From positions 62,001 to 126,000 of the forward strand of contig NZ_JBFCVL010000004.1 in NCBI RefSeq assembly GCF_040712075.1: a stretch of 64,000 bases of DNA, read 5' to 3'. Below, piece by piece: positions 1 to 64,000 of this stretch. Position numbers and translations under genes: made by a program. Under the pieces are notes generated by a model. It ran no database searches. It was not told the origin of the DNA and worked only from the letters and a program-made list of their open reading frames with translations. Origin of the DNA: Fodinicurvata sp. EGI_FJ10296. GTDB lineage: Bacteria > Pseudomonadota > Alphaproteobacteria > DSM-16000 > Inquilinaceae. Positions within the stretch are counted from its first letter, which is position 1; every line of letters starts with the position of its first letter.

Positions 1-185
1 GGCGAAGCCCCTGACCAACAATGCCGCCGCCCTCGTCGCTGTTGCGCCGGCTGGATGCAGCGCGACCGCGCTGACCAGCCGCAGCGTTCGGGTACGCATC
101 CCGACCGTCAGGCCGCTCCGGATGCCCGTTCATTGCCGCGCCCATCCTGGCAAGCAGCGTTTCGAATCGGTCGGGGACGGCGGTA

Positions 186-515
186 TCAGTCCTTGATCTC
201 CGTCATGATCTGGTCGTGAGCCACCGCCAGCAACTCATCCATTTTCTTGCGAAGACGATGATCACTCAGTTCGACATTCGCCGCCTTGAAATCTGCCCGG
301 ACCTTTTCGACCACGTCCTCATGGCCGGGTCGCTCGAAATCCGCGGCGATCACCTCGCGTGCATATGTCGCGGCATCGTCAGCCGATTTGCCGAGCAGCT
401 CCGCAGCCCAGAGGCCCAGCAGGCGGTTTCGGCGATTGGTTATCCTGAACAGCAGCTCCTGGTCGTGCTGAAATTTTGCTTCGAATGCTTTCTTGCGTTC
501 GTCGAAGGTGTTCAT
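186..515 (-). CDS. DUF1476 family protein, F1-ATPase inhibitor zeta subunit
   Basis: Small, highly charged helical protein of the DUF1476 family. In alphaproteobacteria this family is the zeta subunit that binds the F1 sector of ATP synthase and blocks ATP hydrolysis (characterised in Paracoccus denitrificans). The 109-residue product opens with MNTFDERKKAFEAKF, the family's typical N terminus. The reading frame stays open about 60 codons further upstream, but that stretch is Cys/Arg-rich and unlike the family, so the ATG at 515 is preferred. It is divergent from purC, a common alphaproteobacterial arrangement. Family assignment is firm; the inhibitory role is by homology. Confidence 0.9.
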   Translation of the reverse strand: MNTFDERKKAFEAKFQHDQELLFRITNRRNRLLGLWAAELLGKSADDAATYAREVIAADFERPGHEDVVEKVRADFKAANVELSDHRLRKKMDELLAVAHDQIMTEIKD

Positions 516-756
516 GCGGATCGGTCTCCGAAAACATGCGTTGGCCCAGTCTGCAATCCGGGCTCGACAACCTCTGCCTGACAACGGCCCTGTCTGACAA
601 TGACCCTGGCGATGGCTTCCGGCAATGGGTAGCAGGCAAACCAACCCGTCGCAATGGTACCCTGCCCGATACCCCGCGCCTGTTACCTCCGCCATGAGGC
701 GCAGCTCCGGGCCCGGAACCGCTTTCGATGCATTTGGCTGATCCCGTCGGGGATCA
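516..756. other. intergenic region between zeta subunit gene and purC
   Basis: Divergent intergenic stretch. Short open frames here have no ribosome binding site and no recognisable protein. It presumably holds the promoter of the zeta-subunit gene, but I see no clear -35/-10 pair for it. Confidence 0.4.
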
Positions 757-785
757 TTGAGCCGGACGAGGCAAGTTGCTATATG
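757..785 (+). promoter_or_regulatory. possible sigma-70-type promoter of the purC operon
   Basis: TTGAGC and TATATG separated by exactly 17 bases, about 80 bases upstream of the purC start. Each hexamer matches four of six consensus positions. Spacing and position are suitable, but the match is modest. Confidence 0.35.
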
Positions 786-866
786 ACATATGAGGCACGG
801 TTACCGTCGCGCCCCATACCGCAAGTGTCCTTGCCTAGCCGATAGTTTTCAAGGAAGCAAAAGCCC

Positions 867-1760
867 ATGACCCGTCGGAGACGGATTTACGAAGGCAAGG
901 CAAAAGTCCTGTTCGAAGGACCAGAACCGGGTACGGTCGTCCAATACTTCAAAGACGACGCAACCGCCTTCAACAACCAGAAGCATGGAACGATCTCCGG
1001 CAAGGGGGTCCTCAACAATCGGATTTCCGAATATCTGATGGTGAAGCTGGGTGAGATCGGCGTGCCGACCCACTTTATCAAGCGCCTCAACATGCGCGAG
1101 CAGCTTTGCTACGAAGTCGAGATCGTTCCCATAGAAGTGGTCGTCCGCAACGTGGCGGCCGGGTCGTTTTCCAAGCGATTCGGCGTCGAGGAAGGCACTG
1201 TTCTGCCCCGCTCCATCATGGAGTTCTACTACAAATCGGACGAACTTGGCGATCCGATGATATCCGAAGAGCACATCACCGCCTTCGGATGGGCGTCACC
1301 CCAGGACATCGATGATATAATGGCGATGACACTGCGGGTAAACGACTACCTGTCGGGGCTTTTCCTCGGCACCCGGCTGCGCCTCGTCGACTTCAAGCTG
1401 GAGTTCGGACGTCTGTATAACGAGGCGGGCGAAATGCGCATCGTTCTTGCCGACGAGATCAGCCCGGATAATTGCCGGCTCTGGGACATCGATACCAACG
1501 AGAAACTCGACAAGGACCGGTTCCGCCAGGATCTGGGCCAGGTAGAGGAAGCTTACCGCGAGGTGGCCCGACGTCTCGGCATCCTTCCGGAAGGCGGTAT
1601 CGTCGACATCAACCGGGATGCTCAGACAGCGGAACCTGCTGGCGACGACACGGGCGGCGGGGATACGGGCGGCAACGAGACGGGCGGCATCCCAGGCGCC
1701 GAAGACGGCAAGAAGCCGGTTGATCGCAAGGATATGAACCGCCCTCGTCGACGGCCCTGA
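867..1760 (+). CDS. purC: phosphoribosylaminoimidazole-succinocarboxamide synthase
   Basis: SAICAR synthase of de novo purine synthesis: it joins aspartate to CAIR with ATP. The 297-residue protein carries the family signatures: [11 protein letters not shown] near the N terminus, [12 protein letters not shown] around residues 99-110, LVDFKLEFG around 173-181 and [12 protein letters not shown] around 196-207. The ATG at 867 is preceded by AAGGAAG nine bases upstream. The catalytic core ends near residue 240. The remaining ~57 residues form an unusual acidic Gly/Thr-rich tail with repeated DTGG-like units and a basic end. First gene of the purine operon, about 100 bases ahead of purS. Confidence 0.97.
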
Positions 1761-1863
1761 CCTGTTGCTGGATATTTCGCGGGCGCCAGGACCCGTGAGA
1801 CCACCTGATACGGGAACCGGGTGATCCGGGCGACAGGCGCGTTGTTGGGTACCAAGGGAAAGG

Positions 1864-2115
1864 ATGACGATTTTGAAAGCACGCGTTGAGATCAGGCTAA
1901 AGGGCGGTGTTCTCGACCCTCAGGGGCAGGCCATCGGCAATGCCTTGCGGGGATTGGGCCATGAGAGCGTCGCCGAGGTCCGTCAGGGCAAACTGATTGA
2001 GCTTGATCTGAAAACCACCGATCCGGAAGCCGCGCGCACGGAAGTCGATGCCATGTGCAAGTCGCTGCTCGCCAATCCGGTCATTGAAAGCTACGCCATC
2101 ACGATTCAGGAATGA
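1864..2115 (+). CDS. purS: phosphoribosylformylglycinamidine synthase subunit PurS
   Basis: Small structural subunit of the three-part FGAM synthase (PurS-PurQ-PurL). It helps dock the glutaminase PurQ to the synthetase PurL and is thought to assist ammonia transfer. The 83 residues fit the family length. The pattern KARVEIRLKGGVLDPQG followed by GNALRGLGHESVAEVRQGK is diagnostic. An AAGGGAAAGG purine stretch precedes the ATG. Its stop overlaps the start of the downstream DNA glycosylase gene by four bases (ATGA), so translation is probably coupled. Confidence 0.95.
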   Translation: MTILKARVEIRLKGGVLDPQGQAIGNALRGLGHESVAEVRQGKLIELDLKTTDPEAARTEVDAMCKSLLANPVIESYAITIQE

Positions 2116-2894
2116 CCGTGCCCCCCGTTGAGCCCCTCGTTGCCAGCGAGACCGACGGCAGAGCGGAGGCGTTCCGGGCAGATATGGCCGCACTCGCGCG
2201 GCGCTCGATCCTGTTCCAGCCGGCGTTGGACAGGCCCGACCGCATTCCGCCACTGTTTCGTCCGCCCGGCTTTGGATCGCTGGTACAGTTGATCCTGGAG
2301 CAACAGGTATCGGTTCGCGCCGCACAGACGATGTGGGCACGACTGACACGGAATCTGTGGCCAGTCGCGCCGGAGCCCTTTCTGTTGCTGTCGCCGGAGA
2401 CGCTGAGGGCCTGCGGCTTCTCTGCCCAAAAAGGGCGCTACGCGCAATCCCTCGCCCGGGCAGTGCTGGATGGCGCGATCGATCTCGACGCACTGGCGAC
2501 AATGCCGGACGACGACGCGATCCGGGCATTGACGGCAATGAAGGGGATCGGTCACTGGACCGCCGAATGCTATCTGCTATGGGCGCTGGGACGGCGTGAC
2601 GTCATGCCCGCCGGCGATCTCGCCATTCAGGTCGGACTGAAGGAACTCGCCGGCCTGGCCGCACGGCCCGGCCCGGCGGCACTGCGCGAGGCGGCTGACG
2701 CATGGCGCCCCTGGCGCAGTGCCGCCGCACTTTTGTTGTGGCGCGTCTATCTCGACAATCGGGCGGCCGATGGGTCGACCATGACGAGCATCGTCCAGTC
2801 CCCGGATGTCGCAACCAGCACCCCGGACCCTGCCAACCTCACACCGGCCCCGGCCCCGGCCACCCCATCACTTCAGAGTGGAACATCCCGATGA
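2112..2894 (+). CDS. AlkA-type DNA-3-methyladenine glycosylase (HhH-GPD)
   Basis: Base-excision repair glycosylase that removes alkylated purines from DNA. The HhH-GPD core spans about residues 45-215: LILEQQVS near 60-67, the helix-hairpin-helix [10 protein letters not shown] at 142-151 and the catalytic Asp169 in PAGDLAIQ. The N-terminal domain of E. coli AlkA is absent, giving the short form. Residues 215-260 are a low-complexity Pro/Ala/Ser/Thr tail. The gene overlaps purS upstream and purQ downstream, each by four bases, so it is embedded in the purine operon. The function is not part of purine synthesis, and its placement is unusual. Confidence 0.9.
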
Positions 2895-3583
2895 AAAGCG
2901 CCGTTATCGTATTTCCCGCTTCCAACTGTGACCGGGACGCGGCAGACGCCATGGCGCTGGCGACCGGGCATCGGCCGACAATGGTCTGGCACCGGGACAC
3001 CGAATTGCCGCCCGCCGACCTGATCGTGCTGCCGGGCGGTTTCGCCTATGGCGATTATCTGCGCTCGGGTGCGATGGCGGCGCGGTCGCCGATCATGCAA
3101 GCGATCCACAGTGCCGCTGGCCGGGGCGTTCCGATCCTGGGCATCTGCAACGGGTTTCAGGTACTGGTCGAGGCGGGTCTCCTTCCAGGCGCCCTGATGC
3201 GCAATGCCGGGCTTCGATTCGTCCATCGGATGGTTCACTTGTCCGTCGAACGCAACGACACGCCGTTCACGCAGGCATACGATAAAGGCCAGGTCATCGA
3301 GGTTCCGGTGGCTCACCACGATGGCCGCTATTTCGCCGAATCGGCAACGCTCGACCGTGTGGAGGGCGATGGCCTCGTCGCATTCCGCTATGTCGATAGT
3401 GATGGGCGCCGGACGCAGGCGGCCAATCCGAATGGTTCGCTCAACGACATTGCCGGTATCTTCAACCCGACACACAGAATTCTGGGCATGATGCCCCATC
3501 CCGAACGGGTGAGCGACCCTGCCGTCGCCACGCGGCCGGACGGAATGGCTCTCTTCCGGGGCATTGCATCCGTCGCGGCCTAG
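2891..3583 (+). CDS. purQ: phosphoribosylformylglycinamidine synthase subunit PurQ
   Basis: Class I glutamine amidotransferase subunit of FGAM synthase; it supplies ammonia to PurL. The 230-residue protein has the nucleophile Cys86 in GICNGFQ, and His203 and Glu205 in MPHPE complete the catalytic triad. [14 protein letters not shown] near residues 48-61 is a family signature. An open frame extends upstream through the glycosylase gene in another phase, but the ATG at 2891 begins the conserved [16 protein letters not shown] and forms an ATGA overlap with the glycosylase stop. Confidence 0.97.
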
Positions 3584-3653
3584 CCCCGGACGGCACTCGA
3601 CGCTCCCCGCCAATTGACTCCAGCCTATTGACCAACGCAAGCGAACCGCCGCC

Positions 3654-5924
3654 ATGACATCGACACAGACTGCCAAGACTTCGTCCGGCGCCATGCCGGA
3701 TGCCGTGCCCGCTCCGGAGGTTACGCACGATCTCGCCGCCCGCCACGGCATGTCGGCGGACGAATACGATCTCATGGTCAGCATCATGGGCCGAACCCCC
3801 AGTCTGGCTGAATTCGGCATCTTTTCGGTCATGTGGTCCGAGCATTGCTCGTACAAATCCTCCAAGCGATGGCTCAAGACCCTGCCGACCGAGGCGCCCT
3901 GGGTCATTTGCGGGCCGGGAGAGAATGCGGGCGTCATCGACATCGGCGATGGCCAGGCCGTCGTGTTCAAGATGGAAAGCCACAACCACCCCAGCTTCAT
4001 CGAGCCGTTTCAGGGCGCCGCTACCGGTGTTGGTGGTATCATGCGCGACGTGTTCACGATGGGCGCCCGCCCCGTCGCCAATCTGAACAGCCTGCGCTTC
4101 GGGTCCCCGGATCACCCGTTGACGCAACATCTTGTTTCCGGTGTTGTGGCCGGCATCGCCGGCTACGGAAACTGCATGGGCGTTCCGACCGTCGGCGGCG
4201 AGACGAATTTCCATCCGGCCTATAACGGGAATATTCTCGTCAACGCGATGACAGTGGGTGTCGCCCAGGCCGACCGGATTTTCTATTCGGCAGCCGCCGG
4301 GCCCGGCAATCCGGTCGTCTATGTCGGCGCCAGGACGGGGCGCGACGGAATTCATGGGGCGACCATGGCCTCGGCCGAATTTTCCGAAGGCTCCGAGGAC
4401 CAGCGGCCGACGGTCCAGGTCGGCGACCCGTTCAAGGAAAAGCTGCTGCTGGAAGCGTGCCTCGAACTGATGGCAACCGACTCCATCATTGCCATTCAGG
4501 ATATGGGCGCTGCCGGACTGACCTCGTCGTCGGTCGAAATGTCGGACAAGGGTGGATGTGGCATTGAGTTGGACCTGGACCAGGTTCCGCAACGGGAAGA
4601 AGGCATGTCGGCGTACGAGATCATGCTTTCGGAGAGCCAGGAGCGCATGCTGATGGTTCTCAAGCCCGGTTGCGAGGATCAGGCGCGGGCCATTTTCGAG
4701 AAGTGGGAACTGGATTTCGCGGTTATCGGCCGCGTCACCGATAGCGGGCGCCTGGTGCTGCGCAAGAATGGCGAGATCGAGGCCGACATCCTGGTGGCGC
4801 CGCTGGTCGGCAACGCGCCGGAATACGATCGCCCATGGGAACCGACTCCGCCCCCCTCACCCATCGACACCATGGCATTTCCCATGCCTGTCCCGGCCAC
4901 GACCGTTCTGGAGCAACTGATGGGATCGCCCGATCTGGCGTCCAGGGCCTGGATATGGGAGCAATACGACAGCTCAGTCATGAACGATACCATCTCGTCC
5001 TCCGGAATCGGGCGGCCCGCAGACGCGGCAATCGTGCGTGTCCACGGAACAGGCAAGGCACTGGCGCTGACCACCGATTGCACGCCGCGCTATTGCAAGG
5101 CCGATCCGGTGGCAGGCGGGCGACAGGCAGTGGCCGAGGCCTGGCGCAACCTGACCGCGACCGGAGCCCGGCCGCTTGCGATCACGGACAACATGAATTT
5201 CGGCAATCCGGAGAAACCCGCGATAATGGGCCAGTTCGCGGGCTGCATCGAGGGAATGGCCGATGCATGCCGCAAGCTGGATTTCCCCGTCGTTTCGGGC
5301 AATGTCTCGCTTTACAACGAGACCAACGGCGAAGCCATTCTGCCGACCCCGACGATCGGCGCCGTCGGATTGATCGCCGACATGACGCAACGATCCGGCC
5401 TCTCGTTTCAGAACGACGGCGATGTGGTTCTGGTCGTCGGAGAATGCCAGGGTCATCTGGGTCAGAGCCTTTACCTGCGGGAAATCTTCGGTCGCGAGGA
5501 CGGCCCACCGCCGCCGGTCGACCTGGACCATGAACGGCGCAATGGCGACTTCGTCCGAGCGGCAATCGAAGACGGGGCGATCAACGCCTGTCACGATGTT
5601 GCCGATGGTGGCTTGCTGGTCGCCGTCGCGGAAATGGCGATGGCCGGAAAGCGGGGCGTGACCCTGGATGACCCGGCGCTGGCCGCCGACCACGGGCAAC
5701 TGTTCGGCGAGGATCAGGGCCGCTACGTGCTCACCGTCAGCCCGGCGGAAGCCGACACACTTGTCGCCCGTGCCGCGCGCGCTGGCGTCGCGATCAGGCG
5801 GATCGGAATCGTCGGGGGCACTGATATCGCACTCGCTGCACCCGGTGCACTGATCGCCCTGGAAACATTGGCCAGTCACCACTCGTCCTGGCTGCCGGAT
5901 CTGATGGCAAGCGACCTGGCCTGA
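3654..5924 (+). CDS. purL: phosphoribosylformylglycinamidine synthase subunit PurL
   Basis: Large ATP-dependent synthetase subunit of FGAM synthase (small-type PurL, 756 residues, normal for the form that works with PurS and PurQ). Signatures include [46 protein letters not shown] and [11 protein letters not shown], in the usual order of two PurM-like halves. It follows purQ by about 70 bases and ends the purine-specific part of the operon. The first ~20 residues are Ser/Thr/Ala-rich and not conserved, so an internal start is possible. Confidence 0.97.
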
Positions 5925-5991
5925 TCGTGGTATCGACGCGGGCGGTGCTATGTTCTAGAACTGACTGACAACCACCGACAGCAATCGGTCC

Positions 5992-6011
5992 GGCGGCGCC
6001 ACAGCGCCGCC
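5992..6011. repeat. perfect 8-bp hairpin between purL and the bolA-like gene
   Basis: GGCGGCGC and GCGCCGCC form a perfect inverted repeat around the loop CACA. No T-run follows, so it is not a standard intrinsic terminator. It lies directly before the alternative ATG at 6012 and about 27 bases before the preferred bolA start, so it could act as an RNA stability or attenuation element. Confidence 0.4.
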
Positions 6012-6038
6012 ATGGCCCACGAGGATGAGGCAACCGCC

Positions 6039-6287
6039 ATGCCAATGGACGCAAGCGAACTGGAACGGATGATCAAGGACGGGATCCCCGATGCCGAAGT
6101 TCGGATTGAAGATCTCCGCGGCGACGGCGACCATTATGCGGCCTATGTCGTCAGCCCGTCCTTCACCGGAATGACACGGGTGCAGCAGCACCAGATGGTT
6201 TACCGATCTCTCAGTGGCCGCATGGGCAACGAATTGCATGCCCTCGCTTTGACCACGGCGGCGCCGGAACAAGCCTCGACATCCTGA
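6039..6287 (+). CDS. BolA family protein
   Basis: Short BolA/IbaG-like protein of about 82 residues. BolA proteins pair with CGFS-type monothiol glutaredoxins to bind a [2Fe-2S] cluster and take part in iron-sulfur handling. The fold signature includes DAEVRIEDLRGDGDHYAAYVVS and the helical QHQMVYRSLSGRMGNELHALAL. The ATG at 6039 is chosen because GAGG lies eight bases upstream; an in-frame ATG at 6012 has no such site. The next gene encodes the matching CGFS glutaredoxin, which supports a joint role. Confidence 0.9.
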   Translation: MPMDASELERMIKDGIPDAEVRIEDLRGDGDHYAAYVVSPSFTGMTRVQQHQMVYRSLSGRMGNELHALALTTAAPEQASTS

Positions 6288-6342
6288 TCGATCGGCGCCG
6301 GATTGGTCGTGATCGAGGATTGCAGAGAAGGATCCATTTGAT

Positions 6343-6696
6343 ATGGCGGCACAAGAAAATCCGGTGTTCGAACGGATCCGTTCGGATCTGGCGGATAATC
6401 CAGTCGTCCTCTACATGAAGGGATCGCCGATCTTTCCGCAGTGCGGCTTCTCGGCGGCGGTCCTTCAAACGCTCGAACAACTGGGCGTCGACTACAAGGC
6501 GATAGACGTGCTGACCGATCCGAGCATCCGTCAGGGCGTCAAGGATTTCGCTCACTGGCCGACGATCCCGCAGCTCTACATCGCCGGCGAATTTGTCGGC
6601 GGCTGCGACATCGTGCGGGAAATGGCCGAAACCGGCGAGTTGCAGGATTTTCTCATTGCTCGCGGCATCGCGGTCAATTCCAGCGCCAGCGCATAG
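6343..6696 (+). CDS. grxD: monothiol glutaredoxin, Grx4 family (CGFS type)
   Basis: Monothiol glutaredoxin that carries [2Fe-2S] clusters with glutathione and partners with BolA. The 117-residue protein has the diagnostic Cys34-Gly-Phe-Ser37 motif after KGSPIFPQ, then WPTIPQLYIAGEFVGGCDIV, the cis-Pro and glutathione-binding region. An AAGGA site lies upstream of the ATG. It directly follows the BolA-like gene in the same orientation, the standard alphaproteobacterial pair. Confidence 0.96.
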   Translation: MAAQENPVFERIRSDLADNPVVLYMKGSPIFPQCGFSAAVLQTLEQLGVDYKAIDVLTDPSIRQGVKDFAHWPTIPQLYIAGEFVGGCDIVREMAETGELQDFLIARGIAVNSSASA

Positions 6697-6729
6697 AGAC
6701 GCGTCCAGTACAAAGGAAGCGCCCCTGGC

Positions 6730-7620
6730 ATGACCGACCGACCTTTGGCCGTGGATCGGTCGCAACTGGGCTTGGTCCAGGCCTTTGGGGCGTTCCTGCT
6801 CTGGGGAGTTCTGCCACTCTATTTCCGCGCGCTCGATAATTCACCAATCTTCGAGATAATGGCCCACCGGATTACGTGGACCGTTCTGCTGTTGATTCCG
6901 TTGGTGATCGTTCTGCGACGCTCGTCTACGGTGGTAACGGCATTCCAGTCCCGCCGACTGGTCGGTGTCTTCGCCGTCACAACTGTGTTGGTCAGCCTGA
7001 ACTGGCTGATCTACATGTATGCCATCAGCATCGAACGGCTGCTCGACGCAAGCCTGGGATATTATATCAACCCACTGATCAACGTAGCGCTCGGTGTGAT
7101 TTTTCTGGGCGAAACCCTCAATCGGCGACAGATGCTGGCCGTTGGTCTGGCAGCGGCTGGCGTCCTGAACCAGACGATAACCTTGGGTGCGTTTCCCTGG
7201 ATCGCCCTGGGTCTTGCCCTGACATTCGGGTTTTACGGTCTGATCCGCAAACGCGAACGCATCGATCCGATCGGGGGCCTCCTCGTCGAGACGAGCATCA
7301 TCCTGCCAATCGCCGTGTTCGGCGTTTTCTGGTTCGCGGTGACAGGAACCGGGCGATTTGCTGTCGGCGGATTGTGGGAAAGCACGCTGCTGGTCGGAAC
7401 CGGCGTCGTCACGGCGACTCCGTTGATCCTGTTCATGATGGGCGCGCAAAAGCTCCGATACTCGACCATCGGTCTGATGCAGTATCTGGCGCCGACAATT
7501 CAGTTTCTGATCGCCGTGCTCATTTTCAAGGAACCCTTTGGCGTGGCCAATATTGCCACTTTCCTGCTGATCTGGAGCGGCCTTGCGATTTATACCTGGG
7601 ACGCTCTCACACGGCGATAG
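6730..7620 (+). CDS. rarD: RarD-type EamA family transporter
   Basis: Inner-membrane permease of the drug/metabolite transporter superfamily, RarD subfamily. The 296 residues contain about ten hydrophobic helices. RarD hallmarks are visible: FLLWGVLPLYFR at the start, MAHRITWTVLLL, NWLIYMYAI, LGYYINPLINV, and PLILFMMGAQKLRYSTIGLMQYLAPT in the second half. AAGGAAG lies ten bases before the ATG. The substrate of RarD proteins is unsettled (chloramphenicol sensitivity in E. coli). It follows grxD by about 30 bases and may be the last gene of that transcript. Confidence 0.93.
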   Translation: MTDRPLAVDRSQLGLVQAFGAFLLWGVLPLYFRALDNSPIFEIMAHRITWTVLLLIPLVIVLRRSSTVVTAFQSRRLVGVFAVTTVLVSLNWLIYMYAISIERLLDASLGYYINPLINVALGVIFLGETLNRRQMLAVGLAAAGVLNQTITLGAFPWIALGLALTFGFYGLIRKRERIDPIGGLLVETSIILPIAVFGVFWFAVTGTGRFAVGGLWESTLLVGTGVVTATPLILFMMGAQKLRYSTIGLMQYLAPTIQFLIAVLIFKEPFGVANIATFLLIWSGLAIYTWDALTRR

Positions 7621-7662
7621 CAACGCGACCGGTATCGCTTGGTACAGGGCCCGAACGGCAAA

Positions 7663-7689
7663 ACGGCGGCCCGATGAACGGGCCGCCGT
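7663..7689 (-). terminator. intrinsic terminator downstream of rpsD
   Basis: An 11-bp perfect stem (ACGGCGGCCCG paired with CGGGCCGCCGT) closes a five-base loop. On the minus strand it is followed by TTTT. It lies between the converging ends of rarD and rpsD. The minus-strand T-run favours rpsD, though it may also stop rarD transcription. Confidence 0.85.
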
Positions 7690-7722
7690 ATGACAGTCGG
7701 ATCCGGATGAACCGCTTGATCG

Positions 7723-8337
7723 TTAGCGGCTGTAGAACTCGATGACCAGATTGGGTTCCATCTGAACCGGGTACGGCACGTCGGCCAGCATCGGCGGACG
7801 AACGAGGCGACCTGTCATCTGGCTGTGATCGGCTTCGACGTAATCGGGCACATCGCGCTCTCCGCTATTCACCGCTTCAAGAACGAGCGGCAGTTCACGC
7901 GACTTCTGCTTGATCGAAATGACATCCGTATCCTTGACCGGATAGCTCGGCACATTGAGCCGCTTGCCATTGACCAGGATGTGTCCGTGGTTGACGAACT
8001 GCCGGGCAGCGAAAACGGTGGGCACGAATTTCATGCGGTAAATGACCATGTCCAGACGCCGCTCAAGCAACTGAACCAGGTTCTCGCCGGTATCGCCCTT
8101 GCGCCTCGTGGCGTCCTCGTAGTAACGGCGAAATTGCTTCTCGCCGATATTGCCGTAATAGCCCTTGAGCTTCTGCTTGGCCATCAACTGGATGCCATAG
8201 TCGGTCGGCTTCTTGCGCCGCTGACCGTGCTGACCAGGGCCGTATTCGCGACGATTGATCGGGCTCTTTGGGCGACCCCAAAGGTTCACGCCGAGACGCC
8301 GGTCAATCTTATGCTTCGAATTCAAACGCTTGGACAT
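7723..8337 (-). CDS. rpsD: 30S ribosomal protein S4
   Basis: Primary 16S rRNA-binding protein of the small subunit body, 204 residues. Features: [26 protein letters not shown] at the N terminus (no zinc cysteines), [20 protein letters not shown], and the S4 RNA-binding domain from about residue 95 with [11 protein letters not shown] and [19 protein letters not shown] frame continues 15 codons upstream, but the ATG at 8337 matches the family start. In E. coli S4 autoregulates its operon; no such site is evident here, where it stands alone. Confidence 0.97.
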
Positions 8338-8572
8338 GGATTTGGCCTGTTTCTCTTGAACAAAGGTCTGACCCGGCTGCAACGCCGAGACTCATTGTCC
8401 TGGTATGGCGTCGATACCTCCGTCGGAGGTATCGGGCCGGGCAAGCATCGTCGCGGCGCCAACGCACCGGTGATGCCCCCACTTTCCCAGGAGTGCGCGG
8501 ACTATAGCCACCAGAACGGTATTGTCAATGCCTCCACGCCCGCCAGGATCTGACACAAACGCCTCGCGCGGC

Positions 8573-9502
8573 TTACATGGGCCGAAAAAATGGCTCCAGC
8601 CGGCCCGTATGGACAATCGAGCCGGTGGGCTGCCCCGTCGGTGACCCGCCTGCGGGTTCGAGTGTGATCGTCAGGGGAACCCCGCCGCCAAGACGGCTCG
8701 CGACATCGTCCGACACCGACAATATCGTCTGGCGTTCGGGAGCGAGTTCGCCGAGCGCGCGGGGCCCCGAATCCGGCATCAACGCCCACAGGACGTAGCT
8801 CTGTTCATGGAGACCCGGCCCGGGCTGAATCGCATCCACTTGCAAACGGCCCTGCTCCTGATCAAAGCGAATGGTCCAGACCGGAGACGCCTCCACCGGA
8901 CTGAGCACGGCCGTCAGCGGGATCGGCCCGGTTGAGTCCGGAGCTGGATCCGGCAACGCGCCCAGCACGATCAGTAGCAGAATGGCGGCGACGATCCCCA
9001 GAGCGACCGCTGCCATCCGCCAGCGGCCCGTCCGGCGGCGAGCGGCGGCGAGTTCCTTTTCCTCCCCGGGGTCCGGCCAGTTTTCAAGCGAGCTTGAACG
9101 CCTGACAACGAATGCCGGCCGCGCCTCAACTGCAGAGCGCTGTGCCCCCTCACCTCCCGGATATGCGTTCGGACCGGAGGGTGGACCGGTGTCTTCTTTG
9201 ATTTCCACGGACTCCGGCCCCTCCGCCTCCGGCCCAATCGCCTCGGCGGCACGAGCAGGGCGTGGGGGCGTGTCGGAGAAACCGAGTGTGCTGCCAATCC
9301 GCTGCCAAACCGCCGGCGGTGGTTCCTGGGGCGCCACGGCGGCCGCCATCGGGGTCAACAGGTCCTCCCATCGGGCGACCATGCTTTGCAGAGCGGCATC
9401 TTCGCGAAGCCGCGCTTCGAAAATATCGCGATCGGAACCTCTCAACGTGCCGAGAGCGTATTCCGCTGCAGTAGCATCAAGGGAGGGGCGGTCATTGACC
9501 AT
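8573..9502 (-). CDS. membrane anti-sigma factor, RskA-like
   Basis: Probable anti-sigma factor for the ECF sigma gene just upstream. The N terminus, DATAAEYALGTLRG within the first ~75 residues, is the cytoplasmic sigma-binding region of the RskA family. A ~85-residue acidic/Pro-rich linker precedes one transmembrane helix at about 163-182. Residues ~190-309 form the extracytoplasmic RskA domain, including VWTIRFDQEQGRLQVDAI and YVLWALMPDSG. Its ATG overlaps the end of the sigma gene by 11 bases, so the two are translationally coupled. The linker is longer than usual. Confidence 0.88.
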   Translation of the reverse strand: MVNDRPSLDATAAEYALGTLRGSDRDIFEARLREDAALQSMVARWEDLLTPMAAAVAPQEPPPAVWQRIGSTLGFSDTPPRPARAAEAIGPEAEGPESVEIKEDTGPPSGPNAYPGGEGAQRSAVEARPAFVVRRSSSLENWPDPGEEKELAAARRRTGRWRMAAVALGIVAAILLLIVLGALPDPAPDSTGPIPLTAVLSPVEASPVWTIRFDQEQGRLQVDAIQPGPGLHEQSYVLWALMPDSGPRALGELAPERQTILSVSDDVASRLGGGVPLTITLEPAGGSPTGQPTGSIVHTGRLEPFFRPM

Positions 9503-10058
9503 GGAAATTCGAACATTCCTTCAACCGCATCACCCCCTGCCTGATCCAGATCTTTACGGTTGCGACAGGCGCAACGAGATCGCTGGCGATGCGATCGTGC
9601 GGCAAGCCATTCAGAAATGCCAACGCTATGCATCGACGCGGTTTCTCGGGCAGGTCACCAAGACACCGATTGAGTCGCAGCACCCGCTCGCGCTCTTCGG
9701 CATCCGGCGGGACAGTCGCACCGGACGTCGCCTGAAAAGCTTTGGCGGACGGGGCCGAGGCCTCACCGCCCGGTCGGCGGCCTCTCTCGGCGATTGCCCG
9801 GTATCGCAGAAGTGAAACCATCCAGCCTCGCGCCGTCCCCTTCCGCCGATCGAACTTGTCCGACTGGCGCCAGATCTGGACGAAGGTGTCGTGCAGGACG
9901 TCCTCCGCGATCCGGGCGTCGCCGACGATCCGCAGCGCAATGCCAAAGAAATGGGGCGCCAGGACATCGTACAGCCGGTGCAGCGCCCGAGCATCCCCGG
10001 CGGCACACCCGCCGACGAGATCGGCAAGTGGCATCGATGCCACCTGATCGGTCTTCAT
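9492..10058 (-). CDS. ECF RNA polymerase sigma factor, SigK/RpoE-like
   Basis: Extracytoplasmic-function sigma factor, 188 residues from the ATG at 10058. Sigma region 2 includes ALHRLYDVLAPHFFGIALRIVGDARIAEDVLHDTFVQIW; region 4 includes LPEKPRRCIALAFLNGLPHDRIASDL and VATVKIWIRQGVMRLKECS. A frame continues 35 codons upstream but lacks sigma similarity. The 3' end overlaps the anti-sigma gene, the typical arrangement for regulated release after an envelope or oxidative signal. The inducing stress cannot be read from the sequence. Confidence 0.92.
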   Translation of the reverse strand: MKTDQVASMPLADLVGGCAAGDARALHRLYDVLAPHFFGIALRIVGDARIAEDVLHDTFVQIWRQSDKFDRRKGTARGWMVSLLRYRAIAERGRRPGGEASAPSAKAFQATSGATVPPDAEERERVLRLNRCLGDLPEKPRRCIALAFLNGLPHDRIASDLVAPVATVKIWIRQGVMRLKECSNFHGQ

Positions 10059-10196
10059 GTCCGACGCCCCGTTTCTGTCTCCATGACCACCATCGAGTTC
10101 TGCCCATAGACGGCGGTCGTGGGGAGAGTTCACCCACCGCGCGTCATCGGCTGAATACAGCAATGATGGTCATGAATATATTTCAAATGCAATAGA

Positions 10197-11129
10197 TCAG
10201 CCTTCGCCCTCGTCCCCGTCACCGGAAACAGTCGCGTCCTTGCTGGAAGATGCCTGCCGACGACGGGGCGCGCCTCCCTTCCTGCGATCCGAGAGAGCGG
10301 TAACGACACCGTGAAGCGTCCGCACTTCCTGTTCCGTGGGAGATGCCCGGAGAAGCAGACTGCGCAGATTGCGAATCATTGACGGGCGCATGGCCTCGAC
10401 CTTGAAGAAACCGGCATGCTCCAGTTCCCGCTCCAGATGATCGAACAGCCCGATCATCGCCTTGCGCGGTGCGGGCGAGACGTCGCGCCGCCCGGAATGA
10501 GACCACGGAGAGGCATCATCGGAATCGTTGGCACCGCTTTGTGCACCGGCGTCCGGCTGACCGCCTTCCCCGCTCGGCAACGGCCCGCCGACGAGGCCGA
10601 GACACTGCTGCCGCCAGCTCCACGCAGCGACCAGCACCGCCTGCGCCAGATTCAATGACGTGAAATCGGGGTTCAGAGGCATCGTCAACACGGTATCGGC
10701 CAACGCGACGTCGTCGTTGTCCAAACCCGAACGCTCACCCCCGAACAGGAGCCCGGGCCGGTGTCCGACGATTGCCCGATCGTTCAGACGCCTTGCCGCT
10801 TCGACGGGGTCGACAACCGGTTTGACCATATGCCGGGGCCGTGCTGTCGTCGCGAACACTGCGGTGAGGTCGCCGATGGCTTCCGCCGTCGTCTCGAACA
10901 CCAGCGCGCCGTCCAGGACGGCATCGGCCCCGGCGGAATTCGCGACGGCCGCCGGGTTTGGCCAGCCATCGCGCGGCCGGACGAGGCGCAGCTCGCTCCA
11001 GCCGCAGTTCAGCATTGCCCGCGCCGCCGCGCCGATATTCTCGCCAAGCTGCGGCGCAACCAGTACAACAACAGGAGGCGAGACCTGCTGTTCCGCAGGC
11101 GACGCTCCCGACAATGTGGCTGTGCTCAT
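10197..11129 (-). CDS. trmJ: tRNA (cytidine/uridine-32-2'-O)-methyltransferase TrmJ-like
   Basis: SPOUT-class RNA 2'-O-methyltransferase, predicted to methylate tRNA position 32 with S-adenosylmethionine. Family motifs: VVLVAPQLGENIGAAARAMLNCGWSELRLV at residues ~20-50, GLLFGGERSGLDNDD in the middle (motif 2), and MPLNPDFTSLNLAQAVLVAAW (motif 3, forming the SAM knot). The C-terminal half has the usual helical extension plus a Gly/Ser-rich insert near residues 175-210. Its ATG shares one base with the cimA stop (TGATG), so the two genes are coupled. Confidence 0.9.
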   Translation of the reverse strand: MSTATLSGASPAEQQVSPPVVVLVAPQLGENIGAAARAMLNCGWSELRLVRPRDGWPNPAAVANSAGADAVLDGALVFETTAEAIGDLTAVFATTARPRHMVKPVVDPVEAARRLNDRAIVGHRPGLLFGGERSGLDNDDVALADTVLTMPLNPDFTSLNLAQAVLVAAWSWRQQCLGLVGGPLPSGEGGQPDAGAQSGANDSDDASPWSHSGRRDVSPAPRKAMIGLFDHLERELEHAGFFKVEAMRPSMIRNLRSLLLRASPTEQEVRTLHGVVTALSDRRKGGAPRRRQASSSKDATVSGDGDEGEG

Positions 11130-12727
11130 CAGGTAACCGCCGATGCCTGGTCCCGGAACAACTTGTAGGTGAAGCTGTCTAGCAGCGCATCGAACGACGC
11201 ATCGATTATATTCGTCGACACGCCGACCGTCGTCCAGCGGTCCCCGTCGCCATTGACGCTGTCGATGTGAACGCGCGTCGTTGCCCCGGTCGCCTGGGTT
11301 TCGCGCATGATCCGGACCCGATAATCGACCAGCCGCAGCCCTTCCAATTGCGGGTAAAAGTCCAGCAGCGCCTTGCGCAATGCCAGATCGATCGCGTTCA
11401 CGGGACCATTGCCGTCAGCGACCGTATGGCGCATCTCCCGGCCGAGACGAACTTTGACCGTTGCCTCGGATTCCGTCACCAACTCTCCGCGCGCATTGAA
11501 ACGGCGCTCGTCCGTCACCGAAAATCGCTTCAGTTCGAAATAGTCCGGCACCTGTCCGAGTAACCGCCGTGCCAGCATTTCGAAACTCGCTTCGGCGCCA
11601 TCATACGCATATCCGTCGAACTCCCGCTGCTTGACCAGGGCGACAAGCTTGGAGATATTTGCGTGCTGCGGATCGACCTCGACCCCGACGGATCTGAGGC
11701 GGGCCAGAACGTTGGACCGTCCGGCCTGATCACTGACAACGATATGGCGTTTGTTGCCGACCAGGGTCGGGTCGATATGCTCGTATGTCTCCGGCGCCTT
11801 TTCGACAGCTGAAACATGCACGCCGCCCTTATGGGCAAAGGCGCTCTCGCCAACATACGCCGCGTTGCGCTGCGGGGCCCTGTTCATGACATGCTCGTCG
11901 AACCAGCGCGAAAGATGCGTCAATCGCGCGAGTTTCTCCGGTGTCACCCCGCTCTCGAAACCCATCTTGACCATCAGGGTCGGCAGAAGCGAGACCAGAT
12001 TGGCATTGCCGCACCGCTCGCCCAGACCATTCAGAGTGCCCTGGACATGGCGAACGCCCGCGCGCACTGCGGCGAGTGTATTGGCGACGGCATTTTCGGT
12101 ATCGTTATGGGCGTGAATGCCCAGCCGATCAGCGGGAATCCGGGCCGCAACCTCGCGGACGATGGCCTCGACCTCGTCCGGGAGCGTTCCCCCGTTGGTG
12201 TCGCACAGCACCACCCAGCGCGCGCCGGCTTCGTATGCAGCAACCGCGCATTCAAGCGCATAGTCCGGGTTGGCCTTGTACCCGTCGAAGAAATGTTCGC
12301 AGTCGAAGATCGCCTCGCCCTTGCGGTCGTGGGCGGCTGCGATGCTCTCCCGAATGCCGGTGATGTTCTCGTCCCGGCCGATGCCGAGCGCAATGTCGAC
12401 GTGGAAGTCCCATGTCTTGCCGAACAGGCAGATCGTGTCGGCGGAGGAATTGACGACGGCGCTCAATCCGGGATCGTTCTCCACACTCCGTCCGGCGCGC
12501 TTCGTCATGCCGAACGCGGTGAACCGGGCGTGGGAGAGCACCGGCCGGTCGGCAAAAAAGGCATCATCGGTCGGATTGGCGCCGGGCCATCCGCCCTCGA
12601 TATAATCGATACCGATGCGATCGAGCTCGCGGGCGATGGCCTGTTTGTCGGCGACGGAAAAATCCGTACCCTGAGACTGTGCCCCGTCACGAAGAGTCGT
12701 GTCAAAAATATAGATACGTTCTGGCAT
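11129..12727 (-). CDS. cimA: citramalate synthase
   Basis: Member of the isopropylmalate/citramalate synthase family, CimA branch (532 residues). It condenses pyruvate with acetyl-CoA, giving an isoleucine route that bypasses threonine. The DRE-TIM barrel opens with IFDTTLRDGAQSQG; metal-binding HAHNDTENAVANT lies near residue 207; the NGLGERCGNANL signature follows. The C-terminal LeuA-type regulatory domain runs from about residue 395 (RLGREMRHTVADGNGPVNAI). Most likely CimA rather than LeuA because of the GGWPGANPTD and FGMTKR segments. First gene of a pair with trmJ. Confidence 0.92.
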   Translation of the reverse strand: MPERIYIFDTTLRDGAQSQGTDFSVADKQAIARELDRIGIDYIEGGWPGANPTDDAFFADRPVLSHARFTAFGMTKRAGRSVENDPGLSAVVNSSADTICLFGKTWDFHVDIALGIGRDENITGIRESIAAAHDRKGEAIFDCEHFFDGYKANPDYALECAVAAYEAGARWVVLCDTNGGTLPDEVEAIVREVAARIPADRLGIHAHNDTENAVANTLAAVRAGVRHVQGTLNGLGERCGNANLVSLLPTLMVKMGFESGVTPEKLARLTHLSRWFDEHVMNRAPQRNAAYVGESAFAHKGGVHVSAVEKAPETYEHIDPTLVGNKRHIVVSDQAGRSNVLARLRSVGVEVDPQHANISKLVALVKQREFDGYAYDGAEASFEMLARRLLGQVPDYFELKRFSVTDERRFNARGELVTESEATVKVRLGREMRHTVADGNGPVNAIDLALRKALLDFYPQLEGLRLVDYRVRIMRETQATGATTRVHIDSVNGDGDRWTTVGVSTNIIDASFDALLDSFTYKLFRDQASAVT

Positions 12728-12835
12728 GATCGGTCATCCGAATATCGTCGACACGGGGGCGAACCGCCGCCCATGCACTGGCACAGGTCAGGTTAGCGGC
12801 TGCACCACGTCATCAACATGGCCCAAAAGGGAATG

Positions 12836-12858
12836 GGCGGCCCCATTTGGCGGCCGCC
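12836..12858 (-). terminator. probable terminator downstream of cysS
   Basis: GGCGGCC and GGCCGCC arms, extended inwards by CCA/TGG with one bulged base. On the minus strand a weak T-run (CCCTTTTGG) follows about seven bases after the stem. It lies just beyond the cysS stop and before cimA transcription begins. Confidence 0.6.
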
Positions 12859-12867
12859 GCGGGAAAA

Positions 12868-14253
12868 TCAGTTCCGCTTCCACGTCGTACCGGTCGGACC
12901 ATCCTCAAGGATGACGCCCTGATCGGCCAACGTGTCCCTAATTCGATCGGCCTCCTTGAAATCACGCGTCTTTCGAGCCTCCTGACGCGCCACGATCATT
13001 GCCTCGATCTCCTCTGTCCCTGGTCCATCCGCGGCCGGCATCTGCTGGAACCAGGCCTCCGGGTCCACCGTCAGCAGGCCCATGTGATTGGCCTGCGACC
13101 GAAGCAGGCCGACCAATCGTCGTGCTTCATCACCGCTTGCACGGTTCACCGCCCCCGCGGTTTCGTGAAGCGCCGCCATTGCCTGTGGTGTATTCAGATC
13201 GTCATTCAACGCCCGGATCACCGGATCGTCCGGCGCCAGGGGCAATACGTCCGGGCCAGCCGCCGTGTCCACCTGGTGGCGGAGGGCTCCGTACAGCCGA
13301 TCGAGCGACGCTTTTGCCTGACGCAAACCGTCCTCTGTGAAGTCGAGCGGTTGCCGGTACTGGGCCGACAGCAACACCATGCGTATCACTTCGCCGGGCC
13401 ACTGGTCGCGCAGATCGTGAACCGTGCGGAAATTGCCCAGCGATTTCGACATCTTCTCGCCCTCGACCATGACATATCCGTTATGGATCCAGCAACGGGC
13501 CATTGCGTCAGTGCCGTGGGCGCAGCGGCTCTGCGCGATCTCGTTCTCGTGGTGAGGAAAAATCAGATCCTGGCCGCCGCCGTGGATGTCGAATGTCGCA
13601 CCGAGATGCCGGGCCGACATGGCCGAACATTCGATATGCCAACCCGGCCGGCCGCGCCCCCAGGGACTGTCCCAGCCAGGAGCGCCGGGCTCGGCCGGCT
13701 TCCAAAGCACGAAATCGGCAGGGTCCTTCTTGTACGATGCGACCTCGACCCGCGCGCCGGCAATCTGCCCGTCACGATCGCGACGGGACAATGCGCCATA
13801 GTCCGGCATGGACGGCACATTGAACAGGACATGACCGTCGGCGGCATAGGCATGCCCCCGCTCGATCAGCCGTGAAATCATGGCGATCATATCGTCAATA
13901 TGGGCTGTAGCGCGCGGTTCGATATCCGGGTCCAGTGCGCCGATCGCGCGCATATCCTCCTGATAGGCCGCTGTCGTTCGCGTCGTGATCAGGTCGATCG
14001 ATTCGCCCGTTCTGCGTGATGCTTCGATGATCTTGTCGTCCACATCGGTGATGTTCCGGACATAGGTCACCCGGGGGTACAGATACCGAAGGTGACGATA
14101 AAGAACGTCGAAAACCACGACCGGCCGCGCATTGCCGATATGGGCGAAATCGTAGACCGTGGGACCGCAAACATACATTCGGATGTGGTCCGGATCGATC
14201 GGCGCGAACGGCTCCTTGCGGCCCGTCAACGTGTTCGTCAGCATCAAGGACAC
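12868..14253 (-). CDS. cysS: cysteinyl-tRNA synthetase
   Basis: Class I aminoacyl-tRNA synthetase charging tRNA-Cys. The 461-residue protein shows MYVCGPTVYDFAHIGNARP at residues ~26-44 (zinc Cys and HIGH motif), YVRNITDVDDKII, WHIECSAM with further zinc ligands near residue 210, HHENEIAQS, and the KMSKSLGNF motif near 270. The C-terminal anticodon-binding helices end with KEADRIRDTLADQGVILED. An internal Met four codons in is an alternative start. It follows gltX by 46 bases, likely the same transcript. Confidence 0.97.
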   Translation of the reverse strand: MSLMLTNTLTGRKEPFAPIDPDHIRMYVCGPTVYDFAHIGNARPVVVFDVLYRHLRYLYPRVTYVRNITDVDDKIIEASRRTGESIDLITTRTTAAYQEDMRAIGALDPDIEPRATAHIDDMIAMISRLIERGHAYAADGHVLFNVPSMPDYGALSRRDRDGQIAGARVEVASYKKDPADFVLWKPAEPGAPGWDSPWGRGRPGWHIECSAMSARHLGATFDIHGGGQDLIFPHHENEIAQSRCAHGTDAMARCWIHNGYVMVEGEKMSKSLGNFRTVHDLRDQWPGEVIRMVLLSAQYRQPLDFTEDGLRQAKASLDRLYGALRHQVDTAAGPDVLPLAPDDPVIRALNDDLNTPQAMAALHETAGAVNRASGDEARRLVGLLRSQANHMGLLTVDPEAWFQQMPAADGPGTEEIEAMIVARQEARKTRDFKEADRIRDTLADQGVILEDGPTGTTWKRN

Positions 14254-14299
14254 GGCCGTCCCCCCTCAAGCATGGAATTCTTCGACGCTCGACCGGGCA

Positions 14300-15640
14300 T
14301 CAGGCGCGACGGCCGGAAAGCCGATCCAGGGTCCGGTCGCGGCCGATCAGCACCAGCAATTCGGCCAGTTCAGGTCCGTGCTGACGCCCTGTCAGCGCCA
14401 TCCGCAACGGCATGAACAGCGACTTGCCCTTGCGCCCGGTGGCTTCCTTGATTGCGCCGGTCCATTGCGCCCAGGTCTGCGCCGTCCACGGTTCCGGCGG
14501 CAGCAGCTCCGCCGCCGCATGGGCGAATTCCTCGTCCTCGATAACCGGTTCGATCGGCTCCTTGGCGATCGCCCACCATTCGCCCGCCTCCTTTATCCGG
14601 GAGATATTCGGCCGGACCGCCGCCCAGAATGCCTCGTCGGCCTCGGGCAGGCCAGCGGCGATCAGCCCGTCGCGCGCGCGCTCGAAGCTCATTCCATGGA
14701 CGATGCGGGCATTGATCCGCAGCAGTTCCGCGATATCGAACCTCGCGGTCGCCCGCCCGAACCGGGCAAAGTCGAACGTCGCTACCAGCGCATCGATATC
14801 CTCGACCGGCTCGACCGGATCCGACGTACCGATGCGGGCAAGCAGGCTCCTCAGCGCCGCAGGCTCGATACCCTCGTCGTCTCTGAGGTCTCCCAGCGAC
14901 ATGCTGCCGCCGCGCTTGGACAGCCCCTGGCCATCTGCGGCCGACAATAGCGCCAGATGGGCAAACCGGGGTATCGGCGCATCCAGCGCCTCGAACATCT
15001 GGATATGCGTGGCCGTGTTGGACACATGGTCTTCTCCACGCACCACATCGGTAACACCCATATCGATATCGTCGATAACGGAACAGATGTGATAGAGCGG
15101 AGAACCGTCCTCTCGGATGACGACTGGATCGCTGAGATCGGCGCCGGAGAACGATATCGGCCCGCGGACCAGATCCGTCCAGGCGATCGGCGTCGGTTCC
15201 AGTCTGAAGCGCCAATGGGGACTGCGGCCTTCAGCCTCGAACGCCTGGCGCTCGGAAGCAGAAAGCGACAGAGCCGCCCGGTCATACAGGGGCGGGAGGC
15301 CACGAGACAGCAGACTGGCGCGCTTCAGCGCAAGTTCTTCTTCGGACTCGTAGCAAGGATAAATGCGCCCGGACGATTTCAGCCGTTCGATCGTGTCAGC
15401 GTAACGGTCCACGCGCGCCGATTGCCGCTGCTCCTGATCCCAATCCAGACCCAGCCACGCCAGGTCGTCACGGATGGCGTCTACATAAGCTTCGCTGGAC
15501 CGATTGGTATCGGTATCGTCGAAGCGCAGAATACAGGTTCCGGCTCGTTTGCGGCCATGAAGCCACGTCACCAGTGCGGTGCGGGCATTGCCCACATGCA
15601 ATCTGCCGGTAGGGCTGGGAGCGAAACGCACGACTGTCAT
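14300..15640 (-). CDS. gltX: glutamyl-tRNA synthetase
   Basis: Class I synthetase charging tRNA-Glu (and probably tRNA-Gln, as commonly in alphaproteobacteria that use GatCAB). The 446 residues start with MTVVRFAPSPTGRLHVGNARTAL (HIGH-type motif); FDDTDTNRS and YPCYESEEEL follow; the KMSKS equivalent is GLSKRGG near residue 235. A frame continues 30 codons upstream but is not family-like, so 15640 is the start. The short length fits the second GltX form (GltX2-like) found in many alphaproteobacteria, so another copy may exist elsewhere. Confidence 0.95.
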   Translation of the reverse strand: MTVVRFAPSPTGRLHVGNARTALVTWLHGRKRAGTCILRFDDTDTNRSSEAYVDAIRDDLAWLGLDWDQEQRQSARVDRYADTIERLKSSGRIYPCYESEEELALKRASLLSRGLPPLYDRAALSLSASERQAFEAEGRSPHWRFRLEPTPIAWTDLVRGPISFSGADLSDPVVIREDGSPLYHICSVIDDIDMGVTDVVRGEDHVSNTATHIQMFEALDAPIPRFAHLALLSAADGQGLSKRGGSMSLGDLRDDEGIEPAALRSLLARIGTSDPVEPVEDIDALVATFDFARFGRATARFDIAELLRINARIVHGMSFERARDGLIAAGLPEADEAFWAAVRPNISRIKEAGEWWAIAKEPIEPVIEDEEFAHAAAELLPPEPWTAQTWAQWTGAIKEATGRKGKSLFMPLRMALTGRQHGPELAELLVLIGRDRTLDRLSGRRA

Positions 15641-15722
15641 GGATCTTCTAACGGCAGTTGGTGGCGAGCGGACCAGATACCACAGGCCGCGGTAACAAGG
15701 AACCCTCTGCCCGCGGTAAGTT

Positions 15723-15747
15723 GTTCGCACATGACGTGTATGCGAAC
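15723..15747. promoter_or_regulatory. 25-bp palindrome upstream of gltX, candidate operator
   Basis: GTTCGCA and TGCGAAC form perfect 7-bp arms around 11 bases. It lies ~80 bases upstream of the gltX start in the divergent region shared with the winged-helix regulator gene. Arm length and spacing suit binding of a dimeric regulator, but the protein is unknown. Confidence 0.45.
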
Positions 15748-15769
15748 CAAATTAAACGCAAATTTGATT

Positions 15770-15784
15770 GCGCTATATTAGCGC
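15770..15784. promoter_or_regulatory. 15-bp palindrome in the gltX/regulator intergenic region
   Basis: GCGCTA-TAT-TAGCGC, perfect 6-bp arms with a three-base centre, in an AT-rich patch 23 bases from the larger palindrome. It could be an operator or part of a promoter. The remaining ~375 bases between the two genes show no gene. Confidence 0.35.
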
Positions 15785-16016
15785 CATCTGATAGCGTTCG
15801 GGGATTGATTTCAACGTTCCGGCTGCGCCCTTGGTGACTGCCGGATTTCCTTCCGCCGGCAGCCGTTAGCCGTACTGGGGCAACAACTGCTGGTGTCGCC
15901 TGCATTGCGGGTGGAGAGCGGGATCAGAAGACAAGCCGGAAGGAGCCGCAATCATCGACCCCGTAATTCCGAGGCAACCCGTCCAGGATGCCGGAGATCA
16001 CGCCTCCGGGGAGCAA

Positions 16017-16487
16017 ATGGGCATCGAAGCCGACGAACGCCGGCTCTTCGTGCTGCAATGCCTGCGCTGGGTTGAAGATTACGAACGCCGCCTTTTCGGC
16101 CGCCTCGTCGACCGACCGACAATGGAGATTCTTCGATTCGTCGCCGAGCGCCATCTGCAACAGCGCGACGTGTTTGTGCAGGATATCGTCGTCTTCACCG
16201 GCGGTTACTACATCTCGGCGTCCAAGAAATTGAGTCTCTTTGAAGAGCGCGGCCTCATACGCCGTGAGAAAGACACGGTAGACGGCCGCCGAACCCGGAT
16301 CGTCGTATCAGAGAAATTCTCCGAACTTCTGGAATCCTATCTCGACACGCTGCACCGGCTGGGCGCTGCCTTCGCAATGCTGGAAACACGCGCGGTCGCC
16401 AATTCCGGCGAACCGGCTGATGAAACCGAGTTTTCGGAGATTGCCAGGCATTTTGCACGGGTGCGAGCCGGCAGAACCGAAGAATAG
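16017..16487 (+). CDS. winged-helix (MarR-like) transcriptional regulator
   Basis: 156-residue DNA-binding protein. A winged helix spans about residues 35-105: PTMEILRFVAERHLQQRDVFVQDIV, then GGYYISASKKLSLFEERGLIRREKD as the recognition helix, and DGRRTRIVVSEKFSELLESYL as the wing and dimer helix. The order resembles MarR-type regulators, although the N-terminal helix is short. CGGGGAG lies about five bases before the ATG, a tight but usable site. It is divergent from gltX across an intergenic region with two palindromes. Ligand and targets unknown. Confidence 0.75.
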   Translation: MGIEADERRLFVLQCLRWVEDYERRLFGRLVDRPTMEILRFVAERHLQQRDVFVQDIVVFTGGYYISASKKLSLFEERGLIRREKDTVDGRRTRIVVSEKFSELLESYLDTLHRLGAAFAMLETRAVANSGEPADETEFSEIARHFARVRAGRTEE

Positions 16488-17041
16488 AATCCTATCGTTC
16501 CTTTCCCAGGCGGCCGGCAGATGCTTGCCCAACTGCGAAAAGTGGAATGAATATCGGATGCCGCCGGCACGGAAATCGACCCCCGCAAACCCGACGTCAA
16601 ACATCGCCAAGTGCAGAGCGAACCAGTGCACGATTCTGCACCTAACGCGAAAATATCATGTTTATTAAAGGTAAATTCCGAAGACTCGCGCCCACGTCGT
16701 GGGGTGGGCTTTTCGCAGCATCGCAGGCGCGACGAATCCGTACAAAAATTCTCACGTGTTATGATATTCAACATATGACCATCAGCGGATGATCGTACAT
16801 TATTTTTATTACTAAATACCGATCATTACCACATTCTTCATATTGCCAATGTCGATCTTTTTCCGATTTTTCGTGATATCGTTCCTATATTTTCCGGTAC
16901 GTATAACTGAATTTCCAATATTCTCTATAAATTGACTTATTATACAGGCAGTTAGCGCGCTCATTTTTCCCCGTCTGGGAAAAAATATCGATAAGTATCT
17001 TAAACATCGCGTCACCGCCAGCGATGTCTTAACTAAACCGA
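16488..17041. other. AT-rich non-coding island upstream of mucR
   Basis: More than 550 bases without a credible gene. From about 16660 onward the sequence is far richer in A and T than the neighbourhood, with many TpA steps. Short open frames here lack ribosome binding sites and family similarity. MucR proteins bind AT-rich, TpA-containing DNA and repress their own promoters, so this is a plausible MucR binding region. Confidence 0.55.
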
Positions 17042-17070
17042 TTGAAATATCCTCTGTTACAAGCTATAGA
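17042..17070 (+). promoter_or_regulatory. probable mucR promoter
   Basis: TTGAAA (five of six consensus bases) and TATAGA separated by 17 bases, in the AT-rich island ~75 bases before the mucR ATG. The expected transcript start near 17077 leaves a ~67-base leader. Confidence 0.6.
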
Positions 17071-17143
17071 TGTTTGAAGTTGGAGGTGTGATACGATCCA
17101 AAAAAGTGAGAATTCTTTCCCGCCACAACGGAAACAGAAGTCG

Positions 17144-17611
17144 ATGAATCTGAGAGACGAGAGACAGGATAGCCCGGCACGGGACGAGAATAACCAAGAC
17201 AGCCTGATCAGGATGACAGCCCTGATCACTGCGTCTTATGTCGCGAAGAACCCAGTCGCGCCGACTGACCTTCCGTCCCTGGTGCACAACGTACACCAGG
17301 CACTGGCCTGGCTCGGCGATACGCCATCCCAGGAACCCCCCAGACAGCAGAAACCCGCTGTTCCGATCAAACGCAGCGTTCAACCCGACTATATCGTTTG
17401 CCTTGAGGACGGCCGCAAATTGCAGATGCTGAAGCGGCATCTCCGGACCCAGTACAACATGACCCCGGAAGACTATCGTGCGAAGTGGAACTTGCCGCAC
17501 GATTATCCAATGGTTGCGCCCAATTACTCGCAGAAGCGGTCAAGCTTCGCCAAATCCATCGGACTTGGAACGAGCGCCACCAAGCCAGCTCAGAAGCACA
17601 AACGTCGCTAG
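17144..17611 (+). CDS. mucR: MucR/Ros family transcriptional regulator
   Basis: Global DNA-binding regulator typical of alphaproteobacteria, 155 residues. The N-terminal half (about 20-60) matches the MucR oligomerisation region; the DNA-binding part is CLEDGRKLQMLKRHLRTQYN followed by TPEDYRAKWNLPHDYPMVAP. The zinc pattern is C86-x2-D89-x9-H99-x4-Y104, so the second Cys and last His of Ros are replaced. Some MucR-like proteins tolerate loss of zinc ligands. The leader carries a strong GGAGG at 17082-17086 far from the ATG, while the site next to the ATG is weak. Confidence 0.92.
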   Translation: MNLRDERQDSPARDENNQDSLIRMTALITASYVAKNPVAPTDLPSLVHNVHQALAWLGDTPSQEPPRQQKPAVPIKRSVQPDYIVCLEDGRKLQMLKRHLRTQYNMTPEDYRAKWNLPHDYPMVAPNYSQKRSSFAKSIGLGTSATKPAQKHKRR

Positions 17612-17840
17612 GCACAGCCGAACTGGCGCTAATTTTTGCAGGTGCGGCGAAGGGGCGACCGAGCCACTCGGTCGGCCACAATGACCTTTCCCGGCCCGCC
17701 ACGAAACCGCTCGTCGCGATCACGAAACCAGCCGCACCATTGCAGGTCATGGCCGCAAGCGCCCGACGGCTCACTGCAGCATCACAGAAGGCCTTCCGGT
17801 AGCCGAGATCTCCGGGAGCGCCCTGCCAGTGATTCCCGTC

Positions 17841-18146
17841 TCAGCCGCAGCGGACGGCGCGAATAACCTCGTTGCGATCAAGCTCGAAGTTTATCCGCTC
17901 CGGATTGAACTCCATGGTCACGGCTTTGTTGGGTCGAATAACTCTCATGAATCGCGCGTTGGCGTCCTCCCACGCGCGATCGATGATTTCATCGGTCGCG
18001 GTAAGTCCGACTGACCAGGCGGCGGAGCGTGCGTCGCAATTCGTGGCGATCGGCTCTCGCGGCGGCGGATCGGTGACCGGCGTTGAGATACAGCCGGCCA
18101 ACAGGATCGTTGTTGCGAGCGACGCAGTGCTGAAAAGGCGAATCAT
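17841..18146 (-). CDS. peptidase inhibitor I78 family lipoprotein
   Basis: 101-residue lipoprotein. The signal peptide ends in the lipobox LLAGC (Cys about residue 18). The mature part follows the I78 pattern: NCDARSAAWSVGLTATDEII, then RVIRPNKAVTMEFNPERINFELD and RAVRCG at the end, with two cysteines likely forming a disulfide. I78 proteins are small inhibitors of serine peptidases. The ATG at 18146 starts the signal peptide; longer upstream frames are not family-like. Sits alone between mucR and the tRNA-Glu gene. Confidence 0.85.
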   Translation of the reverse strand: MIRLFSTASLATTILLAGCISTPVTDPPPREPIATNCDARSAAWSVGLTATDEIIDRAWEDANARFMRVIRPNKAVTMEFNPERINFELDRNEVIRAVRCG

Positions 18147-18332
18147 GACGGTACCCCATAAAAATTGGGCTGACAGGGGTACGATTATAACCGAAACGCC
18201 GTTTCCGCAGCGTGACAAAGGGTGGCCGCTGCCCAACTCATTTGGTCTTGATATTGAGGCATTGGTACGCACACCGAAGCGACAACCCGCTTATCAGCCG
18301 AGCATTCCTGCGCCATATGGCGCGTCGGAAGC

Positions 18333-18408
18333 TGGCGTCCCCTAGGGGATTCGAACCCCTGTTGCCGCCGTGAAAGGGCGGTGTCCTAGGCCTCTAGACG
18401 AAGGGGAC
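18333..18408 (-). tRNA. tRNA-Glu(TTC)
   Basis: 76-base minus-strand cloverleaf. The acceptor stem GTCCCCT/AGGGGAC is perfect, the anticodon stem CCGCC/GGCGG encloses the loop CTTTCAC (anticodon TTC), and the T arm is CAGGGGTTCGAATCCCCTA. Discriminator G and an encoded CCA end the gene. Nearly identical to the tRNA-Glu(CTC) gene at 45720. Confidence 0.97.
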
Positions 18409-18537
18409 GAGGCCGCGTCCGTTACCGCCAGTGTCAGGCGGCAACCGTTTGCGGCGGGAGAATTACCTTCCGGGCCACTCAAAAGCAAGACCTTTTTCGG
18501 TCCGCTTGCGGAAGTTGTTCAAGATCGATCGGAACGG

Positions 18538-20463
18538 CTATGTCGCATCGGCGTGGGCTGCGTCCTCGACCAGGATCTGGACCGTCTCACGGCCCTGCCA
18601 CCGGTCGATCCGCAATGTCCCGGCAATATGAACCGGCCGATCCCGGCCGCCCCCCATCAGGACCGCGCCCAACGGCCCGTCGGCGGCGCGAAACGCGATT
18701 GCCTTGAGGCTTGCGCCGCCACCGCCGGACGCGAAGAAGCTGACATGACCGGCCCCCACCACACGCGGCTTTATCAGGCGCACCGACGGAATAACGAAAC
18801 GCGGCTCCGGATTGCCGGGGCCGAATGGGCCAAGTCTGGCAACCAGATGCGCCGTGCCCACTGTCGCCGCTTCGGCGGCGAGGATGCTGTCGATCCGGTA
18901 GTCCCGGGCCAGCGGACTGTCGTCCGGCGAATCGGTGCCTGGAAAAGCATCGGCAATCTGACGGCGGACATGGTCGTCCATGAACGCCTGAAAGGCGTCC
19001 AGAGCCCTTCGCTCGATCGAGAATCCAGCCGCCATCGCGTGACCGCCGCCAGCCAGCAGCAGCCCGGCATTGCGGGCATCGATCACCGCGCGCCCGAGAT
19101 CGATACCAGGCACGGATCGCGCAGACGCCTTCCCCACCCCTGCAGGCGCTCCATCCGGGCCCAACTGCCAGCTGATCACGCAAACCGGCCTGGCAAATTT
19201 CTCCTTCAGGCGACCGGCGACAATGCCGATCACGCCGGGATGCCAGCCATTGCCGTGCACGGTCACGACCGGACAGACCGGCGTGCCGCCGGAATCGCAG
19301 ACCACATGCGCCGCAGCATCGTCCAGCACAGCCCGCTCCCGCGCCTTGCGGTCTTCATTGTGGGTATCGAGAAGGCCGGCGATGCTGTCGACATCCTCGC
19401 CGTCCAGATCGCCGGAAAGCAGCCGGGCCCCCAGATCCGCCCGGCCGACGCGCCCGCCGGCATTGATCCGGGGTCCCAGAATGAATCCGGCGTGGTAGCC
19501 ATCCAGAGCGCCCTCAAGACCGGCCACGCGCGCCAACGCTGCCAAACCGGAATTGGATCGGGCGTTGATGACCTTGAGGCCCTGGGCCACAAAGGCGCGG
19601 TTGAGCCCCGTCAGCGGCACGACATCGCAAATCGTGCCCAGTGCAACCAGATCCAGCAGGCCGAGAAGAGACGGCTCCCGGCATTGCTCGCCGAAATGCC
19701 CCGCTGTTCGAAGCCGGCGATTGATGCCGACGAGCAGGAGAAATGTCACGCCGCAGGCGGCCAGATCCCCGAGCCCGCTGGTATCGTCCTGGCGATTCGG
19801 GTTCACGACGGCCCGCACATCGGGCAAACGCGCTTCGGCGGTATGATGATCCACGACCACGGCGGGCAGCCCCCGTTCGCCGACGGCTTTCAGCACATCG
19901 AAGGCCGTGGTGCCGCAATCCAGGAACAGGAACAGTGATGCACCCTTTTCGGCCATCGCCTCGACCGCCGGCAGATTGGGGCCGTACCCCTCTTCAAGCC
20001 GGTCAGGGATATGAAGCACCGTCCTGGCGCCGGCATCGCGCAGATACCGGACCATGAGCGCCGTCGAGGTGGCGCCATCAACATCGTAGTCGCCGAAGAC
20101 ACCGATGGTTTCTCCGGCCTGCACGGCATCGGCCACGATCGATGCCGCCTTTGCACCGTCGGCGAGAACGTCGGGGTCCGGCAGATAGGCGCGCAGACTG
20201 GGGGAGAGATAGTCCGGCACGCTATCCAGCGCGATGCCTCGCGCCGCCAGGATGCGGCCAATGAGATCGGGCAGGTCGTGCTGTCGGCAAATATCCCTGA
20301 CCGAGGTCTCGTCGGCGCGCGTCTCACGCCAGCAGCGGCCCTGCACCGACCGCTGCACCGCCAGCGCAACGCGGTCCCGGAGCCCGGCCGCTTCCGGCCG
20401 GGCTGCCATTGCCGCCGCTTCCGTCGTTTCAGTCCCAGCAGCAGCGACCGCCATGGCGATCAC
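18538..20463 (-). CDS. recJ: single-stranded-DNA-specific exonuclease RecJ
   Basis: 5'-3' single-strand exonuclease of recombination and mismatch repair, 641 residues. DHH-family motifs: GVFGDYDVDG at residues ~121-130 and AVVVDHHTAE near 201-210. DHHA1-type features follow with GGGHAMAAGFSI near residue 420, and an OB-type nucleic-acid domain forms the last ~120 residues. The GTG at 20463 overlaps the glpX stop (GTGA), but the ATG at 20454 is an equal alternative. Last gene of the aminotransferase-hom-glpX-recJ run. Confidence 0.96.
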   Translation of the reverse strand: MIAMAVAAAGTETTEAAAMAARPEAAGLRDRVALAVQRSVQGRCWRETRADETSVRDICRQHDLPDLIGRILAARGIALDSVPDYLSPSLRAYLPDPDVLADGAKAASIVADAVQAGETIGVFGDYDVDGATSTALMVRYLRDAGARTVLHIPDRLEEGYGPNLPAVEAMAEKGASLFLFLDCGTTAFDVLKAVGERGLPAVVVDHHTAEARLPDVRAVVNPNRQDDTSGLGDLAACGVTFLLLVGINRRLRTAGHFGEQCREPSLLGLLDLVALGTICDVVPLTGLNRAFVAQGLKVINARSNSGLAALARVAGLEGALDGYHAGFILGPRINAGGRVGRADLGARLLSGDLDGEDVDSIAGLLDTHNEDRKARERAVLDDAAAHVVCDSGGTPVCPVVTVHGNGWHPGVIGIVAGRLKEKFARPVCVISWQLGPDGAPAGVGKASARSVPGIDLGRAVIDARNAGLLLAGGGHAMAAGFSIERRALDAFQAFMDDHVRRQIADAFPGTDSPDDSPLARDYRIDSILAAEAATVGTAHLVARLGPFGPGNPEPRFVIPSVRLIKPRVVGAGHVSFFASGGGGASLKAIAFRAADGPLGAVLMGGGRDRPVHIAGTLRIDRWQGRETVQILVEDAAHADAT

Positions 20464-21449
20464 GTATCCTGGGGAAGAAACCCGGTCTTGCGCGTAAAGT
20501 TATGGCGCGCCTCGATATAGCGAACAGTGCCGGATTTCGACCGCATCACGATCGAATGCGTCATCGCACCGCTTTTGAAGCGGCGAACGCCCTTGAGCAT
20601 GGCGCCATCGGTGACGCCGGTAGCGGCGAACATGACATCGCCTGAGGCCATGTCGCGAAGGTTATACAGCCGGTTCAAATCCTTCACGCCATGACGATGC
20701 GCGCGCTCACGCTCATCGTCGTTGCGGAAGATCAGCCGTCCCTGCATCTGCCCGCCGACGCAGCGCAGCGCAGCGGCGGCCAGAACACCTTCCGGCGCCC
20801 CACCGGACCCCATATAAATGTCCACCCCGGTCAGAGGGTCGGTGGTCGCGATGATCGCCGACACATCGCCATCGGAAATCAGCATGATTCGCGCGCCGGC
20901 TTCCCGGACCTTGGCAATCAGTTCCTCATGGCGGGGACGATCCAGAATACAAACGACCAGATCGGAAATTTCGCACTGCTTCGCCAGCGCCAGCGATTTC
21001 AGGTTCTGGGCCGGCTCGGAATCCAGATCGACAAGATCCTCGGGGAGACCCGGACCAATGGCGATCTTTTCCATATAAACATCCGGCGCCTTCAGGAACC
21101 CGCCCTTGTTCGCCATCGCCACCACGGCCAGCGCATTGGGTCCACCCTTGGCAGTGATCGTCGTCCCCTCAAGCGGGTCGAGAGCGATGTCGATCGCCGG
21201 ACCACCGCCGGCGCCGACCTTTTCGCCGATGAACAGCATCGGCGCCTCGTCGCGCTCGCCTTCGCCGATAACGACTTCGCCTTCAACGGTCAGACTGTTG
21301 AGCGCCTGGCGCATCGCATCGACGGCCGCCTGATCGGCCTTCTTCTCATCACCCCGTCCCATCAGAAGCGATGCGGACAACGCCGCCGCCTCGGTGACGC
21401 GAACGACCTCAAGCGCGAGGTTGCGATCCATCATTCTCGTGTCGGCCAT
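20460..21449 (-). CDS. glpX: class II fructose-1,6-bisphosphatase
   Basis: GlpX-type phosphatase converting fructose 1,6-bisphosphate to fructose 6-phosphate in gluconeogenesis. 329 residues, normal length. Metal and substrate motifs: VVIGEGERDEAPML at ~59-72, DIALDPLEGTTITAKG at ~86-101, ISDGDVSAII and MGSGGAPEGVLAAAALRC in the second half. In operon with hom upstream and recJ downstream, overlapping recJ by four bases if its GTG start is used. This gene order is common in alphaproteobacteria. Confidence 0.96.
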   Translation of the reverse strand: MADTRMMDRNLALEVVRVTEAAALSASLLMGRGDEKKADQAAVDAMRQALNSLTVEGEVVIGEGERDEAPMLFIGEKVGAGGGPAIDIALDPLEGTTITAKGGPNALAVVAMANKGGFLKAPDVYMEKIAIGPGLPEDLVDLDSEPAQNLKSLALAKQCEISDLVVCILDRPRHEELIAKVREAGARIMLISDGDVSAIIATTDPLTGVDIYMGSGGAPEGVLAAAALRCVGGQMQGRLIFRNDDERERAHRHGVKDLNRLYNLRDMASGDVMFAATGVTDGAMLKGVRRFKSGAMTHSIVMRSKSGTVRYIEARHNFTRKTGFLPQDT

Positions 21450-21507
21450 ACCAGCCTTCCCCCCGGATATTCGATTCGATGCCAGCGTGTTTATCCCATT
21501 CGCGGCA

Positions 21508-22839
21508 TCATACCACCATACGTTCGATGCGTATCATCTTCGGGGATTCGACGACATGATCCAAATCACCAACGGCCGCAAGAACCCGGCTCATCGCCGC
21601 TTCGGTCGTGTCGTGGGTCACGATGATCAATGGCACCGCGTCGCCGGGCGATCGTCCCCGCTGAAGGAAACTTTCGACCGACACCGATTGATCCCGCATG
21701 ATGGCCGTTATGTCGGCAATCACGCCCGGCCTGTCGACCACCATCAACCGTACATAGTATTCACCCCGACGCGCGCTTATCGGCAGCACCGTTGCCGGCT
21801 CCAGCGCATCGGCCGGGAACCCGAACGCCGGCACCCGAAGTCCCCGTGCGATATCGACAATATCCGCGACGACGGCCGACGCCGTCGGACCGCCACCGGC
21901 GCCTTGCCCTACCATCATTACCTGGCCGACATGATCACCCGTGGCCTGAACCGCATTGAACACACCTTCGACCTTCGCGATCGGGCGTTCCTGCGGCACC
22001 ATGCAGGGCGCGACCCGGAGTTCCAGTCCGCCGTCGCCGCGGCGGGCGATCGCCAGCAACTTGATCCGGAAGCCCAGTTCATCGGCATAGGCAATATCCA
22101 GTGCGGAAACCTGCCTGATTCCCTCGATATGCAGTGAATCGAAGTCGACATCCACGTTGAAGGCAATCGCGGCCAGCAGCGCCAGTTTATGGGCGGCATC
22201 TATCCCCTCGACGTCGAAGGTCGGGTCGGCTTCGGCATAGCCAAGCTGCTGCGCTTCGGCCAGAACGTCGCCGAAATCGCGGCCTGTCTCGCGCATCTCC
22301 GACAGGATGAAGTTGGAAGTGCCGTTCAGAATGCCGACAACGCTGGAAAACACGTTCGCGGCGAGACCTTCACGAATCCCCTTGATTGCCGGTATGCCGC
22401 CGGCAACCGCCGCTTCATAAGCCAGGGTGACACCGGCGGCGTCGGCTCTGCGGGCAAGCGCCGAACCGTGCAGTGCCATCATGGCCTTGTTGGCTGTGAC
22501 GACATGCTTGCCTGCGCTGATCGCCGCCTCGACGACCTCGCGGGCGGGACCGTCGGATCCGCCAATAAGTTCGACCACCACATCCACCGCCGGATCTCGG
22601 GCCAGGTCAACCGGGTCATCGTACCAGCGGATTTCGCTCAATTTGACGCCCCGGTCCCGATCGCGATTGCGCGCGCTGACGGCGGCGACCCGGATGGGAC
22701 GGCCGCATCGGGAAGACAGTAGATCCGCATGCTCGTGCAGTACCATGACCGTCGCCGCTCCGACGGTGCCGAGGCCGGCAATGCCGATATTCAGTGGTTC
22801 AATTTTCAAAGGACTGCTGCTTTTGGGGATTTCCGTCAT
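21508..22839 (-). CDS. hom: homoserine dehydrogenase
   Basis: NAD(P)-dependent reduction of aspartate semialdehyde to homoserine, the branch point to threonine and methionine. The 443-residue protein has the Rossmann motif IGIAGLGTVG near residue 18, the TANKAMMA segment, and GILNGTSNFILSEM with EADPTFDVEGIDAAHKLALLA in the catalytic domain. A C-terminal ACT domain (YYVRLMVVDRPGVIADITAIM) suggests feedback control by an amino acid, usually threonine. It lies 19 bases after the aminotransferase gene and 58 before glpX. Confidence 0.96.
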   Translation of the reverse strand: MTEIPKSSSPLKIEPLNIGIAGLGTVGAATVMVLHEHADLLSSRCGRPIRVAAVSARNRDRDRGVKLSEIRWYDDPVDLARDPAVDVVVELIGGSDGPAREVVEAAISAGKHVVTANKAMMALHGSALARRADAAGVTLAYEAAVAGGIPAIKGIREGLAANVFSSVVGILNGTSNFILSEMRETGRDFGDVLAEAQQLGYAEADPTFDVEGIDAAHKLALLAAIAFNVDVDFDSLHIEGIRQVSALDIAYADELGFRIKLLAIARRGDGGLELRVAPCMVPQERPIAKVEGVFNAVQATGDHVGQVMMVGQGAGGGPTASAVVADIVDIARGLRVPAFGFPADALEPATVLPISARRGEYYVRLMVVDRPGVIADITAIMRDQSVSVESFLQRGRSPGDAVPLIIVTHDTTEAAMSRVLAAVGDLDHVVESPKMIRIERMVV

Positions 22840-22858
22840 GGTCGGATTGTTGCCTCTC

Positions 22859-24070
22859 TTATTTGACGTCTTGGGCCACGAATGGATGCGGCGGCACGCT
22901 CAGGAACTTCTTGATGCTGCGCACAGCCTGGCGGATGCGGTTCTTGTTCTCCACGAGCGCGATTCGGACATGGCCGTCGCCATATTCGCCGAACCCAACT
23001 CCGGGTGCGACGGCGACATCGGCGTTTTCCAGCAGGAGCTTGGAAAACGCCAGACTGCCCATGGCCGCGTACGGCTCGGGAATAGGGGCCCAGACGAACA
23101 TGCTGGCCTCAGGTCGCGGCACGGCCCAGCCGGCGCCATGCAGGCCTTCGACCAGAACATCCCGCCGCTCGCGATAGAGGTTTCGCGCCGCTTCCACGCA
23201 ATCCTGGGGGCCGTTCAGTGCCGCGGCCGCCGCGACCTGAATCGGGGTGAAGGCGCCATAATCGAGGTAGGATTTAACCCGCGCCAGCGCCGCGATCAGG
23301 CGCGGATTGCCGGCGGCAAAGCCGATGCGCCACCCCGGCATCGAATAGGTCTTCGACATCGAGGTAAACTCGACAGCGATATCCCGCGCTTCGGGAATCT
23401 GCAGGATCGACGGCGGTACGCTGTCGCCGAAATAGATCTCGGCATAGGCCAGATCGGAAAGAATGTAGATGCCGTTCTCTCGGCAGAAGCTCACCAGTGG
23501 CCGGTAAAAATCCAGGTCCACGGTTTCAGCGGTCGGATTTGACGGGTAATTGAGCACCAGCGCGGTCGGTTTCGGGACACTGTGGCGCACCGCCCGCTCC
23601 AGGCTGTCCAGCAGCGGCTGACCCGGCGCCATGACCAGACTTCTGATCGCCGCCCCGGCAATGATGAAGCCGAACATATGGATCGGATAGCTGGGATTGG
23701 GCGCCAGAACGATATCACCGGGTGTCGTGATGGCCTGCGCCAGATTGGCCAGTCCCTCTTTCGAGCCGAGTGTGACGATGATCTCGCTCTCCGGGTCCAG
23801 CGAAACGCCGAATCGCCGTTGGTAATAGGCTGCCTGCGCTCGCCTCAGGCCCGGAATGCCACGGGAATTGGAATAGCGATGCGCTTTTCCATCGCGAACG
23901 GCTTCGGCCAGCTTGTCGACAATGTGCGTCGGCGTCGGCTGGTCGGGATTGCCCATGCCGAGATCGATGATGTCGCGGCCGGCCGACCGCGCCGCCGCCT
24001 TCATGGCGTTGACCTCGGCGAAGACGTACGGGGGAAGGCGCTTTATTCGGTGAAACTCCTGATCGATCAC
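22859..24070 (-). CDS. class I/II pyridoxal-phosphate aminotransferase (AlaC/DapL-like)
   Basis: Fold-type I aminotransferase of 403 residues. The PLP lysine is in SMSKTYSMPGWRIGF near residue 240; NPDQPTP, NPSYPIH and LNYPSNPTAE are substrate or cofactor regions. This branch is often annotated as LL-diaminopimelate aminotransferase, but closely placed homologues upstream of hom are more likely alanine-type (AlaC) enzymes; the sequence alone does not decide. First gene of the hom-glpX-recJ cluster. Confidence 0.88.
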   Translation of the reverse strand: MIDQEFHRIKRLPPYVFAEVNAMKAAARSAGRDIIDLGMGNPDQPTPTHIVDKLAEAVRDGKAHRYSNSRGIPGLRRAQAAYYQRRFGVSLDPESEIIVTLGSKEGLANLAQAITTPGDIVLAPNPSYPIHMFGFIIAGAAIRSLVMAPGQPLLDSLERAVRHSVPKPTALVLNYPSNPTAETVDLDFYRPLVSFCRENGIYILSDLAYAEIYFGDSVPPSILQIPEARDIAVEFTSMSKTYSMPGWRIGFAAGNPRLIAALARVKSYLDYGAFTPIQVAAAAALNGPQDCVEAARNLYRERRDVLVEGLHGAGWAVPRPEASMFVWAPIPEPYAAMGSLAFSKLLLENADVAVAPGVGFGEYGDGHVRIALVENKNRIRQAVRSIKKFLSVPPHPFVAQDVK

Positions 24071-24210
24071 GATCCGGCTCCCTGGGGCGGCTGCGTAGGC
24101 GGAGGGAACCCCGCCACTCGATTGCTGCGCGGCCGGACAGTCGACCGCTACACCGCTAACGGGGTCACCCGGGCGATCATGGCCCGCGGGTATCTGATCC
24201 GCGCGGGTTG

Positions 24211-25455
24211 CTATTCGTTAATGCGAATATCCGCGCTTGCCCCCTGCCCGGTATCGGCATCGACCTCAACCGAAATGCCGGAGACATCTTGCGAGGACAA
24301 CGCCGCGCGCAACGCATCCGCAACAACTGTCGCCCTGTCGCGGGCAGTCGATTCGCCGCCATCGGCATCGGTTGCATAACCGATCACGCGGATCGAAGCG
24401 CCTTCCAGGGTCGGGTCGCCAGCAAGGTCGGTCACCATCCGGCGCGCGTCGGCCGTCAATGCCGTGCTGCCAGTCTCGAATGGGATGGTGACGGTGGAGG
24501 CCAGCGGCGCGGCCGCTGGCGCTTCCTCCTGCGCCTCATCCTCTTGCGTCCCGGTCCCGGTCGTCTCCGATTCGGCAGCTTCCATGCCGCCAATCATCGC
24601 CGCCGGGTCCGTGCCGGCGCTTTCGGCTTCATCTTCGGTACTGTCATTCCCGTCGGATTCGGACTCATCCTCATCGAAGGGCGCGAACTCCTCGGATTCC
24701 ATCCGTTCCGTACGGTCTTCCGACGCGGTCCGGCCCTGATCACGGGATGATTCGAGCTGCTCCCTCATCGCCGCCAGTTCAGCCTGGGTCGGCGCATCAT
24801 CTGGCCTGTCCGGAACGTCGGCAATTCGCGGATCGCCGGAATCCGCACCAGATTGTGGCGCCCCCCGTGCCGCTCCGCTCGGGCTGTCGAACTGTCCGAC
24901 GATGGAGGCCAGAGCATCTCTCCGCTGGCGCGCCTGGACTTCTTCGGGCGTTGGCTGCCGCGGTTGCGCGGGTGCCGCAGAGGGTTGTTCGGCGCGGCCG
25001 ATGGGTTCGGCGATACCAAAGAAGCCCCGCTCCTGCAGGGTCGAAGCCTGAGTGCCGCTCAGGGGATCGGCCCCCGGCGCAGAGGCCACCTGCGGATCGT
25101 CCGGCATTTCCGCGCCCGGCCGGGATTCAGACCCAGCCCGCCCCTCAGTAGTCTGGGCTGCGTCACTCGCGGCTGCGCCGCGTCCGTCCGCTATATCCGC
25201 AAGTGGTGCATCCGATGACCGGGTTTCTGCGGTTGCCGAAGCACCGTAATCTGTCGAAGCGCCTGCAGGGGTGGCCACCGTCGGCGAGATCGAACCCGCA
25301 TGCGGCGTGCCGTCCATGATCTGTGCCGCCCCGCCGCACGCCGTCAGCGTGAGCGCCAGAGCCGTCAACAAAGGCGTCCGGAGAGCGGCGCGCCGACTTG
25401 ATCGCGCCGCCGCCACGGATGAATTCGCCGGTTTCATACGGAATGTTCTCTGCAT
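24211..25455 (-). CDS. OmpA-family outer-membrane lipoprotein with long disordered linker
   Basis: 414-residue lipoprotein. A basic N terminus leads to the lipobox LTAC (Cys about residue 40). Residues ~45-310 are low-complexity Ala/Glu/Asp/Ser/Pro with little structure. The last ~95 residues form an OmpA-like peptidoglycan-binding domain (VTIPFETGSTALTADARRMV, IRVIGYATDADGGESTARDRATVVADAL). A long spacer between lipid anchor and wall-binding domain fits a protein spanning the periplasm. A second Met at 25437 is an alternative start. It precedes the aminotransferase gene by ~140 bases. Confidence 0.82.
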   Translation of the reverse strand: MQRTFRMKPANSSVAAARSSRRAALRTPLLTALALTLTACGGAAQIMDGTPHAGSISPTVATPAGASTDYGASATAETRSSDAPLADIADGRGAAASDAAQTTEGRAGSESRPGAEMPDDPQVASAPGADPLSGTQASTLQERGFFGIAEPIGRAEQPSAAPAQPRQPTPEEVQARQRRDALASIVGQFDSPSGAARGAPQSGADSGDPRIADVPDRPDDAPTQAELAAMREQLESSRDQGRTASEDRTERMESEEFAPFDEDESESDGNDSTEDEAESAGTDPAAMIGGMEAAESETTGTGTQEDEAQEEAPAAAPLASTVTIPFETGSTALTADARRMVTDLAGDPTLEGASIRVIGYATDADGGESTARDRATVVADALRAALSSQDVSGISVEVDADTGQGASADIRINE

Positions 25456-25800
25456 CGGTCCGTTATTCCAATCATCATGACGCTGGCATCGCCTTATAGC
25501 CGTTCGGCGCGGTCAAGACCACTCGATACCTTCGGGTATTGTGTTGCCCGCAGGATAGGTTCGGTAGCCCAGGGATGGGCGGAAACTGTGTCGATTGTCC
25601 GGCCATTCCCCCGATTCGGCAATGCGGGCGTCCCGCGGATGGTGTATTAAAACGTGGTCGGCTTCAAGAGTACCGGTGCCAACGCGGTGCCGCCTCATCA
25701 ACGAGTGCCGCAGGCGAATGCAGGCCATGGCGGCGTCGGCCCGTGCCGTGAGCCGCCCGGGCCTGGATCCGCCTGAACGATAACGGTATCGGAGCCTTGT
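25456..25800. other. divergent intergenic region upstream of phaC
   Basis: About 345 bases between the OmpA lipoprotein gene and phaC. Small open frames exist on both strands without ribosome binding sites or similarity. A short GCGGG-CGT-CCCGC hairpin lies near 25625. It should contain the promoters of both flanking genes; none is convincing by eye. Confidence 0.4.
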
Positions 25801-27663
25801 ATGACACGTGACGGCAAAGGCAAAGACGCAGGTAACGGACAGAATGGATCCGCAAGCCGCAATACGTCGACGCCGCGCGCTTCGACCATCGGCCTACCCG
25901 ACCCAGTCAGAATGGGAAAGTCCATGAACGATATCGCCGAACGAAGCCAGAAACTGGTCGCGGATTTCCTCAAGCGTCAGATGGACGCCGGGCTGACGCC
26001 GCCATCGTTCGATCCGCTCAATGTCGGCAACGCATTCTTCCAGATGACGGCGCGCATGATGTCGGACCCGGCTCAGTTGGCGCAGGCGCAGATGCAGCTT
26101 TGGCAGAACTATGTCTCGCTGTGGCAGCAGACGACGGAACGCATGATGGGGCGCACGTTCGAGCCGGTGGCCGAACCGGAGAAAGGCGACCGCCGATTCA
26201 AGGACGACGCCTGGAACGAGGATCTGGTCTTCGACTACATCAAACAGTCCTACCTGCTGACGGCGCGGTGGATGCAGTCGACAGTCAACGATGTCGAAGG
26301 GCTGGACCCGAAGACCGCGCGCAAGGTCGACTTTTATACCCGCCAGTTCGCCGACGCGCTGGCGCCGTCCAACTTCGTGATGACCAATCCCGAGGTTCTG
26401 CGCACCACGATGGAAAGCGGTGGCGAGAATCTGGTCAACGGCCTGAACAACCTGCTGGAGGACCTCGATCGCGGGAATGGCAAACTGGCGATCAGGATGA
26501 CCGATTACGACGCGTTCGAAATCGGCCGGAACATCGCGGTCACACCCGGGAAGGTCGTCTACCAGAACAAGCTGATGCAGCTTATCCAGTACACGCCGAC
26601 CACGGAAAAAGTCGCGCGCCGGCCGCTCATGATCATTCCGCCCTGGATCAACAAGTTCTACATTCTGGACCTTCGCGAAAAGAACAGCTTCATCAAATGG
26701 GCTGTCGATCAGGGGCACACCGTCTTCGTGCTGTCATGGGTCAACCCTGACGAGACGCTTTCCGAGGCAAATTTCGAAGACTACATGACCCATGGGCCTC
26801 TGGCCGCCCTCGACGCCATCGAGCAGGCGACCGGGGAATCCGACGTCAACGCGATCGGCTATTGCCTCGGCGGCACATTGCTCGCCTGCACCCTGGCGGT
26901 CATGAAAGCCCGGGAGGACGATCGGATTGCGTCCGCCACCTATTTCACGACCATGATCGATTTCACCGACGCTGGCGAGTTGTCGGTCTTCGTCGATGAA
27001 GAGCAACTGGCCGCACTTGAGACCGAAATGTCCCAGAAGGGCTATCTCGAGGGGAGCAGCATGGCGACGACGTTCAACATGCTCCGTTCCAATGATCTGA
27101 TCTGGTCGTTTGTCGTCAACAACTACCTTCTTGGCAAGGAACCCTTCCCCTTCGATCTGCTCTACTGGAACAGTGACTCCACCCGCATGCCGGCGGCGAT
27201 GCATATATACTACCTGCGCAAGATGTATCAGGAGAACAAGCTGGTCGAACCCGGTGGGCTGACCCTGCTGGATACGCCGATAGACCTTTCGACCGTCGAT
27301 CAACCGACATTCATTCTGTCGACGAAGGAAGATCATATCGCGCCGTGGAAATCGACTTATGCTGCAACCAACATTTATGGTGGACCGGTCAAGTTCTGCC
27401 TCTCGGCTTCGGGGCATATCGCCGGCGTCGTCAACCCGCCTGCAGCCGGCAAATACTGCTATTGGACGAACAGCCGCAAGAACAAGGATCCTGACGCCTG
27501 GCTGAAAAATGCCACGCAACACGATGGCTCGTGGTGGCCGGAGTGGCAAAGCTGGATCGCGAAATATACCGGCGGCGAGGTCGCGGCCCGTCAGCCCGGC
27601 GACGGGAAATTGCCAGCGATCGAGGACGCGCCGGGTTCGTATGTTAAAGTGACTTCCAACTAG
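25801..27663 (+). CDS. phaC: class I poly(3-hydroxyalkanoate) synthase
   Basis: Polymerises (R)-3-hydroxyacyl-CoA into PHA storage granules. 620 residues, typical of class I. The N-terminal PhaC domain includes FLKRQMDAGLTPPSFDPLN; the alpha/beta-hydrolase core has the lipase-like box GYCLGG with catalytic Cys355, then Asp in STKEDHIAPW and His in SASGHIAGVVNPP. GGAG lies seven bases before the ATG at 25801. No phaA or phaB is next to it; an unrelated small gene follows. Confidence 0.96.
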   Translation: MTRDGKGKDAGNGQNGSASRNTSTPRASTIGLPDPVRMGKSMNDIAERSQKLVADFLKRQMDAGLTPPSFDPLNVGNAFFQMTARMMSDPAQLAQAQMQLWQNYVSLWQQTTERMMGRTFEPVAEPEKGDRRFKDDAWNEDLVFDYIKQSYLLTARWMQSTVNDVEGLDPKTARKVDFYTRQFADALAPSNFVMTNPEVLRTTMESGGENLVNGLNNLLEDLDRGNGKLAIRMTDYDAFEIGRNIAVTPGKVVYQNKLMQLIQYTPTTEKVARRPLMIIPPWINKFYILDLREKNSFIKWAVDQGHTVFVLSWVNPDETLSEANFEDYMTHGPLAALDAIEQATGESDVNAIGYCLGGTLLACTLAVMKAREDDRIASATYFTTMIDFTDAGELSVFVDEEQLAALETEMSQKGYLEGSSMATTFNMLRSNDLIWSFVVNNYLLGKEPFPFDLLYWNSDSTRMPAAMHIYYLRKMYQENKLVEPGGLTLLDTPIDLSTVDQPTFILSTKEDHIAPWKSTYAATNIYGGPVKFCLSASGHIAGVVNPPAAGKYCYWTNSRKNKDPDAWLKNATQHDGSWWPEWQSWIAKYTGGEVAARQPGDGKLPAIEDAPGSYVKVTSN

Positions 27664-27692
27664 GGGGCAACCAGGAGCAACCGGGAGATCCC

Positions 27693-28037
27693 ATGCCGGA
27701 TCAAACCGGGATCCCCGCACCAGAGGAGACCGCCGCCATGGAACGCAGCGACATCGAACTGGCCATCCAGATGCTGATGGACGAAGCGGAAGGGCAATTC
27801 GACGATCCCTATGCCCTTCATCACCGGGTGACGGAAACCATCCATACTATGGAAGCCGAAGGGCTGCCCGTCCCCGACGATCTGAGAGCCCTGAAACGGG
27901 ATCTGGAATCCGTCATCGGCGGACCGGAGGAGACGCCCGGAGGCGGCCCCAGAGACGGTTCGGCAGACGGTTCGGCAGGTGGTTCGGCAGGTGGTTCGGG
28001 GGATGGCCCTGGCGGCAATGGCGGAACGACCGGCTGA
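27693..28037 (+). CDS. hypothetical protein with Gly/Ser-Ala-Asp repeat tail
   Basis: Small acidic protein, 114 residues, following phaC by 30 bases and so probably co-transcribed. Residues ~16-77 are predicted helical (ERSDIELAIQMLMDEAEGQFDDPYALHHRV and VPDDLRALKRDLESVI). The last ~35 residues are Gly-rich, with a tetrapeptide repeat encoded by four 12-bp DNA repeats. An in-frame ATG at 27738 with a GGAG site is an alternative start. No family recognised; association with PHA granules is only a guess from position. Confidence 0.65.
   Translation: MPDQTGIPAPEETAAMERSDIELAIQMLMDEAEGQFDDPYALHHRVTETIHTMEAEGLPVPDDLRALKRDLESVIGGPEETPGGGPRDGSADGSAGGSAGGSGDGPGGNGGTTG
27958..28005 (+). repeat. 12-bp coding tandem repeat, four copies
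   Basis: Four successive units related to GGTTCGGCAGGT, two of them identical, encoding GSAD-GSAG-GSAG-GSGD in the tail of the small gene after phaC. The copy number could change by slippage without breaking the frame. Confidence 0.8.
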
Positions 28038-28121
28038 CGAAGCGCATTGGTCAGCCGGCTTCAGGCCGGCCCCGGATCAGCTTCACGACCCAGTATTACG
28101 ACCCCATAATTGCGACCCGAA

Positions 28122-28658
28122 TTACGACGAGATGCGATAGGTCGCCGCCAGATCGGCATATTTTCGCGCCGACACCGGGATATAGTCACGTTCCTTGTCG
28201 GTCAGGTCCCGCATATAGCGGGCCGGGCTGCCACCCCAAAGCTGACCGGCCGGAATGCGTTTGCCGTTGGTCACGAGCGCTCCGGCGGCAACCATCGCAC
28301 CCGTCTCAACCACCGCGCCGTCCATGACGCAGGCCTTCATACCGACAAAGGAACCGTGTTCCAGGGTACAGGCATGCAACAGGGCCATGTGGCCGATCGT
28401 GATATCATCCCCGATAATCGTCGGATGTCCCCCGCCCGTGACATGTATCGTGGTGCCGTCCTGGATGTTGGTGCGCGCGCCGATCCGGATATGATTGACG
28501 TCGCCGCGGATGACGCACCCAAACCACACGCCGGTGTCGGCGCCGATTTCGACATCGCCGATGATGCGGGCGGTATCGGCGACGAACACGGTTTCGTGAA
28601 CCAGCGGCCGGCAATCCCGAAAGCCGATCAGACGGGCATTCATTCTTTCATCGGACAT
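28122..28658 (-). CDS. gamma-carbonic anhydrase-like protein
   Basis: Left-handed beta-helix protein of the gamma-carbonic anhydrase/YrdA family, 178 residues from the ATG at 28658. Hexapeptide repeats run from about residue 25 to 145: ARIIGDVEIGADTGVWFGCVIRGD, NIQDGTTIHVTG, IGHMALLHACTLEHGSFVGMKACVMDGAVVETGAMVAAGALV. His residues in TIHVT and GHMALLH match zinc ligands. Whether it is an active anhydrase is uncertain in this subfamily. The reading frame is open further upstream through the rpsI terminator, which is not coding. GGGG precedes the start. Confidence 0.87.
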   Translation of the reverse strand: MSDERMNARLIGFRDCRPLVHETVFVADTARIIGDVEIGADTGVWFGCVIRGDVNHIRIGARTNIQDGTTIHVTGGGHPTIIGDDITIGHMALLHACTLEHGSFVGMKACVMDGAVVETGAMVAAGALVTNGKRIPAGQLWGGSPARYMRDLTDKERDYIPVSARKYADLAATYRISS

Positions 28659-28702
28659 GTGCAATTTCCCCCTGTGCATGCCGAAAAACATAGCACAAAA
28701 AG

Positions 28703-28736
28703 AAATGGGCGGACCCGTTGTCGGACCCGCCCATTT
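28703..28736 (-). terminator. terminator of the rplM-rpsI operon
   Basis: A 10-bp perfect stem (AAATGGGCGG/CCGCCCATTT), extended inwards with mismatches, is followed on the minus strand by TTTCTTTTTG. It lies between the rpsI stop and the gamma-carbonic anhydrase start. T-runs on both sides would allow action in both directions. Confidence 0.85.
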
Positions 28737-28776
28737 TCCAGTAGCAAGATGTCGCAGGATGCCTGCGCCCCGCAAC

Positions 28777-29256
28777 TTACCGTTTGGAGAACTGGAAGCT
28801 CCGGCGGGCTTTGCGCTTGCCGTATTTCTTCCGCTCGACCCGGCGGTCGTCACGAGTCAGGTATCCGGCCCTCTTCAAGGTCTGATGCAGACCCGGTTCA
28901 TACCGGACCAATGCCCAGCTCAAACCGTGACGGACGGCACCAGCTTGTCCCGACAGTCCGCCACCAGTGACGGTGGCGTAAATATCAAACTGGTCCAACC
29001 GCTCACACACTTCGAACGGTTGATTGATGATCATCCGAAGAACGGGGCGAGCGAAATACTGCGCCTGATCCTTGCCGTTCACGACGATCTTGCCGGTGCC
29101 CGGCTTGATCCAGACGCGCGCGATGGCATCCTTACGACGCCCCGTGGCATAGGACCGGCCCTGCGCATCGCGGATCTGAACCCGCTCCGGCTGCTCCGTG
29201 ACGCCAGCGGCATCACCGAGAGACTGGAGATCGGCGAGAGTTGTTGCCTCGGCCAT
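28777..29256 (-). CDS. rpsI: 30S ribosomal protein S9
   Basis: S9 of the small subunit head, 159 residues with a ~25-residue N-terminal extension common in alphaproteobacteria. Core signatures: [65 protein letters not shown] and the C-terminal basic tail ending QFSKR that reaches the P-site tRNA. Starts three bases after the rplM stop. Confidence 0.97.
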
Positions 29257-29259
29257 GGA

Positions 29260-29718
29260 TTACCTCTTGTTCTTCGGGTTCATGGACGCGATGTCCAAAA
29301 TCTCCGGCGTCTGCGCCTCGTGGGGATGCTCCGGTCCGGCATAAACCCGCAGTTTGCGCAGGACATCACGACCGAGCGGACCGCGCGGAATCATGCGTTC
29401 GACCGCCTTTTGAATCACCCGCTCCGGATGCCGGCCCGAAAGGATCTGACCCTTCGAACGCGACTTGATGCCACCCGGATAACCGGTATGCCAGTAGAAC
29501 TTGTCGTCGTCCCACTTGTTGCCGGTGAGCTTCACCTTTTCGGCGTTCACCACAACAACATGATCGCCGCAGTCGACATGCGGCGTAAAGATCGGCTTGT
29601 GCTTGCCACGCAAGCGCGTCGCGATCACGCTTGCCAGACGACCGAGGATCACATCCTCAGCGTCAATGACCAGCCACTTCCGTTCGACTTCGGAAGCCTT
29701 GGCGGAAAAAGTCTTCAT
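29260..29718 (-). CDS. rplM: 50S ribosomal protein L13
   Basis: L13 of the large subunit, 152 residues. Signatures: [61 protein letters not shown] and the C-terminal [18 protein letters not shown]. It forms the conserved rplM-rpsI operon with the gene three bases downstream, closed by a strong terminator. Confidence 0.97.
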
Positions 29719-29805
29719 CGTTGCCCTCGATAATACGGCTCAAAGAACATCAGAGCCCTTTGTCGTGGCCGTGCCGACTAAACCGCCGACACGACTCAAA
29801 AAAAC

Positions 29806-29824
29806 ACCGGGCCACGTGCCCGGT
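29806..29824 (-). terminator. intrinsic terminator downstream of the thioesterase gene
   Basis: ACCGGGC/GCCCGGT perfect 7-bp stem with loop CACGT, followed on the minus strand by G and seven T residues. It lies ~130 bases past the thioesterase stop and before the rplM promoter region. Confidence 0.8.
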
Positions 29825-29953
29825 CCATGGATGCGGCTTTTATCGACCCGGAATGCCCTTGTCAACCGAAAAAATCCACTGATCGCAGTGCCTTACCGAT
29901 ACGGTAACATGGTACCGCAGCAGTTTGATGCCGTCCGCGGTCCATGGACCGCA

Positions 29954-30418
29954 TCAGTTGCCGGGGATTGCATAGGTCCCCGTTGCATGAGCGACCGGCT
30001 CGGCATCGCTACTGGATTCAAACGACGACAGAACCACCTCGCCATAGGCCAGCCGCCGGCCCAGCTTCAATAGGCGCCCGGTCGCCAGGACCGCTTCGGC
30101 TGGCGGGCGGTGCAGGAAATTGATCGTCATCGACGATGTCACCGCCATATCGGCGCGACCGATGCGAGTCATGACCGCGCCATATAAAGCGACATCGGCC
30201 AGCGCAAACAGGACGGGACCGGATATCGATCCTCCCGGGCGCAGAAATGCCTCGCCGAATGGCAGCTTCAGGGTCATCCAGCCCCGGCCCAGACTCTCGA
30301 CCCGAATCCCGTAGGCGCCAATAAAAGGAACCTGCTCGCGGATCAGCGATTCAAACATCGGCCCATCGATTGCGGCAGCTTCATTGTCGCCTGAATCGGG
30401 ACTGTCAGGGCCGTTCAT
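29954..30418 (-). CDS. PaaI-family hotdog-fold thioesterase
   Basis: 154-residue hotdog protein of the PaaI/YigI type, expected to hydrolyse acyl-CoA thioesters. The conserved part is GRGWMTLKLPFGEAFLRPGGSISGPVLFALADVALYGAVM, with the GG-x-I-x-G pattern before the central helix, and MTINFLHRPPAEAVLATGRLLKLGRRLAYGEV. Substrate unknown. It is divergent from an operon that begins with an enoyl-CoA hydratase-like gene, which suggests a link to acyl-CoA metabolism. Confidence 0.85.
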   Translation of the reverse strand: MNGPDSPDSGDNEAAAIDGPMFESLIREQVPFIGAYGIRVESLGRGWMTLKLPFGEAFLRPGGSISGPVLFALADVALYGAVMTRIGRADMAVTSSMTINFLHRPPAEAVLATGRLLKLGRRLAYGEVVLSSFESSSDAEPVAHATGTYAIPGN

Positions 30419-30586
30419 CCCATTGTTTCCTCATTGCCAGGAACCGCAGCTGCTGCTGGCGGACACTACTGCGTGGCGGACACATCGGTCACATGTGATA
30501 TGTCTTGCTCCGGACGGGCAAGCCTAGAATGATCGGCGCCGGTTCGATTTCGCACCGAAGACGGAACCGAGGGGAGGAGACGAAGG

Positions 30587-31384
30587 ATGCAGCAGTTGTC
30601 AGACGAAGCGGCGCAGCCCGTATTGCGGGCCGACGCCGACGGCATCGCCACGCTTACTCTCAACCGGCCGGACGCACGCAATGCCTTGTCAGTCGGCATG
30701 ATGACGGCATTGGCAGACTCGCTGGACGCCGCAGGACGGGATCCGGCGGTCAAGGTCGTGATCATCGCCGCCACCGGACCGGCGTTCTGCGCCGGCCATG
30801 ATCTGAAAGAAGTCAGAGCGAATCCGGGCCGGGCTTTCTACGAAAGGTTGTTCCGGCAATGCTCCGATCTGATGATGGGCATCACGCGCCTGCCCAAACC
30901 CGTCATCGCCGCCGTTCACGCCATGGCCACGGCAGCCGGATGCCAGCTCGTCGCCAGTTGCGACCTCGCCCTCGCCGGACGGTCTGCCCGATTTGCAACG
31001 CCGGGCGTGAATATCGGGCTATTCTGCTCGACGCCGATGGTGGCCTTGAGCCGTGCGGTCGGGCGCAAAGCCGCGATGGAAATGCTGTTGACGGGCGAGG
31101 CGATCGACGCCGAAAAGGCCGTCGGGCTAGGCCTGATCAATCGCGTGGTCGACGACACCGACCTGATGACGGAAGCAGGCACGATGGCCGCGACGATCGC
31201 CAGCAAGTCCCCGCTGACCCTGAAGGTCGGCAAGGAGGCCTTTTACCGCCAGGCGGAAATGGACCTTGCCGACGCCTATGACTATACAAGCGGCGTCATG
31301 GTGCGGAACATGATGGCCGACGACGCCACCGAAGGCATCGACGCCTTCTTGAACAAGCGGCGCCCGAATTGGAGCGGAACATGA
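30587..31384 (+). CDS. crotonase-superfamily protein, ECHDC3-like, catalytic Glu residues absent
   Basis: 265-residue crotonase fold protein. Oxyanion-hole segments are present (FCAGHDLKEV and the Gly of AAGCQLVASCDLA). At the two positions where enoyl-CoA hydratases carry catalytic Glu it has Gln (GCQL) and Gly (ATPGV), so hydratase activity is doubtful; it resembles the ECHDC3 branch. GAGGAG and AAGGA sites precede the ATG. First gene of a three-gene run with ATGA overlaps to a CoA-binding protein gene, which in turn overlaps metY. Confidence 0.87.
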   Translation: MQQLSDEAAQPVLRADADGIATLTLNRPDARNALSVGMMTALADSLDAAGRDPAVKVVIIAATGPAFCAGHDLKEVRANPGRAFYERLFRQCSDLMMGITRLPKPVIAAVHAMATAAGCQLVASCDLALAGRSARFATPGVNIGLFCSTPMVALSRAVGRKAAMEMLLTGEAIDAEKAVGLGLINRVVDDTDLMTEAGTMAATIASKSPLTLKVGKEAFYRQAEMDLADAYDYTSGVMVRNMMADDATEGIDAFLNKRRPNWSGT

Positions 31385-31920
31385 GCTCACCGGCATCAAC
31401 CCCGGAACAAACCCCGGTTCCATCGTCAGTAAATCACGATTCCTACGATCCGAAATGGCTGGCCGAAACAATGGCGTCGGTCACCAGCGTCGCCATGGTG
31501 GGCGCGAGCACGAACACGACCCGACCAAGCTACTTCGTCATGAAATACCTTTTGGACAAAGGGTTCGATGTCGTTCCGATCAATCCGGGCGCCGCGGGCG
31601 GACTGATCCTTGGTCAGCCGGTCCTGGCCGCACTGGCCGACCTGCCGCATCCGGTCGATATGGTCGACATATTTCGCAGCTCGGACGCTGCGGGCGGCAT
31701 CGTTGATGAGGCGCTCGCCCTGCCCGTGCTGCCGAAAGTGATCTGGATGCAATTCAACGTGCGAAACGATGCCGCCGCCGCCCGTGCCGAGGCGCGCGGC
31801 GTCCGCGTGGTCATGAACCGCTGCCCCAAGGTTGAATACGCCCGCGCCCATGGCGAACTCGGATGGCAAGGACTGAATTCAGGCCTGATATCTTCAAAGC
31901 GGAGGAAAATACAAAAATGA
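31381..31920 (+). CDS. CoA-binding domain protein (YccU-like)
   Basis: Rossmann-type CoA-binding protein of the YccU/CoA_binding_2 family, 179 residues from the ATG at 31381. Motifs: VAMVGASTNTTRPSYFVMKYLLDKGFDVVPINPG, then VDMVDIFRSSDAAGGIVDEAL and MNRCPKVEYAR near the end. The ATGA start overlaps the preceding stop; its own stop overlaps the metY start the same way. Family members bind CoA but their reaction is not established. Position suggests a link between acyl-CoA and sulfur amino acid metabolism. Confidence 0.87.
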   Translation: MSSPASTPEQTPVPSSVNHDSYDPKWLAETMASVTSVAMVGASTNTTRPSYFVMKYLLDKGFDVVPINPGAAGGLILGQPVLAALADLPHPVDMVDIFRSSDAAGGIVDEALALPVLPKVIWMQFNVRNDAAAARAEARGVRVVMNRCPKVEYARAHGELGWQGLNSGLISSKRRKIQK

Positions 31921-33209
31921 CGGACCAAACGAAACCAGGCTTCTCCACCCTCGCCGTTCATGCCGGGACCGAGCCGGACAGCGCCACGGGTGCGCGGCAG
32001 ACGCCGATCTATCAGACGACGTCGTATGTGTTCGACGATACCGATCACGCCGCCTCGCTGTTCAATCTGCAACGTCTCGGTTTCATCTATTCCCGCTTGA
32101 CCAACCCGACGGTGTCCGCCCTGGAAGGACGGCTCGCTGCGCTGGAATCGGGCGTCGGCGCCGTAGCAACGGCCTCGGGACATGCCGCGCAACTTCTGGC
32201 GTTCTTCCCCTTCATGGAACCCGGAGCAGAGATCGTCGCGGCCAACAAGCTCTATGGCGGCACCGTCAACCAGCTCTCGAACAGCTTCCCGCGCGCCTTT
32301 GGCTGGAAGACCACCTTCGTCGACGCCGACGATCTGGACTCGGTCCGCCGGGCGATGACTGACAAAACCCGGTGCCTGTTCATTGAGAGTCTGGCAAATC
32401 CGGGCGGCGTGGTCATGGACATCGAAGCGTTGGCCGAAATCGCCCACACGGCCGGCGTGCCCCTGATCGTCGACAACACCATGGCGACACCGTTCCTGTG
32501 CCGCCCCCTGGAGCACGGCGCCGATCTCGTCGTTCATTCGACGACCAAATTCCTGTCGGGCAACGGCACCAGCGTCGGCGGTGCCGTCATCGATTCCGGT
32601 CGGTTCAACTGGTCGCAAAGCGACAAGTTCGAGGGGCTGACCGCCGAGGACCCCGGCTACCACGGTCTCAAATTCCACGAAACCTTCGGCGAAATGGCCT
32701 TTACGATGCACGGCCACGCCGTCGGTCTGCGCGACCTGGGCGTCAATCAACAGCCGATGAACGCTTTCCTGACGCTGTTGGGCATCGAAACCCTGCCACT
32801 GCGCATGGAGCGCCATGTCGACAACGCCATGGCCGTTGCCCGGCACTTGGCGTCGCACCCCAAGGTCGCCTGGGTAAACTACGCCGGGCTGGATGACTCG
32901 CCGTATCGGGAACTGGCTCGTAAATACACGCCGCGCGGGCCGGGCGCCGTCTTTACCTTCGGCGTTCACGGCGGCTTCGAAGCGGGCGTCAAAATGGTCG
33001 AAACGGTCGAGATGCTGAGCCATGTGGCGAATATCGGCGACACCCGGTCTCTGATCATCCATCCGGCGTCGACGACGCACCGGCAGTTGAGCGACGAAGG
33101 CCGCGAGAAAGCCGGCGCCGGACCAGAGGTTGTCCGGCTGTCGATCGGCATTGAAAACGTCGAAGATATCATTGCCGACCTGGATCAGGCCCTGGCCCAG
33201 ATCGGCTGA
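31917..33209 (+). CDS. metY: O-acetylhomoserine sulfhydrylase (MetY-type)
   Basis: PLP-dependent Cys/Met metabolism enzyme, 430 residues, length and motifs fitting O-acetylhomoserine aminocarboxypropyltransferase. Motifs: FSTLAVHAGTEPDSATGARQTPIYQTTSYVF, YSRLTNPTVSALEGRLAALE, VDNTMATPFLCRP, the PLP lysine in VVHSTTKFLSGNGTSVGG, and IIHPASTTHRQLS near the C terminus. It makes homocysteine from O-acetylhomoserine and sulfide. The ATG at 31917 overlaps the previous stop (ATGA). Confidence 0.93.
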   Translation: MTDQTKPGFSTLAVHAGTEPDSATGARQTPIYQTTSYVFDDTDHAASLFNLQRLGFIYSRLTNPTVSALEGRLAALESGVGAVATASGHAAQLLAFFPFMEPGAEIVAANKLYGGTVNQLSNSFPRAFGWKTTFVDADDLDSVRRAMTDKTRCLFIESLANPGGVVMDIEALAEIAHTAGVPLIVDNTMATPFLCRPLEHGADLVVHSTTKFLSGNGTSVGGAVIDSGRFNWSQSDKFEGLTAEDPGYHGLKFHETFGEMAFTMHGHAVGLRDLGVNQQPMNAFLTLLGIETLPLRMERHVDNAMAVARHLASHPKVAWVNYAGLDDSPYRELARKYTPRGPGAVFTFGVHGGFEAGVKMVETVEMLSHVANIGDTRSLIIHPASTTHRQLSDEGREKAGAGPEVVRLSIGIENVEDIIADLDQALAQIG

Positions 33210-33224
33210 GCCTTCCTGTCGATT

Positions 33225-33247
33225 GCCGCCGGACCAGCGCCGGCGGC
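33225..33247 (+). terminator. possible transcription-terminating hairpin after metY
   Basis: GCCGCCGG/CCGGCGGC perfect 8-bp stem around seven bases, 16 bases after the metY stop. There is no T-run, so the call is tentative. Confidence 0.35.
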
Positions 33248-33261
33248 GGTCGCTCGCTCCA

Positions 33262-33331
33262 GCGTCGCAGCGGCGGACCTAATACCTAAGCGTCGCAGCG
33301 GCGGACCTAATACCTAAGCGTCGCAGCGGCG
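33262..33331. repeat. 28-bp tandem repeat duplicating the 3' end of the EamA gene
   Basis: Two full 28-bp copies plus 14 bases of a third. Read on the minus strand, the unit contains the last codons and stop of the EamA transporter gene, so the coding end and its stop have been copied beyond the stop. It looks like a slippage or duplication event with no effect on the protein. Confidence 0.85.
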
Positions 33332-34188
33332 ACGCCGGGGACAACCATCGCAAAGCCAAGGACGTGATAGACCTCCAGGCTTTCGCCAAGGAAGACCACA
33401 GCCATCAGGGCTGCAAATACCGGCATCAGATACATAAACGGCCCGCCGCGATTAGACCCGACAATCCGGATACCCTGCTGATAGGTCGAAAAGGCCAGCA
33501 CAGAGGCGAATACCGCCACGCCGACAATGCTGAAGACTGCGCTCCAACTGAGCGGCATGGCTTCGACGGCGAGGGTTTCGATCAGCCAGAACGGCACCAG
33601 GACGATCACGCCCGCCACCGCGATCGCGGCGAACAGCGGCATAACGGGCATTCGCAACGACGCATAGCGCAGCATGACGGAATAGACCGCCCAAGACGCG
33701 GTCGCGCCCAGGATCCAGAGATCACCGCGATTGAATGACAGCGCAAGGACCGCCTGCAGATTCCCGCGCGTCAGGATCGTCACCACGCCCAAAAGCGCGA
33801 GAACGATGCCGGCAATCTGTCGAAGCGTGATCCGCTCGCCCTTGAAGGCAGCGCCCAGTATCAGGATCATCACCGGCGACGCGGCATAAATCAGACCGCC
33901 ATTCATGGCCGTCGTCTCGCGCAGGCCGATATAGACGAACGTGCCGCAGATCGCCATCCCCAGCGCCCCGAGGGCGAAAAGCCGTCGCCAATGGTGCAGC
34001 AGTTCGGCCCGGTGGCGCAGCAGGCCGGCTGCACAGAAAGGCAACAGCAGCATCGCCGCCACGACCCACCGCCAGAAGGCCAGGGCTATCGGCGGCACGA
34101 CATCGGCCGCCGCCCGACCGAAGACGATGTTCGATCCCATGAACGCGGCTGACAGTACGAGCAGAACATAGGCGGTCGAATCCGCCAT
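33307..34188 (-). CDS. EamA/DMT family transporter
   Basis: Inner-membrane protein with two EamA repeats and about ten helices, 293 residues from the ATG at 34188. Motifs: FMGSNIVFGRAAADVVPPIALAFWRW at the start, GLRETTAMNGGLIYAASPVMILILGA, and the second-repeat end SNRGGPFMYLMPVFAALMAVVFLGESL. The start at 34188 has GGGGAAAAGGA ten bases upstream; an ATG at 34251 adds a non-hydrophobic leader. It follows pdxY and a PdxR-like regulator on the same strand, so a vitamin B6-related substrate is possible but unproven. Confidence 0.88.
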   Translation of the reverse strand: MADSTAYVLLVLSAAFMGSNIVFGRAAADVVPPIALAFWRWVVAAMLLLPFCAAGLLRHRAELLHHWRRLFALGALGMAICGTFVYIGLRETTAMNGGLIYAASPVMILILGAAFKGERITLRQIAGIVLALLGVVTILTRGNLQAVLALSFNRGDLWILGATASWAVYSVMLRYASLRMPVMPLFAAIAVAGVIVLVPFWLIETLAVEAMPLSWSAVFSIVGVAVFASVLAFSTYQQGIRIVGSNRGGPFMYLMPVFAALMAVVFLGESLEVYHVLGFAMVVPGVAAATLRY

Positions 34189-34257
34189 TCCGGCCTGGTC
34201 CTTTTCCCCTCCTCGCCCGTCCCGGCGTCCGGCAGTATCGATATCCGGCATCAGACG

Positions 34258-35127
34258 CTATGCCACCTTTTCCGCAAAAAACCGCTCCGGTGGATGGGCG
34301 ATCGCGTCCTGAGCCGCGATCAACTCGATCTCACGTGAGCCGGTATGGCAGGTCAGCTCCAGCACCGCAAACACGCTGGACACCGTGCGCCACAGTGCTT
34401 CCGCCGGATCGCCGTGTATCAGGAAATGCGCCAGGAACAGGGCGGCGGTCATGTCCCCGCAGCCATTGACCGCGATCGGCAGGCGCGGCGTGGCGCTGAT
34501 CCAGGCCCCCTCGGCCGTGACCGCCATAAGCTCGATCACATCGTCCTTGCTGCCGGTTGCTCTCAGGAAACTCGTCAGCAGGACGACGCGCGGCCCCCGC
34601 TCGATCATCCGGCGCGCAGCCTTCAGTGCGTCGTGAAGATCGGCGATTGGCGTGCCGGTCAGGAACTCCAGTTCGAACTGGTTCGGGGTGATGATCGACG
34701 CGGACGGCACCGCCCGATCGCGGATAAAATCGGCAAGATCCGGCTTGACGAAAAAGTTGCGGTCGGTATCCCCCATCACCGGATCGCAGCAATAAAGCGC
34801 GCCCGACGCAGATTTCCTGACCGTTTCTACCGTCTCCAGTATCGTGCCCCCCAGCGCCGGAGACCCCATATATCCGCTCAGCACCGCATCGCAGCGGCCG
34901 AGCACGCCGCGTTCCGTTATGCCGCGGACAACGTCGGCGATATCCGCCGCCGGCAACACGGGTCCGCGTACCGTCTCGTATCCGGTATGATTGGAGAAAT
35001 GCACCGTCAGAACCGGCCAGACCTCGACTCCCAGCCGCTGCAACGGGAACACCGCCGCGCTATTGCCGACATGGCCATAGGCGACGGATGACTGAATCGA
35101 CAGAATCGTGGGCTTGCCGTCTTTCAT
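34258..35127 (-). CDS. pdxY: pyridoxal kinase PdxY
   Basis: Ribokinase-fold kinase phosphorylating pyridoxal to PLP in the B6 salvage route, 289 residues. Motifs: [26 protein letters not shown] at the N terminus, [30 protein letters not shown] and the catalytic region [17 protein letters not shown] with its GD pair. The Met at 35127 starts just before the conserved IQS region; an upstream frame adds 17 non-conserved residues. It lies 57 bases downstream of the MocR/PdxR-type regulator. Confidence 0.94.
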
Positions 35128-35184
35128 GGCTATTCCGATCGGCTTGATGACAGGTGGATGATGATACGTTTCGGGCAAGCGGCG

Positions 35185-36570
35185 TTAAGCAACCGCCAGG
35201 CACGGCTCCGGGCGGCTTTCAATGATATCGCGCAGCACCGACAGCCCGGCTTCCAGTTCCGCATCGTCACGGGTCGCACTGACGGTCACCCTCAGCGCAT
35301 GCGGTGGCTCACCGCGGCCCGGCACGAACATCTCTGTCGCGGTCATCGACAGGCCGCGATTGCGTGCCATGCGCACGACATCGCCGCCGCGCCAGGGTTC
35401 CGGCAATTCAAGCCAGACATGGAATGCCGCAGGGTGCGTCTGATAGCTCAGACCGTCCAGCAGACGTGTGGCGATCGCCTGGCGCCGCTTCACATCGGCC
35501 CGGATCCGGCTTGCCAGTTCGTCGGCAGTGCCGTCTCTGATCCATCCACTGACGATCTCAGCCATGGCCGGAGGCGCCATCCAGTTCAGTGCTCTGCTGG
35601 CGGCGCTGAAGCGGCCGATCCGGTCGCTCGGCAGGGCCGCGAAGCCGACCCGCATCCCCGGTGCGACACATTTGCTTGCCGCTGTGATATAAATGCAACG
35701 TTCGGGGGCATAGGCACTGAGCGCCGGTGTCGGATCGTCGGGAAGAAACCCGTAAACGTCGTCCTCGATGATGGTTACACCATATTTACGGGCAATCCCG
35801 GCGATCGCTTCACGACGTTCTGCCGGCATATATGCCGTCGTAGGGTTGTGAATTGTCGGCATACAATACAGCAGTCTGGCCCCGCTTACCCGGCAAGCAG
35901 CCTCGAAGGCCTCCGGGATCAGCCCTTCTGCGTCCATGGCGACCGGCTTGAGCGACAGCCGGTGCAAGCTGGCCAGAGCGCGCACGCCGGACCAGGTCAA
36001 CCCCTCGACCAGAATGGTGTCGCCGGGATCGGTGAGACCCATGAGAGCCGAAGCGATCGCATGTTCGGCGCCGCTGGTCAAAAGGACATTGGATGCGGGA
36101 TGGGAGACGCCGCGCCGGGCGACCCAGGCGGCTCCGGCCTCGCGGTGGTCCCAGGCGCCCGTATGGGCCTGGTAGTTCATCAGATCACTCAGACGCGGAT
36201 CCCCTGCGAGCCGCACGAGGGCTGCGGACATCTCGGCCTTTCCCAAATGGGCCGGCGGTCGATTGACCCCCAGCTCGATCAGCCTTGGCGCCGCAATGCC
36301 CGGCATGTCCAGCGTCTGAGACGAACGCGCGCCGGGACGCACGAAGCTTCCCCGACCCACTTCGCCGACGATCAGGCCACGCCGCTCGGCCTCGGAATAG
36401 GCTCGGCTTACGGTTCCAACAGTGACCGAGAGACGCCAGGCGAGTTCGCGGTGCGTCGGCAATCGATCGCCGGCTGCAAGCCGCCCGGAATAGATGTCCT
36501 CGGCCAGCGCGTCCGCGATGCGCAGATACTTCGGGCCTGGTCTGTCGGCAATGGCGGGAAGCCACGACAT
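35185..36570 (-). CDS. MocR/PdxR-type GntR regulator with aminotransferase domain
   Basis: 461-residue fusion of an N-terminal GntR winged helix (~10-80: YLRIADALAEDIYSGRLAAGDRLPTHRELAWRLSVTVGTVSRAY) and a fold-type I aminotransferase domain (~90-455). The PLP lysine sits in YITAASKCVAPGMRVGF; SGAEHAIASALMGLTDPGD and NPTTAYMP are cofactor-region signatures. MocR proteins sense PLP or amino-acid derivatives rather than transaminate. Because pdxY follows directly, a PdxR-like role in B6 control is likely. A good promoter lies 50 bases upstream. Confidence 0.92.
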   Translation of the reverse strand: MSWLPAIADRPGPKYLRIADALAEDIYSGRLAAGDRLPTHRELAWRLSVTVGTVSRAYSEAERRGLIVGEVGRGSFVRPGARSSQTLDMPGIAAPRLIELGVNRPPAHLGKAEMSAALVRLAGDPRLSDLMNYQAHTGAWDHREAGAAWVARRGVSHPASNVLLTSGAEHAIASALMGLTDPGDTILVEGLTWSGVRALASLHRLSLKPVAMDAEGLIPEAFEAACRVSGARLLYCMPTIHNPTTAYMPAERREAIAGIARKYGVTIIEDDVYGFLPDDPTPALSAYAPERCIYITAASKCVAPGMRVGFAALPSDRIGRFSAASRALNWMAPPAMAEIVSGWIRDGTADELASRIRADVKRRQAIATRLLDGLSYQTHPAAFHVWLELPEPWRGGDVVRMARNRGLSMTATEMFVPGRGEPPHALRVTVSATRDDAELEAGLSVLRDIIESRPEPCLAVA

Positions 36571-36619
36571 TGTATCGCTCCGATGAGATCAATCAGACGT
36601 CGATCGACGTCACGGTTAA

Positions 36620-36648
36620 ATACTATCGAGACAATACGAATCAATCAA
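36620..36648 (-). promoter_or_regulatory. probable promoter of the mocR-pdxY transcript
   Basis: On the minus strand TTGATT, a 17-base spacer and TAGTAT, ending 50 bases before the regulator's start codon. The surrounding segment is AT-rich in a GC-rich background. MocR regulators usually control their own region, so an operator may overlap here. Confidence 0.6.
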
Positions 36649-37009
36649 GCGGACTCGGCGGGGCGTGACGGGCACGCGGCCGGTCGGCAGCGGCAGAAGT
36701 TGCACAATGGCAACGGGTGGCCGGATCATGCTCCTCCGGCACAACTTTCGTGGTACAAAGGTTTGCGAATCATGCTCGCATTTGATTAAGCTGCCGGCGC
36801 CAAGGCACTTGCGGCGGCCGGGGGCAGCAAGTTTGGCCTATCCCCTCACGGCCAATTTGAGTAAGTATGGTCTTGGAGGGTATCGACAACGTGGTCGGAG
36901 TGTGTCCGGGTATATGTATTCCTGAGATACGCTGTTGCTTCTGCCACTAATTGCGAGCGGTACCCTGGTCGAACGCACAGGACGCTGACAGAGAACAGGA
37001 GTAAAAGAA
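36649..37009. other. intergenic region upstream of the ompA-like gene
   Basis: About 360 bases without a supported gene. Short plus-strand frames have no ribosome binding site. It must contain the ompA-like promoter; TTGAGT near 36855 followed by GTATCG 17 bases on is a weak candidate. Confidence 0.4.
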
Positions 37010-37579
37010 GTGCGATACCTCACTTATTTGTGCCTTCCGGCCACCGCGTTTTTGGTGGCTGCGTCGGTAGTTCCCACCCAGTACAGTGCCGCGCAGGCGC
37101 AGGAACAGACTGCGGAATGGTGCAACCCGGTGCTCGTGGAATCGAATCGGACTCCGGTTCGTGCCGCCAGCAACAACACGCCGGTTCTCCATGACGGATC
37201 GTTCCCTTGCCCGGTTGCGGAAGCACCCGAGCCGGAACCGATGATGGCCACCATCGCCGGTGACGTTGCATTCGAATTCGACCGCAGCGAAATTCGGCCG
37301 GCATTCTATCCGGAACTCGACGCCATCGCGGCCGAGTTGCAGAATTACCCGGATGCCACGATCAACGTCGCTGGCCACACGGACAGCATCGGCACCCTCG
37401 AGTACAACGAAGGCCTGTCGATGCGCCGCGCAGAGGCGGTCGCGACCTACCTCGAGAACGCCGGCATTCCGCGTGACCGCATGGTCATCGAAGGATACGG
37501 CGAAACTCAGCCGGTCGCTTCGAACGACACGCCGGAAGGCCGCGCTCAGAACCGCCGCGTCGAAGTTTCGACACTCTGA
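37010..37579 (+). CDS. OmpA-family outer-membrane protein
   Basis: 189-residue exported protein. A GTG start at 37010 with AGGAG nine bases upstream begins a signal peptide (LTYLCLPATAFLVAASVV, cleavage near residue 30). The mature N terminus has a short Cys-containing region; residues ~85-185 are an OmpA-like peptidoglycan-binding domain with FEFDRSEIRPAFYPELDAI and INVAGHTDSIGTLEYNEGLSMRRAEAV. It is a stand-alone unit closed by a strong terminator. Likely links outer membrane and wall. Confidence 0.9.
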   Translation: MRYLTYLCLPATAFLVAASVVPTQYSAAQAQEQTAEWCNPVLVESNRTPVRAASNNTPVLHDGSFPCPVAEAPEPEPMMATIAGDVAFEFDRSEIRPAFYPELDAIAAELQNYPDATINVAGHTDSIGTLEYNEGLSMRRAEAVATYLENAGIPRDRMVIEGYGETQPVASNDTPEGRAQNRRVEVSTL

Positions 37580-37688
37580 CGGTCTGAGCGGCATACTGCT
37601 GCGTTGAATCCGGCCATTGTGGCCGGGGTGCACGACCAGATACCGGCTCTCGTTCTGCCCGATGCGAGAATCGGAAATACCGCTGCCC

Positions 37689-37715
37689 ACGAAAGCCCCG
37701 CATTCAGCGGGGCTT
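37689..37715 (+). terminator. intrinsic terminator of the ompA-like gene
   Basis: Perfect 11-bp stem GAAAGCCCCGC/GCGGGGCTTTC with loop ATTCA; the T-run is the end of the stem (CTTTC). It lies ~110 bases past the ompA stop and before the epimerase gene. Confidence 0.85.
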
Positions 37716-37889
37716 TCTGATTCCGACCTCCGGATGTCTGGACAGCATCAACCGAAGTGCCGGAGAACCATCGGTATTCGCGGTGGATCATGGGGCGCAT
37801 CTGCTCCATACTGCCGACCGACGGTCGTGCAATCTGCCGAGCCGCACCGTTCGCGATTCGTAACGGCCCTCACAACGCGTGTTTCGCCC

Positions 37890-39878
37890 GTGCGCTATAG
37901 ACATATTTTTCTGGCGCTTTGCCACGACCTGCTCGTTACGGTCGGTGCGCTGATCGCCGCCCTGGTACTGCGTCTGGACGGTCTGCCCGACCGCTACGCC
38001 GAAACGATGATTCCCTATGGCGTACCCGGGCTCGCCGTGATTGCCGCCGGCACCTTTCTGGTTTTCCGCGTCTATCGGGGCATCTGGCGCTTTGCCTCGA
38101 CTGTCGATCTTATGGCGATCATCAAAGCGGCAACCGTAACCGTGCTGCTGTTCGTCGCATTCATGTTCGTCGTCGACAGGCTCGCGACCACACCGCGCTC
38201 GGTTCCGATCATTCAATGGATGATCATGGTCGTCCTGATGGGGGGTTCGCGTTTCGCCTATCGACAGTTCCACGAGATATCGGCCGAACGCCAGGCACCG
38301 GTCGGCACACCCCGCATTCCCATTCTATTGATCGGGACCGGCGACGAGGCCGACGGGTTTCTCCGCGCCACCTCCAATCCCTCCGCCAGTCAGTATCAGG
38401 TTGTCGGAATCGTCAGCAGAAAGCGCGGCCGCGTCGGCGGAGCAATGCACGACATTCCGGTTCTGGGCCATATAGAGGAAATCAGATCGGTCGTCGACCG
38501 GTTGACGCGTAAACGGCAACGGCCGCAACGGGTTCTCCTGACCGATCCGGCAAACGCCCTGCCCCACGATACGGCAAAGAGGCTTCTGGAGACTTGCGAA
38601 TCCCTCAGCTTGCCGCTCTCACGGCTGCCGCGTCTGACGGAATTCAGAAGCGCGGTCGATCTTTCCGGGCTGGATCTCCAGCCTGTCGCGCTGGAAGACC
38701 TTCTCGGCCGCCCTCAGGCCGCAATCGACCGTCAGGCAGTCCATCATCTGCTGACCGGCCGCGTCATTATGGTTACCGGCGGCGGCGGCAGCATTGGCAG
38801 CGAACTCTGCCGGCAGATCGCCTCGTTCGATCCCGACCGGCTGATTCTGACCGATGTCAGCGAATTCAACCTTTACAGCATCGACCAGGCCATCGGCGAA
38901 GAGTTTCCCGACCTTCCGCGTCAGGCAATTCTCGTCGATGTCCGCAACCGCAGTGCGGTTTTTGCAACGCTCCGCACCCACCGCCCCGATGTCATATTCC
39001 ATGCCGCCGCTCTGAAGCACGTCCCGATCGTTGAGACCAACCCGATCGAAGGCATCGAGACCAATTGCATCGGCACGCGCAACGTCGCCGAGGCGGCTCT
39101 GGCGGTCGGCGCCCGCGCGATGGTGCAGATTTCCACCGACAAGGCGGTGAATCCGACCAATGTCATGGGGGCAACGAAGCGGCTTGCCGAGTATTTCTGC
39201 CAGGCCCTGGACCTGGACGGTGACGACCGAAACGGTCCGGGGCGCGGCGCCGATCATTCCGAGCGCACCCGATTCATGACCGTCAGATTCGGCAATGTCC
39301 TCGGGTCCAGCGGATCGGTCGTGCCGCTCTTCCAGCGCCAGTTGCAGCGCGGCGGGCCGCTGACGGTAACGCACCCCGACATCCGGCGCTATTTCATGAC
39401 CATCTCCGAGGCCGTCTCACTGGTTCTGCAGGCTGCGGCTCACGGGCTGCAGGAAGGCGACAAACGCGGCGAAATTTTCGTTCTGGATATGGGGGAGCCG
39501 ATCAAGGTCAGCGACCTGGCGCGGCACATGATCCTGCTTGCCGGGCTGAAGCCGGATAAGGACGTCAAGATCATCTATACCGGCTTGCGACCTGGAGAAA
39601 AGCTGTTCGAGGAGCTGTTCGACAGCCGCGAAAGTCCGGAGGCCACAACCGCCGACGGCATCCTCAAAGCCATTCCCCGTCCCCTGGCGCTCAGCGATCT
39701 GCAGCGCGCCATGGACCGGCTGTCAGTGCTCGCCGCCAGCCGCGACACTCTTGGCCTGTACGACGTTCTGAACGCCGTCGTTCCCGGCTATGAAGGTAAA
39801 CCCTACGGCCTCGATGACCACCATCCTGGCGCCGACACGCCATCGGCAACTGTCGTCGCCCTCAAACGCGACCATTGA
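37890..39878 (+). CDS. CapD/WbpM-type nucleotide-sugar epimerase/dehydratase
   Basis: Inner-membrane polysaccharide biosynthesis protein, about 662 residues. The N terminus has four or five membrane helices (CHDLLVTVGALIAALVL onward). A CoA-binding-like region (ILLIGTGDEADGFLRA) follows. The C-terminal short-chain dehydrogenase domain carries TGGGGSIGSELCRQI, ISTDKAVNPTNVMGATKR (the MGATK form of the active site seen in WbpM/FlaA1) and PGEKLFEELF. Likely acts on UDP-GlcNAc-type sugars. Start uncertain: GTG 37890 gives a family-like N terminus but has no clear ribosome site; ATG 37734 is the alternative. Confidence 0.88.
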   Translation: MRYRHIFLALCHDLLVTVGALIAALVLRLDGLPDRYAETMIPYGVPGLAVIAAGTFLVFRVYRGIWRFASTVDLMAIIKAATVTVLLFVAFMFVVDRLATTPRSVPIIQWMIMVVLMGGSRFAYRQFHEISAERQAPVGTPRIPILLIGTGDEADGFLRATSNPSASQYQVVGIVSRKRGRVGGAMHDIPVLGHIEEIRSVVDRLTRKRQRPQRVLLTDPANALPHDTAKRLLETCESLSLPLSRLPRLTEFRSAVDLSGLDLQPVALEDLLGRPQAAIDRQAVHHLLTGRVIMVTGGGGSIGSELCRQIASFDPDRLILTDVSEFNLYSIDQAIGEEFPDLPRQAILVDVRNRSAVFATLRTHRPDVIFHAAALKHVPIVETNPIEGIETNCIGTRNVAEAALAVGARAMVQISTDKAVNPTNVMGATKRLAEYFCQALDLDGDDRNGPGRGADHSERTRFMTVRFGNVLGSSGSVVPLFQRQLQRGGPLTVTHPDIRRYFMTISEAVSLVLQAAAHGLQEGDKRGEIFVLDMGEPIKVSDLARHMILLAGLKPDKDVKIIYTGLRPGEKLFEELFDSRESPEATTADGILKAIPRPLALSDLQRAMDRLSVLAASRDTLGLYDVLNAVVPGYEGKPYGLDDHHPGADTPSATVVALKRDH

Positions 39879-39929
39879 AGCAAACGGGCCCGCCCAGACG
39901 AATCCACCAAGACATGCACGGGCCGCTCC

Positions 39930-40877
39930 TTAATTATTCGGCAGGTCCTCCGACCACGGCGGATCGGCCCCCTGTCGGCCACACGTGATTCCGGCGACCG
40001 AAATCGCGAAGTCAACTGCGCGCGCCAGGCCCGCATCGTCCATCGCCCGGAACACGGCTTTGTCCTTGAGCAACCCGTCACGCTGCAGGGCCACAAGCAT
40101 TGCCCCCTGGAAGCTGTCCCCGGCCCCCACGGTATCGATCACCTGGACCGGCTTGCCGGGCCGCCGATCGAACACAGACTCCCCATTGCGGTACACCACG
40201 GCACCCTCGGCACCGCGCGTAACGACGACGGCCGTCGGACCCTGCTGCGACCAATCCCGGGCCACCGAGAGCGGGTCGGCATCGGGACGAAGCCATTCGA
40301 TATCGGCCTGACTGACCTTTACGATATCGGCCTGCCCCACCCAGTCGGCAAGCGATCGGGTGTAGCGGTCCCGATCCTCGATCAGGCCCGGCCGTATATT
40401 GGGATCCAGCGAGACGATGCGGTTCGACGTGGCCTCGGCCATCAACCGGCCCAGAACATCGCCAACGGGCGCTACGGCAAGCGAGAACGAGCCGAAATGA
40501 AGACAGGTCACGTCCGGGTCGGCCAAAACGGTGCGGGCATGCACCATCGACAACAGCCGGTCGGCCGCGCCGGCGCCGAAGAACGCATAGCGCGGCTCTC
40601 CGTCGGTCGGCAGTGACACGAAACTCAACGTCGACGGATCCACGGACCGTTCCACGAAGCGATCGGCAACACGGCTTCTGGCCAGTTCGGCCATGATGGT
40701 GTCGCCGAACATATCAGTCGAAAGCCGCCCCAGATAGCCGACGGATGCCCCGAGGCGGCCGGCGGTCATGGCGACGTTGAACGGCGACCCGCCGACGCAG
40801 GGCCGGTAAGCCGGATCGCCATCGACAGACCGCGCCGGAACGAAGTCGATCAGGGCTTCACCGCAACTGATGAACAT
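39930..40877 (-). CDS. PfkB-family carbohydrate kinase (fructokinase-like)
   Basis: Ribokinase-family sugar kinase, 315 residues from the ATG at 40877. Motifs: MFISCGEALIDFVPARSVDG, GGSPFNVAMTAGRLGASVGYLGRLSTDMFGD (PfkB signature 1 region), SLDPNIRPGLI, KVSQADIEWL and IDTVGAGDSFQGAML (catalytic Asp and anion hole). Best fit is fructokinase; the exact sugar is not set by sequence. AGG sits five bases before this ATG; a Met seven codons upstream is possible. It ends convergent to the epimerase gene. Confidence 0.9.
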   Translation of the reverse strand: MFISCGEALIDFVPARSVDGDPAYRPCVGGSPFNVAMTAGRLGASVGYLGRLSTDMFGDTIMAELARSRVADRFVERSVDPSTLSFVSLPTDGEPRYAFFGAGAADRLLSMVHARTVLADPDVTCLHFGSFSLAVAPVGDVLGRLMAEATSNRIVSLDPNIRPGLIEDRDRYTRSLADWVGQADIVKVSQADIEWLRPDADPLSVARDWSQQGPTAVVVTRGAEGAVVYRNGESVFDRRPGKPVQVIDTVGAGDSFQGAMLVALQRDGLLKDKAVFRAMDDAGLARAVDFAISVAGITCGRQGADPPWSEDLPNN

Positions 40878-40985
40878 TCCCACCTGTGCCACTCCCATTC
40901 CAACTTTACACCCGCGACGGTAGACGAGCGGCGAAGCTGATGCAATCTTCTGGTCGCGCATTGTGGGGCGCGCGGCGCATCATCG

Positions 40986-42128
40986 TCATCCCGCTGCCTG
41001 GCGCACGATCGCGATCACCCGATCGATCTCGGCGTCGGTCAGATAGGGATGCATGGGCAGGCTGAGTACCCGATGAGCAAGCCCTTCGGTCACCGGCAGC
41101 GAGCCGGGCCCATCACTGTACTCGCGAAACCCCTCGTGCAGGTGAGCGCCATAGCGGTAGTACACCCGTGCGGTGACGCCGGCCGCCGCCAGTGCGGCTG
41201 CGATCGCGTCGCGCCGGTCGCTCTTGATCGTATATTGCGCCCACGCCGATCGCGTCCCGTCGGGCCTGTGAGGCGCGGTAACGATATCCCCGAATCCGGC
41301 ATCGTATGCGCGGGCCACACGTTCGCGAGCGTCCAGTTCATCGGGAAAGACGGCAAGCTTTGCCTGCAGGATCGCTGCCTGCATCGTGTCCAGACGGCCC
41401 GTCATTCCCTTGCGCTGCTGGCGTTCGTCGCCTTCCTGGCCATGAACCCTGATCGACCGGAACAGTGATGCCATGCTGTCGTCGTCGGTCAGGAGACAAC
41501 CGCCATCGCCGTACGCGCCGAGCGGTTTGGTGGGAAAGAAGGACGTTGCCGTGATGGGCGCCAACGCACCGACCGCCCTGCCGCCGAGCGAACCGCCGAC
41601 GCTCTGGGCAGCGTCGGCGATGACCGCCAGTCCATGAGCCTCGGCAATCGGCCCGATCGCCGGGTAGTCCGCCGGGATACCAAACAGGTCGACCGGCATG
41701 ACCGCTTTCGGGCGAAGCCGTCCAGCTTCGGCCGTACGCTCGATCGCCCGCACCAGATCGTCCGGCGCCATCAGAAATCCGTCCGGGTCGACATCGACGA
41801 AAACGGGGGATGCGCCGGCGGAAACAACCGCACCCGCCGTCGCCGCGAATGTAAAGGACGGCACGAACACGGCGTCGCCGGCACCGATACCATGAGCCCA
41901 AAGGGCGATGACCAGAGCATCACGACCGCTGGACACGCCGACAGCGTGGCGGGCACCGCAGAATTCCGCGATCTCACGTTCGAAGCTTTCGACTTCGGGG
42001 CCCAGGATGAACCGGCCATGCGACAGCACGGCCGCGATCCGGCCGTCTATGTCGTTCTTGAGCCGCAGATACTGCGAAGCCAGATCGATCGGCGCGATCG
42101 GAGTGATCGTCGTGTCTGTCGTCACCAT
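40986..42128 (-). CDS. DegT/DnrJ/EryC1 sugar aminotransferase
   Basis: PLP-dependent nucleotide-sugar aminotransferase, 380 residues. Motifs: GRFILGPEVESFEREIAEFCGARHAVGVSSGRDAL, VFVPSFTFAATAGAV, PVDLFGIPADYPAI, and the PLP lysine in SFFPTKPLGAYGDGG near residue 195. Its start shares one base with the upstream Gfo/Idh gene stop (TAATG). A 3-oxidation followed by transamination is the expected joint reaction, as in the GnnA/GnnB pair making UDP-GlcNAc3N or the WbpB/WbpE pair; which one cannot be decided. Confidence 0.9.
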   Translation of the reverse strand: MVTTDTTITPIAPIDLASQYLRLKNDIDGRIAAVLSHGRFILGPEVESFEREIAEFCGARHAVGVSSGRDALVIALWAHGIGAGDAVFVPSFTFAATAGAVVSAGASPVFVDVDPDGFLMAPDDLVRAIERTAEAGRLRPKAVMPVDLFGIPADYPAIGPIAEAHGLAVIADAAQSVGGSLGGRAVGALAPITATSFFPTKPLGAYGDGGCLLTDDDSMASLFRSIRVHGQEGDERQQRKGMTGRLDTMQAAILQAKLAVFPDELDARERVARAYDAGFGDIVTAPHRPDGTRSAWAQYTIKSDRRDAIAAALAAAGVTARVYYRYGAHLHEGFREYSDGPGSLPVTEGLAHRVLSLPMHPYLTDAEIDRVIAIVRQAAG

Positions 42129-43096
42129 TATATGTCGTCCATCGATACCAGCCGGAGATGCGCGTGGAGACTTTCGCCGATGCGCAAGGCGGCTTCAAGT
42201 GCGTTTCGGCCGGCCATACCGTCGACGACAGCCGGGCCGCCCGACCGTATCGCGTCGACGAAGGATCTGATCTCCCGCTCCAGCGTGTCGCCGCGCTCGA
42301 AGGTTTCGTCCGATCGCTGAATGCCGGGGAAGCCGGGAAACGGCCCCTTCCCGCCCTTGGTCATATGGACCAGCTTCTGGTCCTGGAAGTCGACCAGGGT
42401 ATAGCTTTCCGGCTGGAAAATCCGCATCGTACGTTCGGTTTTCGCACTGACCCGGCTGGCCGTGATATTGGCGACGCAACCATTGGCGAATTTCAGCCGG
42501 GTGTTGGCGATGTCTTCCTGCCTGGTGATCACCGGTGCCCCTACGGCGTCGACGGATTCGAGCGGTGACTGAACCAGCGCCAGCACGAGATCGATATCAT
42601 GGATCATCAGATCGAGAATGACATTCACGTCGCTGATGCGCGGGTTGAACGGCGCAATGCGATAGGATTCGATATAGAGCGGCCGGACAAGCCGGCTGCT
42701 GATGGCACCGAAAGCCCCGGAAAAGCGTTCTATGTGCCCGACCTGAAGAAGGGCACCCGATCGTTCGGCCGCAGCGAGCATGGCATCGGCGTTCTCCAGC
42801 GTATCGGCAATCGGCTTTTCGACCAGAACATGGACGCCCCGTTCGAGAAACGCTGTCGCCACCTCGCGGTGGAGCGACGTCGGCACCGCAACGCTGACCA
42901 GATCGACACCGTCGATAATCGCCGCGATATCCGTTTCAGCACGGGTGGCGTGTTCTTCGGCGACGGTCCGGGCACGGCCAGCATCGTTATCGACGACGGC
43001 GACGAGATCGACGCCGTCCATCGCCGCGTATTTCGCGGCGTGATACCGACCGAAATGACCCACCCCAACGACAGCGGCCCGAAGTGTCTCAGACAT
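42128..43096 (-). CDS. Gfo/Idh/MocA oxidoreductase (GnnA-like UDP-sugar 3-dehydrogenase)
   Basis: NAD(P)-dependent sugar dehydrogenase, 322 residues. Rossmann motif AAVVGVGHFGRYHAAKY at ~7-23, VAVPTSLHREVATAFLERGVHVLVEKPIADT at ~68-98 with the conserved EKP lysine, and QVGHIERFSGAF. The segment IAPFNPRISDVNVILDLMIHDID followed by NGCVANITASRVS resembles GnnA-type UDP-GlcNAc 3-dehydrogenases. Coupled by a one-base overlap to the DegT aminotransferase. Likely makes a 3-amino sugar for lipid A or polysaccharide. Family firm, substrate inferred. Confidence 0.88.
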   Translation of the reverse strand: MSETLRAAVVGVGHFGRYHAAKYAAMDGVDLVAVVDNDAGRARTVAEEHATRAETDIAAIIDGVDLVSVAVPTSLHREVATAFLERGVHVLVEKPIADTLENADAMLAAAERSGALLQVGHIERFSGAFGAISSRLVRPLYIESYRIAPFNPRISDVNVILDLMIHDIDLVLALVQSPLESVDAVGAPVITRQEDIANTRLKFANGCVANITASRVSAKTERTMRIFQPESYTLVDFQDQKLVHMTKGGKGPFPGFPGIQRSDETFERGDTLEREIRSFVDAIRSGGPAVVDGMAGRNALEAALRIGESLHAHLRLVSMDDI

Positions 43097-43210
43097 TGAT
43101 CATGACCCGCAGATGCCCATCCAACGACCAACCGGCAAGTGCCGGTTCACAGCCATGGTTGAAGCGTATCGCAGCGCCGGTGTCAAACGGGGCCTGATCG
43201 GGGCGGCCGG

Positions 43211-45421
43211 TCAGCGGCTTGCAATCTCTGTGAGGGGCTCTGTGACGGGCTGCCGGAAGAACGTGTCGATCTGACCCGCTTCGACCGGGCGGCAGTAATA
43301 GTATCCCTGGCAATAGGCAATTTCCAGGGTCTGCATCAGTTTGGCTTCTTCCGCGGATTCCACCCCCTCGACCACGACATCCATGCCGACCCGGTGAGCC
43401 AGCGAAACGATGCCGCGCAGCAGGGCTTCGGCACGCGGTTTGCCCTCGCGGATGTCAATCAGAAAGGCGCGATCGATCTTCAGCGTGTCGAATGGCAGGC
43501 TCGTCAACAACGACAACGACGAGTGCCCGGTGCCGAAGTCGTCGATGGCCAGCGATACGCCAACCTCGCGCAATGCCCGCACAGTGTCCGGCATCGTCGT
43601 GCCACCATCCATGACGAGCGATTCCGTAATCTCCAGCTTGACGTTTTCGGGCCGGACGCCGTGCCGACGGACGGCCGAACGGACATCACCGACCAATCCC
43701 GGATCGCTCAGTTGCCGGCGGGAAAGATTCACGGCAACAAACATATCGGGGAAATCCGGATTGCCCTGCCAGCGGCAAAGGTCCGACAACGCCCGATCAA
43801 GAACAAGCCGGCCCATATCGACGACGAGATTCGTCTCTTCAGCAAGCGCAACGAAGACCTCCGGCGACAACCTGCCGTGGCGGGGATGATCCCACCGAAC
43901 CAGGGCTTCGACACCTTTCAGCGGAGCCGACCCGGTTCCCTGAATGCCGTTCTGGCCCCTGCCGTCCGATCCAACGATCGGCTGATAAACGACCTCCAGA
44001 TCGCCGGCCGCTATGGCGCGGCGCAGATCGGCTTCGAGAACCAACAACTCTCCGTCGGCCATGAACGGCGCGGTTCGATCGCGCGTCCCGACGACCACCT
44101 GGCCGCGGCCGCTCGATTTCGCGACCGCCAGGGCCTGAGACGCCTCGCCCAGCAAATCGTCGGCACGATGCCCCCGGCGTGCGCTGACGACGCCAACACA
44201 TACCGATGGATGGATGCGCACGCCATCGACCTCAAACGGGACGTCGAATAGTGCCGACAGCCGGACACCGAATTCATGCGCAGCGACATCCTCGTCGCTG
44301 GAACTTTCAATAGCCGGCCGCGCAAGGGCAAAGCCGAACAGGTCGCTGCCGAGTCTGGCGGCGATTGCCCCCAGCGCCGACGCCTCGGCTTCCAGTCTGA
44401 CTCCGATATCCCGGAGCATGGCGTCGCCAGCTTCCTGCCCAAGGGCGTCGTTGACCCGTCGAAAGCGGTCGATGTCGATCGTCGCCAGCCACAGGCCGCC
44501 GCCTTCGCCCCGAGACCTGCGGGTGCCTGCCGAATATCGGGCGAGTTCGTCCAGTTGCTCCAGAAACCGCACTCGGTTGGCCATTCCCGTTACCGGGTCG
44601 GTGAACACCGCCCTCAGCCGATCCGCCTCCGCGCGCTTCTGGCTGGAGATATCCTGTATTGCACCGGCAACCCGCCGCGCCCGGCCGTGGGCGCTCCTGA
44701 AGGCCGCCGCCCTGAAACGCAACCATCCCGGCGCGGCGACGTCAGCCGCGGCGACTTGCGCATAGCTTGCCAGTTCGACTTCCTGCTCGAAAACGCCGCC
44801 GCCCGGCGCGAGGAATCGGCGCAGATTTCGAAGAAAAATCGGCCGGTCGCCGGCAGACATGCAGCGAAGGATTGCTTTAAGACCGAGCCCCTCGTCCACG
44901 CCCACACAATAGGAAAGCATGTCGTGTGCCCGCGCCGATAATACGGCCCGGCCGGAATCGAGATTGATGTCGAACAATCCGTCGTCGGCACCGCTGGTTG
45001 CCAGCAGCAGGCTTTCACGCTCGCCGTTCAAGGTGCTGGACAGCCGGGCCACCACCTCGGCAATATCGTCGACATCCTCACTCCCAACGAGCACATCACC
45101 CAAACCCGGCTCACCGTTTCCACGGCGGCGGCCCAGGGTCCGACCCGCGGCCCGGGCACCGGTTGAGACGTGGGCGGGTGTAAGCACCGGAGGCATGCGG
45201 ATTCGCGAAATTGCCGACGTGACTCGCCGTTCGTAACGGCGGCCCAGCACTCCGGCCATCACGGCGACGAGGACCACACCCATGAACGCCGCAGCGATGG
45301 CGACAGGTCCGATCGGCTGGCCCGCCGCCAACGGCACGGCGACAACGCCCGCCGCCACGACACCACCGCCCAGCGCCGCAACAGCTATTCTCCACCCAGT
45401 CGGCGAAAATCCAGCCAACAC
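43211..45421 (-). CDS. membrane PAS-GGDEF-EAL protein, probable c-di-GMP phosphodiesterase
   Basis: 736 residues. Two membrane helices (~11-32 and 38-60), a PAS-like sensor (~134-260), a GGDEF domain (~268-440) and an EAL domain (~455-735). The GGDEF active site reads GSDLF at 358-362, so cyclase activity is unlikely. The EAL domain keeps EAL at 505-507, ITESLVM, DDFGTGHSS, KIDRAF and VEGVES, so c-di-GMP hydrolysis is expected. An AT-rich segment just upstream probably holds the promoter. Stands alone. Confidence 0.93.
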   Translation of the reverse strand: MLAGFSPTGWRIAVAALGGGVVAAGVVAVPLAAGQPIGPVAIAAAFMGVVLVAVMAGVLGRRYERRVTSAISRIRMPPVLTPAHVSTGARAAGRTLGRRRGNGEPGLGDVLVGSEDVDDIAEVVARLSSTLNGERESLLLATSGADDGLFDINLDSGRAVLSARAHDMLSYCVGVDEGLGLKAILRCMSAGDRPIFLRNLRRFLAPGGGVFEQEVELASYAQVAAADVAAPGWLRFRAAAFRSAHGRARRVAGAIQDISSQKRAEADRLRAVFTDPVTGMANRVRFLEQLDELARYSAGTRRSRGEGGGLWLATIDIDRFRRVNDALGQEAGDAMLRDIGVRLEAEASALGAIAARLGSDLFGFALARPAIESSSDEDVAAHEFGVRLSALFDVPFEVDGVRIHPSVCVGVVSARRGHRADDLLGEASQALAVAKSSGRGQVVVGTRDRTAPFMADGELLVLEADLRRAIAAGDLEVVYQPIVGSDGRGQNGIQGTGSAPLKGVEALVRWDHPRHGRLSPEVFVALAEETNLVVDMGRLVLDRALSDLCRWQGNPDFPDMFVAVNLSRRQLSDPGLVGDVRSAVRRHGVRPENVKLEITESLVMDGGTTMPDTVRALREVGVSLAIDDFGTGHSSLSLLTSLPFDTLKIDRAFLIDIREGKPRAEALLRGIVSLAHRVGMDVVVEGVESAEEAKLMQTLEIAYCQGYYYCRPVEAGQIDTFFRQPVTEPLTEIASR

Positions 45422-45675
45422 GACACAGCCCTCGATATAAATAGAACTTTACGAAAATATGCGCTTCTCGCCGCACAGTTCAAGCGAGCGTTTTCACGTC
45501 ACGATTTTGTCACGTCAGAACGATAATCAAAGCGCAATCCGGGACAAATCGTACTTCCGAATATTTTGGGCGCAAAAACGTATGGCGCCACCTCGACTTT
45601 ATGCGTTTCCGGAGCCGGTTGCGGCAACCCATCCAGAAAGCAGCGCAGTGCCAGCGGCGCAGTCCTCGACACCCC
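45422..45675. other. intergenic region between the c-di-GMP gene and tRNA-Glu(CTC)
   Basis: About 250 bases before the tRNA promoter, with no supported gene. The first ~120 bases are AT-rich and probably hold the promoter of the GGDEF-EAL gene on the minus strand. Confidence 0.4.
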
Positions 45676-45705
45676 TTGACCGGGGGTGGGCGAAGAGGGT
45701 ATGCG
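45676..45705 (+). promoter_or_regulatory. probable promoter of tRNA-Glu(CTC)
   Basis: TTGACC (five of six consensus bases), an 18-base spacer and TATGCG, ending 14 bases before the mature tRNA 5' end. Spacing and distance fit a stable-RNA promoter. Confidence 0.6.
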
Positions 45706-45719
45706 TAGGCTCATGTCAT

Positions 45720-45795
45720 GTCCCCTTCGTCTAGAGGCCTAGGACACCGCCCTCTCACGGCGGCAACAGGGGTTCAAATCCCCTAGGGGACGCCA
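45720..45795 (+). tRNA. tRNA-Glu(CTC)
   Basis: 76-base cloverleaf with acceptor stem GTCCCCT/AGGGGAC, anticodon stem CCGCC/GGCGG enclosing CTCTCAC (anticodon CTC), T loop TTCAAAT and encoded CCA. It differs from the tRNA-Glu(TTC) gene at 18333 at only two positions: the middle of the anticodon region and one T-loop base. A decayed transposase begins within ten bases of its 3' end. Confidence 0.97.
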
Positions 45796-45804
45796 ATCTA
45801 CTCG

Positions 45805-45960
45805 TGTCCGACCCGAAGACATGGGTAACAGTAGTGGCCGTTGCCGAGTTTGAACTCCCCTTTGAAGTCGACGCAATAGGTCATTGGGCTTAATGGCTTC
45901 GGAAAGCGGCGTGCCTTCCACCCTGTTGCGCCTTCGTTTTGCTCGGGGACCAGCCCGTGC
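45805..45960 (-). pseudogene. IS481-type transposase remnant, frameshifted
   Basis: On the minus strand one phase reads GPRAKRRRNRVEGTPLSEAIKPND, and after a shift near 45878 the next phase reads TYCVDFKGEFKLGNGHYCYP before a stop near the tRNA. Together these match the run into the first catalytic Asp of IS481-family transposases (PND-x-W-x-x-DFKG-x-F-x-x-G-x-G-x-YCYP). No terminal repeats or remaining catalytic residues are visible. It is a short, dead fragment directly 3' of tRNA-Glu(CTC), a common insertion neighbourhood. Confidence 0.7.
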
Positions 45961-45961
45961 C

Positions 45962-46025
45962 GATCAGACTCTCGATCTGATCCGGGAGCTGATCAGACTC
46001 TCGATCTGATCCGGGAGCTGATCAG
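45962..46025. repeat. 29-bp tandem repeat with internal dyad
   Basis: Two identical 29-bp units starting GATCAGACTCTCGATCTGAT, then GATCAG of a third. Each unit contains GATCAGA-7-TCTGATC, a perfect inverted repeat. It lies between the transposase remnant and the FNT gene end; nothing else is seen in the stretch to 46099. Confidence 0.85.
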
Positions 46026-46099
46026 CATACCGCGCTCGGGGACGCTGCAGCCACGTGAACTCGACGAATTGACGTAGGTGTGCCGACACGCCGGAAGGC

Positions 46100-46972
46100 T
46101 CAGATCTCCTCGCGCAACTGCGCATAGGTCAGCGCGGCAAAGATACCGGTGCCACCCAGCACATTGCCGGCAAAGGCGGGCAAAATGCCCTCGAAAACAG
46201 CCGCGCCGATCCCCAATTCACCGCGCGCGACCAGAATGAAAAGTTCTGTCGAGCCGGCAACGACGTGCGACATCTCACCCACCCCGATCACGTAGGTCAG
46301 GATGACGATCATCAGCACTTCGCCCGCGCTCTCCATACGCGGCAGGATCCAGACCAGCGCGGCAATCAGGAAACCCGCCGGGATGCCCCATGTGAAATGC
46401 TCCAGCGCCGTGGCCTCGGCATAGTGCTGCGACACGGCAATGATACCCTCGAAACGGCCTTCCGGCACGATATATCCGAAAACGAGCACCAGCGCGGCAG
46501 CGGCGCAGCCCACCATATTGGCTGCGAAGACGATGCCCCAGAGGCGGGCCGTCTGCAGGAACTTGCCCCGCGTCGGCGCGAGGAACAACGGCAGGATCGG
46601 GGTGATCGTGTTCTCGGTGAATAGCTGCATCCGCCCGAGGATCACGATCAGGAACCCCACTGTATAGCCCAGGTTCGAGACACCTGCGGCCCATTCCGCA
46701 GCGGGCAGGATCGAGACCAGAAACCCCTTGCACACCACCGACGTACTGATCGCCAGCCCTGCCGCGACACCGGACCACCAGAGCGCGCTGACCGGCCGCC
46801 TCAGCTCATGCTCGCCGTCGCGCCTGATCGCCTCGAAGATCACCGACGAGTGGGCTTTCTCGTAAGCGTCGGCCTGATTTTCTTCCTGGTGATCAAGATT
46901 GGCTTCTTTCGACACGAGTCTGGTCCTTCTGTGCGCAACGGTGATTTCCGGCCGGCATCGTTGTCGTTCCAT
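46100..46972 (-). CDS. formate/nitrite transporter family protein (YfdC-like)
   Basis: Inner-membrane channel-like protein of the FNT family, ~290 residues with six helices from about residue 55. Visible: ALWWSGVAAGLAISTSVVCKGFL, GRMQLFTENTITPILPLF (the FNT loop region) and GNVLGGTGIFAALTYAQL near the end. The hydrophilic ~50-residue N terminus (ADAYEKAHSSVIFEAIRRDGEHEL) is typical of the YfdC subgroup, whose substrate is unclear. The ATG at 46972 has AGGAG six bases upstream; GTG at 46915 with AAGGA is an alternative. Confidence 0.87.
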   Translation of the reverse strand: MERQRCRPEITVAHRRTRLVSKEANLDHQEENQADAYEKAHSSVIFEAIRRDGEHELRRPVSALWWSGVAAGLAISTSVVCKGFLVSILPAAEWAAGVSNLGYTVGFLIVILGRMQLFTENTITPILPLFLAPTRGKFLQTARLWGIVFAANMVGCAAAALVLVFGYIVPEGRFEGIIAVSQHYAEATALEHFTWGIPAGFLIAALVWILPRMESAGEVLMIVILTYVIGVGEMSHVVAGSTELFILVARGELGIGAAVFEGILPAFAGNVLGGTGIFAALTYAQLREEI

Positions 46973-47467
46973 TTGCGGCTCCTGGCTCAACCGGGACGCC
47001 GCAGCGTATCCGCCCTCAGCCTCTCAGATCGCGCCGTTCGATCGTTTGGATCGATCGGATCGAAACGTAACTCGATTGAACAATTCGGCAGTCAGACAGC
47101 AAACTTTGACGGGCTATGGACTTTTTGCGTCTTCGTGCTGCCACTGCCGTACCTCAAATTCGCCAATTTTCATCTTCCGACGGAACATTCCAATACCTTG
47201 TGGATTGTGTGGCCAACGATAGGACGAAATCGGGAGCCAAGCGAAAATCATGCGTGCATTCCGCCCGGACGTACCCACCGGCGAGCCCAGGGCGGCGACC
47301 ATTTTTCGACGCAAGATTGCGACGAAACGGAATGTATTGTCGCGGGAAATCAGTACGCGCGACTTGCGACGCACAAGCTTGGAAAGAAAACCGGTTGATC
47401 CGGTCCGATGCATACGGCGCGGTCGGCTTGGCTCATTGCTCTACTACATCTAGCCAGTGAGGGTGGA
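46973..47467. other. divergent intergenic region between FNT and LuxR genes
   Basis: About 495 bases without a convincing gene. Several overlapping short frames on both strands have no ribosome site or similarity. A run of GATC-containing repeats (around 47035-47075) forms partial dyads and could be regulatory. Base composition is lower in GC than the flanking genes. Confidence 0.4.
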
Positions 47468-48310
47468 ATGGACAGGATGACAACGGAGTTAAATATTGAA
47501 AGATCCGAGTTGGATTCAGGTGTCGTCATCATCGATCGAAGCCGCCTGTTCAGAGAGGGAATGAAGCGACTTTTTGATGCGACCGGATTCAGGATCGTCG
47601 CCGAAGCCCGGTCCCTTGACGATGTTCTGCCTGACCTCCGGCAGCCCGCGCCGGAACCCCGGGTGCTTCTGGTCGAATGGTTCGAAGCCGATGAAGAGTT
47701 CATGGAGAAGATCGCGGAACTGCACGCGATGGAGGGGACTTACCGGATCATCGCACTCAACCATCGGGTCGACTCCAGTTCTCTGATCACGGCCTTGCGG
47801 GCCGGCGCACAGGCGTTCCTGCTCAAGGATCTGTCCCCCGATGCCCTGGTCGAATCGCTCCGGCTGGTCGAATTGGGCGAGATCGTATTTCCGACCGAAC
47901 TGGCGGCCATGCTGGTGACCAACGGTGCATCCAGATGGCATTTCGACACTCCGAAAAAGGGGACGGTCGCAGAAATGACTGCCCGGGAAATGCAGATTTT
48001 GCGCTGCCTGGCATGCGGCAATTCAAACAAGGTGATCGCAAACCGGCTGAAGGTGGCGGAAAGCACGATCAAGACGCAGATCAAGGGGCTGCTTAGAAAG
48101 ATCGATGCCAGCAATCGGACCCAGGCAGCGATATGGGCGCTCAGTCAGGGGCTCGGCCCCACCATACTGGACGATCACGCACTGTTCGACGACCACACTG
48201 CCTCGCCGTCGCGGACCGGGACCCAGAGCGGGGTGAGCCGCCGCCCGAGCGGCGCTCCCGGATTTGCTGACCCGAATCGCAGCTGTAAACAGGCCATCAA
48301 GGAAATCTAG
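47468..48310 (+). CDS. LuxR-type response regulator with atypical receiver domain
   Basis: 280-residue regulator. Residues ~17-135 fold like a receiver (GVVIIDRSRLFREGMKRLF, LLVEWFEADEE, LLKDLSPDALVESL), but the phospho-acceptor position is Glu70 rather than Asp. The C-terminal LuxR HTH is MTAREMQILRCLACGNSNKVIANRLKVAESTIKTQIKGLLRKI at ~165-210, followed by a disordered tail. GAGGGTGGA precedes the ATG at 47468; the Met at 47477 is an alternative. No histidine kinase is adjacent. Followed within four bases by a DUF2934 gene. Confidence 0.88.
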   Translation: MDRMTTELNIERSELDSGVVIIDRSRLFREGMKRLFDATGFRIVAEARSLDDVLPDLRQPAPEPRVLLVEWFEADEEFMEKIAELHAMEGTYRIIALNHRVDSSSLITALRAGAQAFLLKDLSPDALVESLRLVELGEIVFPTELAAMLVTNGASRWHFDTPKKGTVAEMTAREMQILRCLACGNSNKVIANRLKVAESTIKTQIKGLLRKIDASNRTQAAIWALSQGLGPTILDDHALFDDHTASPSRTGTQSGVSRRPSGAPGFADPNRSCKQAIKEI

Positions 48311-48313
48311 GCG

Positions 48314-48652
48314 ATGAACGATCGTGAAGAGCGGATCCGGCGCCGGGCATACGCGCTCTGGGAGCAGGAAGGCTGTCCCGAAGACCGGGCACATTATCAC
48401 TGGGAACTGGCGGCCGATCTGATCGACCGCGAAGATGCGAATGGTTTGCCGGGCAAATCGTTCGGGCCGCCGCCGGAAACGGATCCCGACCCGGCCCAGG
48501 TTCCGGAAAAATACTATGCCGATCAGGGCGACCTGCCAGATGTGAAGGGACAGATTCAAATCAGCCAGGGCACTCGAAAGCAGGGTCAGGACAAACGCCG
48601 GAACCGCGGCAGCGGCACGACAAAGCCCGACAAAGGAAGCCAGGGTCTTTAA
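48314..48652 (+). CDS. DUF2934 family protein
   Basis: 112-residue small protein. The N terminus REERIRRRAYALWEQEGCPEDRAHYHWELAADLI is the DUF2934 signature; the rest is a Pro/Gly/Lys-rich polar tail. It starts three bases after the LuxR stop with AAGGAA upstream, so co-transcription is likely. The family's function is unknown, but members are frequent in alphaproteobacterial stress gene clusters. A second copy lies at 51468. Confidence 0.85.
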   Translation: MNDREERIRRRAYALWEQEGCPEDRAHYHWELAADLIDREDANGLPGKSFGPPPETDPDPAQVPEKYYADQGDLPDVKGQIQISQGTRKQGQDKRRNRGSGTTKPDKGSQGL

Positions 48653-48675
48653 ACGCAACGCCCGGAGCCAACACG

Positions 48676-50047
48676 ATGAACGATGCGCCGCCGGCACAGC
48701 GACAAACGGTCGATACCGCTGCCATGGCGCCCCCCGATGCGACCGAACCGGCCAGACCCGCTCCGGAAGGGCCGCACGTGGTCATAGTCGGGGCCGGCTT
48801 CGCGGGTCTCTACGCGGCCAAGGGCCTCGGACGGGCCGGAATCGCTACGACGATCATCGACCGGCAGAACTATCACCTTTTCCAGCCATTGCTGTACCAG
48901 GTCGCAACCGCTGCATTGTCGCCCGCCGATATCGCCGAACCCATACGCAGGGTGTTGAGACCGTATGACAGCATCGATGTCGTCTTGGGTGAAGTGGTCG
49001 ACGTCGACACTGCGCATAAACAGGTACGCATGGCCGATGGTAGCGCTATCGGCTACGACCGTCTGATCCTGGCAACCGGCTCGACGCACAGTTACTTTGG
49101 TCATGACGAATGGGCGCGCTATGCGCCGGGCCTGAAAACGATCGACGACGCGCGGCTGATCAGGTCGCGCTTGCTGATGGCGTTCGAGAAGGCCGAACGG
49201 GAGCAAGACCCGGTCGAACAACGCCGCCTGTTGACCGTGGCGGTCATCGGCGGCGGGCCGACGGGTGTGGAAATGGCCGGCTCCATCGCCGAACTCAGTC
49301 ATTATACCCTGGCGCGCGATTTCCGGCACATCCAGCCTGACCGGGCACAGGTCCTGCTGATCGAAGCAGGACCTCGCATTCTCGCCCCGTTTCCGGAGGA
49401 TTTGGCGGACTATGCCCGGCGCCGACTTGAAAAACTGGGCGTCTCCGTGCGGGTCAGCCAGGCCGTGGAATCCGTTCAGGAGAAGGGAATCGTCATAGGC
49501 GGCACCTTTGTGCCGGTGGGACTGACTGTCTGGGGGGCCGGCGTGGCGGCCTCGCCAGCCGGACGCTGGCTCGGCGTTGAAACCGATCGCGCCGGCCGTG
49601 TGGCCGTCGACGAGACGCTGGCCATCGGGTCCCTCGATGGCGTCTTCGTGCTGGGCGATCTCGCCCTGGCGAAAGACGAAACCGACAAGCCATTGCCCGG
49701 CCTGGCGCAGGTCGCCAAACAACAAGGCGAGCATCTGGGCCGGGAATTGAGCCGGAACCTGCGTGACGGTACCGCCATGGCGCCGTTCCGGTTCCGAAAC
49801 CGCGGCAATACGGCCATCGTCGGGCGGCACGCCGCCATATTCGATTTCGGACGCCGTCGATTGAAGGGGGGGGCTGGCCTGGTTCCTGTGGGCGGTGATT
49901 CACGTCTATCTGCTGGTCGGGTTTCAGAACCGCCTCACCGTAACGGTGCAATGGCTGTGGCGCTACATCACCTATCAACGCGGCGCCCGGCTCATCACCG
50001 GAGGCACCGGGACCGACACCGATCAGGCAAGTTCCAGGGAACAATAA
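48676..50047 (+). CDS. type II NADH dehydrogenase, interrupted by a frameshift at a G8 tract
   Basis: Single-subunit flavoprotein passing electrons from NADH to quinone without proton pumping. FAD motif VVIVGAGFAGLYAAKGL at ~35-51, NAD motif VAVIGGGPTGVEMAGSIAEL at ~190-209 and GLAQVAKQQGEHL. At 49866-49873 eight G residues shift the frame. Without the shift the protein continues as LAWFLWAVIHVYLLVGFQNRLTV and ends at 50047, the typical C-terminal membrane anchor. With it, ~95 unrelated residues follow to 50169, overlapping the next gene. Either a sequencing error, a real mutation or a slippage switch. Confidence 0.85.
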
Positions 50048-50165
50048 CGGTCAGTCGTCGTTACCTACCCGTCAGCAACGCCGGCCTCAGCATATGGCCG
50101 GTGATGACCAGAGGCGGGAAGGCAGCGGAAATCTGCCCTGGAAGCACTTATTTGCGGAGATTCAA

Positions 50166-51041
50166 ATGAAAAAACTCTTGTCGTCGACGGCACTCATCGC
50201 CACGGTCATTGCAGTCGGACCAACCTTGACTTTGGCCCAATCAGAAGAGCAACAAGAGAATCAGCAACAGGAGCAGGAGCAGCAGGTGGCCCAGCAATGC
50301 CTGGACGATCTGAACACGCTGACCGCTCGGATGAACGAAGAAGGGTTCTGGGTAGCGGGGTCGACAAGCCGAGGTTTCGGCATGCCCGGACAAATGATGC
50401 CGGGCACGATGCCTGCTGACGATTCGATGGCCGAGCCCCCTGCGGAGGGGGAAGCGATGCCGGCCGAAGGGCAGCAGCAGTTTCAATCGCCACGCCAGGA
50501 CATCGGTGTGCTGTACCAGGCGGCCCGGATCCTCGCGCGGAAAGGCGATGAAGAAGGTTGCCAGCACCTGCTGACCGAGATCACGGACTCGTATGATATG
50601 TTTGCCGAGAATCTGCGGGAAGCCGGCATCGACCCGGCGAACGTCACATCGTGGCGTCAGGAACAGCTCGCTCAGGCGCAACCGATCTCAGAGGTTGAAG
50701 GGCTTTCCTCGTATACAATCGATGACATCGAGGGGACGGACGTCCGGAATCCCGGTGACGAACAGTTGGGCAGCATCAGCGATGTCGTCTTCGAACCGGG
50801 CTCGGGACAGGTTTCGTATGTTCTCCTGGCGCGCGGCGGATTTCTGGGTATAGGCGAAGACCACATAGCCGTACCCTGGGACCAGCTCCGTGCCACGCCG
50901 GGCCTCCAGACGCTGGTGCTCGACATTTCCGAAGACGAAATCGAAAATGCACCAACAGTCGACCCGGACGCGTTCAACAACCTGCAAACCGGGCAAAGCG
51001 AACGCGAACGCATCGATGAGTTCTGGGGTCAACGTCAGTAA
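50166..51041 (+). CDS. exported PRC-barrel domain protein
   Basis: 291 residues with an N-terminal signal peptide (KKLLSSTALIATVIAVGPTLTLA). A Gln-rich stretch and a Pro/Met/Glu-rich segment follow, then a helical region (~110-165) and a C-terminal PRC-barrel domain (~190-265) with IEGTDVRNPGDEQLGSISDVVFEPGSGQVSYVLLARGGFLGIGEDHIAVPWDQL. GGAG lies seven bases before the ATG. PRC-barrel proteins of this type are common in the alphaproteobacterial periplasm, with no known reaction. Confidence 0.87.
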   Translation: MKKLLSSTALIATVIAVGPTLTLAQSEEQQENQQQEQEQQVAQQCLDDLNTLTARMNEEGFWVAGSTSRGFGMPGQMMPGTMPADDSMAEPPAEGEAMPAEGQQQFQSPRQDIGVLYQAARILARKGDEEGCQHLLTEITDSYDMFAENLREAGIDPANVTSWRQEQLAQAQPISEVEGLSSYTIDDIEGTDVRNPGDEQLGSISDVVFEPGSGQVSYVLLARGGFLGIGEDHIAVPWDQLRATPGLQTLVLDISEDEIENAPTVDPDAFNNLQTGQSERERIDEFWGQRQ

Positions 51042-51211
51042 CCGGGGCCAGTAACCGGACTGGCGACAAGGCCGGGCGCCCGTTTCTCAGGCGTCCGGAC
51101 TCGTCGTCGGGTTGGATTCCCGGGAAGCGTCGATTTCGGTCGCGGCGACAACAACCTCCTCGGCGGGCGTCAGGCCGCGCCGGTTGATACATCTGCAGGA
51201 ACCACGAGGCC

Positions 51212-51400
51212 TCAGTCCTTACTGTCGTGCTCCGGCTTGCTCTTGCGCGGTTCCGAAGCCATCTCCTCAAGATCCTTCTCGCTCATCGACTCGTACATGG
51301 ATTTCGATGGCCCTTGAAGGTCGCTGACCCTGGTTTCGCCGCGTTTTGCCGCCAGAGCCATTCCAGCCGCCTTCTGCTGGGATTTCGATTTTGCGGGCAT
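51212..51400 (-). CDS. DUF3008 family small protein
   Basis: 62-residue basic protein matching DUF3008 along its length: MPAKSKSQQKAAGMALAAKRGE, then SKSMYESMSEKDLEEMAS and a KPEH end. GGAGG lies six bases upstream of the ATG. The family is widespread in alphaproteobacteria, often with stress genes, and has no known function. Confidence 0.85.
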   Translation of the reverse strand: MPAKSKSQQKAAGMALAAKRGETRVSDLQGPSKSMYESMSEKDLEEMASEPRKSKPEHDSKD

Positions 51401-51467
51401 TGCTTGCCTCCAGATTCACGCTGTCGCGGAACCGCCATCCATCGGCTTCGCCTTGTGAAAGGGTCAT

Positions 51468-51755
51468 TTACTGGTCCGATCGGCGCCGGAACCACACGAC
51501 ATTGTCCGCGCCGCTAACATGACCTCGGCCCGCCCAGGCGCCGTCACCCGCCCTGTCATCCGAATTGCCGGAGGTAATCGCGGGCGCACCGGAGCGGGCG
51601 CCACAACCGCTCACCGCTCGGCCCCCCATTCCCGTTTCGACATAAAAGAGAGCGCTGGCCAGAGTCCAATGTGCCAGTTCCCTGTTTGCAGGACGCCCAT
51701 CGTCGTTCCAGAGTTCATAGGCGCGGCGGCGCACCCATTCTTCACGGCTTTCCAT
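51468..51755 (-). CDS. DUF2934 family protein (second copy)
   Basis: 95 residues; MESREEWVRRRAYELWNDDGRPANRELAHWTLASALF is the DUF2934 signature. The remainder is a Gly/Ala/Arg-rich tail. A frame continues 22 codons upstream, but the family start is the ATG at 51755, preceded by GGGAG. It shares only the N-terminal domain with the copy at 48314. Oriented with DUF3008. Confidence 0.8.
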   Translation of the reverse strand: MESREEWVRRRAYELWNDDGRPANRELAHWTLASALFYVETGMGGRAVSGCGARSGAPAITSGNSDDRAGDGAWAGRGHVSGADNVVWFRRRSDQ

Positions 51756-51885
51756 TGCGGATTTCTCCCTTGCAGGCGATTCCCGGCCGTGGGAAACGCT
51801 TGCCGGAGAAACCAACATCAACCGCTAATGTTCCCGACCGCCCCGATACAAAAGACTGATGCGGGGCCAGCTGCTGGGTGAGAAC

Positions 51886-52311
51886 CTAGACCTGAAGCGG
51901 CGGGTCGCCCCCATCCCGATCGCCCTCATCCGTATCGCCATCGTCCGGGTCGCCGCCGTCCGGATCGGGATCGGCGATCTCATCATCTTCGGCTGCCATT
52001 CTGTCATCCGGCTCGGCTTCAACCGCGGCACCGCCAGCTTCATCGTAAGCTGCGACATCCGGCCGCGGACGGCTCAACTCCGCATCCTCGGTATCGAAGT
52101 CGTCGGCCAGCGCCTCGTCGGCGATGCCATCTTCGTTCTGGTATCGAAGCCAGAGTGCGTCGCTAAGCCGAGTGGCCAATTGCTGCAACCTTTCCGGTTG
52201 CCCTTCTCTGCAAATACGTTCGTATAACCGCTGAAGGCGCAGTGAAACCTCCGCCTGCCTTGTATCAAGGAGATGAATCTGGCCGCTTCGATCATCGTCA
52301 TCATCTACCAT
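51886..52311 (-). CDS. hypothetical acidic protein
   Basis: 141 residues. A helical core at ~18-50 (AEVSLRLQRLYERICREGQPERLQQLATRLSDAL) is followed by a long Asp/Glu/Ala/Gly tail. The core faintly resembles the LxxLYxxhhxExxPxRhxxLhxxL pattern of NepR anti-sigma factors, but no phyR or ecfG is in the window, so this is only a lead. No clear ribosome binding site precedes the ATG. It lies between the DUF genes and the oxidase operon, same strand. Confidence 0.6.
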   Translation of the reverse strand: MVDDDDDRSGQIHLLDTRQAEVSLRLQRLYERICREGQPERLQQLATRLSDALWLRYQNEDGIADEALADDFDTEDAELSRPRPDVAAYDEAGGAAVEAEPDDRMAAEDDEIADPDPDGGDPDDGDTDEGDRDGGDPPLQV

Positions 52312-52504
52312 ACGAAACTACATCAGTGTTGGTGGCACTATTGCGACAGCCTCTATTTTCCACAACGGTCAGACGCTTTATAGCATCTCTTGCATCTTAG
52401 CCGCGAGGACTGCCCCCGAAAACGCATAGTATGACGGACAGCGGCAAGATTTCCAGGACTCCGGCAAAAAAACGATTTACCGGCCCCTTTGATCGCCGGT
52501 TCCC

Positions 52505-53341
52505 TCAACCCTGCGCCCGGCTTCCGGATCCCGCGGCAGTTCCCGTCGCCGGTCCGCCGGTTCCGGAACGCAATTCGAGCCGCCTGAGAAAACCGGCGAA
52601 AAAGGCCAGCCCCACGATCAGGAAGCCAATGGCGCCGGGCGCCCACATAAGGGCCGCCGCAAGGCGCTGATCATCCAGATCCGAAAGCCCGAACGGTATG
52701 GTGGTCGTGGCGTGAAAACCGTGCCAGGCGGTTTCGGAAAACATCAGGATGGCGCCGTAGATCGCCATCTGAAAGCCCGTACCTATTGCAGCGCCGACCG
52801 CCGCCCCCGGCGCTTCGTCCATTCGCGATATTCCGTCCCACAGCAGCAATGCCGCCGCGATCAAGGTAATCTGCATCAGCCAATATGCGGCATCCGAGTA
52901 AAGCGTCAAGGCATAGGGGCCCGGCAGATGCCACCCCCAGAATGCAACGGCGAAGAACAGCGCGCCGCCGGCGCAGGAAATTCCCGCAGGTAACCGCGGA
53001 ACCTGTCGCGATAGCGGCCAGAACAGACAGCGGTGCGCCCCGCCTGCGACCAGCAGCGGCGCGGCAATAAGCGCCAGCACGACATGCTGGCCCATCCGCA
53101 CCGAGAACAGCGCCATGGAAAGACTGCAGATCGGTGAGACAAAGACCGTCGCCACGACGGCCCACCCGGCCATGCCCGCGCGGCGATCGCCATGCGAGAC
53201 GCCGGTCCGGGGCGCCGCCATAGCGTAGTGAACGACAAGGCCTGCAAGGATAGCGATCAGCACCGGATCGAGATTCCAGTTCCGCCACACCTCTTCCGGC
53301 ACTGGCGGTATACCGCAATAGGGAATCGGGGCATCGGTCAT
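52505..53341 (-). CDS. ctaG: cytochrome c oxidase assembly protein, CtaG (Caa3_CtaG type)
   Basis: Polytopic membrane protein of the Caa3_CtaG family, 278 residues with about seven helices. Signatures: NLDPVLIAILAGLVVHY, SPICSLSMALFSVRMGQHVVLALIAAPLLVAGG, and FWGWHLPGPYALTLYSDAAYWLMQ with conserved His and Trp. Family members support assembly of caa3-type oxidases, probably in copper handling. GAGG precedes the ATG by about eight bases. Last gene of the oxidase operon. This family differs from the Cox11-type CtaG. Confidence 0.9.
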   Translation of the reverse strand: MTDAPIPYCGIPPVPEEVWRNWNLDPVLIAILAGLVVHYAMAAPRTGVSHGDRRAGMAGWAVVATVFVSPICSLSMALFSVRMGQHVVLALIAAPLLVAGGAHRCLFWPLSRQVPRLPAGISCAGGALFFAVAFWGWHLPGPYALTLYSDAAYWLMQITLIAAALLLWDGISRMDEAPGAAVGAAIGTGFQMAIYGAILMFSETAWHGFHATTTIPFGLSDLDDQRLAAALMWAPGAIGFLIVGLAFFAGFLRRLELRSGTGGPATGTAAGSGSRAQG

Positions 53342-53356
53342 CGGTTGATCCTCGGT

Positions 53357-53695
53357 TCAGGTGCAGAGTGCCTCCAGGCTGAAAGCCGGATAGGCGACAA
53401 ATGCCAGGGACACCAGCGACAACCCTGCAATCGTCATGGCAGCAGCGTGAAGTGTCCGGGACGTCCCTTCGTATCGAGCCAGGACGACACCGTGCCAAAC
53501 CATCTGGACAACGATCGCGACGGCGGCGATCGCGGTCGCCACGGCCACCCAGAGCCGGATATCGGCAACCACCCGCCCCTCGCAGACAAGAGCCGACAGA
53601 ATATAGACCGCGAGAAAATGGGCACTCCAGACCAGCAGCGGGATCGTCAGCGCCACTCCCAGCATTCCTGGTGCACTGGCAACGCGGTCAGCCAT
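53357..53695 (-). CDS. small three-helix membrane protein of the oxidase operon
   Basis: 112 residues with three predicted membrane helices: LGVALTIPLLVWSAHFLAVYILSALV, AVATAIAAVAIVVQMVWHGVVLA and AAAMTIAGLSLVSLAFVAYPAF. The ATG at 53695 has GGAGGA upstream and overlaps the end of the oxidase I-III gene by eight bases. Position and size suggest an accessory (subunit IV-like) oxidase subunit, but no family signature confirms this. Confidence 0.75.
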   Translation of the reverse strand: MADRVASAPGMLGVALTIPLLVWSAHFLAVYILSALVCEGRVVADIRLWVAVATAIAAVAIVVQMVWHGVVLARYEGTSRTLHAAAMTIAGLSLVSLAFVAYPAFSLEALCT

Positions 53696-56375
53696 CCGAT
53701 CCTCCGGTTTCCAACCGTGACGCCGGCGCCGGTTGCTCCGACTGCCCCAACAACGGCGGCCCGTACTGGATGAGCGCGAGCGCAAACAGCGTGTAGATGG
53801 TAATCACCCTTGCGAAGGTCGCACCGCTCATCAACGGCATGCCTGCCTGCGGGCGGAGCCTTTTTGCAGTCAATCGAGCGACGACGAACAGGTACCACAC
53901 GGCAGCCACCGTCATCAGAAGCGCAACGAATGCGCACACCAGCCACACGGTCGCGCCATAAGCGTCTGCCGTGGGATCGATTTCCCACGGCGCGGCGATC
54001 AGCCCTGCCGCTGTCGCTGCCGCCAGCAGAAGGCAAAGCACTGAATACAGAAGTATCAATGCCGGGACTTGTTCCGCATGCCGTTCCTTATTGCGGTCGC
54101 TGCGCCCGTGACGCTCTGCCTGGCCGGATGCCGAGGCGCCGTGGTGCGCGTGTCTGCGCAGACCAAGGTCGGCGACGGTGGCGACGACGGCCAGCAGCAC
54201 GGCGGCGGCGGCGGCCGCGACGAGTGCCGTCTCGTTCGCGCCGGAGTCCGCCGGCAGAAACGCCGGGTCCACCGTCCAGAGAAAAAGATAGCCGAACATC
54301 AGCGAAAAATAGAGCGACGAGATGACGAGAAGTGCACCGGCAACCCCGAGCCAGGATGGTGAAGCCCGCGAAACGATGTCCACGGGCAGCACCATGCCCG
54401 AGATCGCGGCCTGTTCGGTTCCCGAGTCCGCCGGCTCCCAAAGCCAGGCCGTGAAGGCCGCAAGGACCAGCAGAACCCCGACGCCGGCGACGACATACTG
54501 GGAGGCCAGAACCGAGGTGAAGAAGATGCCCGTGGCCACCGCCGCAGCGACCGGCCACCACGACGGCCGGGGCAGCCGGATCACCTGCACCGGATCGCCC
54601 GTGACCGGATGGGTGCCCATGGTTTCGCGCTTGCCGTCGTTTCGAAGCGGGATCCAGCCGTTCCGCATTTCGTCTTCATCGGCGAGTTCGCTCTGATGCC
54701 AAAGCGGATCGCGGCTGGTGATCGTGGGAACGGCATTGAAGTTGTAGTTCGGCGCGACTGGCCGATGGAGCCATTCGAGTGTCGAGGCCCGCCACGGATT
54801 GCGCGGCGCCCGGGGACCGAAATGCCACGACCAGGCGGCATCGATGATGAAGATCAGCACCCCAAGCGCCAACACAAAGGCGCCCAGCGACGAAATGAGA
54901 TTGAGGCCGTCCCAGCCGAGGCCTTCGGGATAGGTCGAGACGCGGCGCGGCATGCCGACGAAGCCGGTCAGGTGCATGGGCAAAAACGCAACGTTGAATC
55001 CGATAAACATCAGCGTGAATGCGGCAACCCCTGCAACCTTTGATGTCATCCGGCCGCAGACATGAGGAAACCAGTAATAGAACGCGGCGAACAGCGGAAA
55101 CACCATGCCGCCGACAAGGACGTAATGGAAATGCGCAACCACGAAATAGGTGTCGTGCGCCTGCCAGTTATAGGGCGCGGACGCCAGCATAATGCCGGTG
55201 ACGCCGCCGGCCACGAAGATGAAGAAGAAGCCCAGAATGAACAGCATCGGCACTTCCAGCCTGACCCGGCCGGTGGAGATCGTTGCGATAAGGCAGAAGA
55301 TCTGAATGCCGGTGGGAATGGCCACCGCCATGCTGGCACCGGAAAAATAGGCCAGCGATATCTGCGGCAAGCCGGTCGCGAACATGTGATGGACCCATAG
55401 TCCCATGGACAGGAACGCCATGGAAACGATGGCTGCCACGATCAGGTAATAGCCGACCAGCTGCCGACCGACGAAGGTCGGAACCATCGTCGCAACCATG
55501 CCGGCAGCGGGCAGAAAGATGATATAGACCTCCGGATGACCGAAAATCCAGAACAGGTGCTGCCACAACAGCGGGTCGCCCCCGCCGGTGGGATCGAAAA
55601 ACGGCAGGCCCAGCAGGCGCTCGCTCTCCAGCATGATCGAGCCGATGATCAGCGGCGGAAAGCCCACCGCAATCATGAAGGTCGTCGCCAGTATGTACCA
55701 CGCAAAGATCGGCATCCGGGTCAGCGACATGCCCGGCGCGCGCGCGGAAAGGATCGACACGATGATCTCGACCGCCGCCGTCACCGACGATATCTCGATG
55801 AACGTAATCGCTATCAGCCAGAAATCGGTGCTCAGGCCGGGGCTGAACGCCTTAGACGACAGTGGCGTGTATATGAACCAGCCACTGTCGGGCGCCGCGC
55901 CGACGATGAAACTCGACAGCAGCAGCAGGCCGCCCAGCAGATAGCAGAGATAGCCATAGAGGCTCATGCGCGGGAAAACCAGGTCGCGGGCGCCCAGCAT
56001 CATCGGCAGAAGGTAGATCGCCATGCCTTCGAGGATCGGGATGGCAAAAAGGAACATCATCACGGTGCCGTGCATCGTGAAGATCTGGTTGTAGACGGCA
56101 TCGCTCAAAAAGGTTCCGTCCGGCGTCATCAATTGCAACCGGATCATCAGCGCCAGAACGCCCCCGATCAGAAAGAATGCGAACCCCGTCCCGATGAAGC
56201 GCAGGCCGATGGTTCGGTGACTGACGCCGGTGATCGACCGGATGCCGCCAGGTGTGCCCCAGATTTCGCCGAAGGTGCGGGCGGGTTCGCCCCGGCGTCG
56301 GTCGGGGAACGGCTCGTCTGCGCCCGGTGGAGCACCGGACCGGACCGGGTCTGCCTGGCGGGCGCCGACGGTCAT
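53688..56375 (-). CDS. cytochrome c oxidase, fused subunit I-III
   Basis: 895-residue haem-copper oxidase. Subunit I spans ~45-525: haem a ligand His102, HPEVY at 280-284 with the CuB His-Tyr pair and Glu282, CuB His329-His330, and haem ligands His415 and His417. Asp131 of the D-pathway entrance is present, but PTGIK is PTGIQ (Gln358). Residues ~530-605 link to a subunit III-like part with about seven helices (~605-875). Overlaps subunit II by four bases (ATGA). Fusions of this kind occur in caa3-type oxidases. Confidence 0.95.
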   Translation of the reverse strand: MTVGARQADPVRSGAPPGADEPFPDRRRGEPARTFGEIWGTPGGIRSITGVSHRTIGLRFIGTGFAFFLIGGVLALMIRLQLMTPDGTFLSDAVYNQIFTMHGTVMMFLFAIPILEGMAIYLLPMMLGARDLVFPRMSLYGYLCYLLGGLLLLSSFIVGAAPDSGWFIYTPLSSKAFSPGLSTDFWLIAITFIEISSVTAAVEIIVSILSARAPGMSLTRMPIFAWYILATTFMIAVGFPPLIIGSIMLESERLLGLPFFDPTGGGDPLLWQHLFWIFGHPEVYIIFLPAAGMVATMVPTFVGRQLVGYYLIVAAIVSMAFLSMGLWVHHMFATGLPQISLAYFSGASMAVAIPTGIQIFCLIATISTGRVRLEVPMLFILGFFFIFVAGGVTGIMLASAPYNWQAHDTYFVVAHFHYVLVGGMVFPLFAAFYYWFPHVCGRMTSKVAGVAAFTLMFIGFNVAFLPMHLTGFVGMPRRVSTYPEGLGWDGLNLISSLGAFVLALGVLIFIIDAAWSWHFGPRAPRNPWRASTLEWLHRPVAPNYNFNAVPTITSRDPLWHQSELADEDEMRNGWIPLRNDGKRETMGTHPVTGDPVQVIRLPRPSWWPVAAAVATGIFFTSVLASQYVVAGVGVLLVLAAFTAWLWEPADSGTEQAAISGMVLPVDIVSRASPSWLGVAGALLVISSLYFSLMFGYLFLWTVDPAFLPADSGANETALVAAAAAAVLLAVVATVADLGLRRHAHHGASASGQAERHGRSDRNKERHAEQVPALILLYSVLCLLLAAATAAGLIAAPWEIDPTADAYGATVWLVCAFVALLMTVAAVWYLFVVARLTAKRLRPQAGMPLMSGATFARVITIYTLFALALIQYGPPLLGQSEQPAPASRLETGGSDG

Positions 56376-57319
56376 CGCAGACTCTGCAGATAGGCGGCCA
56401 CGGCGCGCAACGTCGGCCCGTCGATGTCAGTATAGGACGGCATCTCGGCCCCCGGTTTCATGCGCTGAACGTCGACGATCCATCCGGCCGTGTTTCCGAT
56501 GGTGTTCGGCCATATCCCGGCCCCCATCCGGTCGCGTTCGCCATAATTGCTGAGATCGGGGCCGAGGCGGCCGCCTTCGGCGACGCCGCGGATTTCGTGG
56601 CACGCCGCGCAGCCGAGGTCGGAAAATGCCTGGCGACCGGCACGAAGCTGCGGATGGTCCGGCGTCAGCCGCGGCCGCGTCTGCTCGTCCCGCCATTCCT
56701 CAAAGGCAGCGGGTGCGTGCGCCACGACCTCCAGCGCCATACGTGCGTGCTGCTGGCCACAGAATTCGGCGCATTGACCGCGAAAGCGCCCCGGCCGGTC
56801 GGCCACAAGGACAAGTTCATTTTCTCTGCCCGGTATCATGTCACGTTTGCCGCCCAGTGCCGGCACCCAGAACGAATGAATGACGTCGTCGCTGAGCAGT
56901 CTGAATCGAACAGGACGGCCTGTCGGGATATGGATTTCGTTGGCGGTGCGAATGGCCTCCTGCCCACCCTCGGCAGGGTAGCGGACATCCCACCAGAACT
57001 GCTTGCCGGTGACTTCGATCACCAGTTCATCCGGTCCTGCCAGGGCAGATACGGCGCGGGTGACATCGCTGTTGACAGCGATGAGGCCGACGAGCACGAC
57101 TAGGGGAAACGCCAGACCGCCAGTCCAGATGATCCAGACCGGCGACCGCTCCAGCCTGACGAACCAGGCGACAACCAGCGCAAGCATGGTGATCGCCACG
57201 ACGGCCACCATCAGGATCAACATCCCCATATGCAACCAATGAACCGAGGCCGCATGCGGTCCCGCCGGATCCAGCGCGGTCTGCGGCCACTCAGCTTGCG
57301 AGAAAACCCAGTCGGTCAT
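56372..57319 (-). CDS. caa3-type cytochrome c oxidase subunit II with cytochrome c domain
   Basis: 315 residues. Two membrane helices (~31-53, 63-82), a cupredoxin domain with CuA ligands His148, Cys183, Glu185, Cys187, His191 and Met194, and a C-terminal class I cytochrome c domain with C237-x2-C240-H241 and a later Met ligand in GAEMPSY. It accepts electrons from soluble or bound cytochrome c and passes them to CuA and haem a. Overlaps the genes on both sides by four bases. Confidence 0.95.
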   Translation of the reverse strand: MTDWVFSQAEWPQTALDPAGPHAASVHWLHMGMLILMVAVVAITMLALVVAWFVRLERSPVWIIWTGGLAFPLVVLVGLIAVNSDVTRAVSALAGPDELVIEVTGKQFWWDVRYPAEGGQEAIRTANEIHIPTGRPVRFRLLSDDVIHSFWVPALGGKRDMIPGRENELVLVADRPGRFRGQCAEFCGQQHARMALEVVAHAPAAFEEWRDEQTRPRLTPDHPQLRAGRQAFSDLGCAACHEIRGVAEGGRLGPDLSNYGERDRMGAGIWPNTIGNTAGWIVDVQRMKPGAEMPSYTDIDGPTLRAVAAYLQSLR

Positions 57320-57699
57320 TTCACCCCTTCATAGAGATAGGTGGCGATGTCCCGGGCTTCGGGCTCGCCGAGGCCCATATCCGGCATTGCGGTGTCCGGG
57401 TTGAAGCGCGGCGGATCGCGCAGAAATGCCACCACATTGCCGGGAGTGTTGGGAAGACCGCCGGCAATGTACCGACGGGTTTCGAATCCTGTCAGGGGCG
57501 GGCCGACGCGGCCGCGCGCGCTGCGCATGGCGCCGATTTCATGGCAGGCCCCGCAGCCATACGCGGCGATCAGTTCCCGGCCGTGTCCGGCGTCCCCGTC
57601 GATGATGCGCAGGCGCGGATCAGCCCTTTCTTCGGGCTGGCAAGCCGACAACATCAATAACAGCGGCAAGATCCGAAGTGCGGCCGCGGACACCCGCAT
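57316..57699 (-). CDS. monohaem cytochrome c lipoprotein
   Basis: 127-residue class I cytochrome c. The signal peptide ends in lipobox LSAC20, so it is likely anchored to a membrane facing the periplasm. Haem attaches at C49-x2-C52-H53; the sixth ligand is probably Met in TAMPDMGL. Begins seven bases after the dihaem cytochrome gene and overlaps subunit II by four bases. It probably links the dihaem cytochrome to the oxidase. Confidence 0.9.
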   Translation of the reverse strand: MRVSAAALRILPLLLMLSACQPEERADPRLRIIDGDAGHGRELIAAYGCGACHEIGAMRSARGRVGPPLTGFETRRYIAGGLPNTPGNVVAFLRDPPRFNPDTAMPDMGLGEPEARDIATYLYEGVK

Positions 57700-57705
57700 T
57701 GGCGC

Positions 57706-58737
57706 CTACTCCCCGGTATCGCCAGCTTGGCCGCCGCCATTCTGATCCCCGCCGTTCTCATCCTCACTTTCCTGAATCTGCTGGGAACCGCCGCCGCCTT
57801 GCTGCCCTGCGTCCTGCGCACCGTCACCCTGACCGTTGTCCGGCTCGCCCACGCCTTCGACCGGCCCGGCGGCATCCTCGGGCAGTGGACGTTCGGCCGG
57901 CTCGGGCCCGGTCGGATAAAACGGGCGCGAGCCGGACCCGGCACCCAACTGCTGACTGAAATATTCGGCGTCACTACCGCCCACGGGACGGACGCTTTCG
58001 TAGTAGCGGGCAACCGCCCGAATGTCGCGGTCCTCCATCTTTTGGGCGATCGCCGTCATGACCCCCATCGGGTCGTTGTCGCGCGTTCCGTCGCGGAACA
58101 GTTCCAGCTGCAGGGCCGTATAGGACGCATACTGGCCGGCAAGTCCCGGCACCGACGGCGGCAGTCCCTCACCCTGGGGGCCGTGGCAGTTCACACAGGC
58201 CGGAATGCCCTTTTCCGATGAACCGACAGCGGCCAGTTGCCCGCCCCATTGCAGTTCGAGGCCGCCATACTCCCCTGCCCGCGGATAAGGAGCCTGCATC
58301 ACCGCATAATAGCTGGAGACCGCTTCGCGCTCCCTGTCGAGCAGGTTTTCGGCAATCGGCGTCATGATGTCGTTCGGCCGCGCGCCCGACGCATAGTCGT
58401 TCAGTTGCTTGTACATGTACCAGGCCGGCATTCCGGCGAGCCGGGGGAAAGCGCCGGAGCCCTCACCCGCACCGCTCGCGCCATGACAGGTGAAACAGGC
58501 CATGCCGGCGCCGCCGCGTTGTGACCCGCCCATGGCGACCAGACGTCCCTCGGCAAGCATGTCCACGTCTGGCTGGCGTTCCGCCGTGGCCAGAAAGGCA
58601 ACGCCGGGATTCTCCAGGCGCTGGGCCATTTCCCGAACCCCCGGTCCCTCCAGGTCCTGAGCGATGGAAATCATGCCGAAAGCCAGAACGATGGTACCGG
58701 CGCCGGCCGCAGCGAGCGGCAGTCGAAATCGTCTCAT
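57706..58737 (-). CDS. dihaem cytochrome c (c4-like)
   Basis: 343-residue exported dihaem cytochrome. The N terminus has a signal peptide or anchor (LPLAAAGAGTIVLAFGMISIA). Haem sites are C81-x2-C84-H85 and C181-x2-C184-H185, each in a c4-like domain with conserved GMPAWYMYKQLNDYASG and GLAGQYASYTALQLELF. Residues ~262-343 form a Gly/Pro/Asp/Gln-rich disordered tail. It follows the GMC dehydrogenase gene by 21 bases and is the probable electron acceptor of that enzyme. Confidence 0.92.
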   Translation of the reverse strand: MRRFRLPLAAAGAGTIVLAFGMISIAQDLEGPGVREMAQRLENPGVAFLATAERQPDVDMLAEGRLVAMGGSQRGGAGMACFTCHGASGAGEGSGAFPRLAGMPAWYMYKQLNDYASGARPNDIMTPIAENLLDREREAVSSYYAVMQAPYPRAGEYGGLELQWGGQLAAVGSSEKGIPACVNCHGPQGEGLPPSVPGLAGQYASYTALQLELFRDGTRDNDPMGVMTAIAQKMEDRDIRAVARYYESVRPVGGSDAEYFSQQLGAGSGSRPFYPTGPEPAERPLPEDAAGPVEGVGEPDNGQGDGAQDAGQQGGGGSQQIQESEDENGGDQNGGGQAGDTGE

Positions 58738-58758
58738 GGGTAACAGCCTCCAATTCCA

Positions 58759-60531
58759 TCAGCGGCCCATCAGCGGTCGGGGATCGTTCAGGTAGTCGCG
58801 CTTGATGCGGTCGAGGGTCCAATAGGCAAGCCCCATCAGCGGCCCTGTCGGGTTGTAGCCGAGGTTTTGCGGGAACAGGCAGGCGCCGAAGACGAAGACG
58901 TTATGCTGCCCCCATGCCTGACAATATCGGTTGACGGCACTGGTGGACGGGTCCGACCCCATGACGGCCCCGCCGGTGTTGTGCGTCGTCTGATAGGGCA
59001 CGATCGAATAGTTGTCGTCGGCAGACCGCGATACCGAATAGGACGACCCGCCCATGGCGCGGGCGATTTCCTCGGCCCGGTCGGTCACATGGCGCGACAT
59101 CCGCCGGTCGTTATCGGGGAAATCGAAGGTCATCCGCAACAGCGGGCGGCCATAGGGATCTGTATAGGTCGGGTCGAGGTCCAGGTAATTGCCGCGCGTC
59201 GCCATCGACGACCCGTGGATGACCAGGTTCGCCGTCGACAGATAGTTGCGCCGCACCGCCCGCTTCCAGGCCAATCCCCATCCGGGGGTCCCTTCCGGCG
59301 TCGGATGATATCCGATCGGCCGCCCGTTGGTCTGAAGACACGCGATATAGCCGCCGCCGACAAAGTCGAGTTCCGAATGGTCGAAATTGTCGCCGTTGTA
59401 ATCATCGACGACGGTAGCGAGCGCACCAGCGCCCATGAACGGATTGAAATTGTAGCGGCCGTCGTAGAACACACTGATCGACGACATCGTCTGATAGGCA
59501 TAGTTGCGGCCGACAACGCCCTCGCCCGTCGACGGGTCATAGGGTTCGCCGATACCCGACAACAGCATCAGATGAACGTTCCAAAGCCCATAGGCGCAAA
59601 GAAGGACCATATCGGCCGGCTGCTCGTAGGTGCGGCCGTCGGACGCGACATAGGTGACCCCGGTCGCCGTCTGGCCGTCATCGGCGAGGTTCACCCGCGT
59701 GACGTTGGCATGGGTGCGCAGTTCGAAATTCTCATGCCCCCAGATCCGGTCGAGGACGCAGATGATCGGATCGGCCTTGGCGAAATAGCCGCAGCCGAAT
59801 CGTTCGCAGAAGCCGCAATACGTGCACGGATGGAGTTGAGCGCCGTACGGATTCTCGTAATGCACGGTCACGTTGGCCGACGGCATGATGAACGGGTGGG
59901 TGCCCACTTCGCGCGCGGCGTCGGCGAACATCGCACCGGCATAGTGTTGTTTCATTGGCGGCGTCGGATACTCTTCGGATCGCGGTCCTTCGAAGGGATT
60001 GCCGGCCTCCCGGATTTCGTCGTTCAGATTACCCGCTCGCCCGGCACAACCGGCTACCTTCTCGAAAAAATCAAGATGCGGCTCCAGTTCGTCATAGGTA
60101 ACGCCCCAGTCCTGGACCTGAAGATCGTCCGGAATCGCGTCGCCCCCGTATTTTTCTTCGTAATGAGTGCGCATAGTCAGGTCGCTGGGCAGCGGCCGCC
60201 AAAGCTGGCCGTTCCAGTGAACGCCCGCACCCCCGACACCGGTGCCGGGCAGGAAGGATCCAAGCCGGCGCATCGGCAGCGCGGTCTCGTCCTGATTGTT
60301 CCGGAAAGTCAGCGTCAGATTGCTGGGCTCGATCATCAATTCGTGTCGCTGGCCATAGCGCAGTTCGTCGTGCATCTGCGGCGCCTGAAAATCGGGCGCG
60401 TCGTGCCGCATGGCGCCACGCTCCAGAACAACGCATCGCTGGCCCGCATTGGCCAGTTCGTAGGCCGCCGTCAGCCCTGTCCAGCCCGCGCCGACGATAA
60501 CGATGTCCGTCTTCGGCAATCTTGTCGCCAT
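58759..60531 (-). CDS. GMC-family flavoprotein dehydrogenase (gluconate/glucose dehydrogenase alpha-like)
   Basis: 590-residue FAD enzyme. FAD-binding DIVIVGAGWTGLTAAYEL at ~9-26, GGAGVHWNGQLWRP at ~100-113, and a C-terminal region with HNTGGAVMGSDP and GHN-like GQHNVFVFGACLFPQNLGYNPTG bearing the active-site His/Asn. A motif C236-x2-C239-x2-C242-x4-C247 resembles the iron-sulfur segment reported for FAD-dependent glucose dehydrogenases. The ATG at 60531 shares one base with the subunit 3 stop. Expected to oxidise a sugar, sugar acid or alcohol outside the cytoplasm. Confidence 0.92.
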   Translation of the reverse strand: MATRLPKTDIVIVGAGWTGLTAAYELANAGQRCVVLERGAMRHDAPDFQAPQMHDELRYGQRHELMIEPSNLTLTFRNNQDETALPMRRLGSFLPGTGVGGAGVHWNGQLWRPLPSDLTMRTHYEEKYGGDAIPDDLQVQDWGVTYDELEPHLDFFEKVAGCAGRAGNLNDEIREAGNPFEGPRSEEYPTPPMKQHYAGAMFADAAREVGTHPFIMPSANVTVHYENPYGAQLHPCTYCGFCERFGCGYFAKADPIICVLDRIWGHENFELRTHANVTRVNLADDGQTATGVTYVASDGRTYEQPADMVLLCAYGLWNVHLMLLSGIGEPYDPSTGEGVVGRNYAYQTMSSISVFYDGRYNFNPFMGAGALATVVDDYNGDNFDHSELDFVGGGYIACLQTNGRPIGYHPTPEGTPGWGLAWKRAVRRNYLSTANLVIHGSSMATRGNYLDLDPTYTDPYGRPLLRMTFDFPDNDRRMSRHVTDRAEEIARAMGGSSYSVSRSADDNYSIVPYQTTHNTGGAVMGSDPSTSAVNRYCQAWGQHNVFVFGACLFPQNLGYNPTGPLMGLAYWTLDRIKRDYLNDPRPLMGR

Positions 60532-61271
60532 CACCCTGCCTCCCCTGTTGCCGCCGAAGCGGCCCCAGCGGGCGCCATGCCGCCAGGCGATATCCGGGGC
60601 GGAATGCCCAGACCCGGTTGCCAGGCGATCCCCGAGGGCGGCCGATGGTATGCCAGATCGTAGCGGTCGACTTCGTCGAGATAATAGGCGTGAGCACCGG
60701 GAAAACCGACCATCCGCCAGCCGGCGTGGTCGCGGTTGCCATTATAAACGGGGTCGGAGAAATACCCTTCGATGGTTGCGGCAGCCAGCAGGTCGAAAAA
60801 GGCGCCGCCTGGAATCTCCCCCGCGGCGCGTACCCCTTCCTCCAGTTCTGTCAGCACCAGGTCCATATCGCCGGGCTGCAGTCCGGCAAAGCCGCCTTCA
60901 CCGATTGCCTCGTCCAGGCCCGCGATCGCCATTCGGAATACTTCCGCTGGCGGATGTGGCAATTGATACCCCTGCATGGCCGTACCTTCCGGATGCGGCC
61001 CCCGCATATAGAACCGCTCACCACGCCCGAACCCTGTCGCCATTTGCAGATCGATGTAGTCGACGACGCCGGCCTGCGACGCACTGGGAAATTCGTCTTC
61101 GGGGATCAGCCGATCGCAGGCGGCCGTCAGAAAGCGGGCTTCGGCGTCCGACAGAAAGAAATAGCGGCCGCCTCCTTCGGTCATTCGCTGCCCCGTCGCG
61201 AGAGACGGGCAGAAGGCGACGATGCTGGAAGAAGCCATGAGTGTCATGAACGACCGGCGTCGCATCCGCAT
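60531..61271 (-). CDS. gluconate 2-dehydrogenase subunit 3 family protein (Tat signal)
   Basis: 246-residue small subunit. The N terminus MRMRRRSFMTLMASSSIVAFCPSLA is a twin-arginine signal; in this enzyme class the small subunit carries the folded flavoprotein out with it. Family segments: FFLSDAEARFLTAACDRLIPEDEFP, AGVVDYIDLQM, FFDLLAAATIEGYFSDPVYNGN and GWRMVGFPGA. GAGGAGG lies upstream of the ATG at 61271. First gene of the operon; a longer upstream frame is not family-like. Confidence 0.92.
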   Translation of the reverse strand: MRMRRRSFMTLMASSSIVAFCPSLATGQRMTEGGGRYFFLSDAEARFLTAACDRLIPEDEFPSASQAGVVDYIDLQMATGFGRGERFYMRGPHPEGTAMQGYQLPHPPAEVFRMAIAGLDEAIGEGGFAGLQPGDMDLVLTELEEGVRAAGEIPGGAFFDLLAAATIEGYFSDPVYNGNRDHAGWRMVGFPGAHAYYLDEVDRYDLAYHRPPSGIAWQPGLGIPPRISPGGMAPAGAASAATGEAG

Positions 61272-61472
61272 GAGTTGCCCCTCCTCGATTGTTCCGAGCC
61301 TCGATCCGAACCGCCGCGACTGCTGGAAGTTCCACCCGGCGCAACAAGAATTCGATCGGTGACCATTCGGCGCCTCTTTTGTCCATCGGGGCCCGGATCT
61401 GTGGAACATTGCAAGGCTCCGCCGGTATTCCGGACTCACCCGACGATGATGGGCCGAACACAGGAGCAGAAA

Positions 61473-62033
61473 ATGAAATTGACTTTAGCCACCTCTATTG
61501 CAGCCATCGCCATGGCGGGATCGGCGGCGATGGCCGAAGACCAATCCGGAGACCAGGTGGAAAACGAAAGCCAGTCCGGTGCGCAGCGGCACGCCGGGGC
61601 AGGCGCCACCTTCGTGAACACTGACGGCGAAGAAAGTGGAACAGCGACGCTCACCGGCACCGAAAGCGGCGTGCTGATCGAGGTCGAAGTCAACGGCCTG
61701 CCGAGCGGGCAGTGGGTGGCACTCCACGTCCACGAGAACGGAGCATGCAATCCGGAAGACAGCTTTGACTCCGCCGGCGGTCATTTCAATCCGACCGGTC
61801 AGGACCACGGCTATCTTGCCGCCAACGGCCCCCATGTCGGCGACATGCCAAATCAGTATGTCGGTTCCGACGGCACAATGCGGGCGGAAGTGTTCAACAG
61901 CATGGCGCGGCTGGACGCCGGAGAGTCCGACGTCAACGGCCGCGCATTGGTAATCCATGGCGGCCGCGACGACTATGAGAGCCAACCGTCCGGCGATGCC
62001 GGGGATCGGCTGGCCTGCGCCATGATTGAATAA
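61473..62033 (+). CDS. sodC: Cu/Zn superoxide dismutase
   Basis: 186-residue exported enzyme that dismutates superoxide in the periplasm. Signal peptide KLTLATSIAAIAMAGSAAMA. Copper and zinc ligands lie in ALHVHENGAC, GGHFNP, and ALVIHGGRDDY; the cysteines of ENGAC and DRLACAMIE form the conserved disulfide. AGGAG precedes the ATG at 61473. Upstream in-frame sequence lies antisense to the dehydrogenase genes and is not part of it. Divergent from the dehydrogenase-oxidase operon. Confidence 0.95.
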   Translation: MKLTLATSIAAIAMAGSAAMAEDQSGDQVENESQSGAQRHAGAGATFVNTDGEESGTATLTGTESGVLIEVEVNGLPSGQWVALHVHENGACNPEDSFDSAGGHFNPTGQDHGYLAANGPHVGDMPNQYVGSDGTMRAEVFNSMARLDAGESDVNGRALVIHGGRDDYESQPSGDAGDRLACAMIE

Positions 62034-62056
62034 CCCGATCGATAATTCGAAAAACG

Positions 62057-62093
62057 AAAAAGCCGGCAACGCCATCTGGGTCGCCGGCTTTTT
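62057..62093 (+). terminator. intrinsic terminator of sodC
   Basis: AAAAAGCCGGC/GCCGGCTTTTT perfect 11-bp stem with a 15-base loop and a five-T run, 24 bases past the sodC stop. The A-run on the left could serve the convergent SPW-repeat gene as well. Confidence 0.88.
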
Positions 62094-62124
62094 CGCGGAC
62101 ACATAGATAGCACCGCAACCATGG

Positions 62125-62502
62125 TCAGAAGCGGCCGAGTGAGGCCTCTGACGTGCTGGACCGATGGGTTTTGGTCATAATGCCGATGCCAATTTCCAGC
62201 AACCCGACAACAAGATGCGGCCAATAAACGATGTCGGCGAATCCGAACAGCCACGGCGATACCGCAAGCAGTGCACCGCCAGCGATATCCAGTCCCAGAT
62301 GGGTCGGCATCGGAATTACGGCCGCAACACCATACTCATAATCCGTCATCAGGCTGTAGACGATGACAGCGATACCCAGGATCACTGGCAACCAGTGCCC
62401 AATTCCTCCATAGGCGAATCCCAGCAACCACGGCGCAAGGATCAACAGAACGCCCACGATGTAGTCGATTGCGCCGTGGATTTTCGTCGGAATGAATCGC
62501 AT
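62125..62502 (-). CDS. SPW repeat-containing membrane protein
   Basis: 125-residue protein with four hydrophobic helices in two SPW-type repeats: IHGAIDYIVGVLLILAPWLLGF and HLGLDIAGGALLAVSPWLFGF, each followed by a second helix. This PF03779-like arrangement is known mainly from proteins of unknown function. AGGAG lies upstream of the ATG at 62502. First of a run of small minus-strand genes. Confidence 0.85.
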   Translation of the reverse strand: MRFIPTKIHGAIDYIVGVLLILAPWLLGFAYGGIGHWLPVILGIAVIVYSLMTDYEYGVAAVIPMPTHLGLDIAGGALLAVSPWLFGFADIVYWPHLVVGLLEIGIGIMTKTHRSSTSEASLGRF

Positions 62503-62561
62503 GGCAAATCCTCCTGTTATAATCGCACTCCAGCGCGGTCACACTGGCAGACTGGTGGGCT

Positions 62562-62804
62562 TTACGGGTTGTAGGAAGGCGGATCGCTGGCCGGAAATGA
62601 CTCGTCCGATGCCTCATCGACATCGTCCCAATCCTGCCCTTCCCGATCGATCGGCCCCCGTCCAATAGTCTCGGGGTGTCGCCCCGGGGCAGCTCTGGCG
62701 TTCCGACGCCCGTTCCCCGGTGGTTTCCGCAATGCCAGGGCGGTGGCGAATGTCACACCCGCCAGCACGAAAACCAGCCACCCGGGGCCATGTCGATGCC
62801 TCAT
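62562..62804 (-). CDS. small hypothetical membrane-anchored protein
   Basis: About 80 residues: one hydrophobic segment (GPGWLVFVLAGVTFATALAL) and a polar tail ending DEASDESFPASDPPSYNP, a recurring alphaproteobacterial C-terminal pattern. GGAG lies six bases before the ATG at 62804; ATGs at 62816 and 62837 are in frame and possible. Follows the next upstream gene closely on the same strand. Confidence 0.65.
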   Translation of the reverse strand: MRHRHGPGWLVFVLAGVTFATALALRKPPGNGRRNARAAPGRHPETIGRGPIDREGQDWDDVDEASDESFPASDPPSYNP

Positions 62805-62845
62805 TTGCTGCTCCATCGTCGTCACACGCCCTGACATCGGTCGGG

Positions 62846-63193
62846 TTAGTTGGCTGTCTGCTCCTGGTCGTCGGCGGGCGCCACATCGGCTGGCGGATCC
62901 ATTTCTTCCGGCTCGGTCGCCGCCGGTGGACTGTCATCCTGAGCGCCGCCAGCGTCGTCGGCAGGCGGGACATCCTGCTCGACGCCGCTTTCCTCGACGA
63001 GCGCATCGTCGCCGTCTTGCCCGCCCATCATGAACAAAAGATAGAGGGCAACGAGGATGACCGCTGCGATGGCGACCCACACCACCGGCCGGGACATCCA
63101 TCCGCGCTGCTCCGGCGGTTTGCCCCCGGCCGAGCCAGGGCGCGCCGGGTCGGGGCGCGCCGGGTCAGGGCGCCGATTTCGATCCGTAGCCAT
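62846..63193 (-). CDS. hypothetical single-pass membrane protein with acidic tail
   Basis: 115 residues. A Pro/Arg-rich N terminus with two RPDPA-like repeats, one membrane helix (VVWVAIAAVILVALYLLFMM at ~38-57), and an acidic Asp/Glu/Pro/Ala tail. AAGGAG lies eight bases before the ATG. No family recognised. Confidence 0.7.
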   Translation of the reverse strand: MATDRNRRPDPARPDPARPGSAGGKPPEQRGWMSRPVVWVAIAAVILVALYLLFMMGGQDGDDALVEESGVEQDVPPADDAGGAQDDSPPAATEPEEMDPPADVAPADDQEQTAN

Positions 63194-63295
63194 TTTTCCT
63201 GCTCCTTAGATCCTTCGGGCCGCCATAACGCGCAGACCGGGCATTTTGTTCAATTGACAAACGCGGACGAAGGGCGCGGCTACTGCCGTTGGTAC

Positions 63296-64000
63296 TCAGT
63301 ACCGAAAGATGGCGGCAATTTCCGGAAAAGACCCGATGCCATCCGGTTGTGAAAACACGATGCCGCCCCTGAGCAAGGTCTCGCGGATCGCGGTCTCGAC
63401 AAGGTCTTCCGGTTCGGCATCACCCGTGGCCGTTCCCGTCCCGGCCTGATTGGCGGCAGCAGGAACCTCGCCTGCGGACGGCCTGCGACCGGTAGCCACA
63501 AACAGGGTTTCGACCCTGCCGTCTGCAGCCGCCGAAGCGATCGTTTCCGCGTCGTCCGACGCGGTGTCGTCACCCTCGCCCATCCGCATCCGGAACCGCT
63601 CCATCGCGGCCCGCCGCCCTTGATCCAGCCGGGCTTCGACCAGATCATACGCGCGGGCATGCAGCGTTTTTTCGTCCATCGACGTGGGATGTTCGCTGAT
63701 CGCCGCTTCCATCAGGCCACCATGGCCGATGTGGCGCCGTAGCAGACCAAGCAGGAATTCGTCGGCTGCAAGAACCAGCGGCGCCGTGTCCCCGGCGAGA
63801 ATCTTGTCAACGGCGGATGCAATGCGCCGCACGAACTGCTCGATCTGCTCGCGCTGTTCGTCCTGGGGATCCTGACCGTGGTACAGGATAGTCTCTGCCC
63901 CCCTCCCGGTCGCGTGATAGCGCAGCGCGTTCTCGAATTCGGTGCGGTTCAGAAATTCCGCTGCCGTGCGCTGAAGACGCTCGTCATGGATCTCTTCCAT
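63296..64000 (-). CDS. baeRF-family (bacterial eRF1-like) protein, N terminus outside the window
   Basis: At least 234 residues, running off the right edge; the true start lies beyond 64000. The C-terminal part matches baeRF family 3 proteins, bacterial relatives of archaeo-eukaryotic release factor domains: LVLAADEFLLGLLRRHIG, ARAYDLVEARLDQGRRAAMERF, ADGRVETLFVATG and DLVETAIRETLLRGGIVF. Such proteins are proposed to act on stalled ribosomes or tRNA, mostly without direct proof. Separated by ~100 bases from the small membrane gene downstream. Confidence 0.75.
   Translation of the reverse strand: MEEIHDERLQRTAAEFLNRTEFENALRYHATGRGAETILYHGQDPQDEQREQIEQFVRRIASAVDKILAGDTAPLVLAADEFLLGLLRRHIGHGGLMEAAISEHPTSMDEKTLHARAYDLVEARLDQGRRAAMERFRMRMGEGDDTASDDAETIASAAADGRVETLFVATGRRPSAGEVPAAANQAGTGTATGDAEPEDLVETAIRETLLRGGIVFSQPDGIGSFPEIAAIFRY

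Follow-up and report, generated by a model that had tools for sequence, protein, structure and literature searches.

A conserved eight-gene operon joining a GMC flavoprotein dehydrogenase to a caa3-like oxidase, apparently an undescribed form of respiration from periplasmic dehydrogenase to oxidase

A flavin dehydrogenase encoded directly beside a terminal oxidase raises the question of whether electrons from a periplasmic substrate could reach oxygen along one dedicated line. Such a locus lies in the window, that is, the whole 64,000-nucleotide stretch of Fodinicurvata sp. EGI_FJ10296 DNA analyzed here. Open reading frame positions and Pfam matches confirm what the earlier note had described, eight minus-strand genes running from 61271 to 52505, which are given here in the order of transcription.

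60531..61271, minus strand: small (hitchhiker) subunit with a twin-arginine signal (Gluconate_2-dh3, PF13618, E 8e-26)
58759..60534, minus strand: GMC-family FAD dehydrogenase without a signal peptide of its own (GMC_oxred_N/C, PF00732 and PF05199)
57706..58737, minus strand: dihaem cytochrome c of the c4 type, with a signal peptide and an acidic C-terminal tail (Cytochrom_C, two CXXCH)
57316..57699, minus strand: monohaem cytochrome c lipoprotein (lipobox LSAC, one CXXCH, Cytochrom_C)
56372..57319, minus strand: CoxB, CuA subunit II with a C-terminal haem c, caa3 type (COX2 and Cytochrom_C)
53688..56375, minus strand: CoxA, subunits I and III fused, 895 aa (COX1, E 3e-143)
53357..53695, minus strand: small membrane protein with about four hydrophobic segments (no Pfam family)
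52505..53341, minus strand: CtaG-type copper assembly membrane protein (Caa3_CtaG, PF09678, E 3e-27)

The operon is a cofactor-complete gene set with gaps near zero. The spacings are −4 nt between the small subunit and GMC genes, +21 between GMC and c4, +6 between c4 and the monohaem cytochrome, −4 from there to CoxB, −4 between CoxB and CoxA, −8 between CoxA and the small membrane protein, and +15 between the latter and CtaG, 21 bases being the largest intergenic gap. Orthologous operons carry weak homologues of the small membrane protein in the matching slot. An internal promoter and terminator separating the dehydrogenase from the oxidase genes would speak against a single transcription unit, and scans for sigma-70 promoters and terminators inside the operon gave no signal above that of shuffled sequence. 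The single unit that had been proposed is instead backed by the tight packing and by one conserved promoter-like motif at the head of the operon, with none internal.

61309..61333, minus strand: promoter-like motif GGAACTTCCAGCAGTCGCGGCGGTT, GGAAC-N17-GTT, of the EcfG/general-stress type, 62 nt before the first gene

The published EcfG motif is GGAAC-N17-20-GTT (PMC6599016), and the N17 spacer at −62 fits it, within 100 bp of the start. GGAAC-N16-19-GTT, which has a background rate of 0.8% per 150 nt, occurs 57–67 nt upstream in six of the seven operon loci with diverged spacers, and at −57 to −67 we find it in Dinoroseobacter shibae, in the genomes G815, G729, G712 and G982, and in S. pontiacus. 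Transcription of all eight genes together from this EcfG-like promoter is probable. Several ECF sigma genes of the host genome match PhyR_sigma2, and a 35-residue model of NepR found no match there. Stress-type genes (MgtC, PRC-barrel, superoxide dismutase, Dps and HdeD) lie near several of the loci. The motif and its surroundings suggest general-stress control of the operon, which we infer, as we do the class of substrate.

The first two genes would supply the dehydrogenase. The sequence AGGAGGGG stands directly before the start ATG at 61271, and the N-terminus that follows, MRMRRRSFM, is a twin-arginine signal whose SRR-type motif is retained in orthologues. The nearest solved relative of the GMC protein is the large subunit of fructose dehydrogenase (E 2e-15), and its catalytic His and Asn are invariant in 78 of 78 orthologues, as is the CxxCxxCxxxxC pattern of a cluster that falls, in the alignment, on the 3Fe-4S loop of FAD-GDH/FDH and is a probable Fe-S site.

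59791..59826, minus strand: Cys cluster CTYCGFCERFGC (Cys237, 240, 243 and 248), probable Fe-S site

The GMC fold with its His/Asn pair, the Fe-S Cys cluster and the hitchhiker small subunit with a Tat signal are all shared with the DET-type FAD dehydrogenases (Burkholderia FAD-glucose, Gluconobacter fructose and gluconate dehydrogenase), and here too a Tat-signal small subunit adjoins a signal-less catalytic subunit. The operon differs from them in having a dihaem c4 and a monohaem lipoprotein in place of a trihaem subunit, in being distant in sequence, and in its Cys spacing, which in the DET type is CCx4Cx3C. Judged by these features, the dehydrogenase is predicted to work like a DET-type enzyme, but it stands outside the class of three-subunit DET complexes because the trihaem cytochrome subunit is absent. 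A sugar substrate is a guess, since the solved fructose and glucose dehydrogenases are only distantly related.

The dihaem protein matches cytochrome c4 (6q2u, E 5e-27), an assignment more specific than the 'dihaem cytochrome c' given before. In other genomes the usual neighbor of the dehydrogenase is a trihaem cytochrome, and among the neighborhoods of GMC orthologues the swap of this partner for c4 is seen only in the operon clade. We also considered whether the swap had removed a quinone anchor, with the trihaem proteins carrying a C-terminal membrane anchor that c4 does not have, and rejected this, as the hydropathy of 43 trihaem proteins shows none.

CoxB resembles subunit II of the Thermus caa3 oxidase (2yev_B, E 4e-48) and carries both the CuA motif CAEFCGQQHARM and one CXXCH, as expected of a caa3 enzyme. 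Pfam gave no signal for the fused subunit III of CoxA; by profile comparison its C-terminal 300 residues match both Thermus caa3 I+III, at E 1e-15, and subunit III of Paracoccus, at E 2e-15. In fold, an AlphaFold model of CoxA (pLDDT 82, pTM 0.88) matches 2yev_A across 852 columns. H102, E282, Y284, H329, H330, H415 and H417 are retained, covering the haem/CuB histidines, E286 and the cross-link Tyr. The CuA subunit II with C-terminal haem c, the I-III fusion and the fold are therefore common to this oxidase and the A-family caa3 of Thermus thermophilus, whereas the K-channel Lys and the D-channel Asn/Ser residues are replaced, and the operon, in contrast to Thermus, encodes a dehydrogenase and likely donor cytochromes alongside.

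55302..55304, minus strand: codon of Gln358, at the position of the K-channel Lys (Rs K362) of canonical oxidases

At the D-channel positions N121 and N139, CoxA has I120 and S138. By architecture and fold, CoxA/CoxB is caa3-like, and because of Q358, I120 and S138 it is not a canonical A1 enzyme with K and D channels. The K-channel Lys is absent from 118 of 137 CoxA sequences, 115 of which have Gln, and all 19 Lys-type sequences retain both N121 and N139. The idea that the K362-to-Gln exchange is special to the eight-gene operon was accordingly dropped, since the exchange characterizes the caa3-like clade as a whole.

The same order occurs beyond the window, in several marine bacteria. A CoxA-seeded scan of named genomes showed no dehydrogenase at its best 80 loci, and the operon in other genomes was found by way of a plasmid collection. 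Among Rhodobacteraceae whose GMC protein is at least 69% identical, the operon order is present in 6/6 genomes from six genera, one of these operons being without the separate monohaem cytochrome gene; where the GMC protein is 51–57% identical, it is present in none of nine genomes. In D. shibae the operon sits on plasmid pDSHI02 (NC_009956). The window and the six operon-bearing Rhodobacteraceae form one clade in a CoxA tree of 137 sequences (SH-aLRT 99), and in the GMC tree they group together with S. pontiacus (support 100), in which the same dehydrogenase and c4 are paired with a CoxA from a different clade. In Shinella, Rhizobium and two Sulfitobacter, the dehydrogenase adjoins caa3-like oxidases of other CoxA clades, and therefore the dehydrogenase-oxidase partnership recurs. 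A genome of the same family, G008, has the small subunit, GMC, c4 and monohaem genes up to a contig end and CoxB-CoxA on another contig; it was left out of the count because its CoxA lies outside the operon clade. The eight-gene order is no local accident. Its recurrence in six other genera disposes of one refuting case named in the earlier note, a lack of conservation in relatives, and the note's proposal of a dedicated oxidase co-encoded with the dehydrogenase is supported.

Related arrangements are known. COX operons of type a-II are A1 oxidase operons, often with a PQQ dehydrogenase, as described by Degli Esposti (PMC4013037), and as here their oxidase genes share a cluster with genes for a periplasmic dehydrogenase and for cytochromes c. 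Their dehydrogenase is a PQQ enzyme, however, and their COX1 of 630–670 aa is fused to COX4 (PMC4013037), whereas the present operon has a GMC flavoprotein and an 895-aa COX1-COX3 fusion and so falls outside type a-II. The D. shibae pDSHI02 operon, with the identical eight genes in the same order, is unnamed and annotated gene by gene, and we found no description of the operon as a system, this copy included, in the open-licence literature. In methylotrophs, a chain of methanol dehydrogenase, cytochrome cL, cytochrome cH and aa3 lets a periplasmic dehydrogenase feed an oxidase without bc1, using a PQQ enzyme, monohaem c cytochromes and an oxidase encoded outside the dehydrogenase operon. Every component of our locus is of a known kind and the combination is apparently undescribed: a real, conserved and apparently new variant of periplasmic dehydrogenase-to-oxidase respiration.

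How would it work? We favor, with a probability of roughly 0.6, a dedicated periplasmic respiratory module in which electrons run from the dehydrogenase through c4 to caa3 without quinone or bc1, probably EcfG-driven. What we observe beneath it is which genes are present and how they are ordered and packed, their conservation and shared phylogeny, the cofactor motifs and the conserved promoter-like motif; the electron route and the bc1 bypass are what we infer. The flavoprotein would fold in the cytoplasm together with the small subunit, whose Tat signal would export it, so that the substrate would be oxidized in the periplasm. Electrons would pass from FAD to the Fe-S cluster and on to c4, possibly also to the monohaem lipoprotein, then through the haem c and CuA of CoxB to the caa3 oxidase and O2, with CtaG aiding copper insertion. 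Terminal oxidases can receive electrons directly from cytochrome c4, and direct wiring of this kind, needing neither quinone nor bc1, is plausible. Through its EcfG-like promoter, the operon would belong to the alphaproteobacterial general stress response.

The host genome also encodes bc1, a canonical aa3, a second caa3-like oxidase and two bd oxidases, and therefore the operon cytochromes could also accept electrons from bc1. It is possible, although we think it unlikely, that dehydrogenase and bc1 both reduce a common periplasmic cytochrome c pool, with caa3 as a general alternative oxidase and co-location reflecting co-regulation in stress or starvation instead of a private electron line. 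That set of other complexes fits such an arrangement, as do the stress-type neighbors, the stress-type motif and the joining of the same dehydrogenase and c4 to another CoxA clade in S. pontiacus; the order and joint GMC/CoxA phylogeny common to seven genomes, and a replacement of the trihaem subunit by c4 exactly in the operon clade, argue against it. A fuller version of our favored reading, a stress-induced, self-contained line from GMC through c4 to caa3 that bypasses quinone and bc1 and ends in an oxidase lacking the K-Lys and D-Asn residues, with altered proton handling possible, we hold as doubtful.

Improbable, in our view, is reduction of ubiquinone by the dehydrogenase with electrons reaching caa3 by way of bc1. 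The membrane-bound dehydrogenases of acetic acid bacteria, including the flavoprotein-cytochrome complexes for gluconate, 2-ketogluconate, fructose and sorbitol, do feed ubiquinone (PMC9171043), but the multihaem subunit of these relatives is missing here with a c4 protein in its place, and none of the eight genes encodes a recognizable quinone-reacting membrane protein. That these genes are neighbors by chance, or inertly and with no functional link between them, is scarcely credible, and for the order itself it is refuted by retention in six further genera, once on a plasmid.

If the dedicated module is real, a full substrate-to-oxygen chain is held in one 9-kb operon that is plasmid-borne in one genus, and it would be a test case for the bacterial pairing of one dehydrogenase with one oxidase. 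Gene-deletion methods for D. shibae are published (PMC5398030), and since this organism has the operon, the bc1 bypass is directly testable there. The clade-wide absence of the K-channel Lys gives a way to ask whether oxidases of this type pump protons normally; one without the K-Lys and D-Asn residues might pump a smaller number of protons or move them along a different route.

The eight genes of the operon lie on the minus strand (window 61271-52505), neighbours overlapping by 4-8 bases or standing no more than 21 apart, and the earlier note had their content and order right:

gene 1 (-), Gluconate_2-dh3 small subunit (sub3) with a twin-arginine signal
gene 2 (-), GMC flavoprotein without a signal peptide
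gene 3 (-), dihaem cytochrome of the c4 type
gene 4 (-), monohaem cytochrome with a lipobox
gene 5 (-), CoxB, with CuA and a C-terminal haem c
gene 6 (-), CoxA, 895 residues
gene 7 (-), small membrane protein
gene 8 (-), CtaG

The earlier description of the dihaem protein can be sharpened to cytochrome c4 (match to 6q2u, E 5e-27). Pfam shows no subunit III in the CoxA tail; a 29-sequence profile identifies this tail as subunit III (Thermus I+III and Paracoccus subunit III, both ~1e-15). The AlphaFold model of CoxA (pLDDT 82, pTM 0.88) matches Thermus caa3 2yev_A with a TM of 0.90 by target length. Upstream of the operon, also on the minus strand, are genes for an SPW-repeat membrane protein (62125-62502) and a baeRF-family protein (63296-64000).

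In a tblastn search of plasmids, Dinoroseobacter shibae pDSHI02 showed the eight genes in the same order, with GMC 70% identical to that of the window and CoxA 53% over almost its full length. A close GMC relative is present in 16 of 395 Rhodobacteraceae genomes. The order, on one strand, occurs in all six with GMC of at least 69% identity, one of which (locus L282) has no separate monohaem gene, and is absent from nine other fetched genomes of the family with GMC at 51-57%. G701 and D. shibae are one genome, so the independent cases are the window and six further genera; this bears out the conservation that the earlier note had proposed to look for. The sub3-GMC pair also persists with about 50 more GMC orthologues of other groups, where the next gene usually encodes a trihaem cytochrome and this oxidase is missing. 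The window and the six form a single clade in the CoxA tree (137 sequences, SH-aLRT 99) and, with Sulfitobacter pontiacus, one clade in the GMC tree (support 100). From this grouping in both trees, we infer that dehydrogenase and oxidase have travelled together.

In D. shibae, the genes immediately after CtaG (L185 16789-18842) encode a member of the flavin monoamine oxidase family and a cytochrome c; they may supply this oxidase with electrons from a second dehydrogenase. Thermus thermophilus plasmid pTthSNM7-6b carries a sub3-GMC pair (L189 9001-10764; its GMC shares 58% identity with that of the window), which looks like a cross-phylum transfer; the adjoining sugar ABC transporter and ribose genes are a possible substrate hint.

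In GMC, the His/Asn pair and all four Cys of a CxxCxxCxxxxC cluster are invariant in 78/78 orthologues. The cluster sits where FAD-glucose dehydrogenase, which is likewise exported with a Tat-signal hitchhiker subunit, binds its 3Fe-4S cluster (PMC6719666). Sugar dehydrogenases are the nearest enzymes of solved structure, but they are too distant for substrate prediction. Related enzymes of acetic acid bacteria deliver to ubiquinone (PMC9171043). In the operon clade the trihaem subunit is absent and c4 takes its place, so the simplest route would run via c4, with electrons passing from FAD to Fe-S, c4, CoxB haem c, CuA, haem a and O2.

The same dehydrogenase also adjoins other oxidases. In S. 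pontiacus it lies with c4 near a caa3-type oxidase of a different CoxA clade (DedA-family and APC-family permease genes are inserted between c4 and CoxB, L186 11593-13688). In Shinella and Rhizobium Q54, sub3-GMC-cytochrome c precedes a third kind of CoxB-CoxA, and Sulfitobacter W027 has such genes in divergent arrangement. Because differing oxidases adjoin the same dehydrogenase, this recurrent pairing suggests a working link; shared regulation would also explain it. A shared cytochrome pool is a possible alternative to a private electron line, since the window's genome has, besides bc1, genes for a canonical aa3, a second caa3-like and two bd oxidases. The second caa3-like oxidase (L191, G000:C3:6568-8748) has CtaG upstream, no adjoining dehydrogenase of this family and its nearest relatives in Devosiaceae. 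The window also holds an NDH-2-like NADH dehydrogenase gene (Pyr_redox_2; 48676-50169, plus strand) whose C-terminal membrane part is in another frame, with the change near 49860 reflecting a pseudogene or a sequencing indel.

Methylotrophs are the classical case of periplasmic dehydrogenases that feed cytochrome c oxidase, and the operon's parts all belong to known kinds. Oxidase operons of COX type a-II often contain PQQ dehydrogenases (PMC4013037), whereas the dehydrogenase here is of the GMC-flavin type. We found no description of a conserved operon joining such an enzyme, its own c4 and a caa3 oxidase, and as far as the open-licence literature shows the combination is undescribed.

A point absent from the earlier note is a GGAAC-N17-GTT motif starting 62 nt before the operon's first ATG. 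From that point to the end of the operon, the minus strand contains no other motif of this type. It fits, in form and position, the Sphingomonas melonis EcfG motif (GGAAC-N17-20-GTT, over-represented up to 100 bp from the start), whose regulated genes include a PRC-barrel gene (PMC6599016). D. shibae, S. pontiacus and genomes G815, G729, G712 and G982 carry motifs of the same form between -57 and -67, with spacers unrelated in sequence and a background rate of 0.8% per 150 nt; the operon locus of G956 has no such upstream motif. Several loci have stress-type neighbour genes, and ECF sigma genes of the window's genome match PhyR_sigma2; the 35-residue NepR model found no NepR there. General-stress control of the operon is, on these sequence features, likely but unproven. 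Another EcfG-like motif (50038-50062, plus strand) lies directly upstream of a PRC-barrel protein gene (50094-51041, plus strand).

CoxA retains every haem and copper ligand, D132 and the counterparts of E286 and Y288, whereas Gln358 (codon 55302-55304) stands in place of the K-channel lysine, and Ile120 and Ser138 replace N121 and N139. Among 137 CoxA sequences, including the window and loci L062-L184 and L281-L286, the K-channel position is Gln in 115, Lys in 19 and Ala, Ser or Gly in three. All 19 Lys-type sequences keep N121, N139 and S142, whereas in Gln-type sequences N121 is lost without exception, and N139 and S142 with few exceptions. The glutamine is common to the whole caa3-like clade and therefore not special to this operon. 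In this large clade the canonical signatures of both proton paths, the K and D channels, are altered, and its enzymes may pump protons less or by a different path.
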